Of a DNA stretch of 53,600 nt, positions 1 to 53,600 are shown in pieces (within the stretch, counting starts at the first letter, position 1; each line of letters begins with the position of its first letter). The position numbers and the translations under genes are program-made. Origin of the DNA: a virus; IMG/VR virus record IMGVR_UViG_3300047563_000009, positions 1 through 53,600 of that record. One strand, given 5' to 3'. Under the pieces are notes generated by a model that saw only the letters and a list, made by a program, of their open reading frames with translations, made no database searches and was not told where the DNA came from.

Positions 1-105
1 AGTGTGTCAAGAAATAGAATAATTTATTCTTTATTATTATTTATTGGAATAATTTATTCTGAATTATTTATTCCAGTCGTTTGGAATAATGGGAATAATT
101 CTGAA
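1..105. repeat. A+T-rich leader with GAATAATT inverted repeats
   Basis: This stretch is strongly A+T-rich and carries several copies of GAATAATT/AATTATTC. The clearest pair is TTATTCCA at 68-75 and TGGAATAA at 82-89, a perfect 8-bp inverted repeat with a 6-nt spacer. It ends just before the first promoter-like motif at 106. It could be an operator array, part of a replication origin, or the region of a genome end. Nothing in it looks coding. Confidence 0.6.
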
Positions 106-122
106 ACATTAGTTGGAATTGA
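106..122 (+). promoter_or_regulatory. putative phage RNA polymerase promoter, copy 1
   Basis: Exact copy of the 17-mer ACATTAGTTGGAATTGA that recurs through the window. It lies in noncoding DNA upstream of the first gene block. It does not resemble a sigma-70 promoter, and the phage encodes its own single-subunit RNA polymerase, so a dedicated promoter is the best explanation. The role is inferred from recurrence and placement. Confidence 0.6.
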
Positions 123-221
123 ATAGTGTTAATCTGGCGGGTTATTTAACCATTAGCAATTGTCTTGGAGTCCACTGCATAAGCAGCCTCGACAACCAAG
201 TCTGGACAACTTGGGTTAAGT

Positions 222-491
222 ATGCCGCACAAATTAACATTAGTTGGAATTGAAGAAACAACATCAGATAAGAACTTTGTATTGATTGTGGCCGTTCAAT
301 TCGGTCCCCGACACGGTGTCAATATTGTCGAGTTCTTTTCGATGGAGTGTTTCCATCAAACCCGCAAGAGTTACTATCCGTATGGACTCTTGTATAAACT
401 TAAACCTACGGGTGGCAGTTTATCTACTTACAATATCATATGTAGGCCGATTAATATTCGCTATATTAATCTAAAGTTTGGTACAAAATAG
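222..491 (+). CDS. hypothetical protein, uncertain
   Basis: This 89-codon frame encodes a basic protein of no recognised family. The start has only a weak purine-rich stretch upstream. A second copy of the promoter-like 17-mer lies inside its first codons (237-253), which is odd for a genuine gene. Either the motif is fortuitously coding, or the frame is not translated and the region is an untranslated leader. Sense-strand composition is coding-like, so it is kept at low confidence. Confidence 0.35.
   Translation: MPHKLTLVGIEETTSDKNFVLIVAVQFGPRHGVNIVEFFSMECFHQTRKSYYPYGLLYKLKPTGGSLSTYNIICRPINIRYINLKFGTK
237..253 (+). promoter_or_regulatory. putative phage RNA polymerase promoter, copy 2
   Basis: Second exact copy of ACATTAGTTGGAATTGA, 131 bases downstream of the first. 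It overlaps the start of a weak small reading frame. A tandem pair would strengthen transcription into the RNA element at 671-788 and the gene cluster from 908. Confidence 0.55.
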
Positions 492-907
492 GCAAGCTGT
501 TAGGGCTGAAAAATTAGAGTTTAGGACTCATGTCTATGTTTGTCAGCTTATTTGTTTTAGAGTTTGTGCCTATATGTCGCTGGAGCCGGGAAAGCCGCGC
601 TTCACAGGGCATGGAATAGGCCATTCTCGCAAGCCAGCCAGCGCCAGCCAAGCGTTACGGCAATATTGAAGTGATTATATGGGTGATGATTTGCGTGTCT
701 CAGGCATACACTGGAGCACGCATAATGAGTGTGCACTGTGCTCACCGTATCGCATGAGTTGGGCGCAAGTCGTCACCCACATAATCACCTTACCTTATTG
801 AGCAAACGCCTGTGTGCTGCGGAGAATCCGCACATAGTGGGTTTCGGAGCGTGGTTTCTGGATGGGCCAGAGGCCACAACAGTCACAAACTTTAATTGGA
901 GTATAGA
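492..907 (+). other. noncoding region with structured RNA
   Basis: About 415 bases without a convincing gene. It holds the long-stem element at 671-788, a hairpin with arms GCGGA/TCCGC just after it (near 819-831), and G+C-rich inverted repeats near 595-660 (GCGCT/AGCGC). Short frames that cross it run straight through the paired arms, so they are judged not coding. The Shine-Dalgarno of the next gene is at its end. Confidence 0.5.
671..788 (+). ncRNA. long-stem RNA element with complex loop
   Basis: Bases 671-695 pair with 764-788 in a 25-bp helix with one A-C mismatch and two G-U pairs. The 68-nt loop holds a nested helix GAGCAC/GTGCTC and a possible CTCA/TGAG pairing. G-U pairs favour function as RNA rather than DNA on the + strand. 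It lies between the tandem promoter copies and the first clear gene, so it would be in a 5' leader or a processed RNA. Function unknown. Confidence 0.55.
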
Positions 908-1342
908 ATGAGCACTGAGAAAACTTGCAGTATTGTTGGCATCCACACTGTTGGCATCCTGACAAACAAACGTTATCACGCAAGATTTGAAGTTCCTGGA
1001 ATGCTGGATAGTAAGACAATTAGTGCTATCGAACTTGCTATGTCTCACATTGTTGCTGGTCGTCAGATTGTTTTGTCTGGTGAAAGTATTGAAATGCATG
1101 ATGGAATTAACAAGTATGTTGCCTCAAATAATGCTGCGTCAATTGCCGGGCTTTCTGCGAACATTAAACAACTGCAAAAAAGCTGTGACAAACGTGATGA
1201 GCAATATGCAGAGCTGAAAGCAGAGCGTGATGCGTTGCAGAAAATCCTAGACTCACTAGACGGTGTATTCCTAAGTGTGCACGTAAACTCAACTCGTGGT
1301 AAAGAGCGTCGTAAACCTATCGAAGAGAGATTCTTACGATGA
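908..1342 (+). CDS. hypothetical protein with C-terminal coiled coil
   Basis: Encodes 144 residues of no recognised family. The ATG at 908 is chosen over an in-frame TTG at 896 because GGAG (898-901) lies at Shine-Dalgarno distance before it; the same TTGGAG arrangement precedes many genes here. The C-terminal half contains a Lys/Glu/Leu-rich stretch typical of a coiled coil. Its stop overlaps the ATG of the next gene by four bases, indicating translational coupling. It is the first member of a four-gene cluster (908-2589). Confidence 0.8.
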   Translation: MSTEKTCSIVGIHTVGILTNKRYHARFEVPGMLDSKTISAIELAMSHIVAGRQIVLSGESIEMHDGINKYVASNNAASIAGLSANIKQLQKSCDKRDEQYAELKAERDALQKILDSLDGVFLSVHVNSTRGKERRKPIEERFLR

Positions 1343-1617
1343 CTCGTAAACACTCAGCCAAGTGTGTTCGGATAAACTTCGACAATGACATTCATCACTA
1401 TGTTGAAGTTGGTGGTAAGTATTACTACAATGGACGTACAGGCCTCAATGTAGTTATCGCAGAGCCTGACGGCTTTTGGAAACAGTCCATTGCCACCATT
1501 GTTGACGCAAATGCAGACTGCGGTAACTTGAAAGAGCTTGCAAGATATGCCAGACACTTTGGTGGTAAACTTGCTGTCAGACACTATATCCGCCATTGGG
1601 AAACAAACAATGCGTAA
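1339..1617 (+). CDS. hypothetical protein
   Basis: Encodes 92 residues, unrecognised. It starts inside the end of the upstream gene (ATGA overlap). The protein is rich in His, Tyr and Arg, with no membrane segment or cysteine motif. Its end overlaps the next start by eight bases, so it is clearly part of a coupled early operon. Confidence 0.75.
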   Translation: MTRKHSAKCVRINFDNDIHHYVEVGGKYYYNGRTGLNVVIAEPDGFWKQSIATIVDANADCGNLKELARYARHFGGKLAVRHYIRHWETNNA

Positions 1618-1915
1618 AACTTTAAAGCAAAAACTTCGTGCTCAGGTTCGCCAAACCAATGAGTTCCGTAAGCAAGAGCATGAACTTGCTGGCATTACGA
1701 TTAACTTCGAATTGCAAGCGATGCAATCTATCAGCATGGCACATGGTGTCATGGCTACAATGATTCATGCCAAGAATGTTCTTGGTGAATCTGATGAAAA
1801 CTATAAACTAATTGCGGCTACAGCGCAGGAGCGTATTGCTCAGTGTGTTGTGACATTAATTGGAATGGGTTTCACTGCTGAGGATGCAAATCAGCGTATT
1901 CTACAAGGTCACTAA
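1610..1915 (+). CDS. hypothetical helical protein
   Basis: Encodes 101 residues beginning with a basic segment (MRKTLKQKLRAQVR), followed by a predicted helical Ala/Met-rich body. The ATG at 1610 is chosen; a longer in-frame start at 1538 would lie deep in the upstream gene and has no ribosome site. It overlaps the upstream gene by eight bases and stops two bases before the next ATG. Family unknown. Confidence 0.75.
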   Translation: MRKTLKQKLRAQVRQTNEFRKQEHELAGITINFELQAMQSISMAHGVMATMIHAKNVLGESDENYKLIAATAQERIAQCVVTLIGMGFTAEDANQRILQGH

Positions 1916-1917
1916 CA

Positions 1918-2589
1918 ATGGCGTTCGAGCAAGATAAAGAAATCGCGCTCGAAACTTGTAAGCAGTGGCTTGAAGATTGTGATGCAGCTTATCTTGCCAA
2001 GGAAGATGTAATCATTTTCTGGACGCACTTTAATCCTGAATCTAAGCGTGGCGAATGGACACGTTATAAGATGAAGGAAGCTTGTCGAGTCATCAAAGCC
2101 ACTCGTGCAGGTTTTGCTGCAATGCGATTTATTAAGCCAGAGCTTGTAATGCTTGCCGCTCAGGAAACTGAGAGAGCATATAAGCAGGCTGTAAAATCCC
2201 GTTCAACTGTTCCTCCAGAATTCTTTAATTTGGAGCGCGCTGGTCACTTCAACAATTTTGAAATGTTGACTATGTGCATGTTGCAGGAATTAGTTGGAAG
2301 AGGATGGAACGTTGAGGCAGTTTGTCTTGGAAAGCTAATGAAAGAAGTATTCCAAACAAAAGGTTTCGCAGTTCCTAACCGTACTTTCCGCTGGAAGTTG
2401 CTTCGTGCAGTCGCAGAGGAGTCCGGTGTAATTATTCGTGACAGAACCAACCGAATGACCGTCACAGGTATTGGACGGTTTGTTGCGATTCAAGTTGATG
2501 GTATCGATGACTCCATCAAAGTTGAGTTCACCGTCGATGAGACGCAGGACTTGATAAATAAATCAATCGAACGATTTAAAAATATTTAG
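1918..2589 (+). CDS. hypothetical protein, 223 residues
   Basis: This is the largest gene of the first cluster and begins two bases after the upstream stop. The product is a soluble mixed alpha/beta protein with a central basic stretch and no motif that I can assign. It is the last gene before an intergenic promoter copy at 2616, so the cluster probably ends here or reads through. Location suggests an early host-takeover role, but that is only positional inference. Confidence 0.8.
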   Translation: MAFEQDKEIALETCKQWLEDCDAAYLAKEDVIIFWTHFNPESKRGEWTRYKMKEACRVIKATRAGFAAMRFIKPELVMLAAQETERAYKQAVKSRSTVPPEFFNLERAGHFNNFEMLTMCMLQELVGRGWNVEAVCLGKLMKEVFQTKGFAVPNRTFRWKLLRAVAEESGVIIRDRTNRMTVTGIGRFVAIQVDGIDDSIKVEFTVDETQDLINKSIERFKNI

Positions 2590-2615
2590 TCGTTTGTAAT
2601 ATAGAGCAATATTCA

Positions 2616-2632
2616 ACATTAGTTGGAATTGA
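2616..2632 (+). promoter_or_regulatory. putative phage RNA polymerase promoter, copy 3
   Basis: Exact ACATTAGTTGGAATTGA, about 70 bases upstream of the ATG at 2704. The spacing leaves room for an untranslated leader, which supports promoter rather than ribosome-site function. Confidence 0.65.
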
Positions 2633-2703
2633 TTCTTAGAGAAATACTTCTCAAAATTTTATTCCCGGCAAAATCGCCGCCAAACTTTAAGGTATTAAAT
2701 AAC

Positions 2704-3048
2704 ATGGCTATTGTACGTCAAATTACTCAGTATGAAGCAAAAGATGGTTCCGTATTCCTGACCGAAGCTGAGTGTGATGCTCATGAATTCATGCTGGATA
2801 ACAAAGCAGAAATCGACGCAGCTACCGAAGCATTCGTAAACACCATTGGTGCAGTTGGTCGTTCTCGTAACGGTAAAATCAACACCTCTTCCGAATTCCT
2901 GGCCTTCTACATTCCTTGGGTTGCTGCTGGCAAACCGGTTGTTGAACGTACTGTATTCGAGCCAGAAGTTGTTGAAGCTCCAGAAGCTGCCGCTGTTGCT
3001 GATGAAGCAGTTGCTGCTGCCGAAGGCGAAGAAGCTGCTGGCTTCTAA
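2704..3048 (+). CDS. acidic Ala/Glu-tailed hypothetical protein
   Basis: Encodes 114 residues. The N-terminal two-thirds is a compact mixed-composition domain. The last 30 residues are almost entirely Ala, Glu, Val and Asp, ending in Gly-Phe. The ATG at 2704 is chosen because the frame upstream of it runs through the promoter and leader. Codons are strongly biased to those used by the capsid gene, suggesting high expression. It has its own promoter (2616) and a hairpin terminator (3094), so it appears monocistronic. The acidic tail could bind a basic partner or mimic DNA. Function unknown. Confidence 0.8.
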   Translation: MAIVRQITQYEAKDGSVFLTEAECDAHEFMLDNKAEIDAATEAFVNTIGAVGRSRNGKINTSSEFLAFYIPWVAAGKPVVERTVFEPEVVEAPEAAAVADEAVAAAEGEEAAGF

Positions 3049-3093
3049 TATAAATTAATTCTGGTCTGCGGCGTAGGCAGTTGCCTAAGTCGA

Positions 3094-3125
3094 TTAAAGC
3101 CTGATACATTCGGGCTTTAAATTTT
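3094..3125 (+). terminator. hairpin terminator after the acidic protein gene
   Basis: Ten-base-pair hairpin, TTAAAGCCTG (3094-3103) with CGGGCTTTAA (3111-3120), a 7-nt loop and then ATTTT. The short T run makes it a moderate intrinsic terminator. It separates the gene from the structured RNA that starts four bases later, so it could also act as a processing or attenuation site. Confidence 0.6.
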
Positions 3126-3128
3126 GAA

Positions 3129-3736
3129 CCCATTCCGACCCAGTTACGTTAAGAGCGTACCCAACTGGAGTGGGCTTCAATGAGTGTTCTTGTGATAAGC
3201 ATTTGGGAGACTGACCTATACCCAATCGTGCAAGGTCCAGACAAGAGCATTCATTGAAGTGTTAGATTGGTAGCGAGCGCTTCGCCCATTCCGTTGTTAA
3301 GTTGGAACCGAGATTAGCTCAACGCAACTTAGACGTGAGTGGGCTTCAATATGGATGTGCAATGGACGAACCCTTCTCCGATAAGAGAAGACAATTAGCT
3401 GGACGGACGTGCCCACTATTTCAGAACCAGGACCCATCACAGTAGTAGCGATTCACTACCGCGAAACAGTGTTGAATATTGGTAATGTTATTTGTGGAAG
3501 GGCACCAGTGAAAGTATATCCAGTAACAGTGGACGAAAAGTAGAGGTAGTGCTCGAAAAGTAGTTCCAGTCTGGTTTAAATACCAGAGTCCATATTGAAG
3601 TTGTGAGCACCTCAAAATGTGAAACCTCATTCTGCTGTAAAATACCTCAGCAGAGTGAGCTTCAATAAGCACGAGCTAGCGCGAAAGCCGAGGATACGAA
3701 CCTGTCAACGTTTGTTCTACAGGGTGCTTATTGAAG
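3129..3736 (+). ncRNA. three-module large structured RNA
   Basis: Three diverged copies of one module lie in series. Each begins with a helix YCATTC/GAGTGR (3129-3135 with 3168-3174; 3285-3291 with 3337-3343; 3626-3632 with 3653-3659) capped by a variable hairpin. This is followed at once by a long helix opening CTTCAAT and closing ATTGAAG (3175-3193 with 3241-3259; 3344-3355 with 3589-3600; 3660-3672 with 3724-3736). Helix sequences differ between copies while pairing is kept. Module 1 has an H-type pseudoknot in its terminal loop (TGGG/CCCA with GACC/GGTC), and module 3 may have one (GAAC/GTTC with CTG/CAG). Module 2 encloses about 230 nt with further hairpins. No long frame fits. It may be an ornate large RNA of the GOLLD/ROOL kind or something new. 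Confidence 0.75.
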
Positions 3737-3921
3737 TAGTTTTCTGAGTTTAGTAGTGATTATTTTTGCAAACTAAAATAAATGCAAACGATTCTGAAAT
3801 ACGAGTTGCAGCTTAATTAAGTTTAAGTTCTCTCCGAGGTCTTTCGACTCCTTGTTACCAAATTCGACGCAGTGGCCCGCTGTGATTAATAATGGGCATC
3901 ACAATAACAACTGAGGTATTT
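3737..3921 (+). other. leader between structured RNA and next gene
   Basis: A noncoding stretch with an A+T-rich hairpin (TTTGCA/TGCAAA near 3765-3790) and a 6-bp hairpin TGTGAT (3881-3886) with ATCACA (3898-3903). The loop of the latter carries a non-used ATG. The Shine-Dalgarno GAGG for the following gene is at 3913-3916, ten bases after the hairpin, so the hairpin could influence translation. Confidence 0.4.
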
Positions 3922-4176
3922 ATGGTAATTAATCGCCCTAACCAAATCATGATGGATGTATTTGAAGTCCCTCAAGCAACAGTGTTCGAATTTCAAAACC
4001 GTCTGTTCCTTCGTGTACTTGAGATTGAACTGGCGAGTGTAGTTGGTAATGATTCCCTCCGCAATATCTTGGGTGTGGATGTGGAAAATGGTTGCTACTT
4101 TACGTCAAGTCGTGAAGCACCTATTGAAGCTCGTATGGTTGTAGTTCACCAACAAGCACACATCACGCTGGAGTAG
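3922..4176 (+). CDS. hypothetical protein
   Basis: Encodes 84 residues of unknown family, rich in Val and Glu. The ATG at 3922 is preferred to one at 3892 because GAGG sits five bases upstream of it, while the earlier ATG is in a hairpin loop and has no ribosome site. The next gene begins four bases after its stop. Confidence 0.7.
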   Translation: MVINRPNQIMMDVFEVPQATVFEFQNRLFLRVLEIELASVVGNDSLRNILGVDVENGCYFTSSREAPIEARMVVVHQQAHITLE

Positions 4177-4180
4177 TATA

Positions 4181-4429
4181 ATGGACATTTCATTGGAGTA
4201 TACGCGCCCAACATTGGGCAAAGAACGTATTATCTACATCCCTGAAATGAACGTTGTTGCGAAGGTTGGAAAGATTCAAGAAAATGGTAACTTCAAGTTC
4301 GACGCTTTAAATGGTGGTTGGAACGGGAGTTACGAAGCTGAAACGAATGCAGTTTATATTCGTGGCGAGCACAAGATTAAGCCAGTTACAATTCTGTATT
4401 TGGATTGGATAAGATGCCTCCAGACCTAA
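4181..4429 (+). CDS. hypothetical protein
   Basis: Encodes 82 residues, unrecognised, predicted mostly beta. It is coupled to the upstream gene. A 5-bp hairpin CAGAC/GTCTG (4421-4435) straddles its stop codon and marks the start of the next structured noncoding stretch. Confidence 0.65.
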   Translation: MDISLEYTRPTLGKERIIYIPEMNVVAKVGKIQENGNFKFDALNGGWNGSYEAETNAVYIRGEHKIKPVTILYLDWIRCLQT

Positions 4430-4613
4430 AGTCTGAATGGTACTTATAAACCAGTGGTATCTGCAACGGCAGATTAAACTAGGTTGCCTAAGAAGAAGTG
4501 AGTCGGGACTATCAATCCCGCGTCGAACCACGGCTGGAATATGGTGGCTCACTGATTCTACAAGCCTCGCAGTTTCTCGGACAACCTGCGTTATCAAAAC
4601 CGACCTAAATTAT
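4430..4613 (+). ncRNA. structured noncoding stretch with three-way junction
   Basis: Contains a hairpin ATCTGC/GCAGAT with AACG loop (4459-4474) and a compact three-way junction at 4497-4553. The closing helix of the junction is AGTGAG/CTCACT. Its two internal hairpins are CGGGA/TCCCG (4504-4520, 7-nt loop) and CCAC/GTGG (4528-4547). The layout recalls a truncated cloverleaf, but no acceptor or T arm is present. It lies directly upstream of the tRNA-like element and is probably co-transcribed with it. Confidence 0.45.
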
Positions 4614-4697
4614 GTCTGTGGAACTCCGAATTGTAGCGGAGGTATTGGGCAGCAATGCCGAATATGGCACTGGGTTCAAGTCCCGGCACAGACGCCA
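4614..4697 (+). tRNA. tRNA-like element, anticodon unclear
   Basis: A perfect 7-bp acceptor helix, GTCTGTG (4614-4620) with CACAGAC (4687-4693), is followed by G and an encoded CCA. The T arm is canonical: CTGGG, loop TTCAAGT, CCCGG (4670-4686). A D-like arm CTCC/GGAG is present, but its loop lacks the usual GG. The anticodon region folds best as a 6-bp hairpin with a 5-nt loop (GGCAG). A 7-nt loop reading GCA is possible but lacks U33. Total length is 84 nt. It may be a degenerate or specialised tRNA, or a tRNA mimic. Confidence 0.6.
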
Positions 4698-4789
4698 AAC
4701 AATGGACGAAAAGTATTGCTTAATAAATTGATGCCTCGATAACCTCCATTGAACAGCAAAGCTTAGTAGTCCGCCAATTAAGGAACATC
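4698..4789 (+). other. spacer before spanin genes
   Basis: Ninety bases with no clear gene or strong helix. The Shine-Dalgarno-like AAGGAA of the spanin gene lies about 4779-4784. Confidence 0.4.
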
Positions 4790-5050
4790 ATGCTCACCAA
4801 ACTACAAGCAATTCTTGTGGGATTCCTGACCCTCATTGGAATTGGTATTGCAGTATTCTTCAAAGGTCGTGCAAGCGGCAAGCAAGAAGTTCAGCAAGAA
4901 GTTGTGAAAGAGCAAACCAAAGCTGTTGAAGAGGTTGCACAGCAGCGTGTAGATAGTGTGAAGGTGGTGAAAGATGTACAACAAAAAGTTATTAACAGTT
5001 CTGATTCGGCAATCGATAAAGAACTATCAGATGACTGGACAAGGCCATGA
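4790..5050 (+). CDS. inner-membrane spanin subunit (Rz-like)
   Basis: Encodes 86 residues: one N-terminal transmembrane segment (about residues 8-25) followed by a Gln/Lys/Glu/Val coiled-coil periplasmic domain. This is the standard i-spanin plan. With the lipoprotein encoded next, it would span the periplasm and fuse inner and outer membranes at the last step of lysis. The overlap with the next gene (ATGA at 5047) is typical of Rz/Rz1 pairs. It is short for the family (usually 100-150 residues). Unusually, it lies far from the holin at 39983. Confidence 0.85.
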   Translation: MLTKLQAILVGFLTLIGIGIAVFFKGRASGKQEVQQEVVKEQTKAVEEVAQQRVDSVKVVKDVQQKVINSSDSAIDKELSDDWTRP

Positions 5051-5277
5051 ATCACATTTACCTACCCATAGTTGGTTTAGCCGCAACGCTGTTAATAGCT
5101 TGCCAAAGTCCGTCAGTTGCTCCAACAAAAATAGTTTATGATTTCTGTGATTTGTCGAGTCCCATTCTTATCTTAAAGAGTGAGATTCCTAACTTATCAT
5201 TGGGAACAAAGCAGCAAATCTTGGCCCACAATAAAGTGTGGAAAGAGAAGTGCAGCAAACCAAATTCCTACCTGTAG
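5047..5277 (+). CDS. outer-membrane spanin lipoprotein (Rz1-like)
   Basis: Encodes 76 residues. The N-terminus is a lipoprotein signal peptide with lipobox LIAC, the lipidated Cys being about residue 19. The mature part is short, with two further Cys residues. It starts in a four-base overlap with the i-spanin gene. It is expected to be anchored in the outer membrane and to bind the i-spanin coiled coil. Downstream, the sequence passes at once into structured noncoding RNA. Confidence 0.85.
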   Translation: MNHIYLPIVGLAATLLIACQSPSVAPTKIVYDFCDLSSPILILKSEIPNLSLGTKQQILAHNKVWKEKCSKPNSYL

Positions 5278-5569
5278 GTGGAATAGCCCGACAAGGCAGT
5301 GCTCTGGGTACAACACTTTAAAATGCTGCCTCCGAGAACGGAAGTTCACAGCGTCGAGCGAATGTGCGACCTTAAATAACGAGATTCAAGCAATGCATTG
5401 CAGGGTGAGTGGAAGTCTCACAACTGTCTGCCGCCGCAGTTAAGGCGCGTCCTGAATCAAGCAGCCTAGACTTGAGGTGGCCACTTCCTAAAACAGTGTC
5501 CGAGAACAAACTCGTAATCAGTCGTAGTTGAGACGATACCCACGCATAGCCCACGTTACGGGCCTCAGT
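5278..5569 (+). ncRNA. structured RNA region upstream of tRNA-Cys
   Basis: Dense helices: AGGCAG/CTGCCT enclosing GTG/CAC (about 5294-5331), an H-type pseudoknot at 5347-5370 (CACA/TGTG with GTCG/CGAC), a palindrome GCAATGCATTGC (5390-5401), hairpin GTGAG/CTCAC (about 5405-5421), a second H-type pseudoknot at 5422-5447 (AACTG/CAGTT with CGCC/GGCG), CGAG/CTCG (about 5502-5515) and GCCC/GGGC (about 5549-5563). No long frame is convincing. It may be one large RNA with the sequence after the tRNA, or several small ones. Confidence 0.55.
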
Positions 5570-5643
5570 GGACGCATGTCAGAAAGGCTATGTGGCAGAT
5601 TGCAAACCTGCTTATACTGGTTCGATTCCAGTTGTGTCCTCCA
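5570..5643 (+). tRNA. tRNA-Cys (GCA)
   Basis: A complete cloverleaf of 74 nt. The acceptor is GGACGCA with TGTGTCC (one G-U), discriminator U, then encoded CCA. The short D stem TCA/TGT and the D loop with GG resemble Enterobacteria tRNA-Cys. The anticodon loop is TTGCAAA with anticodon GCA; the base of that stem has an A-C opposition. The T arm is ACTGG, TTCGATT, CCAGT. It probably supplements host Cys decoding. It is embedded in a long structured noncoding region, an arrangement known for some large phage RNAs. Confidence 0.92.
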
Positions 5644-6362
5644 AACGGTGGCGCAGTAGTTGTTGCGGAACGACTGCTGACCAAATAGTTTCCAGTCTAT
5701 TCAAAACTGGAACAAATTATGCGCTCGTAAAGTTAATTGGAAACTACTTGCCGACACAGGTAGGTATTGCTGGGTATCTTTAAACCAGCCGAGTGCACCA
5801 AATTATGGAACCAGCCGAAAGGCCACACTTGAGAGTAGATGGAGAATGATGCCCGCTGTCAGCGTAGGTAATCGACCAGTAGGGTAAAGTGGAGAGGTGT
5901 ATCAGTAAGGTGACATATTACGAATAAGGGCTTAAAACGTACCTAACTTAATAGAGACCGAGAAAATAAGTAATTCCTAAAGGTTCCACCAAACCCCCCT
6001 AATAGTTATGTCTCTATTCAAAAGGCAATAAGAAGCGTCTGGCATACCGTAGCGATACGGCTGAATCTGCCTCTTGTAGTATCTACAGATTCAAAGTTGC
6101 GTTGACTGTGAAGTGACGAGATGGAACTCTGTTCCTATTTAGGTTTCTCCTCATCCTGAAATTAGCTCCTAATCACATGAAATATGCAAGGCAGGGTTCT
6201 TGATAAAGTTTCTATCATTCTTTATCAAGCGGGTTTAGCGATTTTCCCGTAGGGTTCTCCCATAACATGGAATTGTATATTAACCTAGCCGAGACAAATA
6301 TACTCAGTTGTTGGTCTGATTAAAACCAACACAATTTAATTCTCTTTGAACTGGAGTAAGTT
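5644..6362 (+). ncRNA. structured RNA region downstream of tRNA-Cys
   Basis: About 700 nt with no convincing gene and many helices. These include GCAGT/ACTGC (about 5653-5677); competing pairings of TAGTTTCCA (5686-5694) with either ACTGGAA (5706) or TGGAAACTA (5738-5746); GCTGG/CCAGC; GCC-GAAA-GGC (5814-5823); AATAGAGAC (5950-5958) with GTCTCTATT (6010-6018); a GNRA hairpin CCGTA-GCGA-TACGG (6047-6060); GAATC/GATTC around TGTAG/CTACA; GGAAC-TCT-GTTCC; ATTAG-CTC-CTAAT; and CTTGATAAAG (6199-6208) with CTTTATCAAG (6220-6229). The last helix may be the 3' end or a terminator-like element. Confidence 0.55.
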
Positions 6363-6668
6363 ATGAATCTGGTATCACCCCAGCAGTTGGCAGCTATTTC
6401 AGAAAGTAATGGTGTAAACCTTACCAAGCTTCGTGATGAAGTTTCTGTTATCGCCTATACAGCAATGGTGCAAGAACTTGGAACTAATGTTGCCCATCTT
6501 ACAGATGACCAAATATTGGGCGCATCTAAAACTGTTGCAAAAGTATCTCATGAATTTGCAGATGCATTTATGCGGGAGCGTTATGAACGTACTTGTATAA
6601 AAGCAACTGGTATTAATCTTAAAGATTTGGAAAAATCATGTCAAAACAAATTTCAGTCGAACTCGTAG
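6363..6668 (+). CDS. hypothetical protein upstream of thyX
   Basis: Encodes 101 residues, mostly helical, unrecognised. GGAG (6353-6356) precedes the ATG at good distance. Its last 31 bases overlap the thyX reading frame, implying coupled translation. It is the first gene of the replication block after the RNA-rich region. Confidence 0.75.
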   Translation: MNLVSPQQLAAISESNGVNLTKLRDEVSVIAYTAMVQELGTNVAHLTDDQILGASKTVAKVSHEFADAFMRERYERTCIKATGINLKDLEKSCQNKFQSNS

Positions 6669-7291
6669 ACCATATGGGTTCGGACTTGTCAGCAGTTAAT
6701 GCTGCACGAGTCTCATATGGTGCGGAGTCTAAAACGCTAACAGAACGCGACTCCCACCTCCTAGGTTTTCTAGCGGAACATGAGCACGTAACACCGTTCC
6801 GTCATGCAGCAGTAACATTGCGTTGCCGTGGGCCAATCTTCTTGGCACGTCAGTTGGGCAAGCATCAAGTTGGCTTTAGTTGGAACGAGATTTCTCGTCG
6901 TTACAAAGATGGTGAGGCAATTGAAGTTGAGTGCTACATTCCTGATTTAGTGATGCATCGACCTGAAAAGTTGATGACTCAATCTGCTGAGCCAATGAAA
7001 GAGTACTACGCGAGTGAAATGCGCTTGTTCTTGGCTAATGCTGCGAAGTCAGCAGTGCGCGAATATCGGGCATTAATTGGATTTGGAGTTGCACCAGAGC
7101 AAGCTCGAATGGTGTTGCCACAATCGATGATGACTGAATGGATTTGGACTGGCTCGCTTTATGGCTGGGCATCCATGTACAATCAACGTTCAACTCCTCA
7201 CGCACAATATGAAGCTCGACTGTTCGCAGAAGAGGTCAACAAAGTCATGTCTGAGTTGTTCCCAGTTTGCTGGAAAGCTTTAACTAAATAA
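6638..7291 (+). CDS. thyX: flavin-dependent thymidylate synthase
   Basis: Encodes 217 residues, the usual ThyX length. ThyX methylates dUMP to dTMP using methylene-tetrahydrofolate and FAD/NADPH. The signature region RHRx7S is recognisable at about residues 78-90 as KHQVGFSWNEIS, followed by RRY. Both R positions of the classic RHR are therefore changed to K and Q, while the Asn-Glu-x-Ser and Arg-Arg-Tyr parts are kept. The early HxxPFRHAAVT-like segment (about residue 45) also fits. It works with the dUTPase (15184) and dNMP kinase (14540) to supply dTTP for phage replication. Confidence 0.9.
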   Translation: MSKQISVELVDHMGSDLSAVNAARVSYGAESKTLTERDSHLLGFLAEHEHVTPFRHAAVTLRCRGPIFLARQLGKHQVGFSWNEISRRYKDGEAIEVECYIPDLVMHRPEKLMTQSAEPMKEYYASEMRLFLANAAKSAVREYRALIGFGVAPEQARMVLPQSMMTEWIWTGSLYGWASMYNQRSTPHAQYEARLFAEEVNKVMSELFPVCWKALTK

Positions 7292-7308
7292 TTCACTAAG
7301 GAATAGAA

Positions 7309-9069
7309 ATGCAGATTAAACAGTGCGTTCTTAAAACGAAGCACGACCATCCCGATTGCAAATCCACCAGCGGGAAGTCATTGCAGGTATGGATTAACGA
7401 GGCAGAAGATGGGAAGCGTTTCTATTCCGGCTTTTGTTTTGCGTGTGGCATCCCTGTTCCGAATCCCCTTGGCACGGATGAAACACAATTCCCAGAAATT
7501 AAAATCAAAACTCCAGAAGAAATTCAGGAAGAGTTGGATGAGATTACTTCTTGTCCGGTGTTTGATTTAGACCATCGAGGTATTGAGCCAGAGTTCTGGA
7601 GTCATGCTCGTGTTCGACTGTTGTACTCAGAGTTTGATGGTAAGACTCCATATGCTCTTGCACATGGATTTACCAAGAATGGGAAACTTGCTCGTTGGAA
7701 GATTAAACTTCTCAATAGGAAAGTAATCTGGTCTGTTGGGGACACTCAAGAGAACGACCCATACAACTGGGAAGCTGCTAAAGCTGTTGGTGGTAAGACA
7801 CTATTCATTACGGAAGGTGAAGAAGATTGTATTGCACTTCGGGCAATTCTTCGAATCATGAACCGTGGTGGTCAGTATGAAGAATTAGATTTCGCTGTTA
7901 TCTCATTGACAGATGGTAGTGATTCTGTTCACAAAACTTTGGCACATAAAGCCGAAGAGATTAAGCAACGTTGGGAAAATGTTGTTATTGTCTTTGATGA
8001 TGATGAGCCGGGACGTAAGGCATCCAAAGAAGCATGTCGTTTACTTCCGGGAGCAATGATTGCAACACTTCCTGCAAACGATGCAAATGATTGTTTGAAA
8101 CGTGGGTTGCTGAAAGCAACTCAAAGTGCAGTAGTATTCCGTGCAGCTCGTCCACTTCCCACAGCACTGGTTAACAAAGACCTGTTGATGGAAGAATTGG
8201 ATGATGAAGTTGAGGAAGGTGTGGATTATCCGTGGCCTAAATTAACTGAGCTAATGTTCGGTCAACGTCGTAGTGAAGTAATCACTCTTGGTGGTTCCGA
8301 GGGTGGTGGTAAAACCACAATGGCTCGTCAGAATGTTGAGCATAATATTGTTCAACATGATTGGGCAGCATTCACAGCATTTATGGAGGAAACTCCACAA
8401 GAGACTCTACGTCGAATGGCTGGACTGCGAGACAACCTCCCATATTGGGAACCAAACTTTAAATTTGACTCACGTTATGACGATGATAAGTTTAAACAAA
8501 CTTCACGTCGCATGTTGCAGAACATGGAAATTTGGGATAGAAAGCTTGCTGGTGAAGACCCGCATGAAACTTGGGAAGGTTTGAAAACGATTATTCGTCA
8601 AATCGGTCCAGATATTGATATGTTTGTTTTAGATAACTTGACATATTTGTCAGAAGGTATTTCGGCATCTGAGAAGAACGACTTCTTGGGTGGCTTGTAT
8701 GCAGATGTAACCAAACTTGCAGACCAATATCAATTCCACGTATTAATTCTATCTCACTTGAACCCTGTTGCAAAAGGGCAGCGACCTCATGAAGATGGTG
8801 GACGAATCAAGAAAGGTGACTTTACTGGTTCTCGTGCTGCCGCTAAATATTCTCATGGGATGTTTGGTTTTGAACGTAATAGTCAGGCAGTTGACCCAAA
8901 CTGTTCAATCATTCGTTCAATCAAAGCTCGTAAGAGTGGTAAGACAGAAGGTTTCAAAACGTATTACGATAATCAATCAGGTCGAATCATTCAGCGTAAT
9001 TGGGATGATAGCCTGTTTGAAACTAAAGAGATTGTTCAGCTAACCAAGAAGAACGGTCCACATCAGTAA
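7309..9069 (+). CDS. bifunctional primase-helicase (T7 gp4-like)
   Basis: Encodes 586 residues. The N-terminal part has a zinc-ribbon-like Cys set (C17, C43, C46 with nearby His). The TOPRIM domain follows, with TEGEED at about E169 and DDDEPG at D230-232. The C-terminal RecA-like helicase has Walker A GGSEGGGKTT (Lys about 335), a Walker B ending MFVLDN (about 440) and a Ser-His motif in LILSHLNP. This matches T7 gp4, which unwinds the fork as a hexamer and lays down primers for gp5. It starts 17 bases after thyX and precedes the DNA polymerase. Confidence 0.95.
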   Translation: MQIKQCVLKTKHDHPDCKSTSGKSLQVWINEAEDGKRFYSGFCFACGIPVPNPLGTDETQFPEIKIKTPEEIQEELDEITSCPVFDLDHRGIEPEFWSHARVRLLYSEFDGKTPYALAHGFTKNGKLARWKIKLLNRKVIWSVGDTQENDPYNWEAAKAVGGKTLFITEGEEDCIALRAILRIMNRGGQYEELDFAVISLTDGSDSVHKTLAHKAEEIKQRWENVVIVFDDDEPGRKASKEACRLLPGAMIATLPANDANDCLKRGLLKATQSAVVFRAARPLPTALVNKDLLMEELDDEVEEGVDYPWPKLTELMFGQRRSEVITLGGSEGGGKTTMARQNVEHNIVQHDWAAFTAFMEETPQETLRRMAGLRDNLPYWEPNFKFDSRYDDDKFKQTSRRMLQNMEIWDRKLAGEDPHETWEGLKTIIRQIGPDIDMFVLDNLTYLSEGISASEKNDFLGGLYADVTKLADQYQFHVLILSHLNPVAKGQRPHEDGGRIKKGDFTGSRAAAKYSHGMFGFERNSQAVDPNCSIIRSIKARKSGKTEGFKTYYDNQSGRIIQRNWDDSLFETKEIVQLTKKNGPHQ

Positions 9070-9077
9070 CTAAGCCC

Positions 9078-9117
9078 TGCCACGAAAAGCTCCACAGTAA
9101 AGTCTGTGAACGTGGCA
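9078..9117 (+). promoter_or_regulatory. intergenic stem-loop before DNA polymerase gene
   Basis: Outer helix TGCCACG (9078-9084) with CGTGGCA (9111-9117), perfect over 7 bp. Inside it is a second 5-bp hairpin CACAG/CTGTG (9093-9108). There is no T run, so it is more likely an RNA processing, stability or translation-control element than a terminator. Confidence 0.5.
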
Positions 9118-9163
9118 TCTTCAATAAAACATGGAGCCTAAATTGTTGTATCCTTGGAGCAAT

Positions 9164-11077
9164 ATGTATGGTAGTGACATTGAAACTACTGGACTACTAG
9201 ACCAAATGAAGTTGCAGGAAAATCCTCGACTTCATAACTTTGGTCATATCAACCTTGCAACGAAAGAAGCAACGGTTATGGAGTGGACTGAGCGAAAACG
9301 TATTCAAGATTTCCTTGATACTGGTCCAACTCTTGTGATGCACAATGGTGCAACGTTTGACTTTGAGGCTTTGAAGTTTCTTGGTTATGATGTATCGAAA
9401 TGTACACTAATTGATACTTTGTTTATCAGTTGGTATTTGCGTCCTCGCCAAATGATTCACGGCCTTGATGCATATGGTACGGAAGCTGGAGTACCTAAAC
9501 CAAAGATTGAGGATTGGGAGAACCAAACTCAAGAAGAATACAACCATCGTGTTCACGAGGACTGCCGTATTCAAACTTGGTTGTGGGAACATCAGTACTC
9601 CGAACTGCTCAAAATTTATAAAACTCCAGCCGAAGTGAAACGGTTTGTAGAATACTTAATGACGAAAGCTCGTCAACAAGTTATTCAGCAGCGTACACGC
9701 TGGAAGTTGAACAAAGAAAAGGCCTACGCATTTAAAGAAATGGTTGAGCCGATGATTGCGGAAAAAGTAAATGCTCTTGAAGCGTCTATGCCGCGAATCA
9801 CAGAATACAAATTGATGGAACGTCCAGCCAAAACTCACAAGAAAGACCGCACACTATCTGCCGCTGGCATTAAGTGGAAGGCAATTTGTGATGCAAATGA
9901 ATTAGACTGGCAGCAACCTGACCTTGTATTGAAAACAATCAAGGGATATAAACCGCCAAATGCTGGTTCACATCAGCAGATTAAAGATTGGCTGTTTAGT
10001 ATGGGTTGGGTTCCACAAACATTTAAACATGTTCGTGATAAGGAAACTGGTGAAACTCGTCAGATTCCACAAACAACAATTAAGGATGAAGATGGTAACC
10101 CAGAAATTTGCCAAAGTCTTCACGACCTTGCAGAAGCTAACCCAGGCTCAGGTATTGAACACCTTATTGGCCTTGGTGTTTATAAGCATCGTCTCAGTGT
10201 TGTCAATGGCTTCCTTCGTGATGTTGACAAAGATGGATTCCTTACTGCACGTTGTGGCGGCCTTACTAACACTCTTCGTCTCAAGCATCGTGAGCTTGTT
10301 AACCTTCCAAGTATTCGTGTGTTTGGCGGTGCTGAATTGCGCGGGATGCTCGAAGCAATCAACGAAGATTACGAACAATTAGGTTCGGATTTATGTTCTT
10401 TGGAAGACCGTTGTAAACACCACTTCCAATGGTTGTATGACCCAGAATATGTTAAGAAGCAGTTGGCAGAAGATTACGATGCACACTTGGCAATTGGTGT
10501 AATCGGTGGATTCATTACAGAAGCACAGTCTCAAGCACACAAAGATGGTATAGAGAAATGTAAGCTTCGTCCAATGTTTAAGACAACAAACTATGCGTGT
10601 CAGTATGGCGCAGGTGTTGCAACTGTAGTTCGTTCAGCCAAGTGTGACCAACAAACTGGTGCTCGACTGCACAAAGCATATTGGGACTTGAACTGGTCAA
10701 TCAAAGAGATTGCTGCAAACACAAAAGTTCAAACAGTTGATGGTCAGATGTGGCAGCAGAACCCTGTCAATGGTTTCTGGTATTCTCTGCGAACTGAGAA
10801 AGACCGTTTCTCAACTTTGTGTCAGGGTACTGGCGCATATGTATTTGATATTTGGTGCAACAACATCATTGCAATTTGTAATGAGCGTTGGGGCTGTGAC
10901 CCACTTCTTTCTGGTCAGTTCCATGATGAATTGATTCTGCAAGTTAAGAAGGGGTATCGGGAATTGTGGACGAATCTGTTGCATGAAGCAATGGAACGTA
11001 CCAACAAACAACTTAAACTTAATCGCGATTGTGCATGTGATGTACAGTTTGGCGATGATTACTCGCAGATTCACTAA
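9164..11077 (+). CDS. family A DNA polymerase with 3'-5' exonuclease (T7 gp5-like)
   Basis: Encodes 637 residues from the ATG at 9164. This start has GGAG four bases upstream and gives an N-terminus MYGSDIETTGL, matching the T7 polymerase start with the exonuclease acids at D5 and E7. An ATG at 9131 is also in frame. Polymerase motif A is GSDLCSLEDR (about 400), motif B is KTTNYACQYGAG (about 475) and motif C is FHDELIL (about 588). This is the replicative enzyme, elongating from primers made by the adjacent primase-helicase. It is somewhat shorter than T7 gp5 (704). Confidence 0.95.
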   Translation: MYGSDIETTGLLDQMKLQENPRLHNFGHINLATKEATVMEWTERKRIQDFLDTGPTLVMHNGATFDFEALKFLGYDVSKCTLIDTLFISWYLRPRQMIHGLDAYGTEAGVPKPKIEDWENQTQEEYNHRVHEDCRIQTWLWEHQYSELLKIYKTPAEVKRFVEYLMTKARQQVIQQRTRWKLNKEKAYAFKEMVEPMIAEKVNALEASMPRITEYKLMERPAKTHKKDRTLSAAGIKWKAICDANELDWQQPDLVLKTIKGYKPPNAGSHQQIKDWLFSMGWVPQTFKHVRDKETGETRQIPQTTIKDEDGNPEICQSLHDLAEANPGSGIEHLIGLGVYKHRLSVVNGFLRDVDKDGFLTARCGGLTNTLRLKHRELVNLPSIRVFGGAELRGMLEAINEDYEQLGSDLCSLEDRCKHHFQWLYDPEYVKKQLAEDYDAHLAIGVIGGFITEAQSQAHKDGIEKCKLRPMFKTTNYACQYGAGVATVVRSAKCDQQTGARLHKAYWDLNWSIKEIAANTKVQTVDGQMWQQNPVNGFWYSLRTEKDRFSTLCQGTGAYVFDIWCNNIIAICNERWGCDPLLSGQFHDELILQVKKGYRELWTNLLHEAMERTNKQLKLNRDCACDVQFGDDYSQIH

Positions 11078-11328
11078 TGCATAATGTATATGGGCTGTTT
11101 GATGTGCAAGAAGGTCGCCAACATGTGTTTGCGGCTCCGGGTGAACAGTCTGCAAAGGACGCCGTAGCGGCGTTCCTTGCAGCGAACTTCGATAAGTTCT
11201 TCACACCAACCCAAAAGGAACAGGCTGATAAACTACAGTCTGTAATTTCGGAAACAACCTCACTCGACGAGCTGAAATCGGCATTAGTTGGATGGGATTT
11301 CGTACTTGAAATGGTTCAAGTAGTTTAA
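11077..11328 (+). CDS. hypothetical protein after DNA polymerase
   Basis: Encodes 83 residues of unknown family. The start shares one base with the polymerase stop (TAATG), so it is translationally coupled to it. Coupling suggests a replication accessory role, but no motif confirms this. Near its end is an imperfect copy of the promoter-like motif (GCATTAGTTGGATGGGA), probably fortuitous. Confidence 0.75.
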   Translation: MHNVYGLFDVQEGRQHVFAAPGEQSAKDAVAAFLAANFDKFFTPTQKEQADKLQSVISETTSLDELKSALVGWDFVLEMVQVV

Positions 11329-11352
11329 TAATGTAACTCAAAGGTAACTAAA

Positions 11353-12213
11353 ATGGCATTTGCTGCTCCTACACTGGCTTCGAACAAGACTCCCTCCGCT
11401 GCACCACTTCTGGAAGCGGGTGGCTACCCTGCCCGTGTTACTCGTATTATTGACCTTGGCTTGCAGCCAGGCTCTGCAAAGTATCCTAACCCTCAACTCA
11501 AGCTGCTAGTAACTTTCGAACTCTTAGAAGAGTTTATGAAGGAAGTTGATGCAGACGGTAAGATGGTTATGGTGCAAGACCCAGATGAAGATGAAGGCGT
11601 ACTAATGGCGAAGAATCTTGAAGACAAGCCGCGTTGGTTTGACTTTGAGTTCTCTTACAACGCAGATGGTTACATGGGTGATAACTCACACATCTATAAG
11701 TTTGCAAAAGCTATTGACGCAATGGAAGTTCTTGCAAATCCAGAACAGAACATCCAAGGTCATCCAGCCAAAGACTTGAAAGATTGGTTGAACGAACCTC
11801 TCATCGTCGGTCTTACCCAGTACACCAAAATGTCTGGTAAGAATGCTGGTCAAGTTGCAAACAAAATTGCAACGTTTGCGCCAATGAAATCTAAAGAGAA
11901 GCGTGAGGCTAAACCTCTGGTCAATCCAACCGTATTCTTTGACATGAGCAACCCAGACTTGGAAGTATTTAACAAACTTCCGGGCGGTGACTCTGAGTGG
12001 GCTATCAAGAACCGTATCACCTCTGGTGTTAAGTTCAACGAAACCAAACTTCACGCACTGCTGGGCGGTAAACCTGCTGATAATTCAACTCCAAATCAGG
12101 CATCTGAGGAACAAGTTGATGAAGCAATGCAAGCAGAACTGGCTGCACAGAAAGCTGCTCGTGAAGCACAAGCACAAGAGAATGCATCTGGTCAATCTGG
12201 CCAACCATTCTAA
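11353..12213 (+). CDS. probable single-stranded DNA-binding replication protein
   Basis: Encodes 286 residues. The body contains beta-rich segments with alternating aromatic and charged residues. The tail (about 245-286) is a low-complexity Gln/Ala/Glu region ending in Gly-Gln-Pro-Phe, reminiscent of SSB tails that end in Pro-Phe. Position between DNA polymerase and FEN exonuclease matches gene 2.5-type SSBs in related phages. The assignment is by context and tail form only. Another candidate SSB-tailed protein lies at 48716. Confidence 0.5.
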   Translation: MAFAAPTLASNKTPSAAPLLEAGGYPARVTRIIDLGLQPGSAKYPNPQLKLLVTFELLEEFMKEVDADGKMVMVQDPDEDEGVLMAKNLEDKPRWFDFEFSYNADGYMGDNSHIYKFAKAIDAMEVLANPEQNIQGHPAKDLKDWLNEPLIVGLTQYTKMSGKNAGQVANKIATFAPMKSKEKREAKPLVNPTVFFDMSNPDLEVFNKLPGGDSEWAIKNRITSGVKFNETKLHALLGGKPADNSTPNQASEEQVDEAMQAELAAQKAAREAQAQENASGQSGQPF

Positions 12214-12222
12214 TTTAATTGA

Positions 12223-12240
12223 GAGCCTCTACGGAGGCTC
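12223..12240 (+). terminator. stem-loop, weak terminator or translation control
   Basis: Perfect 7-bp hairpin GAGCCTC/GAGGCTC with loop TACG, immediately after the SSB-like gene. Only CCCTTT follows, so termination would be weak. The hairpin buries a GGAGG that might otherwise serve a TTG at 12244, favouring the GTG at 12256 as the start of the next gene. Confidence 0.5.
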
Positions 12241-12255
12241 CCTTTGGAGTTTACC

Positions 12256-13293
12256 AAAGTGGTTAAGAAAAGAAAGCTTCTCCTTATTGACGGTGACATG
12301 ATTGCATTCAGTCATTGTGCGGCAGAAGAGTATGGGAAGGAGCCGGAAGATATCTCCTTTGCTAAAATTCAAATGTCTATGGATTCCAAAATGGAATTCC
12401 TTACTAAACGTTTGGGTGCAACTGATGTAATTACCTTCATCTCAGGTGATACAAACATGCGCCACATCATCTTCCCAGAGTACAAGTCAAACCGTGATGG
12501 TGTTTGGCGTCCAGACAACTTGAAGAATGCGAAAGCTCACCTAATGGTTGCATGGAATGGTATGAAGGTTGAAGGTCTGGAAGCAGATGATTTGCTGGCT
12601 TGTTTCGCTCGTCACAAATACGATGTGGAAATGGGTAAGCGAAATGTTGTGCGAACTTTAACAGACATTGGTCCATGTGACTATGATGAAGTTATCATTG
12701 CATCACTTGACAAAGACTTGCGTCAACTGAGTCAGTTTGGTGATACAGGTCCAGTAATTAAGCATTACCAATGGGAACGTGAGTCTCAGGGTATCGGCGA
12801 GAAAGTTGTAATTCCAAAAGATTATGGCGAACTCCGCTGCATCATCAAAGATAATGGTAAAACGAAGAAGAAAGAGGTTAAGGGTGATGGCCCTAAATTC
12901 TTCCTGCATCAACTCCTAATCGGTGACTCCACTGACGGCGTACTTGGATGTGGTATCCGTGAACTCAAAATCTACAAGTCTGGCGCCAAGTGTGGTCAGG
13001 AATACTACAAACGTGATGGTGTTGGGGCTGTTGAATCTTTCGAACTGTTGGATAAAACTACCACATATCTTGAAGGTTTAAAGAAAGTTATCGGCGCATA
13101 CATTATGCGTTTTGGTGACGATTGGGAAGTGGAGCTTCTCAAGAATGGGCGTCTTGTGTACATGCATCATGTTATTGAGCAAGCACGATATGTCCGTTTA
13201 TGGCATTACAAAGGTGGAATCAGTGATGTATTCGACCTTAAAGAGAAACGTGTAATCCAACATGCAGAGTACCTCCAGATTAAATCGGAGTAA
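12256..13293 (+). CDS. 5'-3' exonuclease, FEN/T7 gp6-like
   Basis: Encodes about 345 residues. It has the FEN nuclease metal-binding signatures: LLLIDGDMIAFS at the N-terminus, GLEADDLLA at about residue 111 and SLDKDLRQL at about 152, with a later Asp-rich GDSTDGVLGCG (about 220) corresponding to the helix-hairpin region. It would remove RNA primers and resect DNA for recombination. The start is uncertain: GTG at 12256 has GGAG six bases upstream, while TTG at 12244 would use a GGAGG inside a hairpin. It is followed within three bases by an HNH gene. Confidence 0.9.
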   Translation, partial: KVVKKRKLLLIDGDMIAFSHCAAEEYGKEPEDISFAKIQMSMDSKMEFLTKRLGATDVITFISGDTNMRHIIFPEYKSNRDGVWRPDNLKNAKAHLMVAWNGMKVEGLEADDLLACFARHKYDVEMGKRNVVRTLTDIGPCDYDEVIIASLDKDLRQLSQFGDTGPVIKHYQWERESQGIGEKVVIPKDYGELRCIIKDNGKTKKKEVKGDGPKFFLHQLLIGDSTDGVLGCGIRELKIYKSGAKCGQEYYKRDGVGAVESFELLDKTTTYLEGLKKVIGAYIMRFGDDWEVELLKNGRLVYMHHVIEQARYVRLWHYKGGISDVFDLKEKRVIQHAEYLQIKSE

Positions 13294-13295
13294 CA

Positions 13296-13817
13296 ATGTA
13301 CGGATATTGCGGAACGGAAGCCAAGTTTGTTGGTTGGCTTCAATCAGCATTGAGGTCTGTTTGGACTAAACATCCAAGCAAACTCTCTCTCGTTAAGAGT
13401 AAGCAAATTGCACTGAAAGTTGGAACGTCAAAGAAGGCAATCTTCCACGTCCAATGCTACCACTGCAAGAAGCTTTTCAAGCTGAAAGATATTGAAGTAA
13501 ACCACAAGAAGCAAGTTGGTGGACTTCTTAAACTGGAGGAACGCTACAGATTCTTAGACAACCTGTTACTAGTTCAGCCAGAAGATTTAGAGTTGCTGTG
13601 TCATGACTGTCACGGCATAGTCACGTACATTGAGCGCTACGGTGTATCAAGACGTGATGCAATTATTGAGAAAAAGTGCATTGCTTTTTCCAAGTTATCA
13701 GACGCAGAGCAAATTAAGAAGTGTAAGGCTGCTAAATTTGACCCTGTACCCAAAACCAAAATCGGACGCAAGAACGCTGTTCGAGAATATTTGAGAAAGA
13801 ATCTTAATGTCGATTAA
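13296..13817 (+). CDS. HNH-type endonuclease
   Basis: Encodes 173 residues. A zinc site is formed by CYHC (about residue 53) and CHDCH (about 105). Between them lies VNHKKQVGG, giving the His of the HNH core, and an Asn-rich LDNLLLVQ segment. HNH enzymes of this type nick or cut DNA. In this location, between exonuclease and ligase, it could act in recombination and branch resolution, like T7 gp3 or T4 endonuclease VII. A homing nuclease is the alternative. It overlaps the ligase gene by 11 bases. Confidence 0.75.
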   Translation: MYGYCGTEAKFVGWLQSALRSVWTKHPSKLSLVKSKQIALKVGTSKKAIFHVQCYHCKKLFKLKDIEVNHKKQVGGLLKLEERYRFLDNLLLVQPEDLELLCHDCHGIVTYIERYGVSRRDAIIEKKCIAFSKLSDAEQIKKCKAAKFDPVPKTKIGRKNAVREYLRKNLNVD

Positions 13818-14559
13818 GCTCCTCGAAGATGGTACATCATATGTCAAAGCACACGCACACGACTGGGAAGACCCTGGCTGTCTTATCAAAGGTCGCGTCA
13901 CCGTCTATCGGAAAGTTGACGGTATTCGAGCTATTCGTAATAAAGATGGCTCTGTATGGAGTCGTAATTCTAAACCGCTCCCTCACTGTGACCATCTGCA
14001 ATTCAAAGATGCTGAAATCTTTCGCGGTTCCTGGAACGAGACTTCATCTATCTTGGGGCGCATCGACGCACCAGAAGTTCCGTTAACTCAAGAAAATGTG
14101 TACGAACTTTCCGACGGTTGCGTAGACCCACGCCTTTACATCTGCTGGGGCACAAACCCAAGCAACGAAACACTTCGCAAAATGATGGAGACAGAACTTG
14201 CGAATGGACATGAAGGCCTCATTGTTCGTGATGGTAAGGGTAAGTGGTGGAAGGTTGTTCCATATAAATATGCTGACGTTATTATAACTGGTTTCAAAGA
14301 AGGAACCAAGAAGAATAAGGGCATGTGCGGCTCTATTGCCTCCAATTGGGGCAGTGCTGGTTCGATGTGTTTCGACTCGTTGAAAGACCACGGTATCGAA
14401 GGTGATGCAAACATTCGTAAATGGTTGTGGGCACACCGTTCGGAATTAATTGGAAAGGTAATGCAGGTTCGCTATCGTGAGAAAACCGAAGCTGGTAAGT
14501 TGCGTTTCCCGTCACTTGTTCGTTTGAGAACCGATAAGAATGAAGAATCGTTCGATTAA
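13807..14559 (+). CDS. ATP-dependent DNA ligase, compact
   Basis: Encodes 250 residues. The adenylation motif is KVDGIR (nucleophile Lys about residue 37), followed by motif III DAEIF (about 69), motif IV EGLIVRD (about 139) and motif V-like KWWKVVPYKYAD. An OB-fold C-terminus carries VRYREKTEAGKLRFPSLVR. This is a minimal ligase of nucleotidyltransferase plus OB domains, smaller than T7 ligase (359). It joins Okazaki fragments after primer removal by the neighbouring exonuclease. Confidence 0.9.
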   Translation: MSIKLLEDGTSYVKAHAHDWEDPGCLIKGRVTVYRKVDGIRAIRNKDGSVWSRNSKPLPHCDHLQFKDAEIFRGSWNETSSILGRIDAPEVPLTQENVYELSDGCVDPRLYICWGTNPSNETLRKMMETELANGHEGLIVRDGKGKWWKVVPYKYADVIITGFKEGTKKNKGMCGSIASNWGSAGSMCFDSLKDHGIEGDANIRKWLWAHRSELIGKVMQVRYREKTEAGKLRFPSLVRLRTDKNEESFD

Positions 14560-15184
14560 TATTGCGGTGGTCCTTAACGGGCCGCCTGGTTGTGGCAAAG
14601 ACACAATCGCAAACGCATTGGTTAACCCTGTTAATGGTCACTTATGGCCAATGGATTTAAACACTTTTGTAAAGCACCAGTTCAAGGATGCACTCTATGA
14701 GCACACTGCTAAACATTTTAAGGTTGATTTGGATAAGTTTATCCATTTCGCCTCTGACCGTGACCTTAAAGATTCAACCTCTTTGGCGGGTCTGGGTGGT
14801 CGAACTCCTCGACAAGCACTCATTCATGTCAGTGAAGAAATCTACAAACCTCGCGAAGGTTTTGATTACTTTGGCAAGGTGGAGGCTTCTCGTGTCAGCG
14901 AACATAAGGGGCGTCTGGGTGGCACTATTAATGTCATCTACCCCGATGGTGGTTTCGAATCTGAAATTCCTCCAATCGAATCCGAGTTTGATGCTGTGCT
15001 TATTATTCGTCTGCATCGTGACGGTTTTGATTTCTCAGGCGATTCTCGTAACTACCTCAACCTGCCCAACACTAAAACTCGCCAAACAGTTGACGAGTAC
15101 CTTGTAGATGGCAAAATTGAAGATGCTGTCTGGAAGGTCCGTAACTGGATTGAAAGATTCCTGTATAATTTAGAGAGTAAATAA
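14540..15184 (+). CDS. deoxynucleoside monophosphate kinase-like P-loop protein
   Basis: Encodes 214 residues. The N-terminal Walker A is GPPGCGKDT (Lys about 21), of the GxxGxGKDT form used by T4/T5 dNMP kinases. It probably phosphorylates dNMPs, including dTMP from ThyX, to dNDPs. It overlaps the ligase gene by 20 bases and ends one base into the dUTPase start. The middle region with RQALIHVSEE fits the substrate-binding helices of this family. Confidence 0.8.
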   Translation: MKNRSINIAVVLNGPPGCGKDTIANALVNPVNGHLWPMDLNTFVKHQFKDALYEHTAKHFKVDLDKFIHFASDRDLKDSTSLAGLGGRTPRQALIHVSEEIYKPREGFDYFGKVEASRVSEHKGRLGGTINVIYPDGGFESEIPPIESEFDAVLIIRLHRDGFDFSGDSRNYLNLPNTKTRQTVDEYLVDGKIEDAVWKVRNWIERFLYNLESK

Positions 15185-15747
15185 TGTCATTCGACCAACA
15201 TGCAGCACGTCTGTGCTGTTTCAAAAAGGTTCACCCAAATGCTAGTACACCTGTCTACGCCACTGCTGGCGCTGCTGCTGCTGACGTCACTTGTGTTCAG
15301 TGGAAAGATGTGGATGGGGATTGGAAGACTTCTTCTGTCGTGGTCAATCCCGGCAAGAGTGTTATCCTTGATACTGGCTTGCAGTTTAGTGTTCCCGCTG
15401 GATTTGAACTCAAGTGCTACTCTCGTTCAGGGCATGGTTTTAAATCCGGCATTCGTCTTGCCAACTGTACTGGTATTCTGGACTCTGACTATCGCGGCAA
15501 CCTTATGGTCAAGCTGCATAATGACTCTGATACTGCTTTCCTCATTACAATGGGTGAGCGTGTTCTGCAAGTTCAAGTCAAACCTGCCCCACAAGTTCCA
15601 TTTATGGAAGTAAGTGAACTCAGTGTGACTGAGCGCGGTGTTGCTGGATTTGGTTCAACTGGAACTAAGGCATTAACTGGACCTGCTTTTGATGGTTCTT
15701 ACAACCACACTTTAACCATTAGTGATGTGCCAAGCGTAGACCACTAA
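15184..15747 (+). CDS. dut: dUTPase
   Basis: Encodes 187 residues and shows all five trimeric dUTPase motifs: AGAAAADV (I, about 27), YSRSGHG (II, about 79), GILDSDYRG (III, about 98), GERVLQVQV (IV, about 122) and RGVAGFGSTG (V, about 149). It hydrolyses dUTP to dUMP, limiting uracil in DNA and feeding ThyX. It is longer than typical (about 150) through a C-terminal extension past motif V. It is coupled to the kinase by TAATG. Confidence 0.93.
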   Translation: MSFDQHAARLCCFKKVHPNASTPVYATAGAAAADVTCVQWKDVDGDWKTSSVVVNPGKSVILDTGLQFSVPAGFELKCYSRSGHGFKSGIRLANCTGILDSDYRGNLMVKLHNDSDTAFLITMGERVLQVQVKPAPQVPFMEVSELSVTERGVAGFGSTGTKALTGPAFDGSYNHTLTISDVPSVDH

Positions 15748-15767
15748 ATACATCAATGGAGCATCCG

Positions 15768-15965
15768 ATGTTGGATTTATTTGATAACCTGCTTTCGCAT
15801 TTGAATGCAGAAGAAAACGACATGGCCTTAGAATTTAGGGCTAAGTTGGAAGAGATGGAGGATAAAGCTGACTTCCTCGATTGTCTTAAAGCCTGTGGCG
15901 TAGATAATTGGGATAGCTACTCTGACGCTCAAGAGATGATGTGGCCGGAAGGTGAAGATGAATAA
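15768..15965 (+). CDS. small acidic hypothetical protein
   Basis: Encodes 65 residues, strongly acidic and helical, ending in Glu-Gly-Glu-Asp-Glu. The ATG at 15768 is chosen because GGAG (15758-15761) lies six bases upstream. An ATG at 15756 overlaps that site. It overlaps the next gene by eight bases. Function unknown. Confidence 0.7.
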   Translation: MLDLFDNLLSHLNAEENDMALEFRAKLEEMEDKADFLDCLKACGVDNWDSYSDAQEMMWPEGEDE

Positions 15966-16362
15966 GATTTCAAAATACGACAATGTCGTAAACCCTGTTC
16001 AGTTCGGTACCCTTATCCGCAGCATCTTCGAAGACCCTTTTGAAATCTCAGAAGACTTCATGAAGCATTCCGAATGTCGTTGCGAGCTTGGTCAAGAGAT
16101 TGATTTGGAATTAGCCAAAGAGATTCTAGACTGCTTCAAAGGAGTACACATTAAGCCGGAAGACTTAGTGGGCACGTGGATGATGGAATGTTCTCGTGAC
16201 TACAGTAATAGTATTTACTGGAGTGAAGTTTCTGAGATTATCAAAGTTGAAGAAGTAACTGAAACAATTGTTGTAACTAAATGGAAACCAATCTGCGATG
16301 AAACTGTCCCAATCTGTAGTAGTCAACAACCGCAAAGTAAAGTTTGCATACCTAAAAAGTGA
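15958..16362 (+). CDS. hypothetical protein
   Basis: Encodes 134 residues, no recognised family. The ATG at 15958 follows GGAAGG (15948-15953). A GTG at 15952 is also possible. The last 65 bases overlap the next reading frame. Several Cys residues are spread out with no clear zinc pattern. Confidence 0.7.
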   Translation: MNKISKYDNVVNPVQFGTLIRSIFEDPFEISEDFMKHSECRCELGQEIDLELAKEILDCFKGVHIKPEDLVGTWMMECSRDYSNSIYWSEVSEIIKVEEVTETIVVTKWKPICDETVPICSSQQPQSKVCIPKK

Positions 16363-16627
16363 TGTAACCTCAACTGGTGGTGGCACTTACCTCACTCGTG
16401 CACTTGCAACTCGCAACGTCACTGGTGCTGATGTTATTGTATTTATCCTCCCTCAATGTGAGAACACTGCAAAGAACATCGAACGAATCAAGCGTGGACG
16501 CGAAGATTTAATGTCGGCTGTAAGGCCGTTAATTCTACCATTCAAAATTGTGGTAGTGGTTGGCACTTGCCAAGCTTATCTGGAAGATTTCTACAAAGAT
16601 AAGACTTGGAGTGATATTAAGTATTAA
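16298..16627 (+). CDS. hypothetical alpha/beta protein
   Basis: Encodes 109 residues with two strongly hydrophobic strands (ADVIVFILP about 45-53; FKIVVVVGTCQAY about 82-94), suggesting a small Rossmann-like fold. It overlaps the upstream gene by 65 bases. It ends just before an intrinsic terminator, so it closes the replication operon. No function assigned. Confidence 0.65.
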   Translation: MKLSQSVVVNNRKVKFAYLKSDVTSTGGGTYLTRALATRNVTGADVIVFILPQCENTAKNIERIKRGREDLMSAVRPLILPFKIVVVVGTCQAYLEDFYKDKTWSDIKY

Positions 16628-16642
16628 GCGACACGATTAATT

Positions 16643-16671
16643 GGGAGGCTTTCGGGCCTCTCTCTTTATTT
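16643..16671 (+). terminator. intrinsic terminator at end of replication block
   Basis: GGGAGGC (16643-16649) pairs with GCCTCTC (16656-16662, one G-U) across a 6-nt loop TTTCGG, followed by TTTATTTAATT. It sits between the metabolism genes and the packaging/structural genes. Confidence 0.8.
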
Positions 16672-16686
16672 AATTGGAGTTCGCTT

Positions 16687-16866
16687 ATGCGTACTATCTG
16701 CTGTAATAATTGTGGGCACGAAATTGCCGAGGACGACTTCATTGTCCAGCAATGCCCTGTATGTGATTCCTATATGGAATTGAACCGTCTTAATCTAAAA
16801 GTTGACCCAGAGTTAGGCAGCATTGTTCGCATCAATCCTGTGCACACCTCGACATTAATAGAATAA
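16687..16866 (+). CDS. small zinc-ribbon protein
   Basis: Encodes 59 residues. CCNNCG near the N-terminus and CPVC at about residue 23 form a two-knuckle zinc ribbon. TTGGAG lies six bases before the ATG. Small zinc ribbons of this sort often bind nucleic acid or modulate transcription. It lies directly after the terminator and ahead of the terminase, so it may be the first late gene. Family not identified. Confidence 0.75.
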   Translation: MRTICCNNCGHEIAEDDFIVQQCPVCDSYMELNRLNLKVDPELGSIVRINPVHTSTLIE

Positions 16867-16891
16867 GATTAAAAACAAAGAGAACGAATCA

Positions 16892-18916
16892 ATGTCAAAG
16901 ACAGACGATTTAGGTCCAGAGTTTAACGAGGCAGTTGCCAGCTATCTCGTTAAGAACTATGGCGACGTATTGAAAGTCTCCAGAGAAAGATTCTGCATCA
17001 TTTCTTTGCCATTGCTCCGTGCTTACATTGCTAATAATCCCAGCATTGTAGACTCATACGAAGAACAAATCACGGCAGAGATTGAAGGTCAGGGTTTGGA
17101 GAAGGACGCAGTATTGCGTTCGGTATTTAAAGCTCAACTGGAACGTCTTCGTTCTGGTGACAAGAAAGATTCAACTGCATATGCCGATGAGTTGAAGAAA
17201 GGTATTCAAGCAGGTGTCACTGACCGTGTTGCTGGTTCAACAATGGAAGAGCCAACTTCCGAACATGACAACACTCAGGAACTTGTTGATAAGATTTTAT
17301 ACGACCCTCATAATGTAGACCCAACGGTTATTCCGAAGAAGGTTGCAGATGAGGTTCGTAAGATTCTCATGAAGAGTTTCAAAGCTTTTGGCAAGTGGTC
17401 ATTCCACGTTCAAATGGGATTCCCATTTCAATCTCAGGATTTCCACGATGTAATATCCGATGTTGGGCAGCAAGTTGTAGATGGTAAAATCGACCGATTA
17501 ATAATCACGATACCTCCACGACATTCAAAGACCCAATTGATGAGTATTGCATTGCCACTTTATTCATTCTGCCACAATGGATCTAGTCATAACATCATTA
17601 CTTCCTATGCGGAAGACGTTGTACTAGAATCTTCTGGGTACATTCGTACTGTAATGCTTGACCCACTATTCCAGCGAATCTTTCCAAAGGTTCGTATCGA
17701 CCCAAACAAACGTTCGCTTGAGCGTTGGGGTACGACTAAAGCTGGCGTAATGCATGCCGTACCAACTGGTGGTAAGCTAACTGGTAAAGGTGCTGGCTTA
17801 TTGGTTACTAACTATTCCGGCTGCTTTGTAGTCGATGACGTTATCAAACCAAAAGATGCATATTCAGATACAGTGCGAGCTGAAATTAACGACCGTTTCG
17901 ATAACACCTTCATGTCACGTTTGGCAAATGATGGGTGCATAACAGACGCTCGTGGTAACGAAGTTAAGTGTGCTCGAACTCCAATGGTTATTATCATGCA
18001 GCGAGTTCACGACCAAGATTTGGTTGGGTACATTCTACGTGGTGGTTCTTCTGATAAATATCATTATCTGAATATTCCAGCAATTGTGGAAAAGGAAACT
18101 GGTTCTGCTGCTTGGTATGATAAGCTTATTAAGAAGCAAGCATACACTCACGCAATCCCAATCCTGTATGATTTGAAGCGTGAAGCTGAGAAGTCTGCAC
18201 TTTGGCCAGCACGTAAAAGCCTTGAATCACTTGAGGCAATGAAGGCATCTAACCCGTATACTTACAACTCACAGTATGCTGGCGACCCATCTGCTCAAGG
18301 TCATGGCCTAATTAAAGAAGATTGGTGGCAGGAATATGAGCCACAATCATTTGACAGGAAGCGTGTCGTTCGTAGTTTTATTACTGCGGATACTGCATCA
18401 ACTGTTAAAGAATATTCGGATTACTCCGTGTTAAAACATTGGGGCGTCACTCGCGAAAAGGACGTCTACTGTTTAGACATCATGCTGGGTAAGTTCGAGA
18501 TTCCAGAATTGAAAGAAGCAATTATTAAGTTCTGGAAGAAGTGCAACATATTGGATATTCGTGCTCCGGCATGTATTCCACAGGCATTGTACATGGAAGA
18601 TAAATCCGCAGGACAATTCCTGAATCAGCAGTTCATCAAGGATGGTTCAGTTCGAGTCCTACCAATGGCACGTGATGGTATTAATGGTAACGATAAAGTA
18701 ACTCGATTCCTTAACGCCGTACCATACTTTGCACAAGGGAGATTCTTCTTCCCAGCAGGTCACGAACATATTGAGCATGTGAAACGAGAAATTCTTGGAT
18801 TCACCTCTCTTGGTTCTGGTACTGGTCACGATGACTGTGTGGATAACGTATCCGATTGTGCTGTTATCGTTTACTCAGGCGCAAGCGCCAACTACGAAGC
18901 ATGGGTTGATAATTAA
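16892..18916 (+). CDS. terL: terminase large subunit
   Basis: Encodes 674 residues. The ATPase domain has Walker A-like IPPRHSKT (about residue 207) and Walker B FVVDD (about 310). The C-terminal RNase H-like nuclease has ADTAS (about 498), an acidic YMEDKSAG (about 568) and GHDDCVD (about 645). It translocates DNA into the prohead and cuts the concatemer. The N-terminal 190 residues are an extension beyond the ATPase. No obvious small terminase gene is adjacent; one of the small genes upstream may fill that role. Confidence 0.93.
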   Translation: MSKTDDLGPEFNEAVASYLVKNYGDVLKVSRERFCIISLPLLRAYIANNPSIVDSYEEQITAEIEGQGLEKDAVLRSVFKAQLERLRSGDKKDSTAYADELKKGIQAGVTDRVAGSTMEEPTSEHDNTQELVDKILYDPHNVDPTVIPKKVADEVRKILMKSFKAFGKWSFHVQMGFPFQSQDFHDVISDVGQQVVDGKIDRLIITIPPRHSKTQLMSIALPLYSFCHNGSSHNIITSYAEDVVLESSGYIRTVMLDPLFQRIFPKVRIDPNKRSLERWGTTKAGVMHAVPTGGKLTGKGAGLLVTNYSGCFVVDDVIKPKDAYSDTVRAEINDRFDNTFMSRLANDGCITDARGNEVKCARTPMVIIMQRVHDQDLVGYILRGGSSDKYHYLNIPAIVEKETGSAAWYDKLIKKQAYTHAIPILYDLKREAEKSALWPARKSLESLEAMKASNPYTYNSQYAGDPSAQGHGLIKEDWWQEYEPQSFDRKRVVRSFITADTASTVKEYSDYSVLKHWGVTREKDVYCLDIMLGKFEIPELKEAIIKFWKKCNILDIRAPACIPQALYMEDKSAGQFLNQQFIKDGSVRVLPMARDGINGNDKVTRFLNAVPYFAQGRFFFPAGHEHIEHVKREILGFTSLGSGTGHDDCVDNVSDCAVIVYSGASANYEAWVDN

Positions 18917-18917
18917 C

Positions 18918-19130
18918 ATGGCAGTTATTACTCGCATAGATGCCCGTTCTCGCCAAAATAACTCCATCCAGATTCAAGATTTGGATGGAAATATCTTGTG
19001 TACGATTGAGGCAGTTTCAAATCTGGAGTCTACTTCTGACAAAGCACGTCATGAAGCGAATCTCCGACTCCACGCCTCTAGCAATGTACAAATTGTTAAA
19101 GGTAATGGTGTTGTATTAAGGAAGAAATAA
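18918..19130 (+). CDS. hypothetical protein between terminase and portal
   Basis: Encodes 70 residues, basic and predicted beta-rich (VITRIDARSRQNNSIQIQDL). The ATG at 18918 follows the terminase stop by one base. An overlapping longer frame starting inside terL is not favoured. It ends in a TAATG overlap with the portal gene. A structural or assembly role is likely from position only. Confidence 0.7.
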   Translation: MAVITRIDARSRQNNSIQIQDLDGNILCTIEAVSNLESTSDKARHEANLRLHASSNVQIVKGNGVVLRKK

Positions 19131-20470
19131 TGGCTTCCCATGATGCACATGTAAATAAGCGAACTGGTTTTCAAAAAACCAAGTTAGCAGATGGTCTTGA
19201 GAACTTTGTATCTGGCCTTGGCGGTATGAGCGATAAGTCGTCTCACAATATTTGGACATTCGCAAATAAGAATGCCAACTACCGCGAGCTTATGAACCGA
19301 TTCCGTGAGGATTGGGTTTCACAAAAAGTTTGTCAGGTTGTTCCTCAAGATATGACGCGTAAATGGCGGCACATTGATACAGAAGAAGGACGGGTTGCAG
19401 ATAAGAAGCTGAGGCTTCGCAAACTGTTCCGGGAGGCTTATCAATGGGCAAGGTTGTATGGAACTTCATTTGTATTACTGGACATTAAAGGTTCAGGCAA
19501 ATTAAACACCCCACTCAATCTTGACAACTTGAAGACTGGATGTATTAGGTCCATGAGAGTTGTTGACCGTTCACGCATGTGGGCCGCTGGTTCAATAGTA
19601 TTGGATGCTCTGAGTCCTCACTATGGCTTGCCTGAGTATTACACTCTTTCAGGTTATTCTGGGATGATTCACCATTCCCGTTTTGTGCGTTTCGAAGGAA
19701 CCGAACTTCCATTGTTCGAATTCCAACGTAACATGTGGTATTCAGATTCAGTGCTCATACCGCTGATGAAAACCATAGACCAGTTCTACACGACTGCCGC
19801 CGCTGCCGCAAACTTGGCGCAGGAAGCAACCATTGATGTAGTTTCTGTTGCAGGCTTCCAATCCTTACTGACAAGTCCAGAAGGTGAAGCTGCTGTCCTC
19901 AGACGTTTCAAACTCATGAAACAAGCTAAGAGCATTTATAACGTTCTTATCCTTGATGACACTGAAAAATATGACACCAAGTCCATCGCCTTATCGGGCG
20001 TGAAAGATTTGATTTGGGAATATCTCAAAATTGTAGCTGCTGCTGTTGGTATTCCAGCAACACGTTTCCTTTCTGCATCACCTGACGGTATGAATGCTAC
20101 GGGCGAATCTGACCTAGTAAACTATATCGACTTGCTGACAGGCTTGCAAACCGCAATCTTTGAACCTCGTTTAGATGTGTTCGATAAAATTGCACAAGCG
20201 CACTTTGGTATTGCGGAGTACACCTATGAATGGTGTGACATATTCCCAGAATCAAATGTTGAGAAAGCAAAACGCGCTGTTGATATTGCCACTGCCCTTG
20301 ATTTATTAATTGCAAATGGCACCATCACAAAAGAAGCTGCAAATTGCATTGTTGCCCATTCCAAAATCTTCGGGGAGTGCGACATTGGCAAAGCTAATCC
20401 CAATCCACCAAACATGCAAAAGGCAAACACTAGTGATGCAAAAACATCCAGTGCCAGTAAACCTAAATGA
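19130..20470 (+). CDS. portal protein (DUF1073 type)
   Basis: Encodes 446 residues. Overall plan and length match the DUF1073 family of phage portals. It has an N-terminal WVSQKVCQVVPQDMTRKW segment and a central helical region with the PATRFLSASPDGMNATGES block (about 308-326) that is highly characteristic. The portal forms the dodecameric ring at the capsid vertex through which terminase pumps DNA. The C-terminal tail is Lys/Ser/Ala/Pro-rich and overlaps the protease gene. Confidence 0.9.
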   Translation: MASHDAHVNKRTGFQKTKLADGLENFVSGLGGMSDKSSHNIWTFANKNANYRELMNRFREDWVSQKVCQVVPQDMTRKWRHIDTEEGRVADKKLRLRKLFREAYQWARLYGTSFVLLDIKGSGKLNTPLNLDNLKTGCIRSMRVVDRSRMWAAGSIVLDALSPHYGLPEYYTLSGYSGMIHHSRFVRFEGTELPLFEFQRNMWYSDSVLIPLMKTIDQFYTTAAAAANLAQEATIDVVSVAGFQSLLTSPEGEAAVLRRFKLMKQAKSIYNVLILDDTEKYDTKSIALSGVKDLIWEYLKIVAAAVGIPATRFLSASPDGMNATGESDLVNYIDLLTGLQTAIFEPRLDVFDKIAQAHFGIAEYTYEWCDIFPESNVEKAKRAVDIATALDLLIANGTITKEAANCIVAHSKIFGECDIGKANPNPPNMQKANTSDAKTSSASKPK

Positions 20471-21509
20471 TGAGGAAACTGTTGAATCTGTCGTGATGTT
20501 TGCTGACCGACAAACGATTCAATCAGCCCGCGTCTTACGTGATTCTGGCGAAATGATTGCACCTGTTACGATTGCTCGTGCAGGTGATATGCTTTATAAA
20601 GCAAAAGAACTTGGCAAAGATTTTGCAGACTTGCCACCAGACCAAGTTGTTCGTGTAACAACTCCGGCAGAAGTTCTGTTCGACGAGGCAACCATTGAGT
20701 TGTGCCGTTCTATGCCTGTAACTGTTGGTCATCCAAAAGACGATGTGTCTCTTGCCAACAACAAGTTGCTACAGAAAGGCTTCTTGGAAGGTCTTCCTTC
20801 TCCAGATGGCTCACACTTGAGCGGCTATGTCGTACTCAACGACGCAGACACTATTAAATTAGTTGATTCTGGTGTTGACCAGACTTCATGGGGCCATGAT
20901 GCAGTATTGGAACGTGTAGAAGAAAATGGTGTTGTGTCTGCTGTTAAGACCAAAATCACTTCTGTAAACCATCTGGCTATTGTTCGTCGTGGTCGTGCAC
21001 AGTCTACTCGTATCGGTGACTCCGGTGAAGAAATTGATATTGTGGATAAATCCGCATTTGATGTTGTGGAAGCAGAGCGTGATGACGCTATTGCTAAAGT
21101 TGCAACATTAACTCAGAAGCTGGCTGATGCAGAAACTGCTAAGCTGTCTGATGAAGCAATCCAAACTCTGGTCGAAGAACGTGTAGAAGCACGCACTGAA
21201 CTTCTGATTGAAGTTGCCAAGCTTGGTGATGAATTTGCATCAATGGATTTCAAAGGTAAATCCGAATCCGAAATCAAACGTGCAGTTGTTACTAAACTTC
21301 ATGACAAAGATTTCGCAGATAAGAGTGACGATTATATCTCTTCTCGTTTCGACTCTGCACTCGAAGATTGCGACTCAGTTTCTCTGAGTGACGCTCTCTC
21401 AGTCTCTGTACTGGATGCTGCCAATAAAGCTGCCAAAGGTCAAGAGAAAGAACCAAACGCGCGTGACGCAGCTTATGCCCGTCGCCAAGAACGTTTTAAT
21501 AAATCCTAA
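20436..21509 (+). CDS. prohead protease / scaffold (DUF2213 type)
   Basis: Encodes about 357 residues. The first 220 residues form a protease-like domain with MPVTVGHPKDD (about 96) and a conserved VNHLAIVRRGRA (about 185), whose His and Ser/Thr neighbours suit a U9/S78-like fold. The C-terminal part is a charged helical coiled region resembling a scaffold. It would mature the capsid precursor. The start is uncertain: ATG 20436 lies in the overlap with the portal gene, and earlier in-frame starts exist. Confidence 0.8.
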   Translation: MQKHPVPVNLNDEETVESVVMFADRQTIQSARVLRDSGEMIAPVTIARAGDMLYKAKELGKDFADLPPDQVVRVTTPAEVLFDEATIELCRSMPVTVGHPKDDVSLANNKLLQKGFLEGLPSPDGSHLSGYVVLNDADTIKLVDSGVDQTSWGHDAVLERVEENGVVSAVKTKITSVNHLAIVRRGRAQSTRIGDSGEEIDIVDKSAFDVVEAERDDAIAKVATLTQKLADAETAKLSDEAIQTLVEERVEARTELLIEVAKLGDEFASMDFKGKSESEIKRAVVTKLHDKDFADKSDDYISSRFDSALEDCDSVSLSDALSVSVLDAANKAAKGQEKEPNARDAAYARRQERFNKS

Positions 21510-21521
21510 AGGTTTCGGATA

Positions 21522-21995
21522 ATGCCAAAACAAGATTTTACGATTAACACTGGCAATGCATATGCTGGTGAACAATATGGTTTAGCAACCACTAACTCCC
21601 AGCGCCTAACTTACAGCACTGACGCAGCAATGACTGAATATGGTTTAGCTGTTCAGCAGGGTGTTGCGTACAACACAATCAAAGTTGGTCATGACTCAGG
21701 TCAAGTACTTGGCGTTACTATGCGTCAGAACAACCTTGAAGCTGCAAACCGTCCGAGTGATGGTACTATTGGCATTCCTAAAGGTTGGCCTCTGGGTGTT
21801 ATGCTGGAAGGCCCAATCATGGTTAAGCTGGCAACTGCAATTACTGATGCAAACGTTGGTGTCTCTACCACTGGTCACTTTGGTGGCGTGGCTGCTGATT
21901 ATACCAAAGCAACTAACGTTGTTGCACTGAAATTCCCAGCTTCTGCTGGTGATGTTATTCCAGTAATGATTAACGTCGTATCCCCAAAGTCGTAA
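21522..21995 (+). CDS. capsid decoration/cement protein
   Basis: Encodes 157 residues, Gly/Ala/Thr-rich and predicted beta, with codon bias like the major capsid gene. The position just before the capsid gene is typical of head decoration or cement proteins. It ends SPKS at a stop that follows a consensus -1 slippery heptamer (21984-21989 region), producing a minor longer form with an Ig-like domain. Trimeric surface decoration is inferred from context. Confidence 0.75.
   Translation: MPKQDFTINTGNAYAGEQYGLATTNSQRLTYSTDAAMTEYGLAVQQGVAYNTIKVGHDSGQVLGVTMRQNNLEAANRPSDGTIGIPKGWPLGVMLEGPIMVKLATAITDANVGVSTTGHFGGVAADYTKATNVVALKFPASAGDVIPVMINVVSPKS
21983..21989 (+). other. -1 ribosomal frameshift site in decoration gene
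   Basis: The heptamer C-CCA-AAG (XXXYYYZ) is in phase with the decoration frame and four codons before its stop. A -1 slip reads CCC AAA GTC and enters an open frame that runs through a Pro-rich linker (TPPPALV) straight into the Ig-like domain ending at 22285. This is the arrangement known for Ig-like extensions of phage head and tail proteins. Confidence 0.8.
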
Positions 21996-22285
21996 CCCCG
22001 CCTCCTGCACTAGTATTTACTACAGACTTGCCAACAACCAAGACTGTGGCAACTGGTGCATCACTTGATTTGGCAGTAGTTGCAACTGGTGGTGTGGGAA
22101 CTCTTTCATATGTTTGGAAGAAGAACGGCACTGTAATCTCCGGTAAAACTACTGCATCAATCAACGTGACAGCTACGGCTGCTGCGGGGGATGCTGCAAC
22201 ATACACTTGCGAAGTTTCTGACTCCGCCACTCCGACGCCTACCAAGATTACTTCTAAATCTTGCGTCGTGACCGTATCGCCTTAA
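21990..22285 (+). CDS. Ig-like domain, frameshift extension of decoration protein
   Basis: Read in the -1 frame, this adds about 98 residues. A Pro-rich linker is followed by one bacterial Ig-like fold with the typical SYVWKKNGTVI strand, the AATYTCEVSDS strand containing the Tyr-x-Cys of such domains, and a final Val-rich strand. There is no good independent ribosome site; the only internal start is a TTG at 22028. It probably decorates the virion surface and binds host or mucus polysaccharides weakly, as proposed for phage Ig-like domains. Confidence 0.85.
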
Positions 22286-22297
22286 TGGAATAAATAA

Positions 22298-23311
22298 ATG
22301 TCAAAGATTATCAAATTGGCTGATGGAACTGACTTCGAACTTGACGTAGCTCTGGTTCGTATTCAGGATTCCGGTTCAGTAACACTGACCGACGACGATG
22401 CTGTATTCTTCCAGCGTCAACTTGAGTATATTGAAGCTCAAACGTATGACAATCTGTATCCAGAACTGGAAGCACGTGAAGCTTTCGGTGTAGATACAAG
22501 TGGTGGCCCAGGTGTTAACACTCTTACCTACCGTTCATATAACCATGTGGGCGCTGCACAGGTCATTAACGCACGTGCAACTGACCTGCCTAAATCCAAC
22601 ATTTCCGGTAAAGAATATTCTGTAACCGTTAAGTCTGTTGGTACTGCTTACGACTACGATGTAAGTGAAGTTGCTGCTGCTGCAATGGTTACTGGTATGT
22701 CGCTGGAAACTCGTAAAGCCAATGCTGCAATTCGTGGTTACGAACAGTATGTAAACTCTGCTGCATGGTATGGCGATGCTGCTAACGGCTTCGTGGGCTT
22801 CTTCGAAAACCCAGATATTACCAAAGCAGACGTTGCACCAACTCAAGGTGGCACCGATACCGAGTGGGTTAAGAAGAAACCTTCCGAAGTTATTGCAGAC
22901 TTGACCACTGCGGTTTCTGCAATGTATGCCACCACTCTGAAAATCATGCGCCCAGAGGAAATCTGGATGCCTGTTGAGCACGAGCAGTATATCTTTAACA
23001 CTCCACGTTCTGACCAGTCTGACATGTCAATCGGGAATTGGTTCCTGGCTAATAACCAGTTCATCAAATCTCGTGATAAGATTAAAGGTCTGAATGCTGT
23101 TAAAGGTCACGGTAAAGCTGGTGCTGATTGCTTCATCGTAATCTGCCGTACTGCACAGGGCAACAAGACTTTCCGTCTGCGTGAACCAATGGCTCTGACT
23201 TGGATGCCAGTTCAGTTACATGGTCTGATTTATGAAATCCCAGGCTATGGCCGTTTCGCTGGTTTCCAGACTATGTACCCAGCAGCAATTTCCATTAACT
23301 CCGGTATCTAA
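22298..23311 (+). CDS. major capsid protein (DUF2184 type)
   Basis: Encodes 337 residues with strongly biased codons indicating very high expression. The sequence matches the HK97-fold DUF2184 class, including an N-arm with FFQRQLEYIEAQTYDNLYP and a C-terminal PGYGRFAGFQTMYPAAI segment. It starts 12 bases after the Ig-like frame. Its own prohead protease is encoded upstream. A short spacer with no terminator separates it from the next gene. Confidence 0.92.
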   Translation: MSKIIKLADGTDFELDVALVRIQDSGSVTLTDDDAVFFQRQLEYIEAQTYDNLYPELEAREAFGVDTSGGPGVNTLTYRSYNHVGAAQVINARATDLPKSNISGKEYSVTVKSVGTAYDYDVSEVAAAAMVTGMSLETRKANAAIRGYEQYVNSAAWYGDAANGFVGFFENPDITKADVAPTQGGTDTEWVKKKPSEVIADLTTAVSAMYATTLKIMRPEEIWMPVEHEQYIFNTPRSDQSDMSIGNWFLANNQFIKSRDKIKGLNAVKGHGKAGADCFIVICRTAQGNKTFRLREPMALTWMPVQLHGLIYEIPGYGRFAGFQTMYPAAISINSGI

Positions 23312-23361
23312 TGGAATTCGGGCTGGAGTAATCTGGCCCTACTTTAATTTAAGAGAAAACG

Positions 23362-23802
23362 ATGCAGCTCAAGAACAACCAAACACGTAATGCGCAGTTC
23401 TACTTTTGGAAAGAAGGTAAGAACAAGAAAGTAACTCTGGAATATGTTAACATTCCCGGTGGCGCTACTGTTGAAATTGATGACCAAGTGTTTAAAGCAC
23501 TGACCGCATCACGTACAGAAGTTCGTGTAATGAAAGAGGTGGAAACCAAACTTGATGAAGCGTCTATTGGTGCTGATGTTAAGACTGGTAAAGATACCTT
23601 AATCGTGAAGGACTACTACGAAACTGGTGAAACTCGCTCAATCAACCTGCTCCAAGAAGCCATTCGTTTGGGTGAATTCACTGTTGTTGAACGCGCCAAA
23701 GTTGGTATGGATGTAATTGATGAGGCTCTCACTGCTCGCGGTGTTCCTATCAAAGACATGACCGAAGACGCGAAACTCGCACTTTACGACCAGTTGGCAT
23801 AA
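23362..23802 (+). CDS. hypothetical virion-assembly protein
   Basis: Encodes 146 residues with an N-terminal beta region (QFYFWKEGKNKKVTLEYVNIPGG) and a helical C-terminus. The position between capsid and head-completion genes suggests a minor head or connector protein. No motif allows more. Its stop overlaps the next start (TAATG). Confidence 0.7.
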   Translation: MQLKNNQTRNAQFYFWKEGKNKKVTLEYVNIPGGATVEIDDQVFKALTASRTEVRVMKEVETKLDEASIGADVKTGKDTLIVKDYYETGETRSINLLQEAIRLGEFTVVERAKVGMDVIDEALTARGVPIKDMTEDAKLALYDQLA

Positions 23803-24176
23803 TGATTACACTAACCGATTTGGTGAAGCGTTATCCAGCAATGGCAACAATGACTCAAGACAGTTTTGATATCCACTTGAGTGATGCCACGTTAATGATG
23901 GGTTCTGATGAATCACGTTGGTTAGGTTGGTATAATCCAGCTCAAGCGGCATTGATTGCACACTTTTCGGTATTAACAGACGACCTGTTACCGGGTGATG
24001 CACCAATGCCAGCTTTACCTGTATCCCGTACAGATGTTGACGACGTGCAGGTAGAGTTTAGCGACCGAATGATTTCTGAAATTCCCTACATTGAAGCCTC
24101 TTGGTATTCTTCTGTCTACGGGCAGCAATATGTCTTGTGGCGTCGAATGGCCTTTGCTGGTCCGAGGGTTGCATAA
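23802..24176 (+). CDS. head completion/connector protein (DUF4054 type)
   Basis: Encodes 124 residues, with an N-terminal YPAM-type segment, a helical middle containing HLSDATLMMGS, and a C-terminal YGQQYVLWRRMAFAGPRVA. This pattern is usual for DUF4054 adaptor proteins that bind under the portal ring. Start and stop are both shared by one base with neighbours. Confidence 0.75.
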   Translation: MITLTDLVKRYPAMATMTQDSFDIHLSDATLMMGSDESRWLGWYNPAQAALIAHFSVLTDDLLPGDAPMPALPVSRTDVDDVQVEFSDRMISEIPYIEASWYSSVYGQQYVLWRRMAFAGPRVA

Positions 24177-24538
24177 TGATAAATCAGCGTCGTGCTTTTA
24201 ATCGTTATACAACTGCAAGTCATACTATTCAAGTTTACATTCCTGGATACTTTGACAATAAAAATAATTGGGTTGGGGAAACTTATTCCCCTCCAAAACG
24301 TTTTCGTTGTACTCCAATAGCGTATGGCGACCGTGACTCTGGTGTTGCAGGTCAAACACTTAAAGCCACAGAAATTGGTGAACGTCAACCTGCATTTATG
24401 CAGATTCATTCAACCACTGAAATGCCGATGAAATCTCTACTCAATATATACGGATTGCGATATAAAGTCGTATCTGTTTCCGATTACACGGATGCTGGAT
24501 TCTACAAGGTTGTGGCGGCAAAAGAGTTGGAGAAATAA
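24176..24538 (+). CDS. neck / head-tail joining protein
   Basis: Encodes 120 residues, predicted beta-rich. The ATG at 24176 is chosen because it overlaps the upstream stop by one base; a longer frame starting at 24101 lies inside the connector gene. Its place in the fixed order connector-neck-terminator-sheath argues for a head-tail joining role. Confidence 0.7.
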   Translation: MINQRRAFNRYTTASHTIQVYIPGYFDNKNNWVGETYSPPKRFRCTPIAYGDRDSGVAGQTLKATEIGERQPAFMQIHSTTEMPMKSLLNIYGLRYKVVSVSDYTDAGFYKVVAAKELEK

Positions 24539-25053
24539 TGGATATTAGGCAAGAAGAAATTCAAGCAATGAAGGAAATTGTTGACGTATGCGTCGGCATT
24601 CCTTTGTTCACATATGAAATGCAGATTAACGCACCTCGTCCAACTGGAGAGTATGCTGCAATCAAATGTATTTCATCTTTGAATCCAGGATATGATGAAT
24701 CAAAAGTTATCGAAGTTGGTGGTGTTGAAAAATTTCGCACCCGTGGCATTCGTGTTTTAACTTTCATGATTCTGTTTTCGCGAGAAGGTGATGAGTTTAT
24801 TAGATTTGATAACTCATTCTACCGTCCTGATGTACACACCATAATGCGGTCTAAAGGTTTTGCTGCATTGGGTAAAACGACTTTGGATTTATCCTCAATA
24901 ACTTTAGAAACGAATTGGGAATTCCGTCAGGGAATAAAAATGCAATTCAATATTATTCGTGAGTCAGTATCAGATATTGGTATCATGGATAATGCAAGTG
25001 TTGGTGGTAAGTTTATCGATGGCGACCAAGTCATCACTATTAAGGGAATCTAA
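24538..25053 (+). CDS. tail terminator / completion protein
   Basis: Encodes 171 residues of the type often found directly before the sheath gene in myoviruses (neck protein with VLTFMILFSREGDEF-like beta core). It likely caps the tail tube and docks to the connector. It stops directly before the sheath start codon. Confidence 0.7.
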   Translation: MDIRQEEIQAMKEIVDVCVGIPLFTYEMQINAPRPTGEYAAIKCISSLNPGYDESKVIEVGGVEKFRTRGIRVLTFMILFSREGDEFIRFDNSFYRPDVHTIMRSKGFAALGKTTLDLSSITLETNWEFRQGIKMQFNIIRESVSDIGIMDNASVGGKFIDGDQVITIKGI

Positions 25054-26502
25054 ATGTCAATTTCCATTTCCGATATCATTAAGGTTAGCATTGCCGTTGC
25101 TCCTAACGCTGTTGCTACCGATGGATTCGGTCCTCTGCTCTTTATGAGCAAAGAGTTTGTTCCAACTGTTGATGTATATCCAGTTCGTTCGTACTCAAGT
25201 CTGAAAGAAGTTTTGGCAGATTTCCCTACTGGTGAAATTGCTGCTGCTGCAACCGCTTGGTACAGCCAGAAGCCAACTCCTAAGACTTTCCTCATTGGTG
25301 CAATCACTCATGAGACTGCTACTCCAGCAACCTCCGGCACTCTGACAGCAACTGCCAACGCAGTCCTTGCTGATGTTAAAGCCAAAGTTGATGCAGTACT
25401 CACTGTTGATGTTAATGGCGTGTCCAAATCTACTGCTGCAATGGACTTCTCAGGTGCTATTGACCTTGATGCTGTTGTAACTATTATTGCATCTGCGCTA
25501 TCTGCTGAAAACATTGCCCTGACTGTAACTCAGACTTCTGGCAAGTTTAAGCTGGCAACTGTTTCCACTGGTGCAAATGCAACTGTGAACAATGCAACTG
25601 GCGATGCTGCAACTGTTCTGAAACTGGACGCTGCAAGCAACCCTGATGCATTTGCTGGTGCTCCTGAGCTATCTATTGCTGGCGACCTTGCTGCAATTGC
25701 AAACACTCCATTCAACTTCTTCTATGTTGGCCTCGACCGTAAGTATCGTGCCGACTCTGCCACAGCAGATAACCAAATGTCTGTTGCTAAGTGGTGTGAA
25801 GGTATGGGCAAAGTGTTTGGCTGGGGTGACTCAGACGCTAACATTCTGATTAGCGGCAAGACTACAAGTTTCTCTCGCGCTAAAGCTCAGAACTTGCGTA
25901 ACACTATCTGCGTATTTGATGCATCTGAAAATGGCAACGAGTATCCAGAAGTTTCTATTCTTGGTCGTGCTGCAACTGTCAACTTCAACGTTGCCAACTC
26001 TGCACTAATTCTGGCATACAAACAAGGCCCAGGCGTTTCTGTTGCTGACCTGTCCTCTGGTCAAGTTACTGCACTGACTGCCGTGAATGGTAACGCATTC
26101 ATTTCCGTTGATGGGAACGTCATGTTCTGGAACGGTAAAATGGCTGATGGTACTTGGTTCGATACTGTACAAGGTGTTGAATGGCTGTCGCAGAAGATTC
26201 GTAACAACGTCTTCAACCTGTTCTACCAGTCTACTACCAAGATTCCTTGGACTGAAACTGGTGTTGCTCTGGTTAACCAGCAGGTGACTCTGGCTCTGGA
26301 ATTGGCTCGTACTAACGGATTAATTGCACCGGGCTATGATAACGAAGGCACTTTCTATCCTGACGGATATAAAGTAATTTCAACGGACTTGTCTCTGTTG
26401 CAGTCTCAGAAAGGTGAGCGTATTTGGGAAGGTACTTCCTTTATCGCAATCGGCTCTGGTGCTCTGCAAGGTGCTGAGATTTCCGGCAACTTCGTTCAGT
26501 AA
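25054..26502 (+). CDS. contractile tail sheath protein (DUF3383 type)
   Basis: Encodes 482 residues with high-expression codons. The N-terminal region with FGPLLFMSKE and a conserved PKTFLIGAI segment, an Ala/Thr-rich insertion (about 90-205), and a C-terminal domain with VALVNQQVTLALELARTNGL are typical of the DUF3383 sheath family. The sheath contracts to drive the tube through the envelope and shows that the phage is a myovirus. The insertion domain probably faces outward. Confidence 0.9.
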   Translation: MSISISDIIKVSIAVAPNAVATDGFGPLLFMSKEFVPTVDVYPVRSYSSLKEVLADFPTGEIAAAATAWYSQKPTPKTFLIGAITHETATPATSGTLTATANAVLADVKAKVDAVLTVDVNGVSKSTAAMDFSGAIDLDAVVTIIASALSAENIALTVTQTSGKFKLATVSTGANATVNNATGDAATVLKLDAASNPDAFAGAPELSIAGDLAAIANTPFNFFYVGLDRKYRADSATADNQMSVAKWCEGMGKVFGWGDSDANILISGKTTSFSRAKAQNLRNTICVFDASENGNEYPEVSILGRAATVNFNVANSALILAYKQGPGVSVADLSSGQVTALTAVNGNAFISVDGNVMFWNGKMADGTWFDTVQGVEWLSQKIRNNVFNLFYQSTTKIPWTETGVALVNQQVTLALELARTNGLIAPGYDNEGTFYPDGYKVISTDLSLLQSQKGERIWEGTSFIAIGSGALQGAEISGNFVQ

Positions 26503-26513
26503 GGGTGAGCTAA

Positions 26514-26969
26514 GTGAAGCAATATTCGTTTTATAATACCGACCTCATTATTGATGGTGCACGTGTAGAAGGGTTTACGGCTGGTAACGCTATCATTACT
26601 GCAAACCGTAATGTCCCACAGCACCTGCCTGTCATGGATGCATACGGTAAGTTGGCAGTGGCTACCACTGCTGACCAATCTGGTTCAGTTACGTTCCCAC
26701 TGCTGCAAACGGCAGACTGGAACGATATCCTATATTCCAAAGCGCAACTCACTCAAGCAACTGGTCTGTCTGGTAATAAGTCCTTGTGGCAACCAATTCA
26801 GCTACAGATTGTGGACAAGATGGGTGACGTTCTGGTAACAGGTGTCAACGGCTGTATCCTGAAACAGCCTGCAATTCAGCGTGGAGTTTCCTTCACGTCT
26901 AACCTGTGGGCAATTTATGTAGAACGCTTAATTATCCAGACGGGTTCTTACCCGGATATCGGCGTTTAA
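26514..26969 (+). CDS. tail tube protein
   Basis: Encodes 151 residues. The start is GTG at 26514, with AAGGGTGAG upstream. The beta-rich sequence and its place right after the sheath gene fit the tube protein family (DUF3277-like). Hexameric rings of it would form the DNA conduit inside the sheath. Confidence 0.85.
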   Translation: MKQYSFYNTDLIIDGARVEGFTAGNAIITANRNVPQHLPVMDAYGKLAVATTADQSGSVTFPLLQTADWNDILYSKAQLTQATGLSGNKSLWQPIQLQIVDKMGDVLVTGVNGCILKQPAIQRGVSFTSNLWAIYVERLIIQTGSYPDIGV

Positions 26970-26981
26970 TTGGAGTAGCAA

Positions 26982-27440
26982 ATGGCTTGTGAACTGATTC
27001 AACGTGAGTTCACAAACTCCAAAGGTGAGCCAGTGTTAGTAGGTGTTAGACAATTGTCTGCATCGAAAGCACTGGACTTACATGTGGAGTTGGTCGGAAA
27101 GCTTGGCACGAGGATTTTCCCTTTCATTGAGAATACGTATTCGTTCGGTGATATTATTTTCCTCATGCAGCAACAAGAGCATCCGGTATTCACGAAATTA
27201 TTTAAAGATGTTTTAAGTTGTAATGTCACCAAAGATGGTCAGGAAGTTAAACCAACTTTATTTGACATGCAATTCAATGGCGAGCTAATGCTGGCATGCC
27301 ATATCTTTGCGTTTGTTCTCGAAGCAAACTTCTTGGCTTTTTTCAAGCAAGGGCTCGAAATCAACGAACAGAGACGGTTGGAGGCGGAGGAAGCATCCAA
27401 GCTGGAACAGCAGAAGAATTCGAGTCCGGAGAAGACCTAA
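26982..27440 (+). CDS. tail assembly chaperone, short form
   Basis: Encodes 152 residues, helical, with an acidic Glu/Gln-rich C-terminus. It lies between tube and tape measure genes and overlaps a second frame through a slippery T-TTT-TTC at 27338-27344. This is the G/GT system of lambda and its equivalents in myoviruses. The protein coats the tape measure until tube assembly. Confidence 0.85.
   Translation: MACELIQREFTNSKGEPVLVGVRQLSASKALDLHVELVGKLGTRIFPFIENTYSFGDIIFLMQQQEHPVFTKLFKDVLSCNVTKDGQEVKPTLFDMQFNGELMLACHIFAFVLEANFLAFFKQGLEINEQRRLEAEEASKLEQQKNSSPEKT
27338..27344 (+). other. -1 ribosomal frameshift site in tail chaperone gene
   Basis: The canonical heptamer T-TTT-TTC is in phase with the short chaperone frame. 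A -1 slip continues as QARARNQRTE into the open frame ending at 27616, giving the long chaperone form. Confidence 0.88.
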
Positions 27441-27616
27441 GTTCTTTATTCCCGGAAATAAAATACTTCCTGCATCGTCCCGTAATCGAAGACAGTTCCT
27501 TATGTCGTTTATGCGAACTTCAAGATGGAACCTATTCGGTTATGGACTTGTTGACATTCCATGATATCCTCGACCTTCGTAAGAAGCTTGAACCAGTAGA
27601 AGAAACTAATGGCTAA
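27345..27616 (+). CDS. tail assembly chaperone, frameshift extension
   Basis: This -1 frame extension adds about 90 residues, with a Gly-rich junction (VGGGGSI), an acidic segment and a C-terminal domain containing CRLCELQDGTYSVMDLLTFHDILD. The fused protein is expected at a low ratio to the short form and to recruit tube subunits to the tape measure. Its end overlaps the tape measure start by eight bases. Confidence 0.85.
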
Positions 27617-30600
27617 TTTAAAAGAATTAATGCGCATGTCTGCCGACGATTTAATTGTCATGGGTGCGCAAGTAGGGCTTACGTTCCATACTGGTATGAA
27701 GAAGTCTCATATGGCAAGTCAACTTGCTCAGAGTGCTGCTTCTGGATGGATGGATGTTAATGCAGGTTTGATGGGCGGTGTTGCAGAAGATGAATCCTTT
27801 GGTGGTTCGTTTGGTGACGCCTCCATGATTTCAGATGCTGCTCATGTAGCTCAGATGATTTCTGGTGCTGGATATACAGAAGCTTTTCATCACGCAATGG
27901 GTGGTGGACAATCCCACCATGTAGAAGCAGTTCATTCATATATGAACTCGCTTGGCGTAAGTGCTGACGATGTTTGGATGCACATGCCAAAACCAAATCC
28001 GAATATGCCAACTGGTCATTTCGGTATGTTGAACGCATATCTGCGAGATACATTATCCGGTCATCAAGATATTATGCCGGAAATCGCTGGTCACTATACT
28101 GGTGACATCATGGGCGAGTATGCAACAAACAAAGGTGGAATTCAGGCGTCGTATGAGCATTTGGCTCATATGTATGTTGACAAGTCCCAGTATCGTATGG
28201 AGCATGTATACAACGATGATGTTGTACGTGTTGCAACGAGACTCGCAAATAGCATGGGGCATTCGTTTTCAGAGGTGGCATTCTCTGCTGCCAATGGTGC
28301 TCGCACTTCTTACATGTCTACGTTGCCTCATTTGGGTGACCCTTCTATAGTTGGTGACGTAGCTCACCCTCGTGCTGCACTTAATGCCTCTGGTCTTCCA
28401 ATGGGTGCAATTGGTTCTGGTGTTAATCCAGAGTACTCCTTAACTGCATCATTGACTGGTACTCCGGGATGGAGTCCTGCAAGTAAAGAATTGCATTCAA
28501 GTATCTCAGAATCTGTTAAGTCGTTAGCTGGTGTATACCGCGGCGACACAGGGATGAGTTTGGACAAGCATGTCTACAGTGACCGAGAAGCTGTAATGGA
28601 TTCTGCCTCCCGTTATGCAGACATTATGGATGTTCGTGAACGATACAATGCTCAGGATAACCCTTCATATTCCGCATCAACCATTCGTAACTTAATTAAT
28701 GGCACAAATGATTTTGATGATGAAGAAAACTATCCGGCAGGTTACGCACAAGGTCGTGCAATAGACCCAAGATTTAGAACTTTTGCAATGCAGAAAGAAG
28801 ATGTTGCAGAGCCGGGAAGTACTGCATTCTCCGCAGACTTCAACGAACCAACAAGTTGGAACTCAGCTCGCGCACGTCGTGAAAGTATTGCAATTTCAAA
28901 CTTCGATTCAATCCCTTGGCGTGATATTGAGAACGAAGGTACTGGTGTAAGATACCATAATAGTCTTGAACAGGGTACCAAAGAATGGCACGACATGAGG
29001 AACAAGTATGACATTACTGGTTCTACAGTGGGTGTGTACTTAGGTAATAGCAGCATATCAAGACCGTGGGAAGGGTTGATTGATAAACTTGGTATGCAGC
29101 GTGGCCCAGGAAGTAAGAATGCATGGACGGAAGAAACATTTGCAAAGGGACATGAATCAGAAGCTGCTGCTCGTCCAAGAGTAAGTTCGCAATTCGGTTT
29201 CGATATTAAAGAGGTTGGTGCGATAACCAACTCACAATATCCTAATATGATGTATTCTCCAGATGGGTTAATAGGTGATGACGCTCTTTGGGAACACAAG
29301 AATCCTTGGCGTGCTAACAAGTTTTCTGACCTTAATGCTGGCGAGCATCCAGACTACATGGACCAAGTTCAATTGGGCATGCTTATTTCTGGCCGTTCGC
29401 GTACTCTGTTCTCTCAATCTTTGGGAGAAGAAACAAGAAGTCAATGGATTGAAAGGGATGAAGGCTGGTACGACCGCAATAAAAGTCGCCTTGATTCTAT
29501 TGCTGGCCGCTTGGCTGCTGGCAGACAGTACCTTGAAGACAATCCCGGCGAAGTAAACGATAAAGAGCGCATTAATGGTGCTCGTGCTGCGATGATGGGG
29601 GAGGGTATCTGGAAGGATGTTAGACAACGTTCTGACAGAGGATTCTCTGCAAGTGCTGGCACTGCGAGCGACCCTTTTGCCCGCACAGGTTCTTCGTTTA
29701 ATGAAAGTGCTGGCAACGGATATGTTCCAAACTTCACAATGCCTGAACAAAACTTTCCTGCTGTAGTTGGAAGTGGTAACTCTGGAACCGAGTTAATGGC
29801 GCAAGCTGTTAAAGAAGGTATCTTAGGTGCTCAGGAAGAAAACAGACAGAAGCGTACTGGTGGTGGAACCTCTTCAACCGGGCCAGAAGAAGACGCAGAC
29901 TTTGACGGCTTAGGTAATCCTCGTGGTTGGTCACGTCGCAGATTCGATGAAGCAACCAGTGACGGCGGTTCTGGTGGCGGTCGTCGTCCTCCTAACAAGG
30001 GAGGCAGTTTCTATGATGATTTTGGAAGGGCTGGTGGTGCTTTGGCTGCTGGCGTTGCTGGTGGCAGTCTTTCGTCTTTAAGTGGTGGAGCAATGCAAGC
30101 TCTCATGGCTACGCCGTGGGGACGTATTGCTGGTATGGGTATTGGTGCTGTATCAATTGGTGCAGAGGCAATTGAAGGAATGAATGACTTTGTTGGTTCG
30201 GCATTGGATGCTGGCTTAACAAATGCAAATGAATATTCCTCAATTAGTCAGGGCATGGAAATGCTTGGTGCTAACCAACAACAAGCTGCCCGATTAAATC
30301 AAACCACACATAGTGCCTACAACACAATGTTGAATGGCGACCCCAGCGGCGCTATACGCATCGTGCAGGGAACCCGTGGCCTAGTAACCATTGGCGACAT
30401 TCGTTCGGCAGAGGGCGACCCAGTTGCCCTAGCGCGAGTTATTCAGGAAAGGGGACGTGAGCGCGGTTGGTCTATGGCAAGGATTGCCGGGGCAATGGAA
30501 ATGGCTGGCCTCAATGGTATGGCTCGCTCATATGTCCGACCAGAGCGCCAGAGCGGGGCAGAGGAAGTGGTTCAGAGTGGCAGGGATGCAGATGTGGGGG

Positions 30601-31310
30601 AAAGTGAAGCGGCCTTCCTTGACGCGAATGCGGAACGCTCACGCCTATCTCCTACCTACCTTGTGCCACAAAGTGCGCTTCAATATGGTGGTGGCATTGC
30701 AAGAGGTGTTGCAAATGGAGTCCGTGAAGGTCGTGAAAACGTAAGTGAAGTTGCTGGAAACATTCATGACTTTATTGCTGGTGCTGAGTCTGGAAATAAT
30801 CCTCTGGCTCGTAGTACAACTTCTTCTGCATTTGGTTCTATGCAAACGTTAGAGGGAACTAGACGTGACCCAGGATTTGGTGTCCGTCCTGCTAAGAACA
30901 ATTCGCCAGAAGAGGCTGCTCGTGTTGGTCGTGATTATTATGACGCGATGTATAATCGTTATAAAGACCACGACAAGGCAATGGCTGCTTACACAGATGG
31001 GCCAGGAACTGTTGATGCTGCTATTAAGAATCATGGTTCGGATTGGTTAACCTATATGCCAGCACAAGCGAAAGCTCGTGTGGATAAATTCCATAAGTGG
31101 CAAGAACAAGGTAACACAATCAATGAAGGTGCAACTGGCTTTACTCGCAATGGCATGTCCTATGGACAGACGTCGGCACCAACTGTGGTGAACGTTAATA
31201 TTAATGCGAAAGTAAATAACCAGAACGCAACTGCAACTGTATCAACTCCTAATGGTCAGTCTGTAACTCAGACTATGAACATGGGCAATGGTGCAATGCA
31301 ACGTCGTTAA
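27609..31310 (+). CDS. tape measure protein with YqaJ-like nuclease and lytic transglycosylase domains
   Basis: Encodes 1233 residues. Residues 1-330 are Ala/Met/His-rich and helical. Residues about 450-600 match the YqaJ/lambda-exonuclease fold, with QGTKEWHDMR, YDITGSTVG, SPDG (Asp 552) and the metal and catalytic pair E562-x-K564 in LWEHKNP. A Gly-rich linker follows (about 745-800), then a hydrophobic helical segment (about 805-860). Residues about 1053-1165 match SLT transglycosylases, with GAESG (catalytic Glu 1060) and a SSAFGSMQ motif. The tape measure sets tail length and may enter the envelope during injection; the SLT domain would locally open peptidoglycan. The nuclease domain in this setting is unusual. 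Confidence 0.88.
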   Translation: MANLKELMRMSADDLIVMGAQVGLTFHTGMKKSHMASQLAQSAASGWMDVNAGLMGGVAEDESFGGSFGDASMISDAAHVAQMISGAGYTEAFHHAMGGGQSHHVEAVHSYMNSLGVSADDVWMHMPKPNPNMPTGHFGMLNAYLRDTLSGHQDIMPEIAGHYTGDIMGEYATNKGGIQASYEHLAHMYVDKSQYRMEHVYNDDVVRVATRLANSMGHSFSEVAFSAANGARTSYMSTLPHLGDPSIVGDVAHPRAALNASGLPMGAIGSGVNPEYSLTASLTGTPGWSPASKELHSSISESVKSLAGVYRGDTGMSLDKHVYSDREAVMDSASRYADIMDVRERYNAQDNPSYSASTIRNLINGTNDFDDEENYPAGYAQGRAIDPRFRTFAMQKEDVAEPGSTAFSADFNEPTSWNSARARRESIAISNFDSIPWRDIENEGTGVRYHNSLEQGTKEWHDMRNKYDITGSTVGVYLGNSSISRPWEGLIDKLGMQRGPGSKNAWTEETFAKGHESEAAARPRVSSQFGFDIKEVGAITNSQYPNMMYSPDGLIGDDALWEHKNPWRANKFSDLNAGEHPDYMDQVQLGMLISGRSRTLFSQSLGEETRSQWIERDEGWYDRNKSRLDSIAGRLAAGRQYLEDNPGEVNDKERINGARAAMMGEGIWKDVRQRSDRGFSASAGTASDPFARTGSSFNESAGNGYVPNFTMPEQNFPAVVGSGNSGTELMAQAVKEGILGAQEENRQKRTGGGTSSTGPEEDADFDGLGNPRGWSRRRFDEATSDGGSGGGRRPPNKGGSFYDDFGRAGGALAAGVAGGSLSSLSGGAMQALMATPWGRIAGMGIGAVSIGAEAIEGMNDFVGSALDAGLTNANEYSSISQGMEMLGANQQQAARLNQTTHSAYNTMLNGDPSGAIRIVQGTRGLVTIGDIRSAEGDPVALARVIQERGRERGWSMARIAGAMEMAGLNGMARSYVRPERQSGAEEVVQSGRDADVGESEAAFLDANAERSRLSPTYLVPQSALQYGGGIARGVANGVREGRENVSEVAGNIHDFIAGAESGNNPLARSTTSSAFGSMQTLEGTRRDPGFGVRPAKNNSPEEAARVGRDYYDAMYNRYKDHDKAMAAYTDGPGTVDAAIKNHGSDWLTYMPAQAKARVDKFHKWQEQGNTINEGATGFTRNGMSYGQTSAPTVVNVNINAKVNNQNATATVSTPNGQSVTQTMNMGNGAMQRR

Positions 31311-31316
31311 GAATGG

Positions 31317-31345
31317 TGTCGGGATTCGTCCCGGCATCTACTTAA
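31317..31345 (+). terminator. stem-loop after tape measure gene
   Basis: TGTCGGGA (31317-31324) pairs with TCCCGGCA (31329-31336) across a UUCG tetraloop. Only scattered T bases follow, so termination may be partial. It lies in a 75-base gap before the baseplate genes. Confidence 0.65.
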
Positions 31346-31385
31346 ACTTTAGTTGAGTATGTATTAATTTCAATAGGTATATGCA

Positions 31386-32483
31386 ATGCCGTGGATGCGC
31401 AGAGTTGAAGTAATAGTTACACGAAAGGATGACCCAGATGAGAAAACCATTTTCAATGCACATCGTATTGATTTTGAGGTTCGCTCAACTGTAGGTTGGC
31501 CAGCTGATACAGCAAACATAACTCTGTTTAACCTTGCTCTTGAAGAAGTTAAATTCCTACAGAACAAGAACTTCGGAGATATGTATATTGAAATTCGTGC
31601 TGGATATACAGAAGATGAACGTGGCGTTTCAGGTGGTGGTGTCAATAATTATGTTGATACCAAAAGCAAATCCGAAACAAGGATTGCAATTACAAACACA
31701 CTTCCAACAATCTTCTCTGGAATAATTACAAATGCTGTAGGTTATCGAAGACCTCCAGAACATGTCACACAATTGTTTTGTATTTCGAAGGCGTATGGTG
31801 CATCAACTGATTTTATTCAGATGAAAAAGATTCCACCAAACACCAAACTCATTGATGCAATTAGGTCAATGTGCACTGACTATGGGTTCGGCACTATCTC
31901 AACATTCGGTGTTGAAGATTCCGTACTTCAAACTAATATGCCTCGTGGGCGCGTCTTCCATGACACATTCTTGGAAGAGTTTAAGAAAATGCTGGGAGAG
32001 TATAATTTACTATTCTCAGTAACAACTGGTGAAATACAAATCTTCCCTGATACGTTTGGGGATAAAGATGCTGTAGACCGAATGTCCAAAGACAGGGAGC
32101 CAATCAAGCTTGATGCTAACCAAGTTATTGGGAATCCAGTTGCAGGAATTTGCACATACACCCTAAACACTTTCCTCAACCCATCTTTCCAACCGGGGAT
32201 GATTCTGGATGTGTCACCACTTCTTGGCAAAGAGTTGTTGGTAAATGGCGTGACCTCAATAACTGGTCAGGGCATTCTTTTAAATACAGACCAATCTGTA
32301 TTCCGTTGGGCGATGGAAGATAAGTATTTTATAACAGAAGTTGTCCATCATGGCTCTACTCACTCAATCGACTATCAAACTTCTGTAACTGCGTTGCTTG
32401 GTGGTAATACAGCAATGGGTGGTAAGGAAGCAAGTTGGCAACAAATGTATGCCAATAGTGGAATGGCAATGGAGTCATTTTAA
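31386..32483 (+). CDS. baseplate hub protein
   Basis: Encodes 365 residues. The beta-rich N-terminal half (ANITLFNLALEEVKFL, FSGIITNAVGYRRPP) and the downstream order (hub, Dit-like, plug, spike, wedge) identify it as the gp27/gpD-type hub that joins tube and spike. It overlaps the next start by one base. Confidence 0.75.
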   Translation: MPWMRRVEVIVTRKDDPDEKTIFNAHRIDFEVRSTVGWPADTANITLFNLALEEVKFLQNKNFGDMYIEIRAGYTEDERGVSGGGVNNYVDTKSKSETRIAITNTLPTIFSGIITNAVGYRRPPEHVTQLFCISKAYGASTDFIQMKKIPPNTKLIDAIRSMCTDYGFGTISTFGVEDSVLQTNMPRGRVFHDTFLEEFKKMLGEYNLLFSVTTGEIQIFPDTFGDKDAVDRMSKDREPIKLDANQVIGNPVAGICTYTLNTFLNPSFQPGMILDVSPLLGKELLVNGVTSITGQGILLNTDQSVFRWAMEDKYFITEVVHHGSTHSIDYQTSVTALLGGNTAMGGKEASWQQMYANSGMAMESF

Positions 32484-33364
32484 TGTCAATATTTGATACA
32501 GACTTGCTTGGTGAAGGGATTAGCAATCTCACAAGTAAGTTTCATTATGGGCCACACCCTTCCGTTATCATGTGGTCGAATGGTCCTGCACCACAGAAGA
32601 AAGAAGAAGGATTCTTTGGAGGCACTGCTTCTGCATTGGAGAGCCTTGTATCTTCTAATACTCCGGAGAGTTTCAACTCCTTTAAGTTTGATGCAATGGT
32701 CAGTGAAGAACATGAATCACAATCCATTGTTACAAAGTTTCCTGTCAGTTCTGGTTTCTTAGTCAGTGACCATGTTATCAACCAAAACCGTGTATTGAAA
32801 CTTACAGCGGTTGCTGTGAATATGCAGAACTCCTCAATGTGGTCTGCATCTGTCCAAGGTCTGTCAGTGGCAACTGGTGCGATATTCAATAACCCAATCA
32901 TACCATTAATTGGTGGTGTGGCTGGTGGCGTTGCCTCTGCGTTTGAGACAAGTGACCGAATCCAATCTACCTATAAGTTGTTCAATGATTTCAGAACAAC
33001 AGGGCAGAAACTTTATATCTCCACAATTCTTGGACCTTATTTGAATTGTGTTGTTGTTTCTGTTAAAGCAAAGACTGACAAGATGACAAGCGCAATGCTG
33101 TCAGTTGAAATCTTATTGGAAGAGTTGCAGGTGATTGGTGATGACGTACTTGCAAATGAAGCCCGTAAAGCAATGCAGTCAATGTCGGACTATTCAGAGT
33201 TCGCAAAGATTGCCCAAAGTTTGGGTATGGGTGTTCTTGGTGGTGTTGCTTTACCTGGCCTTGGTGCCATTGGTGACAGCCCTACTAAGCAACTTGCTAC
33301 ACTGAAAGATAAGTTGGCTAAACTTTCTTCTCCTCTATCTTCTGTTAAAGGTCGTCTGATATGA
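32483..33364 (+). CDS. Dit-like baseplate/tail protein
   Basis: Encodes 293 residues. The segment FDAMVSEEHESQSIVTKFPV followed by DHVI and a hydrophobic strand (about 68-112) is characteristic of the Dit-like N-terminal domain seen in several myovirus baseplates. A hydrophobic Gly-rich stretch (about 140-165) follows, and the C-terminus is helical. It likely forms the ring at the distal end of the tube. Confidence 0.75.
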   Translation: MSIFDTDLLGEGISNLTSKFHYGPHPSVIMWSNGPAPQKKEEGFFGGTASALESLVSSNTPESFNSFKFDAMVSEEHESQSIVTKFPVSSGFLVSDHVINQNRVLKLTAVAVNMQNSSMWSASVQGLSVATGAIFNNPIIPLIGGVAGGVASAFETSDRIQSTYKLFNDFRTTGQKLYISTILGPYLNCVVVSVKAKTDKMTSAMLSVEILLEELQVIGDDVLANEARKAMQSMSDYSEFAKIAQSLGMGVLGGVALPGLGAIGDSPTKQLATLKDKLAKLSSPLSSVKGRLI

Positions 33365-33723
33365 TTCGTGATGAACAACAAGCATTAAAAGATATTGCCA
33401 AGTTGCTCCCAAACGGTTATGTGAAGACTATTCCTTTTGATACTTCGAAAGATGTCTCATTTGAGTTTGCTGGCGTTACAGTTAAAATGTCAGCTCTTTA
33501 TTTGAATGAGTATCTTAACTGCTACATGTTTGATTTGGCTTGGGGTTCCACAGATAAAATCTATGGTATCCCTGTCAGGTGTGGTTTGGATATTCTCCAA
33601 CAATATAAAACACCTCTTCCAAACATGTATGCGTCGAATACAATATTTCCGGGACAGGAAGTAACAAGCTGGCGTCAACTATTTCTTTTCATAATTGATG
33701 AGAGTGTGCTCGAACGTGGCTAG
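33361..33723 (+). CDS. baseplate plug-like protein (DUF6983 type)
   Basis: Encodes 120 residues. It overlaps the upstream gene by four bases (ATGA) and the spike gene by about 26. Length, beta content and order fit the small baseplate plug family of simple myoviruses. This is assigned mainly by context. Confidence 0.65.
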   Translation: MIRDEQQALKDIAKLLPNGYVKTIPFDTSKDVSFEFAGVTVKMSALYLNEYLNCYMFDLAWGSTDKIYGIPVRCGLDILQQYKTPLPNMYASNTIFPGQEVTSWRQLFLFIIDESVLERG

Positions 33724-34510
33724 TCATAACAACAACCAAAATGCCCCAGATATTAACACAAGCTATCCGGGGTTTATTTATAACTTCGACCCCGATTCTC
33801 AAACTTGTGAAGTTCAACTTGCAATCGAAAACCTGTTTATCGGTTATGTAGATGCATATAAGGTTGAGCCAAAACAAAGATTGCAGAAGGTCCCTGTTAA
33901 GTTTACTCAGGGCGGTGGTTGGTACTTTACTCACCCTGTTCCAGATGGAACTCCTTGCATGGTTGATTTCGCACAACGTGGGATTGACCACTGGCTGTTC
34001 GAGGCTAAAGATTCTGCGGGTATGGTTGGAAACAAACCTGCTCCAGCATTCAGTCAATTGTTTTCACATGAGAGTGCAACATGCACAGTCGGGACGCAGC
34101 CAATCCCAAAAGCTATTCCAGGATTCGTTAATGACGTAATGGAACTCCGCAACGCCGACAGAAGTCAAAGACTGACGCTACATAAAAATGGGCAGGTCGA
34201 GATTATTACAGGTGCTGCAAAGATAACTATCACGAAAGATTCGGAGATAACCATTGAGGCTACGTCGAAAGCAACTGTTAAAGCGCCGACGATTACTTTG
34301 GATGGCGACACGACTGTTACCAAATCCTTAACGGTGCAAGGTGGCATGGCTGTATCAGGTGGTACTGGTGCTTCAATGTCTGTAACTGGTAACATCACCT
34401 ATACAGGCAATATGACGCAGAATGGTACGTTCACGTTAAATGGTATTGTTGTTAACACTCATAAACACACTAACCCAGAAGGCGGCGATGTTGGGCCGAT
34501 GAAATCATAA
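33698..34510 (+). CDS. baseplate central spike (gpV-like)
   Basis: Encodes about 270 residues: an N-terminal OB-like domain (about 20-140), then repeating Thr/Val/Gly strands of a triple beta-helix (about 170-245), and a C-terminal THKH motif. That His-x-His could hold the iron ion at the spike tip, as in P2 gpV. It would puncture the outer membrane. The ATG at 33698 lies inside the plug gene; a TTG three bases earlier and a GTG at 33704 are alternatives. Confidence 0.85.
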   Translation: MRVCSNVASHNNNQNAPDINTSYPGFIYNFDPDSQTCEVQLAIENLFIGYVDAYKVEPKQRLQKVPVKFTQGGGWYFTHPVPDGTPCMVDFAQRGIDHWLFEAKDSAGMVGNKPAPAFSQLFSHESATCTVGTQPIPKAIPGFVNDVMELRNADRSQRLTLHKNGQVEIITGAAKITITKDSEITIEATSKATVKAPTITLDGDTTVTKSLTVQGGMAVSGGTGASMSVTGNITYTGNMTQNGTFTLNGIVVNTHKHTNPEGGDVGPMKS

Positions 34511-34881
34511 TGGCTGGAAACTTAGCTCTTGATTCCAACCACGACATTATTATCGGGCGTGGAGCAACTCGTATTGAGGGTGCTCCACAAGTTGCGCAGT
34601 TGGTTAAATGCCGACTGCTAACTCTGCTTGGTGAATGGAAGCAGGATACAAGTCTTGGCTTGCCGTGGTTTACTGGAATCTTTACCAAAAACGTAAGACC
34701 TTCCGACATACAGGCAGCTCTTGCAAACATCATACGTTCTACTAACGGTGTTCAACAGTTAATTGATATACAAATTACTCCCGATTTTAGAGCACGTATG
34801 CTAACCATTTCATTCGTAGCCATTTCTGACTATGGTGATATTTCGGAATTCGTTGAATGGCAACCATCCAATATGGTGTAA
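34510..34881 (+). CDS. baseplate wedge protein (gp25/gpW-like)
   Basis: Encodes 123 residues with the gp25-like signature: VAQLVKCRLLTLLGEWKQDTSLGLPW (central part) followed by an IQAALANIIRSTNGV helix. These small proteins start the wedge and nucleate the sheath. It overlaps the following gene by 25 bases. Confidence 0.88.
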   Translation: MAGNLALDSNHDIIIGRGATRIEGAPQVAQLVKCRLLTLLGEWKQDTSLGLPWFTGIFTKNVRPSDIQAALANIIRSTNGVQQLIDIQITPDFRARMLTISFVAISDYGDISEFVEWQPSNMV

Positions 34882-36023
34882 CCGATTTAGGATTTGTGCG
34901 TAAACCACTTACCGCAATCCTTGATAGTTTGAATAATAAATTCACTGCTGAATTTGGTTCAAACTTCGATGTAAGTCCTGAGTCGCCAGACGGCCAAGTT
35001 ATCGGTGTAGTAGCTGATGAGATTGACCAATGCTGGAATCAGGCACAACAAGTATTTAACTCGTACCGTCCCGGTGCAGTTAGTGGAGTTGGTTTGGATA
35101 ACGTTTGTGAACTAACTGGCGCAGTTCGTTATGTTAACGAGCACTCAAGAGTGACAGTGGTCTGTGCTGGCACAGCCGGAGCAAGTGTTCCCGCAGGTTC
35201 ACAAGTTGGCGATGGAACTATGACGTTCACGCTTGACACGGATGTTATTCTTCCGGGGGATGTAACTGCTGTTGCGGATTCTGCCGGGGAATATTACATT
35301 GCACCAAACACAGTAACCAGAATAATCACAACTGGCATCCCTGACTGGACTGGTGTCAATAACCCAGATATTGGTACAACTGGTATTAACTATGAACCAG
35401 ACCCATCACTCCGAGCACGTCGTGACAAGACCACATCAATTTCAGGTTCAGCCACAGTCGAAGCAATCTATGCAGCACTCTCTGACCTTAATCTTGATTA
35501 CATTCGTATTCGTGATAATGATACCGGGGCTGCTATTGGCGCTCAGCCAGCGGGCACTGTCTTTGTTGTAGTTGACGGTGGTACCAAGAATGATATTGCT
35601 CGTCGCATTTATAATGCTAAGACTGGTGGTGTTCCAACATTTGGTACTGAGTCAATTGATATTGCAGATAGTAAAGGCTACCCGCACACTATTAAATTCA
35701 GTCGTTCAAGCAACACTGAAATATTTGTCAAGGGTACTTTCAAACGACGAACTGGTTCTAATGTAAGTTCCAATGATGCTGCCGAGTCTTTGCAGGAAGC
35801 AATGATTTCCTACCTGAATTCCCTGCAACCGGGTCAATCTGTTATTTGGTCTGAGCTATTCAAACCACTGATGGATGCAACAATGTATTTGGAAGTGGAT
35901 TCTTTATTCATTGGTCTTGCTGCAAATCCTACCGGGACTGCAACAATTGAACTGGACATTGACAAACGTGCTCATGGCACTGCTGCAAACATTGTCTTTA
36001 CAGATGTAACCGTAGGCCCATAA
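34857..36023 (+). CDS. baseplate wedge protein (gpJ-like)
   Basis: Encodes 388 residues. The N-terminal Phe-Asp-Val-Ser-Pro-Glu-Ser-Pro-Asp-Gly block, the central RARRDKTTSI motif (about 185) and a C-terminal wedge domain match the baseplate J family. It forms the ring arms that hold fibres and change shape at triggering. Confidence 0.9.
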   Translation: MATIQYGVTDLGFVRKPLTAILDSLNNKFTAEFGSNFDVSPESPDGQVIGVVADEIDQCWNQAQQVFNSYRPGAVSGVGLDNVCELTGAVRYVNEHSRVTVVCAGTAGASVPAGSQVGDGTMTFTLDTDVILPGDVTAVADSAGEYYIAPNTVTRIITTGIPDWTGVNNPDIGTTGINYEPDPSLRARRDKTTSISGSATVEAIYAALSDLNLDYIRIRDNDTGAAIGAQPAGTVFVVVDGGTKNDIARRIYNAKTGGVPTFGTESIDIADSKGYPHTIKFSRSSNTEIFVKGTFKRRTGSNVSSNDAAESLQEAMISYLNSLQPGQSVIWSELFKPLMDATMYLEVDSLFIGLAANPTGTATIELDIDKRAHGTAANIVFTDVTVGP

Positions 36024-36031
36024 GGAATCAT

Positions 36032-36673
36032 ATGGCTGGAAAACACGGAACTGATATGCTTCTTTCACAGTATCAACACTCTGTGAACTTGAAGAAGTAT
36101 GTCAACATTTTTGTTTCAGAGTTTGAAGAAATACGTCAAGCTCAAGCTGACTCAATTAAATATCGTTATCTGGCTGATTCCTTCGGCATAATGGTTGATG
36201 ACGTTGCATACCTTGTTGGTGCAAGTCGAATCATTTATGGTGCTGCTGCACTTGGGTATTTTGGTTTCTACGATAACCCAGGTGCTTATCCTGCTGGTGA
36301 CGATAACGACCCAACAAAAGGTGGTGTTCTTCGCTCTGACTCTGATAAAGAGTCTGGAGACTTTGTTCGTACTGACGTCCAGTTGAAGAATGCTATTCGT
36401 GCCCGTATTGTTAAAATTATGGGCAACTGCAATATCGAACAGCTGATTAACTATGTTGAATTAGTGTTGGGACGAACGATTGACCTTGAGATTAAAGAAG
36501 GCAATCAAAAGATAGATTACATTGTGCATGGAACTTTGTCGATTGCTGAGAGAGTTCTTATGGCATACATGCTACCAGACTTTAAACCAGTTGGGATTTC
36601 AATATCTCTTGCAGATAACTCTGGCAACATTGCACTAGTGTATATCGCAAACGTATATCCGCCGGAGGAATAA
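36032..36673 (+). CDS. baseplate/tail protein (DUF2612-like, gpI position)
   Basis: Encodes 213 residues. The N-terminal YQHSVNLKKYVNIFVSE segment and order after gpJ agree with the DUF2612 class, thought to connect the wedge to tail fibres. A C-terminal beta domain follows. The stop shares a base with the fibre start. Confidence 0.75.
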   Translation: MAGKHGTDMLLSQYQHSVNLKKYVNIFVSEFEEIRQAQADSIKYRYLADSFGIMVDDVAYLVGASRIIYGAAALGYFGFYDNPGAYPAGDDNDPTKGGVLRSDSDKESGDFVRTDVQLKNAIRARIVKIMGNCNIEQLINYVELVLGRTIDLEIKEGNQKIDYIVHGTLSIAERVLMAYMLPDFKPVGISISLADNSGNIALVYIANVYPPEE

Positions 36674-37836
36674 TGACTCGTCGTTTACTTTACCCAACGT
36701 ATTGGGCATCTGGCGGTACTGCAACTGACCCAGATTTAGATACAACTGCACCAAGTTTTATTGCTGATAGATATGCCAAAATTGGTTGGGAATCTGAAAA
36801 GCCTCCAGAAGCTTGGCAAAACTTTCTAACTCAGATTTCTGACGAGAAAGTTATTAGCATGATGATTGATGGGTTATTGCAAAAGGATGCAAGCGTAACC
36901 TATCAGGAAGGTGCTTTATACAGAAGTGCAGATAAGTTCTACAGAATTGAAGGTGGTGTTGAGAAGGAAGTGCTTGACCCCAAGCGAGAAGTTTACGAGG
37001 GTTTAGTCGCTTCAATGAAGAAGCTCTATGACGACCACTTAGCTGCCGATAACCCACACCAAGATACAGTGGACACACTGGTCGATAAAAGTTACATCAA
37101 AACAGATGTTGATACAATGTTTGGAAGTCCTACCGACCCCAAAACAATTGTATATCACAAAGCACAAATGGGTGCTGGCGTTCATGGTGAAACTGCAACA
37201 TCAATTGGCTCACTTCCTGCTGCCACTGGTGGTACGTTCACTGGCGATGTAACCTTCTTAAATGAGGCAATCATTCAAGTAACGCCGTCTAAGTACATTC
37301 ACTACAACAAGGCCACAGCACTGTTTGAACTTGTGAATGGAACTATGGCGACGGGTGTGGATGCAAACGGAAATGGTTATATAGTTGGAACTGGTGGTGC
37401 TTCGCTAATGTTATCAGAGGCGAACATTGACCAACTTACAATCGAGTATAACCCATCTTTTGCACTTCCTGTTCCACTATTGAAGGCCAGTTGGAGGTCT
37501 GATTTAAGTGATGCCAATAGTGTTGGCATGTGGACTGTAGATACTCCAAATGCACCTGTGTTTAATGGTGGACTTCAAGTTGATAACAACGCAGCAATAC
37601 TCACATTTGATTCGTTCAATATTCCTGTAACTGTGCAAGTGCTTGTAAAGGAAGCAGACGGAACAAACAAATCCTACGTTGCAGATTTTACAACTTGGAC
37701 AAATGTGTCTAACACAAACAATCTTCAAACTATGGTTGCTGTTGCAATGAAGGGAACTAATCCAAAATACTTCCGTGAATATATTGTCTATCCACAATTG
37801 ACCGCACGTCAGAAAACAATGTTGGTAACTTCATAA
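36673..37836 (+). CDS. tail fibre protein A
   Basis: Encodes 387 residues. The N-terminus is probably an attachment domain. A DNPHQDT motif (about 120) and a GGTFTGDVTF repeat (about 187) are phage-fibre hallmarks and recur in the next gene. The C-terminal beta-rich region (about 260-387) could be a ligand-binding head. The two fibres probably associate at the baseplate rim. Confidence 0.8.
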   Translation: MTRRLLYPTYWASGGTATDPDLDTTAPSFIADRYAKIGWESEKPPEAWQNFLTQISDEKVISMMIDGLLQKDASVTYQEGALYRSADKFYRIEGGVEKEVLDPKREVYEGLVASMKKLYDDHLAADNPHQDTVDTLVDKSYIKTDVDTMFGSPTDPKTIVYHKAQMGAGVHGETATSIGSLPAATGGTFTGDVTFLNEAIIQVTPSKYIHYNKATALFELVNGTMATGVDANGNGYIVGTGGASLMLSEANIDQLTIEYNPSFALPVPLLKASWRSDLSDANSVGMWTVDTPNAPVFNGGLQVDNNAAILTFDSFNIPVTVQVLVKEADGTNKSYVADFTTWTNVSNTNNLQTMVAVAMKGTNPKYFREYIVYPQLTARQKTMLVTS

Positions 37837-39236
37837 TGTTAAGACCAAAGCTCAATCGTATTTGGGCATCTACAAGTGCGGTTACTAGACGTGACCCCGG
37901 TGATGCCAAGTACATCCAAGGTTGGATTTCTGAGATTCCAACCTATCAGGTTTTAAACTACCTGCAATATAAAATTGATACTACGCTTCTGGCACTGGCC
38001 GAACGTGGTGTCTTTGAGTGGGGCAATGATGTTCAATACGGACTCAACTCACTAGTTTGGGACGAAACTAACAAGACGATTTATATCTCAACCGTTGGTT
38101 CTCCAGATAAAACTAAAGCTCCGTCAGCAAACCCAACTCAGTGGGTTGCAAGTTCGATTCAGGTTTCTCGTGCAAGTTATGATTCTGTCGTGGCAAACAT
38201 CAATGCACACATTGCAGATATCACTGGCAACCCGCACAAGCTAACTGCTGGCAGATTGAATGCCTACAACAAAGCTGAGATTGACAACATTGTTGCTCAG
38301 TATCGCGCACTTGTTAAAACTCACGTTGATGACAAGGATAACCCACATGATGTCACTGCCCTTAGTGCTGGTGCTGTCCCTGCAACCGGAGGAACTTACT
38401 CTGGTGATGTAATCTTTAATGCTGGTGTGTGGTTTGATTCTGGTAAAGTGAATGGTCTAGTAAAGACTGGTGGTATTTATCTAAAGAATGGCAATGGTCA
38501 GATTGGTATTTCTGATGCTGGTGTTGCACAAGTTGGTAAAACTGGTGCGCTATCTCCAATTGTTTCGGAAGCCTCTTTCCCAAATCTTAAAGCTGCACAA
38601 GAGCCAGACTATACTGTACCACTCCCAATCCATGCACAAACTTTGGTTGGCGACATAAACACCTACACAGGCATGTCTTGTGCAGTGTCCAATATTGACC
38701 CAGATTTTATTGCGTCTCTTGGGTATGTATTGGGTGCAGCAAACTTGACGAACAATTCTTTCAGTATGCGTGGTGATGTTGAGTTTACAAATGCTTCTGG
38801 AACCACTATTGCTATTGACTTCTATGAAGGCTCTGGTCGAAATACTGACACTAAAGATTCTTTAATTGTTGGAATAAACACTCCAACGAATAACGTAACG
38901 GTGTTGGCTACGGCAGACGGAAAAGTTCGTGCTCAACGAATGTTGAATGTTTCTGGAAGTGCTGTATATGAAGGAACATCTAACTTTGCCCTGCCTTCAC
39001 AAATTGGTGTGTGGAGAAGATTGGTTGGTGTGTTCAATGGCAACACTGTGAAACTGTTTGTTGATGGTGTGTTGGTTGGTTCTAACACTACTGCAACTGC
39101 CACAAGTACCTCAAACAATGGTGCCCCATATGTAACTGCACTGAACCGGGCAGCAAATGAGGCAAGAACTTGGCGAGTTAGGAATTTCCGTATTTGGAAC
39201 TTGGAACTCACTGACAAACAAGTCTCAACTTTATAA
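37836..39236 (+). CDS. tail fibre protein B with LamG-like C-terminus
   Basis: Encodes 466 residues. It shares DNPHDVT (about 168) and GGTYSGDVIF (about 188) with fibre A, so the two are paralogous in their shafts. The C-terminal 190 residues look like a concanavalin/LamG carbohydrate-binding fold (WRRLVGVFNGNTVKLFVDGVL, then RNFRIWNLELTD). It is a candidate receptor-binding protein. Confidence 0.8.
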   Translation: MLRPKLNRIWASTSAVTRRDPGDAKYIQGWISEIPTYQVLNYLQYKIDTTLLALAERGVFEWGNDVQYGLNSLVWDETNKTIYISTVGSPDKTKAPSANPTQWVASSIQVSRASYDSVVANINAHIADITGNPHKLTAGRLNAYNKAEIDNIVAQYRALVKTHVDDKDNPHDVTALSAGAVPATGGTYSGDVIFNAGVWFDSGKVNGLVKTGGIYLKNGNGQIGISDAGVAQVGKTGALSPIVSEASFPNLKAAQEPDYTVPLPIHAQTLVGDINTYTGMSCAVSNIDPDFIASLGYVLGAANLTNNSFSMRGDVEFTNASGTTIAIDFYEGSGRNTDTKDSLIVGINTPTNNVTVLATADGKVRAQRMLNVSGSAVYEGTSNFALPSQIGVWRRLVGVFNGNTVKLFVDGVLVGSNTTATATSTSNNGAPYVTALNRAANEARTWRVRNFRIWNLELTDKQVSTL

Positions 39237-39245
39237 GGAATTATA

Positions 39246-39983
39246 ATGGCAAGAGGGTATTCTCTTGGTGCACTCACTCGGGATTTGTATAACTTAATTT
39301 ATCCAGTCGGTATTTGTATCGACTTTGATAATAATACAAACCCTAACAACACGTTTGCTGGAACTACGTGGGTGCAGATTACCGACGGATGCAACGTTCG
39401 TACTGCAACATCTTCAACTGTGGGTACTGCTCCTGGCAATATTAGTGCAACTGGTGGTTCAGATACTGTAACCATTGGTGCTGCAAACATGCCGGTGCAC
39501 AACCATACATTTGGTGCGACAAGTTCGAGTGTTGACCTTGGAACTAAAACTGTTTCAACATTTGACCATGGTACTAAAACTACCTCTCAATTTGATTATG
39601 GAACTAAGGGAACCACTGGCACAGATTTGGGGACGAAGACCACATCAGGTAGTGGCAGTCACAGACACCAAACTGGTGTTGAAGGTTCACTAAATGGTGG
39701 TGGTGGTCATACAACAGTTCCAGAAGTTCCGGGTGCTGGTACGAAAACTTACACAGATACTGTTGGTAACCATACTCACACAGTTGTAATGGGTTCGCAC
39801 TCACACAACGTTGCAATTGGTGCACACACTCATACAGTTGGTATTGGAACTCACAACCACACTGTTGTAATGGGTGCACACACTCACACAGTCAATGGAA
39901 CAACTGGCAATGCTGGTGGTACTACTGCACTTAACGTAACTAACAAAGTTCACTACTATGCTCGCTGGAAACGCACTGCATAA
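39246..39983 (+). CDS. His-x-His-rich tail fibre tip protein
   Basis: Encodes 245 residues. The N-terminal YPVG...NPNNTFAGTTW block is a recurrent phage fibre/collar motif. The rest contains tandem degenerate repeats with His-x-His pairs (HNH, HRH, HTH, HSH, HTH, HNH, HTH) about every 12-16 residues in the C-terminal half. In T4 gp37, such pairs bind iron along a trimeric needle. This suggests a metal-stabilised needle tip that contacts the receptor. The Gly/Thr repeats could vary by recombination. Confidence 0.82.
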   Translation: MARGYSLGALTRDLYNLIYPVGICIDFDNNTNPNNTFAGTTWVQITDGCNVRTATSSTVGTAPGNISATGGSDTVTIGAANMPVHNHTFGATSSSVDLGTKTVSTFDHGTKTTSQFDYGTKGTTGTDLGTKTTSGSGSHRHQTGVEGSLNGGGGHTTVPEVPGAGTKTYTDTVGNHTHTVVMGSHSHNVAIGAHTHTVGIGTHNHTVVMGAHTHTVNGTTGNAGGTTALNVTNKVHYYARWKRTA

Positions 39984-40336
39984 TGGATAAACAAATGGAC
40001 CGACAAACACTTCAAATGGTTTGGGAGTACATGCATCAATATGGAGTTCTTCATGGACTCCTTGCAGGATTAACAGCCTTAATCCGTGGTGCATATGAAA
40101 GTGAAGGACTTTGGAAAGCCATTCTTGATGCACTGTTGTGTAGCTTGATTGGAGTGTTTGCTTTTCAGATTGCTGGAACTTACGATGCGTTCACAACGAA
40201 CGTAACTATGCAGCTAGTTCTTGCTATGGCTATTGGTGTTGTTGGTGCAAACCTAATCATCACCACTGTACGCGATAGTTTCTCTGCTGCTATTAAACAA
40301 CTTAATCCGCTAAATTGGTTTAAGAAGGCCAAATGA
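39983..40336 (+). CDS. holin
   Basis: Encodes 117 residues with about three hydrophobic segments (about 22-35, 50-68, 76-98) and a Lys-rich C-terminus. The GLLAGLTALIRGAYES pattern resembles the lambda-family phage holins. It would form inner-membrane holes at lysis time. It is coupled to the fibre tip gene and followed by a hydrolase gene. Confidence 0.82.
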   Translation: MDKQMDRQTLQMVWEYMHQYGVLHGLLAGLTALIRGAYESEGLWKAILDALLCSLIGVFAFQIAGTYDAFTTNVTMQLVLAMAIGVVGANLIITTVRDSFSAAIKQLNPLNWFKKAK

Positions 40337-40348
40337 TAAGGATGCCCA

Positions 40349-40909
40349 ATGGTAACATTGAAGGCACTTGCATTAGGTTTAGCACTATTTTCGAACAATG
40401 CTCTGGCTTCGGCTGGAGCTTTCGAAACCCCGTTAATCCAATATGCAAGTCAAGCTTACTTAGATGGAAGTCTCAAACTTACTTCTTCACAACGGAAAGA
40501 GCTAGACTGTTTATCTAAAGTAATATGGTATGAATCTCGTGGAGAGAGCAAACGTGGAAAGATTCTTGTAGCTAATGTCGTTCAAAATCGAACAACATAT
40601 GGAAAGCCATTCGCTACAACCGTTTGTGATGTTGTCTATCAACGCAATCAGTTTGCATGGACACGAGATGCGAAGAAGAAGAATGCAAAGTTTAAGAGTG
40701 TTGCAAAGAAGCACCTCGAAACTGAGAACAAGCAGGTGATGGATACTATTTCTATTGCTATGAAGATTGTTTTATTTAACCCAACTCCAATCACCAAGGC
40801 AACTCACTTCTGTTCTAAAGGTGAGAGGTGTGCATTTGGTAATGTGAAACGGTTGGGCAAGGTTGGCAATCACACTTTCTTTGAATATTTGGGAAACAAA
40901 TCATCATGA
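40349..40909 (+). CDS. SleB-like cell wall hydrolase, secreted
   Basis: Encodes 186 residues. The N-terminal signal peptide (about 1-21) has an Ala-x-Ala-like cut site. The core has IWYESRGES (about 60-68; Glu is the likely catalytic acid), followed by ANVVQNR and QFAW motifs of the SleB/Hydrolase_2 family, and a C-terminal THFCSKG. It cleaves peptidoglycan, probably as a transglycosylase. Secretion by the signal peptide would make it holin-independent to some extent. A second, cytoplasmic endolysin is encoded at 51903. Confidence 0.87.
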   Translation: MVTLKALALGLALFSNNALASAGAFETPLIQYASQAYLDGSLKLTSSQRKELDCLSKVIWYESRGESKRGKILVANVVQNRTTYGKPFATTVCDVVYQRNQFAWTRDAKKKNAKFKSVAKKHLETENKQVMDTISIAMKIVLFNPTPITKATHFCSKGERCAFGNVKRLGKVGNHTFFEYLGNKSS

Positions 40910-41040
40910 CCACATCAAGATTTACATACTGGTTTCGGGTTGGTGGCAAATGGAAAATGACTCATAGTCTCGAGAAAGCTAAAATGCTGGAGAGACAAGG
41001 GTTCACCATTGTTGCTGGAAATAAGCCGGGTAAGTTGTAG
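40906..41040 (+). CDS. very small hypothetical protein
   Basis: Encodes 44 residues, basic, starting in an ATGA overlap with the hydrolase stop and therefore translated with it. Sequence pattern: FTYWFRVGGKWKMTHSLEKA. No membrane segment. Could be a lysis regulator, but unproven. Confidence 0.6.
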   Translation: MTTSRFTYWFRVGGKWKMTHSLEKAKMLERQGFTIVAGNKPGKL

Positions 41041-41057
41041 ATATAAGGAAATGTTTA

Positions 41058-41237
41058 ATGAGCGGCAAACCTCCTATTAAAGTTGTCAGGGATGATGCAT
41101 TGGCAAGGTTCAGATTAGACACAACATGGAAAGATGTAGATGTTGGTAACTCTATAAAGTGGTACCATGTTGCTTCTATAATCTTAATCACACTGGCACT
41201 ACCACTGATGCCAATATTATTTAAATATTTTTGTTAG
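41058..41237 (+). CDS. small single-pass membrane protein
   Basis: Encodes 59 residues. A basic N-terminal half is followed by one transmembrane helix (about 38-57, SIILITLALPLMPILF). AAGGAA lies before the ATG. It closes the lysis cassette and might be an antiholin or pinholin-like regulator, by position and topology only. Confidence 0.65.
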   Translation: MSGKPPIKVVRDDALARFRLDTTWKDVDVGNSIKWYHVASIILITLALPLMPILFKYFC

Positions 41238-41255
41238 TAAGTTGCGAGAAATGGG

Positions 41256-41284
41256 TGTATTCCGTTAGGAATGCAGTCATTTTA
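41256..41284 (+). terminator. weak terminator after lysis cassette
   Basis: Eight-base-pair stem TGTATTCC/GGAATGCA with loop GTTA, followed by GTCATTTT. Only a short T run, so moderate. Confidence 0.45.
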
Positions 41285-41333
41285 AGCATGAAAATAACAA
41301 TAATTCCCTATAAAATAAGTCAAAAATTAGCTA

Positions 41334-41350
41334 AATATTGCTACAATATT
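41334..41350. repeat. palindrome AATATTG-n3-CAATATT
   Basis: A 17-bp interrupted palindrome related to the array of ATATTGTnACAATAT elements downstream of the RNA polymerase gene. It is the only copy upstream of that gene. Possible operator. Confidence 0.55.
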
Positions 41351-41390
41351 GGCTTATTCTAAAGGGAAATTAACAGGATTTATGCTGAAA

Positions 41391-41440
41391 TGGTCGGTCA
41401 ATTGTGGTTATAGAGTGGAACTGCTTGGTCGGTCAATTGT
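41391..41440. repeat. 15-bp direct repeat TGGTCGGTCAATTGT
   Basis: Exact copies at 41391-41405 and 41426-41440, with starts 35 bases apart. Each contains CAATTG. It could bind a regulator or initiator. It lies upstream of the RNA polymerase gene and beside a T-rich tract. Confidence 0.75.
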
Positions 41441-41686
41441 TCGAAATTACGGTGGGTTCGAGTTAAACTATGCTACGAAATTAGGTGTCGTATAACAATT
41501 CAATTTTTATAATTTTTTTTATTTCAGGCAAGCGAGGAGGGAGTGTCCAACGTCCTATCGGACTTAAATACGGTCCCTACTCCAACTTTTTCTACGCCTA
41601 TCGGCTTAATACCAAACCAAGTTAGGCGCTACGCTAATGAGTCAAGGTCAAGGGAATGACGTGTGATAGGTAGTATACAGTCTGAG

Positions 41687-41703
41687 ACATTAGTTGGATG
41701 TGA
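41687..41703 (+). promoter_or_regulatory. putative phage promoter, variant copy upstream of RNA polymerase
   Basis: ACATTAGTTGGATGTGA differs from the consensus at two positions. It would allow the RNA polymerase to drive its own gene, perhaps at reduced strength. Confidence 0.5.
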
Positions 41704-41768
41704 TTGTGAGAAGGCTACGCCAACTTAATCCGTTTCATAAACTATCTCACAACTAATTGGAGCTTATC

Positions 41769-43733
41769 ATGACTATCACTACTCAGACTATGAAATCCGT
41801 TGTTCCTTCAATCGCTGCGTTAGTATTCCGTGCCAAAGAGAAACAGTCTTATCTTGAGCCACAGACTTGTGCACTGGCTGCGTTAGCCATGTTCCACATG
41901 ATGACGTCTTTCGTTCGTGATGACGTTGTACCAGCCATGTCGATGGTTGCACTTGCTGACTCTTCTATCCATCGTGCTAACTCTAGCAACAACGATATGA
42001 AGCAATATCACTACATCGATGGTGGCGTTAAGCTGATTGGTTTGGCTAAGCACTTTGGTTTCATCACCATGAACGAAGACAAGTCATTCCAGATGACAGA
42101 TGCATGGGTTGAACTTGTTACTACCAAAGACACTAGCATTCCATTCACTGTTCGTGTCACTGATGAGAATCGTCGTAAGCCATTTGTTAAAGGTGGCAAG
42201 GTTAAGCCTTCCAAGTTGCTCAAGTCTACAATTGAGTTCTTGCAGGACACTGAGTATCACGTTGACGCTTCAATGGTTGCAGTCATCAAGAAGGTGCTTG
42301 AACTCAAGCGTTTCAATGGTGAGCAGATGCCACTGGCAATTAAGCAAGAGGAACATGTTTGGAACAATGCTGTAGCAATGGCACTTCAAGATGTCCTGTT
42401 CTCTGATTACTTTGCTGACAATCGTGGTCGTTTGTATCACGTTGCTTGTGCTGGTCCAAATCCACAATCGAGTGACTTTGCTCGTTGCTTGTATTCTCAC
42501 AATGTTGAGAACTTTGTCAACAAGCTGAACGAAGATGGTTCAACTACCGAAGCATACAACATGTTCATTGCTGAACTTGATGATATCGCTGGTGGATATT
42601 GGAACAAGGCTTCCACTCTTACACGAGTAGCTCAAAACCCAGCAGGCTGGCTTTCTCGCATTCTTTCAATGAGCAAAGATGGTGTTGAGATTGAGGGTGA
42701 AATTGTCAAAGCTCCTAAGAAGCCATTCACCTATGTACGTCTGGCTCTGGATTGGTTCCAGTTTGAAACAACTGGTGCATGTGATTCTCGTGTAGGATTT
42801 GGCTTAGATGCTAAATGTTCTGGTACTCAGTATTTAGCATTCATTGCTGGCAATATGGAAATGGCTCGTGCAACTGGTCTGGTTGACAGTGAAACTAAAG
42901 CATCTGACCCATATCAGTTATCTCTGGTAGAGTTGATGAAACTGTTATCTAAATCATCAATGAATCCATCTAATGAGATTAAGGATGCATACCTCAACCC
43001 TAAAGCAGGTCGTAACTTTATCAAGACTCCATACATGGCAGTACAGTATGGTGGTGGTGTTGGTGCTTTAACTGGTAACAAAGACTTCTGTGATTATGTT
43101 GTCAACAATCTGGAAGTTGATATTGCCAAGCTGGCAGACTTTGCTGAACTTTGTGTTGATGCTGTACATGCTGCACTTGGTGAAAAGATTAACCTATTCA
43201 TCAACCAAACTATGGCTGCTGTGAAAGCTAAGTGTGATGCTCTTGCTAAACCTTACTTCACATACAAGCACACTGATGGTCTTACTGTTCTTAAACCTTG
43301 CTTCCCATCACGTGACATTTGTGAAGCATTCAGCATTCGTGTTGATTCACAAACTCGTGTTATCTTTGGTCAGCAAGTTGACAACAAACCTTGGACTATT
43401 CGTGAGAGCAATCCAACTCCTGAGGAATTCGTTCGCACCTTCGTTGTTAACTACATTCAGGGTATTGATGCATTGGTAGCACGTACTGTTGCCAAATATG
43501 CTAAAGCTGCTGGATTACGTGGATTCACTTCTATTCATGACTGTTTCCGTTGCTGCTTGGCAGATGCTCCTAAGATGATGGAAGTTATTCGTTTAGCTTA
43601 CATCGAAGTATTTGTTACCAACAATCAGTTCGAATCACTTAGCAAACAACTTGGTGGCATTAACATGTTCCACGAGAATATCGTAACAGAAGAATTGCTC
43701 AACTCTGAGCATGCATATTACTTCTGCCAGTGA
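41769..43733 (+). CDS. single-subunit DNA-dependent RNA polymerase (T7-like, compact)
   Basis: Encodes 654 residues from the ATG at 41769, with GGAG eight bases upstream; the TTG at 41757 is part of the ribosome site. Catalytic blocks in T7 order: DNRGRLYH (D217; T7 DWRGR), motif A DAKCSG (D347; T7 D537), motif B with K419 and Y427 at the same 8-residue spacing as T7 K631/Y639, and motif C IHDCF (D591; T7 D812). It is about 230 residues shorter than T7 polymerase, nearly all missing before the DNRGR block, so the N-terminal domain is reduced. It should transcribe middle and late genes from its own promoters. Confidence 0.95.
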   Translation: MTITTQTMKSVVPSIAALVFRAKEKQSYLEPQTCALAALAMFHMMTSFVRDDVVPAMSMVALADSSIHRANSSNNDMKQYHYIDGGVKLIGLAKHFGFITMNEDKSFQMTDAWVELVTTKDTSIPFTVRVTDENRRKPFVKGGKVKPSKLLKSTIEFLQDTEYHVDASMVAVIKKVLELKRFNGEQMPLAIKQEEHVWNNAVAMALQDVLFSDYFADNRGRLYHVACAGPNPQSSDFARCLYSHNVENFVNKLNEDGSTTEAYNMFIAELDDIAGGYWNKASTLTRVAQNPAGWLSRILSMSKDGVEIEGEIVKAPKKPFTYVRLALDWFQFETTGACDSRVGFGLDAKCSGTQYLAFIAGNMEMARATGLVDSETKASDPYQLSLVELMKLLSKSSMNPSNEIKDAYLNPKAGRNFIKTPYMAVQYGGGVGALTGNKDFCDYVVNNLEVDIAKLADFAELCVDAVHAALGEKINLFINQTMAAVKAKCDALAKPYFTYKHTDGLTVLKPCFPSRDICEAFSIRVDSQTRVIFGQQVDNKPWTIRESNPTPEEFVRTFVVNYIQGIDALVARTVAKYAKAAGLRGFTSIHDCFRCCLADAPKMMEVIRLAYIEVFVTNNQFESLSKQLGGINMFHENIVTEELLNSEHAYYFCQ

Positions 43734-43746
43734 GTTATAAGAATAT

Positions 43747-43773
43747 GGGAGCTTCGGCTCCCTTTTCTTGTTC
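43747..43773 (+). terminator. intrinsic terminator after RNA polymerase gene
   Basis: GGGAGC (43747-43752), loop TTCG, GCTCCC (43757-43762), followed by TTTTCTTGTTC. Textbook form. Confidence 0.9.
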
Positions 43774-43815
43774 TAATTAATCTTAGAGCTGGATTCAATA
43801 TTGGATTCATCTGTA

Positions 43816-43832
43816 ACATTAGTTGGAATTGA
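43816..43832 (+). promoter_or_regulatory. putative phage RNA polymerase promoter, copy 5
   Basis: Exact ACATTAGTTGGAATTGA, 43 bases after the terminator and at the 5' edge of a 1.1-kb noncoding region. This position is hard to explain except as a promoter for noncoding RNA and/or the small genes from 44939. Confidence 0.65.
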
Positions 43833-44938
43833 AGTAACAGAATACGGAGACATTTCCGCATGACATATTGGAACTGGTTGCAAACAGATTCAGCATGTCA
43901 ACTTGAGTCAAAGTGTGATTACGTTTGGCAACGTAGAACTCCCTGAGTTTGGCCGCTCAGAGTTCCAGTCACCATGATGAGAGTAGGAACCTATTCGAAA
44001 CTGTTACTTCAAGTGTAGTAACTTGGCATTACCGAGGTTTGAGTGTGGTTGGTATCCTTCTGGCGTAGCGGATGTTCGCGGACTACGGAAAACACTCAGC
44101 ATGTCCAATTGTTCCAATATTGTCACAGTCCTATTATCAAGGCCCACCCACAAGCCGGGACTATTTAGACATGATTGGAACTTTTGGTACATGCGAACGT
44201 TTAGAGAATGAATTCGGTATCGGAGGAAAGTCCGAACAAAGCAGCAGGATTATTACGCCAGCAGCCACCGAAATTGAGCAACAAATATTGTGACAATATT
44301 GCCGCATTTGTGGCATGTAAATATCGTACAATATCCGCATGTTAGAATGTGGCAGATTCGTTAGAGGACTAATCACCTCGAAGATACGAGAGTTCACCAA
44401 TCTGGCATGTGGATTCGTTACGACAATTGTGACAATTTAAATCATGTAATATTGTAACAGTATTGTGCAAACCCGCATGAATACTGGGCTACAGCCAAGC
44501 GAAGGCTTTTCATCGCATGTAATATTTGTGACAATATTGGGATTTTTAAAAGATTAATTCTTTTTATTTATCTCTTGATGGTCGGTTTTTCTCACTTGTT
44601 TCTACTGGATTGAATGTGCCAAATACGTTCAAGATACTGAAATGAGTGGGAGGGATTAAACGTAATTAATGTGCATGTCATATTGTGACAATATTCTCCA
44701 TTTGGCGGAGTTTAACGTTACAATATTGGCATGTCATTTACGTCTAATTGCATGAAAGATAGGGCTAATTCTAAATGTTTATTGGTGACAGTAAGTATCT
44801 AGAATAAGCTCCAATTTATTCAACTTGATAGTTTGGCACGTATTGTGTCACATACTCCCTGATGCTTTAAGGTGGATTAAGGAACGAGAAAGCCTCCACA
44901 ACCGTCTGATGGGAGTTTAATTTAAATTAGGAGTTTAA
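43833..44938 (+). ncRNA. long structured noncoding region with palindrome array
   Basis: No convincing gene in 1.1 kb. Helices include GAACT-CTGAG/CTCAG-AGTTC (43936-43965), GTTACT/AGTAAC (about 44001-44020), CGGA/TCCG and the alternative TTCGG/CCGAA around 44215-44236, GCCGC/GTGGC (about 44301-44314), CCGCAT/ATGTGG (about 44335-44352) and AGCC/GGCT. Interspersed are eight ATATTGTnACAATAT-type elements, and more than ten GCATG(T) words often precede them. An A+T-rich stretch with long T and A runs is at 44541-44575. It may be noncoding RNA, a control region, a replication origin, or a mix. Confidence 0.5.
44116..44729. repeat. array of ATATTGTnACAATAT palindromes
   Basis: Near-palindromic elements at 44116-44128, 44284-44300 (perfect 17 bp), 44321-44334, 44425-44437, 44448-44464, 44521-44538, 44680-44694 (perfect 15 bp) and 44718-44729. 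Several are preceded by GCATGT. The spacing is irregular, more like operators than classical iterons. The pattern TTGTGACAA resembles sites bound by dimeric HTH regulators. No phage repressor gene is evident in the window, so the binder may be a host protein or one of the small unknown proteins. Confidence 0.75.
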
Positions 44939-45121
44939 ATGAACATTGAAGAGCAATTTGAGCAACTCATTGCATGTGCAGTTTGGGACGTCAATGAGAG
45001 TAAAGATTTAATCGAAGCTTTCCGTAAAAAGTTAGCAACTGCTGTTCGTATCATCGATGAAGAGTTTGGTAACTCTGATGTTGAGATTGAACGTCGCCAT
45101 AAATATTGGGAAAGTGAATAA
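44939..45121 (+). CDS. small acidic hypothetical protein
   Basis: Encodes 60 residues, helical and acidic. GGAG lies eight bases before the ATG. It is the first of a tight chain of very small genes, with the stop sharing a base with the next start. Unknown function. Confidence 0.7.
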   Translation: MNIEEQFEQLIACAVWDVNESKDLIEAFRKKLATAVRIIDEEFGNSDVEIERRHKYWESE

Positions 45122-45375
45122 TGGCTATTGTAAAACAATGCATGTTCCAAGACCTTCTCGATGGTCAAGTATTTAAGCACAAAGGTAAACGCTGGATTAA
45201 AGTTGCAGAATCCGGCGATTACAATGCTGTAAGCTTCCACAATTCAAATCTGTCTTGTGATTTTGGATTATCCTGTATTGTTGAACTTGAAGTTTCACTT
45301 GAGCCAACTGAATGGGATTTAGTTGACGATGAAGAAGTGCAACGTTCAATCGAAGGTTACAAGGAGAATTTCTGA
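45121..45375 (+). CDS. hypothetical protein
   Basis: Encodes 84 residues, unrecognised; beta-rich N-terminus with DLLDGQVFKHKGKRWIKV, acidic C-terminus. Coupled at both ends by one-base overlaps. Confidence 0.7.
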   Translation: MAIVKQCMFQDLLDGQVFKHKGKRWIKVAESGDYNAVSFHNSNLSCDFGLSCIVELEVSLEPTEWDLVDDEEVQRSIEGYKENF

Positions 45376-45614
45376 TGCGCTATCAACTTGTTCAACTGCC
45401 TGTAAATGAAACCTTATCATCATTTGTTCTTCTGGACATTGTAACAAAGGTTTGCAAACTGCGTGACCAATCAATTTACCCAGAAGATGGTGGCAAATTG
45501 GTGTGGAAGAATGCTGCTCATAACGATGCAGTATTAAACCGTGTTATGACCTGCGGTGTTGTAGTTGCAGAAGCACATGACCCGAAATTCCTTGCTGCTC
45601 ATGGATTTGCATAA
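45375..45614 (+). CDS. hypothetical protein
   Basis: Encodes 79 residues, unrecognised. Start in TGATG overlap and stop in TAATG overlap with neighbours, consistent with coupled translation. Confidence 0.7.
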   Translation: MRYQLVQLPVNETLSSFVLLDIVTKVCKLRDQSIYPEDGGKLVWKNAAHNDAVLNRVMTCGVVVAEAHDPKFLAAHGFA

Positions 45615-45811
45615 TGAAGTGGGTTGTGTATTACCGAATCATTGGCGGTATTGATGCAGTTATTCGATACCGTAATCTTGCCATTATGCAACATGACATT
45701 GAAATGGAGAAGGATAAACAATTCGACTACATTAATGCATGTACAGTCTGTGATGATGGTAGTGAAGAAATTGTGTATTCCAATGTTGAGGAGATATTAA
45801 ATGCGCATTAA
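45614..45811 (+). CDS. hypothetical protein
   Basis: Encodes 65 residues with a Tyr-rich beta-like N-terminus (MKWVVYYRIIGGIDAVIRYRN) and acidic C-terminus. Overlaps the next gene by 11 bases. Unknown. Confidence 0.68.
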   Translation: MKWVVYYRIIGGIDAVIRYRNLAIMQHDIEMEKDKQFDYINACTVCDDGSEEIVYSNVEEILNAH

Positions 45812-45977
45812 GTATAAATCTGCATTATATGCAGCATGTTATGGTGGAAGCTATAAGCATGTGAAGAAATTGTTGAAGCGTGATAACAAACATGTTCCAG
45901 CAAGACAAAGGGCTAAAGCATTTAAGCTAATTAAAACCGACTTTAACGCATTCTTAGGTGTACTAAATGCAAGATAA
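45801..45977 (+). CDS. small basic hypothetical protein
   Basis: Encodes 58 residues, very basic (many Lys/Arg), with ALYAACYGGSYKHVKKLLKR resembling one ankyrin-like helix pair. Overlaps both neighbours. Too short to assign. Confidence 0.62.
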   Translation: MRIKYKSALYAACYGGSYKHVKKLLKRDNKHVPARQRAKAFKLIKTDFNAFLGVLNAR

Positions 45978-46113
45978 TCGCTTAATCGAAATACTACTTG
46001 GCACAATTGCTGGGCGTGGTGTTCGTAAACATTGGTTCGATGGTGTGGTCAACTTTGTTGGCCTACTTATTGTGTTGGCATTTTGCCTATTCATTGTTAT
46101 TGGGATGATTTGA
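45967..46113 (+). CDS. very small membrane protein
   Basis: Encodes 48 residues with one transmembrane helix near the C-terminus (about 28-47). Overlaps the upstream gene by 11 bases and stops one base before the next ATG. Possible membrane-targeted host modulator. Confidence 0.62.
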   Translation: MQDNRLIEILLGTIAGRGVRKHWFDGVVNFVGLLIVLAFCLFIVIGMI

Positions 46114-46114
46114 A

Positions 46115-46336
46115 ATGAGCAACAAAACTGCTTTTAATTTGTGTGTAGCTCGTGCAAATGATATTCAATATCGTGCAATCTCACTGATTACACCACCAAC
46201 AATGGTTGTTGCTGCAACTGTAATTCAATATGCTGACCGTCGTATTAAAGAACTTGAAGCACAAATCGAAGCAATGTTGGAAACAGCAGAAGGTGCTGGC
46301 ATTCCACGTTGTCAGTTTGATGACGATTTAAAATAA
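46115..46336 (+). CDS. hypothetical protein
   Basis: Encodes 73 residues, helical, with a C-terminal coiled-coil-like stretch (RRIKELEAQIEAMLE). Unknown function. Confidence 0.7.
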   Translation: MSNKTAFNLCVARANDIQYRAISLITPPTMVVAATVIQYADRRIKELEAQIEAMLETAEGAGIPRCQFDDDLK

Positions 46337-46354
46337 ATCTATTGGAGAATTATC

Positions 46355-46606
46355 ATGACTAAAACAGGCATGAGGCTTGTTCCAATGCGTGGTAATTCTC
46401 TTGGGGATTTCACGCCATATAAAATCTATACAGTTATTTCTGGCACTGGTGAAGCAAATTTGTCAGAAATTGCTTTAAGATTGGGTCATTGTGTACACAC
46501 TGAACGTTCTTGTAATGTAGTTGATGACAAGGGTATGATTCGTTTTGTAACTTTAGATTTCTTTCGTGAATTCAGATTGGAATCAGGAGTTTTGTACCAT
46601 GATTAA
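46355..46606 (+). CDS. hypothetical SH3-like small protein
   Basis: Encodes 83 residues. TTGGAG precedes the ATG. The N-terminal KTGMRLVPMRGN...YKIYTVISG pattern resembles the small beta-barrel pattern also visible in the genes at 47223 and 47978 (KxGDKVI...PYKVI; GSLVS...IYKVV). These three may be paralogues. Function unknown. Confidence 0.7.
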   Translation: MTKTGMRLVPMRGNSLGDFTPYKIYTVISGTGEANLSEIALRLGHCVHTERSCNVVDDKGMIRFVTLDFFREFRLESGVLYHD

Positions 46607-46796
46607 GAAGCTTGTTTGGTATGATTGCCCAATTTGCATCCACAGATACGGAGAGCACGAAGTATTTGCTGAATGTCGTTCTGCTGTTGGGCAATATGGT
46701 GCAATTGTATTGGCAACCATTTATTGTAAATGTGGCTTCAAACTTGCTGAGGAAATTGTAGACAACTCTGGAAACATTACTCCAAGTAAGCATTAG
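46599..46796 (+). CDS. small zinc-binding protein
   Basis: Encodes 65 residues. CPIC (about residue 10) and CKCG (about residue 43) suggest a zinc ribbon. The ATG at 46599 overlaps the upstream stop. An earlier in-frame start lies deep in the upstream gene. Unknown target. Confidence 0.68.
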   Translation: MIKKLVWYDCPICIHRYGEHEVFAECRSAVGQYGAIVLATIYCKCGFKLAEEIVDNSGNITPSKH

Positions 46797-46806
46797 TTGG
46801 AATTGA
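46790..46806 (+). promoter_or_regulatory. putative phage promoter, copy 6
   Basis: GCATTAGTTGGAATTGA, 16 of 17 identical to consensus. It ends at the A of the next ATG, so a transcript starting at its 3' end would be nearly leaderless for that gene. It could instead serve as that gene's ribosome site (TTGGAA) or drive genes farther down. Confidence 0.5.
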
Positions 46807-47045
46807 TGAAGGTTGCAATCTTTGGGCGTGGTATTTCAATAGCTATTCTGGATGAGTTGATAAATGTTGCCAACATCATTCAAGAATCTTATATTTACAT
46901 ACCCACCCCACAAGAAGTATTCATCTTAGATAATTTTGTTGAGTCAACACCGTTTGTTGACAGTTATCAATCACGCAATGAGCGTCCGATAATTTGGGAA
47001 GCGTCCCTGAAACAGTTTTATCGAATGTGTACATATCATGCTTGA
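46806..47045 (+). CDS. hypothetical protein
   Basis: Encodes 79 residues starting MKVAIFGRGISIA, like the first strand of a Rossmann fold, but too short for a full domain. The ATG at 46806 is preferred to the in-frame TTG at 46797. Followed by 177 bases of A+T-rich noncoding sequence. Confidence 0.6.
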   Translation: MKVAIFGRGISIAILDELINVANIIQESYIYIPTPQEVFILDNFVESTPFVDSYQSRNERPIIWEASLKQFYRMCTYHA

Positions 47046-47222
47046 TTCGGCCAATTTGAGAATCCTGTGATACTATTCCAGCAAGACTGGTAATTAAATT
47101 TAGATTTAAGTTATTGAAAGTAGCTTTTGTATTTGTTCTTAGTCCAGTCAACCTAGCGCTGCTAGAGGTAACTGAGTCTTTGAGCAAATACCAAATGTTA
47201 TTTAAACAACTGAGGAAGTATT

Positions 47223-47543
47223 ATGCTGTTACGTGACGAGAAAACTGGTCGTTTAAAGAAACAGCCAGCTAAAATTGGTGACAAAGTTATCATGTTCATC
47301 AATAACAGAAATGCAATTCAGACGGAAATTGGTTTAGGCTTCACGCCAATGAAGCCATACAAAGTTATTGCAACTCAAATGTCTAAAGAAGGGAACCGTA
47401 AGTGTTGGAATACCACATATCCACTTTGTCCACGTCCAGACCGATTTGGTGTATTCGTCATTGATGATTTGGGTGACAAACGTTATGTAAATTTGGGCAC
47501 TGATGTATTCGGAATCACTGTGGAGGTTCTGCCAAATGAATAG
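47223..47543 (+). CDS. hypothetical protein, SH3-like
   Basis: Encodes 106 residues. GAGGAA precedes the ATG. It contains AKIGDKVIMFI and MKPYKVIATQ, with a later FVIDDLGDKRYVNL, similar in layout to the proteins at 46355 and 47978. Unknown function. Confidence 0.72.
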   Translation: MLLRDEKTGRLKKQPAKIGDKVIMFINNRNAIQTEIGLGFTPMKPYKVIATQMSKEGNRKCWNTTYPLCPRPDRFGVFVIDDLGDKRYVNLGTDVFGITVEVLPNE

Positions 47544-47781
47544 TATTAAAGAGTCTCCATTTCAGATGGAGTATCACAACGGTGGAAACAGGCTGTTCCT
47601 AGTTCGTGCACCAAAAATCTCCATTGAAAGGAGTGACCGGTATATGGTTGGCGACCTTGGGTGTGTATTCCCAGCAATAAAAGAGACAATTGCTGTTGAA
47701 ATGATTGACCAATATGGTGAATCTCTGTCAATAGTTGGTAATACTAGTACAGTAATGAATATTTTGGAGAAGTTAAAATGA
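47536..47781 (+). CDS. hypothetical protein
   Basis: Encodes 81 residues. The ATG at 47536 overlaps the upstream stop by eight bases and has GGAGG (47521-47525) before it; a longer frame from 47503 is not favoured. Unrecognised. Confidence 0.7.
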   Translation: MNSIKESPFQMEYHNGGNRLFLVRAPKISIERSDRYMVGDLGCVFPAIKETIAVEMIDQYGESLSIVGNTSTVMNILEKLK

Positions 47782-47981
47782 TTGATTTATGTCTAACAAT
47801 TTATCTGTATGGGATTATCCCATCATTCTTTGTGTTTACGGTTATCGCATTCATTTGGTATGAAGTAAGTGAAGTATCCTTCTGCAAGTTGATTTGTGCG
47901 CCATTCATTTGGCCAATTGTTGTAAGCGTGTTCGTTTGTATTTGTATTGCAGACGCATTGAAGGGACGGAGACAGAAATGA
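47778..47981 (+). CDS. two-helix membrane protein
   Basis: Encodes 67 residues with two transmembrane segments (about 5-26 and 37-58) and a basic C-terminus. It starts in an ATGA overlap with the upstream stop. Could act in superinfection exclusion or lysis timing, but there is no direct evidence. Confidence 0.7.
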   Translation: MIDLCLTIYLYGIIPSFFVFTVIAFIWYEVSEVSFCKLICAPFIWPIVVSVFVCICIADALKGRRQK

Positions 47982-48355
47982 ACAAAGGTTCACTAGTTTC
48001 GTGGCATGGTCACGACTATATCGGCGGTAAATGTTCTAACTTTACTCGCAAAAAGATTTACAAGGTCGTAGCTGGCCTTGGTGATGGTGTTCCTCGTAAT
48101 GATGGAACTTTGGGTGCATTCATTACAAGCGAGACTCAGTTTGTAGTTGAAGATGATTGCGGTAACTTGCGTGTTCAGTCAATTGGCTCCAGTAATTGGA
48201 AGTTGATTCGTGCAGCAAGCTCTAATTACAAACCAAAGCCAGAAGCAGCATCGCCAATTGTTCATGGCCACCATGTGTCAATGAATGTTCTGGTGCAGAA
48301 TGCTGTAGTTTCACAAGGTGAACTTAGTGAAGGCGACAAGTTCGGTCACGGTTAA
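47978..48355 (+). CDS. hypothetical protein, SH3-like N-terminus
   Basis: Encodes 125 residues. The ATG at 47978 overlaps the upstream stop (ATGA). The N-terminal GSLVSWHGHDYIGG...KIYKVVAGLG resembles the proteins at 46355 and 47223, suggesting a small duplicated family. Pro/Lys linker then His-rich patch. Unknown function. Confidence 0.7.
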   Translation: MNKGSLVSWHGHDYIGGKCSNFTRKKIYKVVAGLGDGVPRNDGTLGAFITSETQFVVEDDCGNLRVQSIGSSNWKLIRAASSNYKPKPEAASPIVHGHHVSMNVLVQNAVVSQGELSEGDKFGHG

Positions 48356-48361
48356 AATCAA

Positions 48362-48387
48362 GCGGCGTTTCCACAAAGGTGCGCCGT
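48362..48387 (+). other. G+C hairpin
   Basis: CGGCG (48363-48367) with CGCCG (48382-48386) around a 14-nt loop, in a 66-base gap. No T run follows. Confidence 0.4.
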
Positions 48388-48421
48388 ATCGAATCAATCA
48401 AAGATAAGCTAAGGAGACTGA

Positions 48422-48637
48422 ATGCGTGAATTTTTAACTGCTGTTGGAGCGATGATTGCATTTACAGCCGTCGTCGCTGGAGCAGTGACATTCCTTTCCT
48501 ACACTGATTGTGAAAATAAAGCAGAAATGTTTGGAACTCAGTACAAAGTGATTTCAGGTGGTGAATGCTACCTCAAACTTGATGGCAATTGGGTTCCAGA
48601 GAAGTTTTATAGTCTAGCTAAATCCTTTAAAGATTAG
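48422..48637 (+). CDS. membrane-anchored small protein
   Basis: Encodes 71 residues with one N-terminal transmembrane segment (about 6-27) and a short extracytoplasmic domain with two Cys that could form a disulphide. AAGGAG lies before the ATG. Resembles small phage exclusion proteins in plan only. Confidence 0.7.
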   Translation: MREFLTAVGAMIAFTAVVAGAVTFLSYTDCENKAEMFGTQYKVISGGECYLKLDGNWVPEKFYSLAKSFKD

Positions 48638-48647
48638 TTGGAAGTGA
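48631..48647 (+). promoter_or_regulatory. putative phage promoter, copy 7
   Basis: AGATTAGTTGGAAGTGA, two differences from consensus. It lies 69 bases upstream of the gene at 48716 and mostly after the preceding stop. Confidence 0.5.
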
Positions 48648-48715
48648 TAGGAACGAATAGTTTAGCAATGACGCTGAAACTTAAACTGTAAATTACTTAA
48701 ATAAGAGAGCAAACT

Positions 48716-49087
48716 ATGTCCACAACCAAAGTGTACGACGATACAAACACCGGCATCATTGGGGCCAATGATTACAAACAGAAAGACACACATCCAGACG
48801 TAAAAGGTCGCGTAAACGTTGACGGCCTTTGGTATTGGGTATCAGGCTGGAACAAGGAGGGTTCAAATGGTCGTGAATTTACTTCACTGGCATTAACCAT
48901 TATGACTCAGGACGATGTTGACAAAATGATGGCTAAACGTGCAGAAAAGAATGCACCACAGCAGCGGAATCAGCAACGTACTCAACCACCAGCAGCGGCA
49001 AACAACCCAGCACCACAGCAGTCAATTCCAGAAGGGCATCCTGCACAGGAACCGCCAGCGGGTTTTGACGAAGATATCCCATTCTGA
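48716..49087 (+). CDS. SSB-tailed small DNA-binding candidate
   Basis: Encodes 123 residues. The N-terminal 75 residues are beta-rich with aromatic positions (DGLWYWVSGWN, FTSLALTIM), consistent with a small OB-like domain. A Pro/Gln/Ala linker follows, and the last residues GFDEDIPF reproduce the acidic tip of bacterial SSB, which recruits replication and repair enzymes. It may be the phage SSB or a decoy for host SSB partners. It has its own promoter-like motif. One base overlap with the next gene. Confidence 0.65.
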   Translation: MSTTKVYDDTNTGIIGANDYKQKDTHPDVKGRVNVDGLWYWVSGWNKEGSNGREFTSLALTIMTQDDVDKMMAKRAEKNAPQQRNQQRTQPPAAANNPAPQQSIPEGHPAQEPPAGFDEDIPF

Positions 49088-49509
49088 TGAAACGTTGCTC
49101 TTGCTGTGGAATAACCAAAACCACAGCAGAGTATCAAAAGCGTGCTGCGTCTAAAGACGGGCTTACATCATCTTGTAAGTCTTGTCTTTCTTTGCGCGAC
49201 AAAGCCAGAGATACTCCAGAACGCGCAGCGCAGCGAAAGGCGTATCAACATGGTGTTGGCAAAGAGGTTGCAAACGCTGCAAAGAAAAGGTACGACAAAG
49301 CGAATCCAAAGAAACGCAATGCTCGTGTCGCAGTGGGTAACGCAGTCAGAGACGGCAAGCTGATTAAGAAATGTTGTGAAGTTTGTGGAGGTGTAGAATC
49401 ATTTGCTCATCACGACGACTACAATAAACCTTTATTAGTGCGTTGGTTATGCGACCTACACCACAAAGAATGGCACGACAAACACGGTGAAGCAGTAAAC
49501 CGAATCTGA
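49087..49509 (+). CDS. zinc-finger HNH-like protein
   Basis: Encodes 140 residues. There are two Cys clusters at the N-terminus (CSCC about 4; CKSC about 30), then a Lys/Arg-rich linker. The C-terminal zinc site has CEVCG (about 98) with AHHDDYNKPLLVRWLCDLHHKEWH. That last block is typical of small phage HNH-like nucleases. Likely a DNA nickase or homing-type enzyme. Alternatively it is a zinc-finger DNA-binding protein if the HNH core is inactive. Confidence 0.7.
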   Translation: MKRCSCCGITKTTAEYQKRAASKDGLTSSCKSCLSLRDKARDTPERAAQRKAYQHGVGKEVANAAKKRYDKANPKKRNARVAVGNAVRDGKLIKKCCEVCGGVESFAHHDDYNKPLLVRWLCDLHHKEWHDKHGEAVNRI

Positions 49510-49566
49510 TAATTCTGAGGGGTCATTGGAAACAGTGGCCTCAATTGAATTGTTACAGGAGGCATT

Positions 49567-50163
49567 ATGAAGATAGCAATAGCGGAACCAATTCACACAA
49601 GGCATAATTCCTGTGTTAAGGTGTGTGTAGAGGATAACACAAAATTGGGAGAGCTTATAGTCTCCGCACGATTTGGTGACTGTTTGGTTGTAGGTTTTGA
49701 AGAAGAGCCAGCTAGCCGCCACCCAGTAAAAGTTAAAATTGACGACTATGAAATTCCAGCAATGGAACTTGAAGTTGATGATGAAATATGGTACAACCTG
49801 GCATATGTCAGAATTACTAAGCTGAACAAAACTCAGGGAACTTATCATATTTATGCAGACGCAGTGAGTCTGGATACTGGCGCTAAAATGCCAAGCATAA
49901 AGATTCCAAAGAAATCTATAGTTAAAATCAAATCACGAGAGGTAATTGCAATGCTGCACGTACAAAACACTCACGAACAGTCTGCCAAAGTTACGGCAAA
50001 ATTGGAACAGCTATTAAACATTCTGAGCACTGAACCAAAGTCAGACGGTAAGATTGGTTTAGGTACGAGCATTTCCATTGACAAAGAAACTCTCGTCAAT
50101 GTGGCTCGTTCAGAGTTGAAGGCAGAAGGTAGCAAACTTGCCGAAATGATGAAGAAGATTTAA
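49567..50163 (+). CDS. hypothetical protein
   Basis: Encodes 198 residues: a beta-rich N-terminal half (to about 125) and a helical C-terminal half with TKLEQLL... and ARSELKAEGSKLAEMMKK. AGGAGG lies before the ATG. It stops directly before the next ATG. No family recognised. Confidence 0.75.
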   Translation: MKIAIAEPIHTRHNSCVKVCVEDNTKLGELIVSARFGDCLVVGFEEEPASRHPVKVKIDDYEIPAMELEVDDEIWYNLAYVRITKLNKTQGTYHIYADAVSLDTGAKMPSIKIPKKSIVKIKSREVIAMLHVQNTHEQSAKVTAKLEQLLNILSTEPKSDGKIGLGTSISIDKETLVNVARSELKAEGSKLAEMMKKI

Positions 50164-50331
50164 ATGACTAAATATTATGGAGCATTTGCAGCCATAACCT
50201 GGATAATTGCCGTTACAGTATTCGGATATCATATGGAGCCTATCAGATTGTTGGCTTTAAGTATTGGTGGCGGTGGAGTAATTATAATGATTTTTGGAAT
50301 CATTGATTTAATCATGCGACCATATCCGTAA
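50164..50331 (+). CDS. small two-helix membrane protein
   Basis: Encodes 55 residues with two hydrophobic helices (about 6-22 and 28-49). It follows the upstream stop without a gap. Unknown role. Confidence 0.65.
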   Translation: MTKYYGAFAAITWIIAVTVFGYHMEPIRLLALSIGGGGVIIMIFGIIDLIMRPYP

Positions 50332-50337
50332 TTAACA

Positions 50338-50359
50338 GAGCATTCTTACGAGAGTGCTC
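50338..50359 (+). terminator. stem-loop, possible weak terminator
   Basis: GAGCATTCT (50338-50346) pairs with AGAGTGCTC (50351-50359), one G-U, loop TACG. No T run, so processing or weak termination. Confidence 0.5.
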
Positions 50360-50381
50360 GATTAATTGAACTGGAGGAGTT

Positions 50382-50546
50382 ATGGAAATAAACGAAAAGA
50401 TTAGCTTCAATAGTTACGCAGATTTGATAGAGATTTGCGCATACAACGAAGATGAAGGGATTATTGCCAGCATGAGTCCTCAAGAGGCTTTGGTGTTGGC
50501 AGCAGTGCTCACCAAATCTGCCACAAGAATTTTGACGGAGAAGTAA
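50382..50546 (+). CDS. small hypothetical protein
   Basis: Encodes 54 residues, acidic and helical, with GGAGGAG just before the ATG. Unknown. Confidence 0.65.
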   Translation: MEINEKISFNSYADLIEICAYNEDEGIIASMSPQEALVLAAVLTKSATRILTEK

Positions 50547-50547
50547 C

Positions 50548-50883
50548 TTGTATGTTTACTACCAAAGTTATAGATTTCCAGGTGCAATATACACGCACAG
50601 GATTACCGTTCATGAAAACCCTAATGGACGTTTACGTGAAGTACTCGAAGCTAAGTATGGAAGTAAAGCGGTCACTTGGAACAAAAGAACCAAACGACTC
50701 TATGTTCGTGAAACTCTGCGAATTGCCAGAGTACATAAAAATAAGCCAAGAACTTCACAAACCCGTAAATATGGTGAGTGGAATTTCGCCACAGTCAGGA
50801 ACTATGCGCTCAACATCAGGGCCAGAATTGACGTGGAATGCGTCGATAGAATCGTTGCAAGAATGGCAGAATTCCCTGATTAA
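50548..50883 (+). CDS. hypothetical basic protein (TTG start), overlapping alternative frame
   Basis: Encodes 111 residues, Arg/Tyr-rich and basic. The TTG start lies one base after the upstream stop and nine bases after GGAG. Codons in this frame (CGT, GAA, GTT) match the rest of the phage better than the competing frame at 50552-51115, which covers the same bases. I favour this frame, but the start is non-ATG. Family unknown. Confidence 0.5.
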   Translation: MYVYYQSYRFPGAIYTHRITVHENPNGRLREVLEAKYGSKAVTWNKRTKRLYVRETLRIARVHKNKPRTSQTRKYGEWNFATVRNYALNIRARIDVECVDRIVARMAEFPD

Positions 50884-51115
50884 ACGGGAGTCAGACCACC
50901 AGCGCCTCATTGAACATTACATGAGTAAATATAATTGCTCTCGCCAAGAGGCGAAAATAGCAACATTTGGAGAAAGATATGGCCTACAAAAAGCGTTACA
51001 CGAATTCGGCAATCGCGGCATTGTGGCTAGCATTTGCGGCGTTCATCCTATTGATTTCAGTAACTTGGAACGTAGTATTAGCCCCTGGCACGCATACGAG
51101 AACGGCAAAGTTTAG
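50552..51115 (+). CDS. alternative overlapping frame, hypothetical
   Basis: An ATG-started 187-codon frame that overlaps the previous frame fully and the membrane protein gene at 50979 in part. It has the better start codon but a poorer ribosome-site distance, and codons less like the genome. It may be non-coding, or one of a genuinely overlapping pair. A shorter internal start at 50921 is also possible. Confidence 0.35.
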   Translation: MFTTKVIDFQVQYTRTGLPFMKTLMDVYVKYSKLSMEVKRSLGTKEPNDSMFVKLCELPEYIKISQELHKPVNMVSGISPQSGTMRSTSGPELTWNASIESLQEWQNSLIKRESDHQRLIEHYMSKYNCSRQEAKIATFGERYGLQKALHEFGNRGIVASICGVHPIDFSNLERSISPWHAYENGKV

Positions 51116-51218
51116 TTGTGATGGAATTGAAGTGATGTTGTTTGCGTCAAATGTGGGCAACATTACTGGAAGTATTTCCAACCTATCCCGGAACTTGGAC
51201 AGAAGTACCCGGAACTGA
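50979..51218 (+). CDS. single-pass membrane protein
   Basis: Encodes 79 residues: basic N-terminus, a strong transmembrane helix (about 10-34), and a Ser/Asn-rich exterior domain. GGAG is six bases before the ATG at 50979. Overlaps the next frame by 68 bases. Confidence 0.6.
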   Translation: MAYKKRYTNSAIAALWLAFAAFILLISVTWNVVLAPGTHTRTAKFSCDGIEVMLFASNVGNITGSISNLSRNLDRSTRN

Positions 51219-51372
51219 GGATTATAAGTTGAAGTTATTCAACATTGATACTGGCCAATTGGCAATCATGGGTGATAGTCTGGATGGAATTCCATTCCTG
51301 CAAATCTATCGCGATGTACCAACATACGGCATGCATCAACCTCTCCACTCCCTACGTTGTCGAGTAAAATAA
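51151..51372 (+). CDS. hypothetical protein
   Basis: Encodes 73 residues, with EDYKLKLFNIDTGQLAIMGD in the middle. ATG at 51151 or TTG at 51142; neither has a strong ribosome site. The stop shares one base with the next ATG, which supports the frame. Confidence 0.55.
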   Translation: MWATLLEVFPTYPGTWTEVPGTEDYKLKLFNIDTGQLAIMGDSLDGIPFLQIYRDVPTYGMHQPLHSLRCRVK

Positions 51373-51614
51373 TGGCCAAATTATTCTCAAAGGAGTTCAC
51401 AATTGATGGAATTCCCTATTTATTAGAGTCAGGATGTCCCAACGACATCTGGCCAAATCTTTGCGACCGAGTCCAGAAGGACTTGATTCGCATTGGTAAA
51501 GAGGCAGCCAAATCCATGTATTCCGAAGCCACAGCAGTTGGCATGACGAAATTTGGTTCTGGCCTTGTCTCTTTTAAACTCACTATTAACCCACAAGGGA
51601 ACAATTTCCGATGA
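51372..51614 (+). CDS. hypothetical protein
   Basis: Encodes 80 residues, unrecognised. The ATG at 51372 is part of a TAATG overlap; an in-frame TTG at 51357 is less likely. Four-base overlap with the next gene. Confidence 0.65.
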   Translation: MAKLFSKEFTIDGIPYLLESGCPNDIWPNLCDRVQKDLIRIGKEAAKSMYSEATAVGMTKFGSGLVSFKLTINPQGNNFR

Positions 51615-51910
51615 AATTAAGTGAACTGGAGGGTGCAGTAACTAAAGCTCAGGCTGATGAAGCTGCACAGAATTCCTACGTACAGTCTTTAGGCCAAAAG
51701 GTCCAAGAGGGTGAAACATCCATCGAAGTGTTTGCAGATAACATCTGGACTACTGTTGATTTGAAAGCCTTCTGGCAAGTTCAATACGATAAGTATCTGA
51801 CAATGGCTGCATATGCTGGTAAGCTGGTCGACCTTAACCAAACTTTGCAAGCTGCATTAAATGACGGCCTGAAAGATGTTGTAGTTCCTGTGGCAGCACC
51901 AAATGTCTAA
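51611..51910 (+). CDS. hypothetical helical protein upstream of endolysin
   Basis: Encodes 99 residues, Ala/Gln-rich and helical. It is coupled both to the upstream gene and, by an eight-base overlap, to the endolysin. No membrane segment, so not a holin. Function unknown. Confidence 0.7.
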   Translation: MKLSELEGAVTKAQADEAAQNSYVQSLGQKVQEGETSIEVFADNIWTTVDLKAFWQVQYDKYLTMAAYAGKLVDLNQTLQAALNDGLKDVVVPVAAPNV

Positions 51911-52319
51911 CGTCAAACTTGGACAACGTTCCCTCGACCGTTTGAGAGGCGTTAATCCAACTTTGGTGGCAGTATTGAAGAAGGCGTGTGAAAGCATGCC
52001 TTTTGATATCACTGTGCTGGAAGGATTACGAACTCCAGAACGTCAGCAGGAACTGCTAAAACAGGGTGCAACAAAAGTTAGTGTAAGCCGACACATGTCT
52101 GGTAACGCTATTGACATTGCACCATATCCAATCGACTGGGAAGATACCAAGCGGTTCAAGCAAATGGCACACGAAATGTTTGCTGCTGCTAAAGAACTTG
52201 GCATCATCATTCGTTGGGGCGGTAATTGGAGTCGGATTGATGAAAATCAACCATATCCACCAATCGCACCGGGCAAGAAGAAACTAATCGACATGCCGCA
52301 TTTCGAATTACCAGAATAA
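51903..52319 (+). CDS. endolysin, M15 L-alanyl-D-glutamate peptidase type
   Basis: Encodes 138 residues, typical of T5-like endolysins. Zinc ligands are visible in SRHMSGNAIDI (His and Asp, about 60-70) and in DMPHFEL (about 129-135, His preceded by the catalytic acid region). It cuts the peptide stem of peptidoglycan in the periplasm after holin action. No signal peptide. It lies 12 kb from the holin gene in this orientation. Confidence 0.9.
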   Translation: MSNVKLGQRSLDRLRGVNPTLVAVLKKACESMPFDITVLEGLRTPERQQELLKQGATKVSVSRHMSGNAIDIAPYPIDWEDTKRFKQMAHEMFAAAKELGIIIRWGGNWSRIDENQPYPPIAPGKKKLIDMPHFELPE

Positions 52320-52341
52320 ATTATTCCAATAGGAGCAACCA

Positions 52342-52608
52342 ATGGAATACAACGAAATCCCTACAGCAATCAAAGTATTAAAAGATGAGTCACAACGGTG
52401 CAGTTATGCGCTGGAATACGACATTCCACGTTGCCGAAACGAGGAAACTGGAAAGGTTAAAGTGAGTATCGGCGACCGCACAATTCACCTCAATACTGAA
52501 GCGTTGAAAACTTTCATCAACAATCAAATGTTGGATAATGACAACGGGGTTAAACGCCTCGAAGACATCCACGATACTTTGAAAAAGGTTGCTGTCGGGC
52601 TTATTTAA
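52342..52608 (+). CDS. hypothetical protein
   Basis: Encodes 88 residues, acidic/helical C-terminus, unrecognised. AGGAG precedes the ATG. Confidence 0.7.
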   Translation: MEYNEIPTAIKVLKDESQRCSYALEYDIPRCRNEETGKVKVSIGDRTIHLNTEALKTFINNQMLDNDNGVKRLEDIHDTLKKVAVGLI

Positions 52609-52677
52609 TAAGTTTAGCCCATGACAAAACATCTGCAACCAACTCCATTCATGAATATCCTTAATACGGAGCAAATT

Positions 52678-53244
52678 ATGGGTGCACAATCAATAATTGA
52701 CCAGCTAAAACGTGACGTCAAAGATAAAACGTTGCTCGTTCGCTTCTATAATTTGAAGAACGGTACTGATATCTGGATTGACGGACTTTGTTGGCGTCTT
52801 TATGACTTCGATATGAAAATGTATCTCTCAGAAGAGTTTGGAATTAACATTGATGAAATGTTGAACCAGTTCCGAGAAGAACCTTTCACATTTGACGTCA
52901 TGGATGCTGACGATGACTTCATCAAACGCCACTGTTTCAACAAGAATGGTGTGTTTAGTCGAACAACCTACGACCATTTGAATGACGCATTGGTTGATAT
53001 GTCTGACGAAGCCATTGACGCTGGTGTGGCATCTGGAATTTCGATTGATAACCTTAATTCAGACGTTTATCGTGGCAAATGGCCTACTTTTGCAGCATTT
53101 GCAGAAGACCGTTTCAATGAATTAAGTCTGCATGAGGTTCCAGAGGCATATCGGAAGTTCATTGACTACGAGAAAGTTGCAGAGAGTTATGAGCAGGACT
53201 TTTACTACAATGAAGGTCATGTTTTTGATGCAACGTATCGTTAG
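52678..53244 (+). CDS. ArdA-like antirestriction protein
   Basis: Encodes 188 residues, very acidic. The C-terminal EVPEAYRKFIDYEKVAESY followed by FYYNEGHVF closely follows the ArdA ending (VP...YIDY...D...G.F). The upstream part has the Asp/Glu-rich helical pattern of a DNA mimic. ArdA dimers copy the shape and charge of B-DNA and block type I restriction enzymes. The ATG at 52678 with GGAG six bases upstream is preferred to one at 52621. Assigned by similarity of pattern, not by a search. Confidence 0.7.
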   Translation: MGAQSIIDQLKRDVKDKTLLVRFYNLKNGTDIWIDGLCWRLYDFDMKMYLSEEFGINIDEMLNQFREEPFTFDVMDADDDFIKRHCFNKNGVFSRTTYDHLNDALVDMSDEAIDAGVASGISIDNLNSDVYRGKWPTFAAFAEDRFNELSLHEVPEAYRKFIDYEKVAESYEQDFYYNEGHVFDATYR

Positions 53245-53497
53245 TGCAGACTGGTTACAACCCGGTGAAGTAGTTTACCACGAACCTCGTGGACATTATT
53301 ATGAATTACTTCACCGGACTCTAATTAAGTCTGATAAGAAGGATGGTTCAAGTTGGTTAAGTGGTTGGTGTTACCAAGAAGTAAAATCTGTTGAAGTGCT
53401 GAAAGGAAAGATTCGGCATGAGCCACCAGCGGGAGAGGTTTATTCTCGACCTATGGAATTATTCGACGAAGATTGGCGACTGGTGTTACCGCTGTAG
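53219..53497 (+). CDS. hypothetical protein
   Basis: Encodes about 92 residues, with PGEVVYHEPRGHYYELL, predicted beta-rich. The start is inside the ArdA-like gene; ATG 53219 or 53228. Last gene before the window end. Confidence 0.6.
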   Translation: MFLMQRIVSADWLQPGEVVYHEPRGHYYELLHRTLIKSDKKDGSSWLSGWCYQEVKSVEVLKGKIRHEPPAGEVYSRPMELFDEDWRLVLPL

Positions 53498-53519
53498 TTC
53501 CAATTGTTACCTTATCGTT

Positions 53520-53560
53520 CCAAGCGGGTTTGTAACTCGTTTGGGACTTCTTCTTCACTT
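53520..53560 (+). terminator. hairpin near window end
   Basis: CCAAGCGGGTT (53520-53530) pairs with AACTCGTTTGG (53534-53544), 11 bp with two G-U pairs and loop TGT. It is followed by a pyrimidine-rich stretch CTTCTTCTTC. Likely terminator for the accessory gene block. Confidence 0.6.
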
Positions 53561-53600
53561 TCGGCATTAGTAGGAAGTGCTTCTGTTGAAGGTCTGTAAA

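Follow-up and report, generated by a model that had tools for sequence, protein, structure and literature searches.

Nearly all bacteria possess trans-translation, on which several phages are known to depend. Bacterial tmRNA (ssrA; Rfam families RF00023, RF01849, RF01850 and RF04321) is among the closest described systems to the phage RNA reported here, the core of which likewise contains a resume-like site, a tag of the form AND...xAA-stop and pseudoknots after the tag. The core differs from bacterial tmRNA in that no tRNA-like domain, acceptor stem or P2 was found, its 5′ segment is reverse-complementary to tmRNA, its tag is devoid of E-N-Y, and neither Rfam nor ARAGORN calls it. Because the tRNA-like domain is missing, the RNA is by definition not a tmRNA, yet it appears to act on tmRNA and partly like it. 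One- and two-piece tmRNAs are also encoded by phages, including mycobacteriophage Bxz1, phage G and Melnitz (PMC4131195, PMC9004378). Like the core, these are phage-borne and encode a tag, and the two-piece forms found here share UAAAU before the tag; unlike the core, they possess a tRNA-like domain and ARAGORN recognises them, whereas the core carries an antisense segment instead. In mycobacteriophage DS6A, tmRNA is reduced to the tRNA-like domain (PMC4131195). Here too a phage carries part of a tmRNA that probably affects the tmRNA of its host, but the arrangement is the opposite of the core, with the tRNA-like domain kept and the message part absent.

Prophages produce antisense or sponge small RNAs, such as AgvB against GcvB. 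Compared from general knowledge, these resemble the core in being RNAs of mobile elements that pair with a host non-coding RNA, but the core differs in its putative target, tmRNA, and in carrying a conserved reading frame along with pseudoknots. GOLLD and ROOL RNAs are, like the present RNA, large, highly structured and phage-borne, whereas the present RNA matches neither covariance model and has variable modular arms and a small core. Rfam 15 has no description of it, and the literature covered, with bioRxiv largely outside, yielded no phage RNA antisense to tmRNA and no tmRNA-like RNA without a tRNA domain. From sequence comparison, we estimate a probability of about 0.55 that the RNA encoded here serves the phage to re-target host trans-translation.

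A variable arm beside a conserved core

The window is the whole 53,600-nt stretch of viral DNA that was analysed. A sequence-only reading had described positions 3129-3736 as a large non-coding RNA built of three copies of one module, each consisting of a helix H1 with its hairpin and an adjoining long helix H2. The three modules are present where that reading placed them:

3129-3259, plus strand: module 1; H1 3129-3135/3168-3174 (9 bp when extended); H2 3175-3193/3241-3259 (19 bp; strands CTTCAATGAGTGTTCTTGT/ACAAGAGCATTCATTGAAG)
3285-3600, plus strand: module 2; H1 3285-3291/3337-3343 (7 bp); H2 3344-3356/3588-3600 (13 bp); structured interior of ~230 nt
3626-3736, plus strand: module 3; H1 3626-3637/3648-3659 (12 bp); H2 3660-3672/3724-3736 (13 bp)

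A large structured RNA is confirmed by a 661-nt fold of -214.3 kcal/mol, far better than dinucleotide shuffles (-174.1 ± 6.2 kcal/mol; z = -6.5; 0 of 20). Comparison of the H1 and H2 pairings also upholds the proposed internal covariation: module 3 shows the exchange of C-G for T-A in H1, and H2 has inner parts that are complementary within modules yet unrelated between them. Nor did Rfam give a match: no family reached gathering score in the module stretch, and neither the GOLLD nor the ROOL covariance model matched the module region at gathering score or at E up to 1. Orthologous sequence to module 1 is found in Mangalitsa, MLP1 and ST32, and the module 2 interior shows 77-82% identity in one comparison, and 77-80% in another, with Aeromonas phage phiA050, TH53 and Mangalitsa. 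Single modules are carried by Faunus, 4HA13, SSEM1 and Y2 (the last with an additional long hairpin) and by MLP1 and ST32, the latter two counted by eye after the script's H1 or partner pattern had missed them. Copy number ranges from one to three in Chaseviridae and is zero in other families, with the core always adjoining. Hence the three-module plan is real in the window but dispensable, as some relatives have a single module and others lack it.

A relaxed Rfam scan gave only two matches in this region, both toward the 3′ end of the module series (tmRNA_permuted, 3678-3816, E 0.085; alpha_tmRNA, 3727-3871, E 0.03), and these led to a conserved tmRNA-like core of ~160 nt, 3738-3897, with module 3 ending one base 5′ of it. 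The notion of a free-standing giant RNA akin to GOLLD or ROOL is therefore not supported: the modules are the variable 5′ arm, or front end, of a widespread, unannotated phage RNA, and its conserved, functional part lies just beyond the stretch to which the sequence-only reading had drawn attention.

Anatomy and distribution of the core

The core comprises an antisense segment, a tag and two pseudoknots, an anatomy of which we are highly confident:

3738-3769, plus strand: antisense domain, AGUUUUC (3738-3744) plus GAUUAUUUUUGC (3758-3769), complementary to tmRNA on either side of the resume codon
3774-3783, plus strand: resume-site-like TAAAATAAAT, with U at -5, A at -4, a purine at -3 and a pyrimidine at -1, as in tmRNA (rules for comparison from PMC2481249)
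3784-3816, plus strand: tag reading frame, GCA AAC GAT TCT GAA ATA CGA GTT GCA GCT TAA = ANDSEIRVAA*
3835-3867, plus strand: H-type pseudoknot a, stem 1 3835-3839/3850-3854, stem 2 3844-3847/3864-3867, with covariation
3869-3897, plus strand: H-type pseudoknot b, stem 1 3869-3872/3880-3883, stem 2 3875-3878/3894-3897, loop GTGATTAATAA

A BLAST search with this region matched 49 phage records, in Chaseviridae and, around the tag, in Ounavirinae. With the Felixounavirus core as query, up to 692 records were matched at E up to 1, and in 253 of them the match covered 80% or more of the query. The hits fall in Ounavirinae, Ackermannviridae, Schitoviridae and several siphovirus groups; a gapped pattern applied to viral contigs gave 84 distinct cores of one type. 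The core thus occurs in several hundred phage records, spanning Chaseviridae, Ounavirinae, Ackermannviridae, Schitoviridae and P1, and among the matches listed it lies under no feature, adjoins tRNA-Ile or is labelled 'hypothetical protein'. In phage P1 the core is found at 68880-69085 of NC_005856, behind the C1-controlled ban promoters and between dmt and tRNA genes. An annotated dicF-like region of P1 (NC_005856 68791-68892; L386 2412-2513) ends about where the tag core begins. Through P1-like plasmids the core is present in 561 of 5,426 complete E. coli genomes (about 10%), and chromosomal prophages contain another core type at 149 chromosomal places.

The window tag, ANDSEIRVAA (10 codons plus stop), has the E-N-Y codons of the E. 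coli tmRNA tag, ANDENYALAA, replaced. In BLAST relatives the frame is kept while bases change, as in ANDSEMRVAA, ANDSEMRMVA and ANDNVFLAVA, and the tags of 13 fetched Felixounavirus-query matches include ANDDVVLMAA, ANEEMYLAVA, ANDNAYLAVA, ANDSEVLMAA, ANDAQFLAVA and ANDNEMRAAA. Across 118 distinct cores, 28 different peptides occur, all of which start with AND or ANE and all but one of which (VAP) end in A, and tag length is 10 codons in 116 cores; because some cores were chosen with loose filters on tag ends and on bases -4 to -1, these properties are partly built in, although the BLAST-found set also shows them. Forty-four distinct 33-nt tags yield 26 peptides; among 21 tag pairs one base apart, the difference falls at codon position 3 in 15 and is synonymous in 13, and the remaining two frames contain stops in 39 of 46 tags. 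To judge by its codons, this substitution pattern is that of a conserved, translated tag, which, as in tmRNA, has a resume-like site in front and a stop at its end. An AUG-initiated reading of the tag region (AUGCAAACG...) was rejected, since by eye it is not conserved between families.

Also as in tmRNA, pseudoknots follow 3′ of the tag, both of them H-type and with two-sided changes. For the first subtype (24 sequences), 99.7% of cells in three stems are paired and two-sided changes occur at 9 of 13 pairs; none of 500 shuffles comes near this pairing, which is destroyed when partners are slid. The second subtype (11 sequences) is 97.9% paired, with two-sided changes at 8 of 13. Pseudoknot a shows a two-sided change in all but 2 of its 9 pairs. 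For pseudoknot b, covariation was counted for stem 1, and stem 2, read by eye from the alignment, is complementary in relatives with varying length and register.

Complementarity to host tmRNA

The best duplex of the window pairs phage positions 3726-3770 with ssrA nucleotides 76-116 at -29.4 kcal/mol, compared with a mean of -14.8 and a minimum of -25.2 for shuffled sequences (0 of 200). The 5′ end, UAGUUUUCGU, is conserved and perfectly complementary to ACGAAAACUA, which in host tmRNA encodes D-E-N-Y. A second block exists in two types, either CUAUUUUU, matching the bases just 5′ of the host resume codon, or UUUGCGG-CUUUUUA, matching pseudoknot 1, and both fit ssrA in register. The antisense thereby reaches from the 3′ strand of tmRNA pseudoknot 1, or the A-run behind it, over the resume codon to tag codon 6. 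Among the bases so covered are those that set the frame, where A86 is critical and U85 and G87 contribute (PMC2481249).

As RNAduplex over the whole ssrA was noisy and allowed huge loops, local alignment and short-target duplexes were used instead. In 24 of 26 cores gathered without an antisense criterion, local alignment against the full 363-nt E. coli ssrA, a sequence identical to the annotated copies, put the best antisense site in one common place; this comparison is the unbiased test, because many members of a set of 32 non-redundant cores were gathered with a GTTTTC filter. For those 32, the mean best score was 42.6, against 30.9 for shuffled targets (s.d. of means 1.4); their tag and pseudoknot segments, at 29.9 and 28.0, gave no antisense signal. 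All sites of the 32 overlap ssrA 84-103, that of Mangalitsa (L002) marginally (8-85), so that 31 is the fair count. Core duplexes range from -25 to -50 kcal/mol and in every case surpass all 200 shuffles, with P1-like, Schitoviridae and siphovirus cores at -45 to -50 kcal/mol. An insertion splits the antisense of Mangalitsa and 4HA13, which local alignment missed, and in Alteromonas phage H4/4 the pairing with the tmRNAs known from Alteromonas is weak, a bulge being required. In many relatives, then, complementarity at a functional site of tmRNA exceeds chance, and the sequences make host tmRNA very probably the target of the phage RNA. All cores are homologous and the independent origins of the match accordingly few: at least two second-block types and one host-matched change.

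That change concerns hosts with the tag ACGAAACUUAC, which make up 16 of 392 genomes in a single order. A search pattern built for the corresponding antisense hit four contigs, one of them a true member (L387) with the tag ANDSVYLAAVA and pseudoknots. Its antisense scores 52.5 against the best ACGAAACUUAC-tag host and 45 against E. coli, whereas that of its closest relative here, the E. coli-type L055, scores 45.5 and 51.5, respectively. The pair is suggestive of a host-matched antisense change, and suggestive only, as it is one case found with the motif it would confirm. A search with a Pseudomonas-type tmRNA antisense pattern gave chance hits only. The antisense target CGAAAAC is present in 0 of 46 phage tags, so the RNA would not silence itself. 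Duplex polarity is also fitting: the phage tag emerges toward host pseudoknot 1, with ~13 bases between the duplex end and the resume codon, and the spacing from pseudoknot 1 to the resume codon in tmRNA is 11-12 bases. Pairing would need to open, or compete with, tmRNA pseudoknot 1 and helix 5.

Mode of action, tRNA-like domain and alternatives

At its start the core is antisense to host tmRNA across the resume codon; directly 3′ of the antisense lie a second resume-like site, a tag AN(D/E)xxxxxxA-stop and the two conserved pseudoknots, with changes in tag codons 4-6 that preclude pairing of the phage tag with the antisense of the same RNA. We infer that in cells the core would anneal to tmRNA at this site and mask the host tag and the frame-setting nucleotides. 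Host alanyl-tmRNA with SmpB would still bring its tRNA-like domain to stalled ribosomes, for which reason the phage RNA would need none of its own, and the ribosome would resume on the phage tag, leaving stalled proteins with ends such as xAA, AVA or MVA instead of LAA. We give even odds to this specific scheme, in which an RNA acting in trans masks the host tag by pairing and supplies a phage tag via host alanyl-tmRNA and SmpB. If correct, it would represent a new kind of phage-host interaction, with an RNA that rewrites or silences trans-translation, and a new way of building one functional RNA out of two genomes, and it might serve as a tool for protein retagging. With the RNA present in laboratory phage P1 and about a tenth of complete E. 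coli genomes, the data suggest that phages as familiar as P1 may commandeer or rewrite a quality-control system universal to bacteria.

By ARAGORN, Rfam and the promoters at the core 5′ end, the cores contain no recognisable tRNA-like domain of their own. ARAGORN, run on the window and on relatives of many families, made no tmRNA call in cores save that of Mijalis, and Rfam at gathering score called neither tmRNA nor permuted tmRNA (RF04321) in any core of this family. The window match to the permuted model is sub-threshold (22.7 bits versus 47), and the upstream acceptor piece and the 5′ acceptor strand and D-loop before the tag that mark RF04321 were not found. Both programs do call true permuted tmRNAs in other phage contigs of the same scan. 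Such two-piece tmRNAs are present in IMG/VR contigs L010, L011, L016, L018, L029, L031, L095, L124 and L128, with tags including ANDESYALAA, ANDEVFALAA and ANDERFLMAA and a UAAAU resume site common to the core family. A hidden tRNA-like domain in the H1-H2 arms, downstream arms or tRNA arrays was rejected, relaxed ARAGORN giving noise, and T-arm-like stretches, present in some arms (L132, L141), are not conserved. In Felixounavirus (L008), a consensus promoter, TTGACA-17-TATAGT, lies at 1967-1995, six bases before the core (from 2002); in Caminolopintovirus, TTGACA-17-TAGATT ends eleven bases before it, and placement is similar by eye in Kolesnikvirus, Roufvirus and Bas77. No sigma-70 promoter of this kind was seen in the window. 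With a predicted sigma-70 promoter 6 to 11 bases before the core, the transcript would start with the core and leave no upstream room for a tRNA-like domain.

The ARAGORN tmRNA of Citrobacter phage Mijalis was judged an artefact, its tRNA-like stretch being ~530 bases upstream with three tRNA genes between. Moogle and Felix O1 have been reported with ssrA (PMC4319497, PMC4392139), which may be the same kind of call. The Ounavirinae tRNA array contains a circularly permuted tRNA-like stretch (Mijalis, L142 ~4527-4600; L007, between tRNA-Asp and tRNA-Lys) in the order T-arm GAAGGUUCGAUUCCUUC, ACCCUUC-GCCA, short loop, GAAGGGU and D-arm, which is either a permuted tRNA or a relic.

The main rival to re-targeting is a pure anti-tmRNA sponge that blocks host trans-translation, in which tag and pseudoknots would be relics or shape-holders. 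The antisense does cover exactly the resume codon and frame-setting bases, and a tRNA-like-domain-only molecule such as that of DS6A inhibits tmRNA (PMC4131195), but the frame, the 10-codon length (116 of 118), the stop and the AN(D/E)...xA ends of the tag are kept over hundreds of phages, and a relic would not show mostly third-position change; we consider pure inhibition unlikely. Still less probable is a divergent two-piece tmRNA, in which the core would serve as coding piece and be complemented by an acceptor piece, unrecognised and encoded elsewhere in the phage, that bears the tRNA-like domain. Such a molecule would leave the antisense unexplained, and its coding piece would need a 5′ acceptor strand and D-loop for which promoters at the core 5′ end leave no space. 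Real two-piece tmRNAs of other IMG/VR phages have a similar UAAAU-GCN resume site and tag, and both the permuted Mijalis call with this tag and the ssrA reported for Moogle and Felix O1 point the same way, but ARAGORN and Rfam are silent in other families and the Mijalis call spans ~530 bases and three tRNA genes.

A self-standing, ornate GOLLD/ROOL-type RNA of three modules, as first proposed, is very improbable: size, strong folding and internal module covariation fit it, but the varying or zero module number in relatives, the ever-adjoining core and the lack of an Rfam match, even at E up to 1, do not. Re-targeting by the core is compatible with a further proposal that concerns the arms only, namely that both the H1-H2 arms and the arms found 3′ of the core in relatives serve as processing stems, for RNase III or a similar enzyme, and liberate the core from a polycistronic transcript, their apical cassettes being passengers. 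In Chaseviridae the upstream arm is made of one, two or three H1-H2 units and reaches up to the core; Schitoviridae, Carvajevirus and Ackermannviridae have a different long helix at this position, and phages with a promoter at the core have no upstream arm. Arms that abut the core in many phages, with a promoter in their place elsewhere, and a near-identical apical cassette shared by Carltongylesvirus, in its upstream arm, and Faunus, in its downstream arm, argue for processing stems, although the module 2 interior (230 nt, 77-82%) is too conserved for a mere passenger, and we hold this proposal as tentative, at somewhat less than an even chance. More broadly, the long arms beside the core are probably processing or stabilising stems with plug-in cassettes, the apical parts being exchangeable.

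The cassette common to Carltongylesvirus and Faunus (L005, downstream of 2130) reads GGGAGG.AGGCCGAUGCCC...CGUGGCCCAGAC, and a related version is found in window module 1 (3194-3240); these caps are exchangeable RNA cassettes. Repeated long helices, ACAACAGGUAAGAGCAUU...AGUGCUCUUUCCGUUGU, occur 3′ of the core in many phages (L130, L132, L133, L137, L267), with T-arm-like tips in some. Elsewhere in the window, the 53.6-kb genome of which resembles Chaseviridae (Cleopatravirinae) phages, a motif at ~44200, GAGGAAAGUCCG, was considered as RNase P RNA and set aside as a resemblance without Rfam support. A gene for a single-subunit phage RNA polymerase (PHROG 414, E 9e-86) is located at 41757-43733, and the stretch 44000-44760 is non-coding, with many TATTGTNACAATATT inverted repeats and GCATGT motifs.
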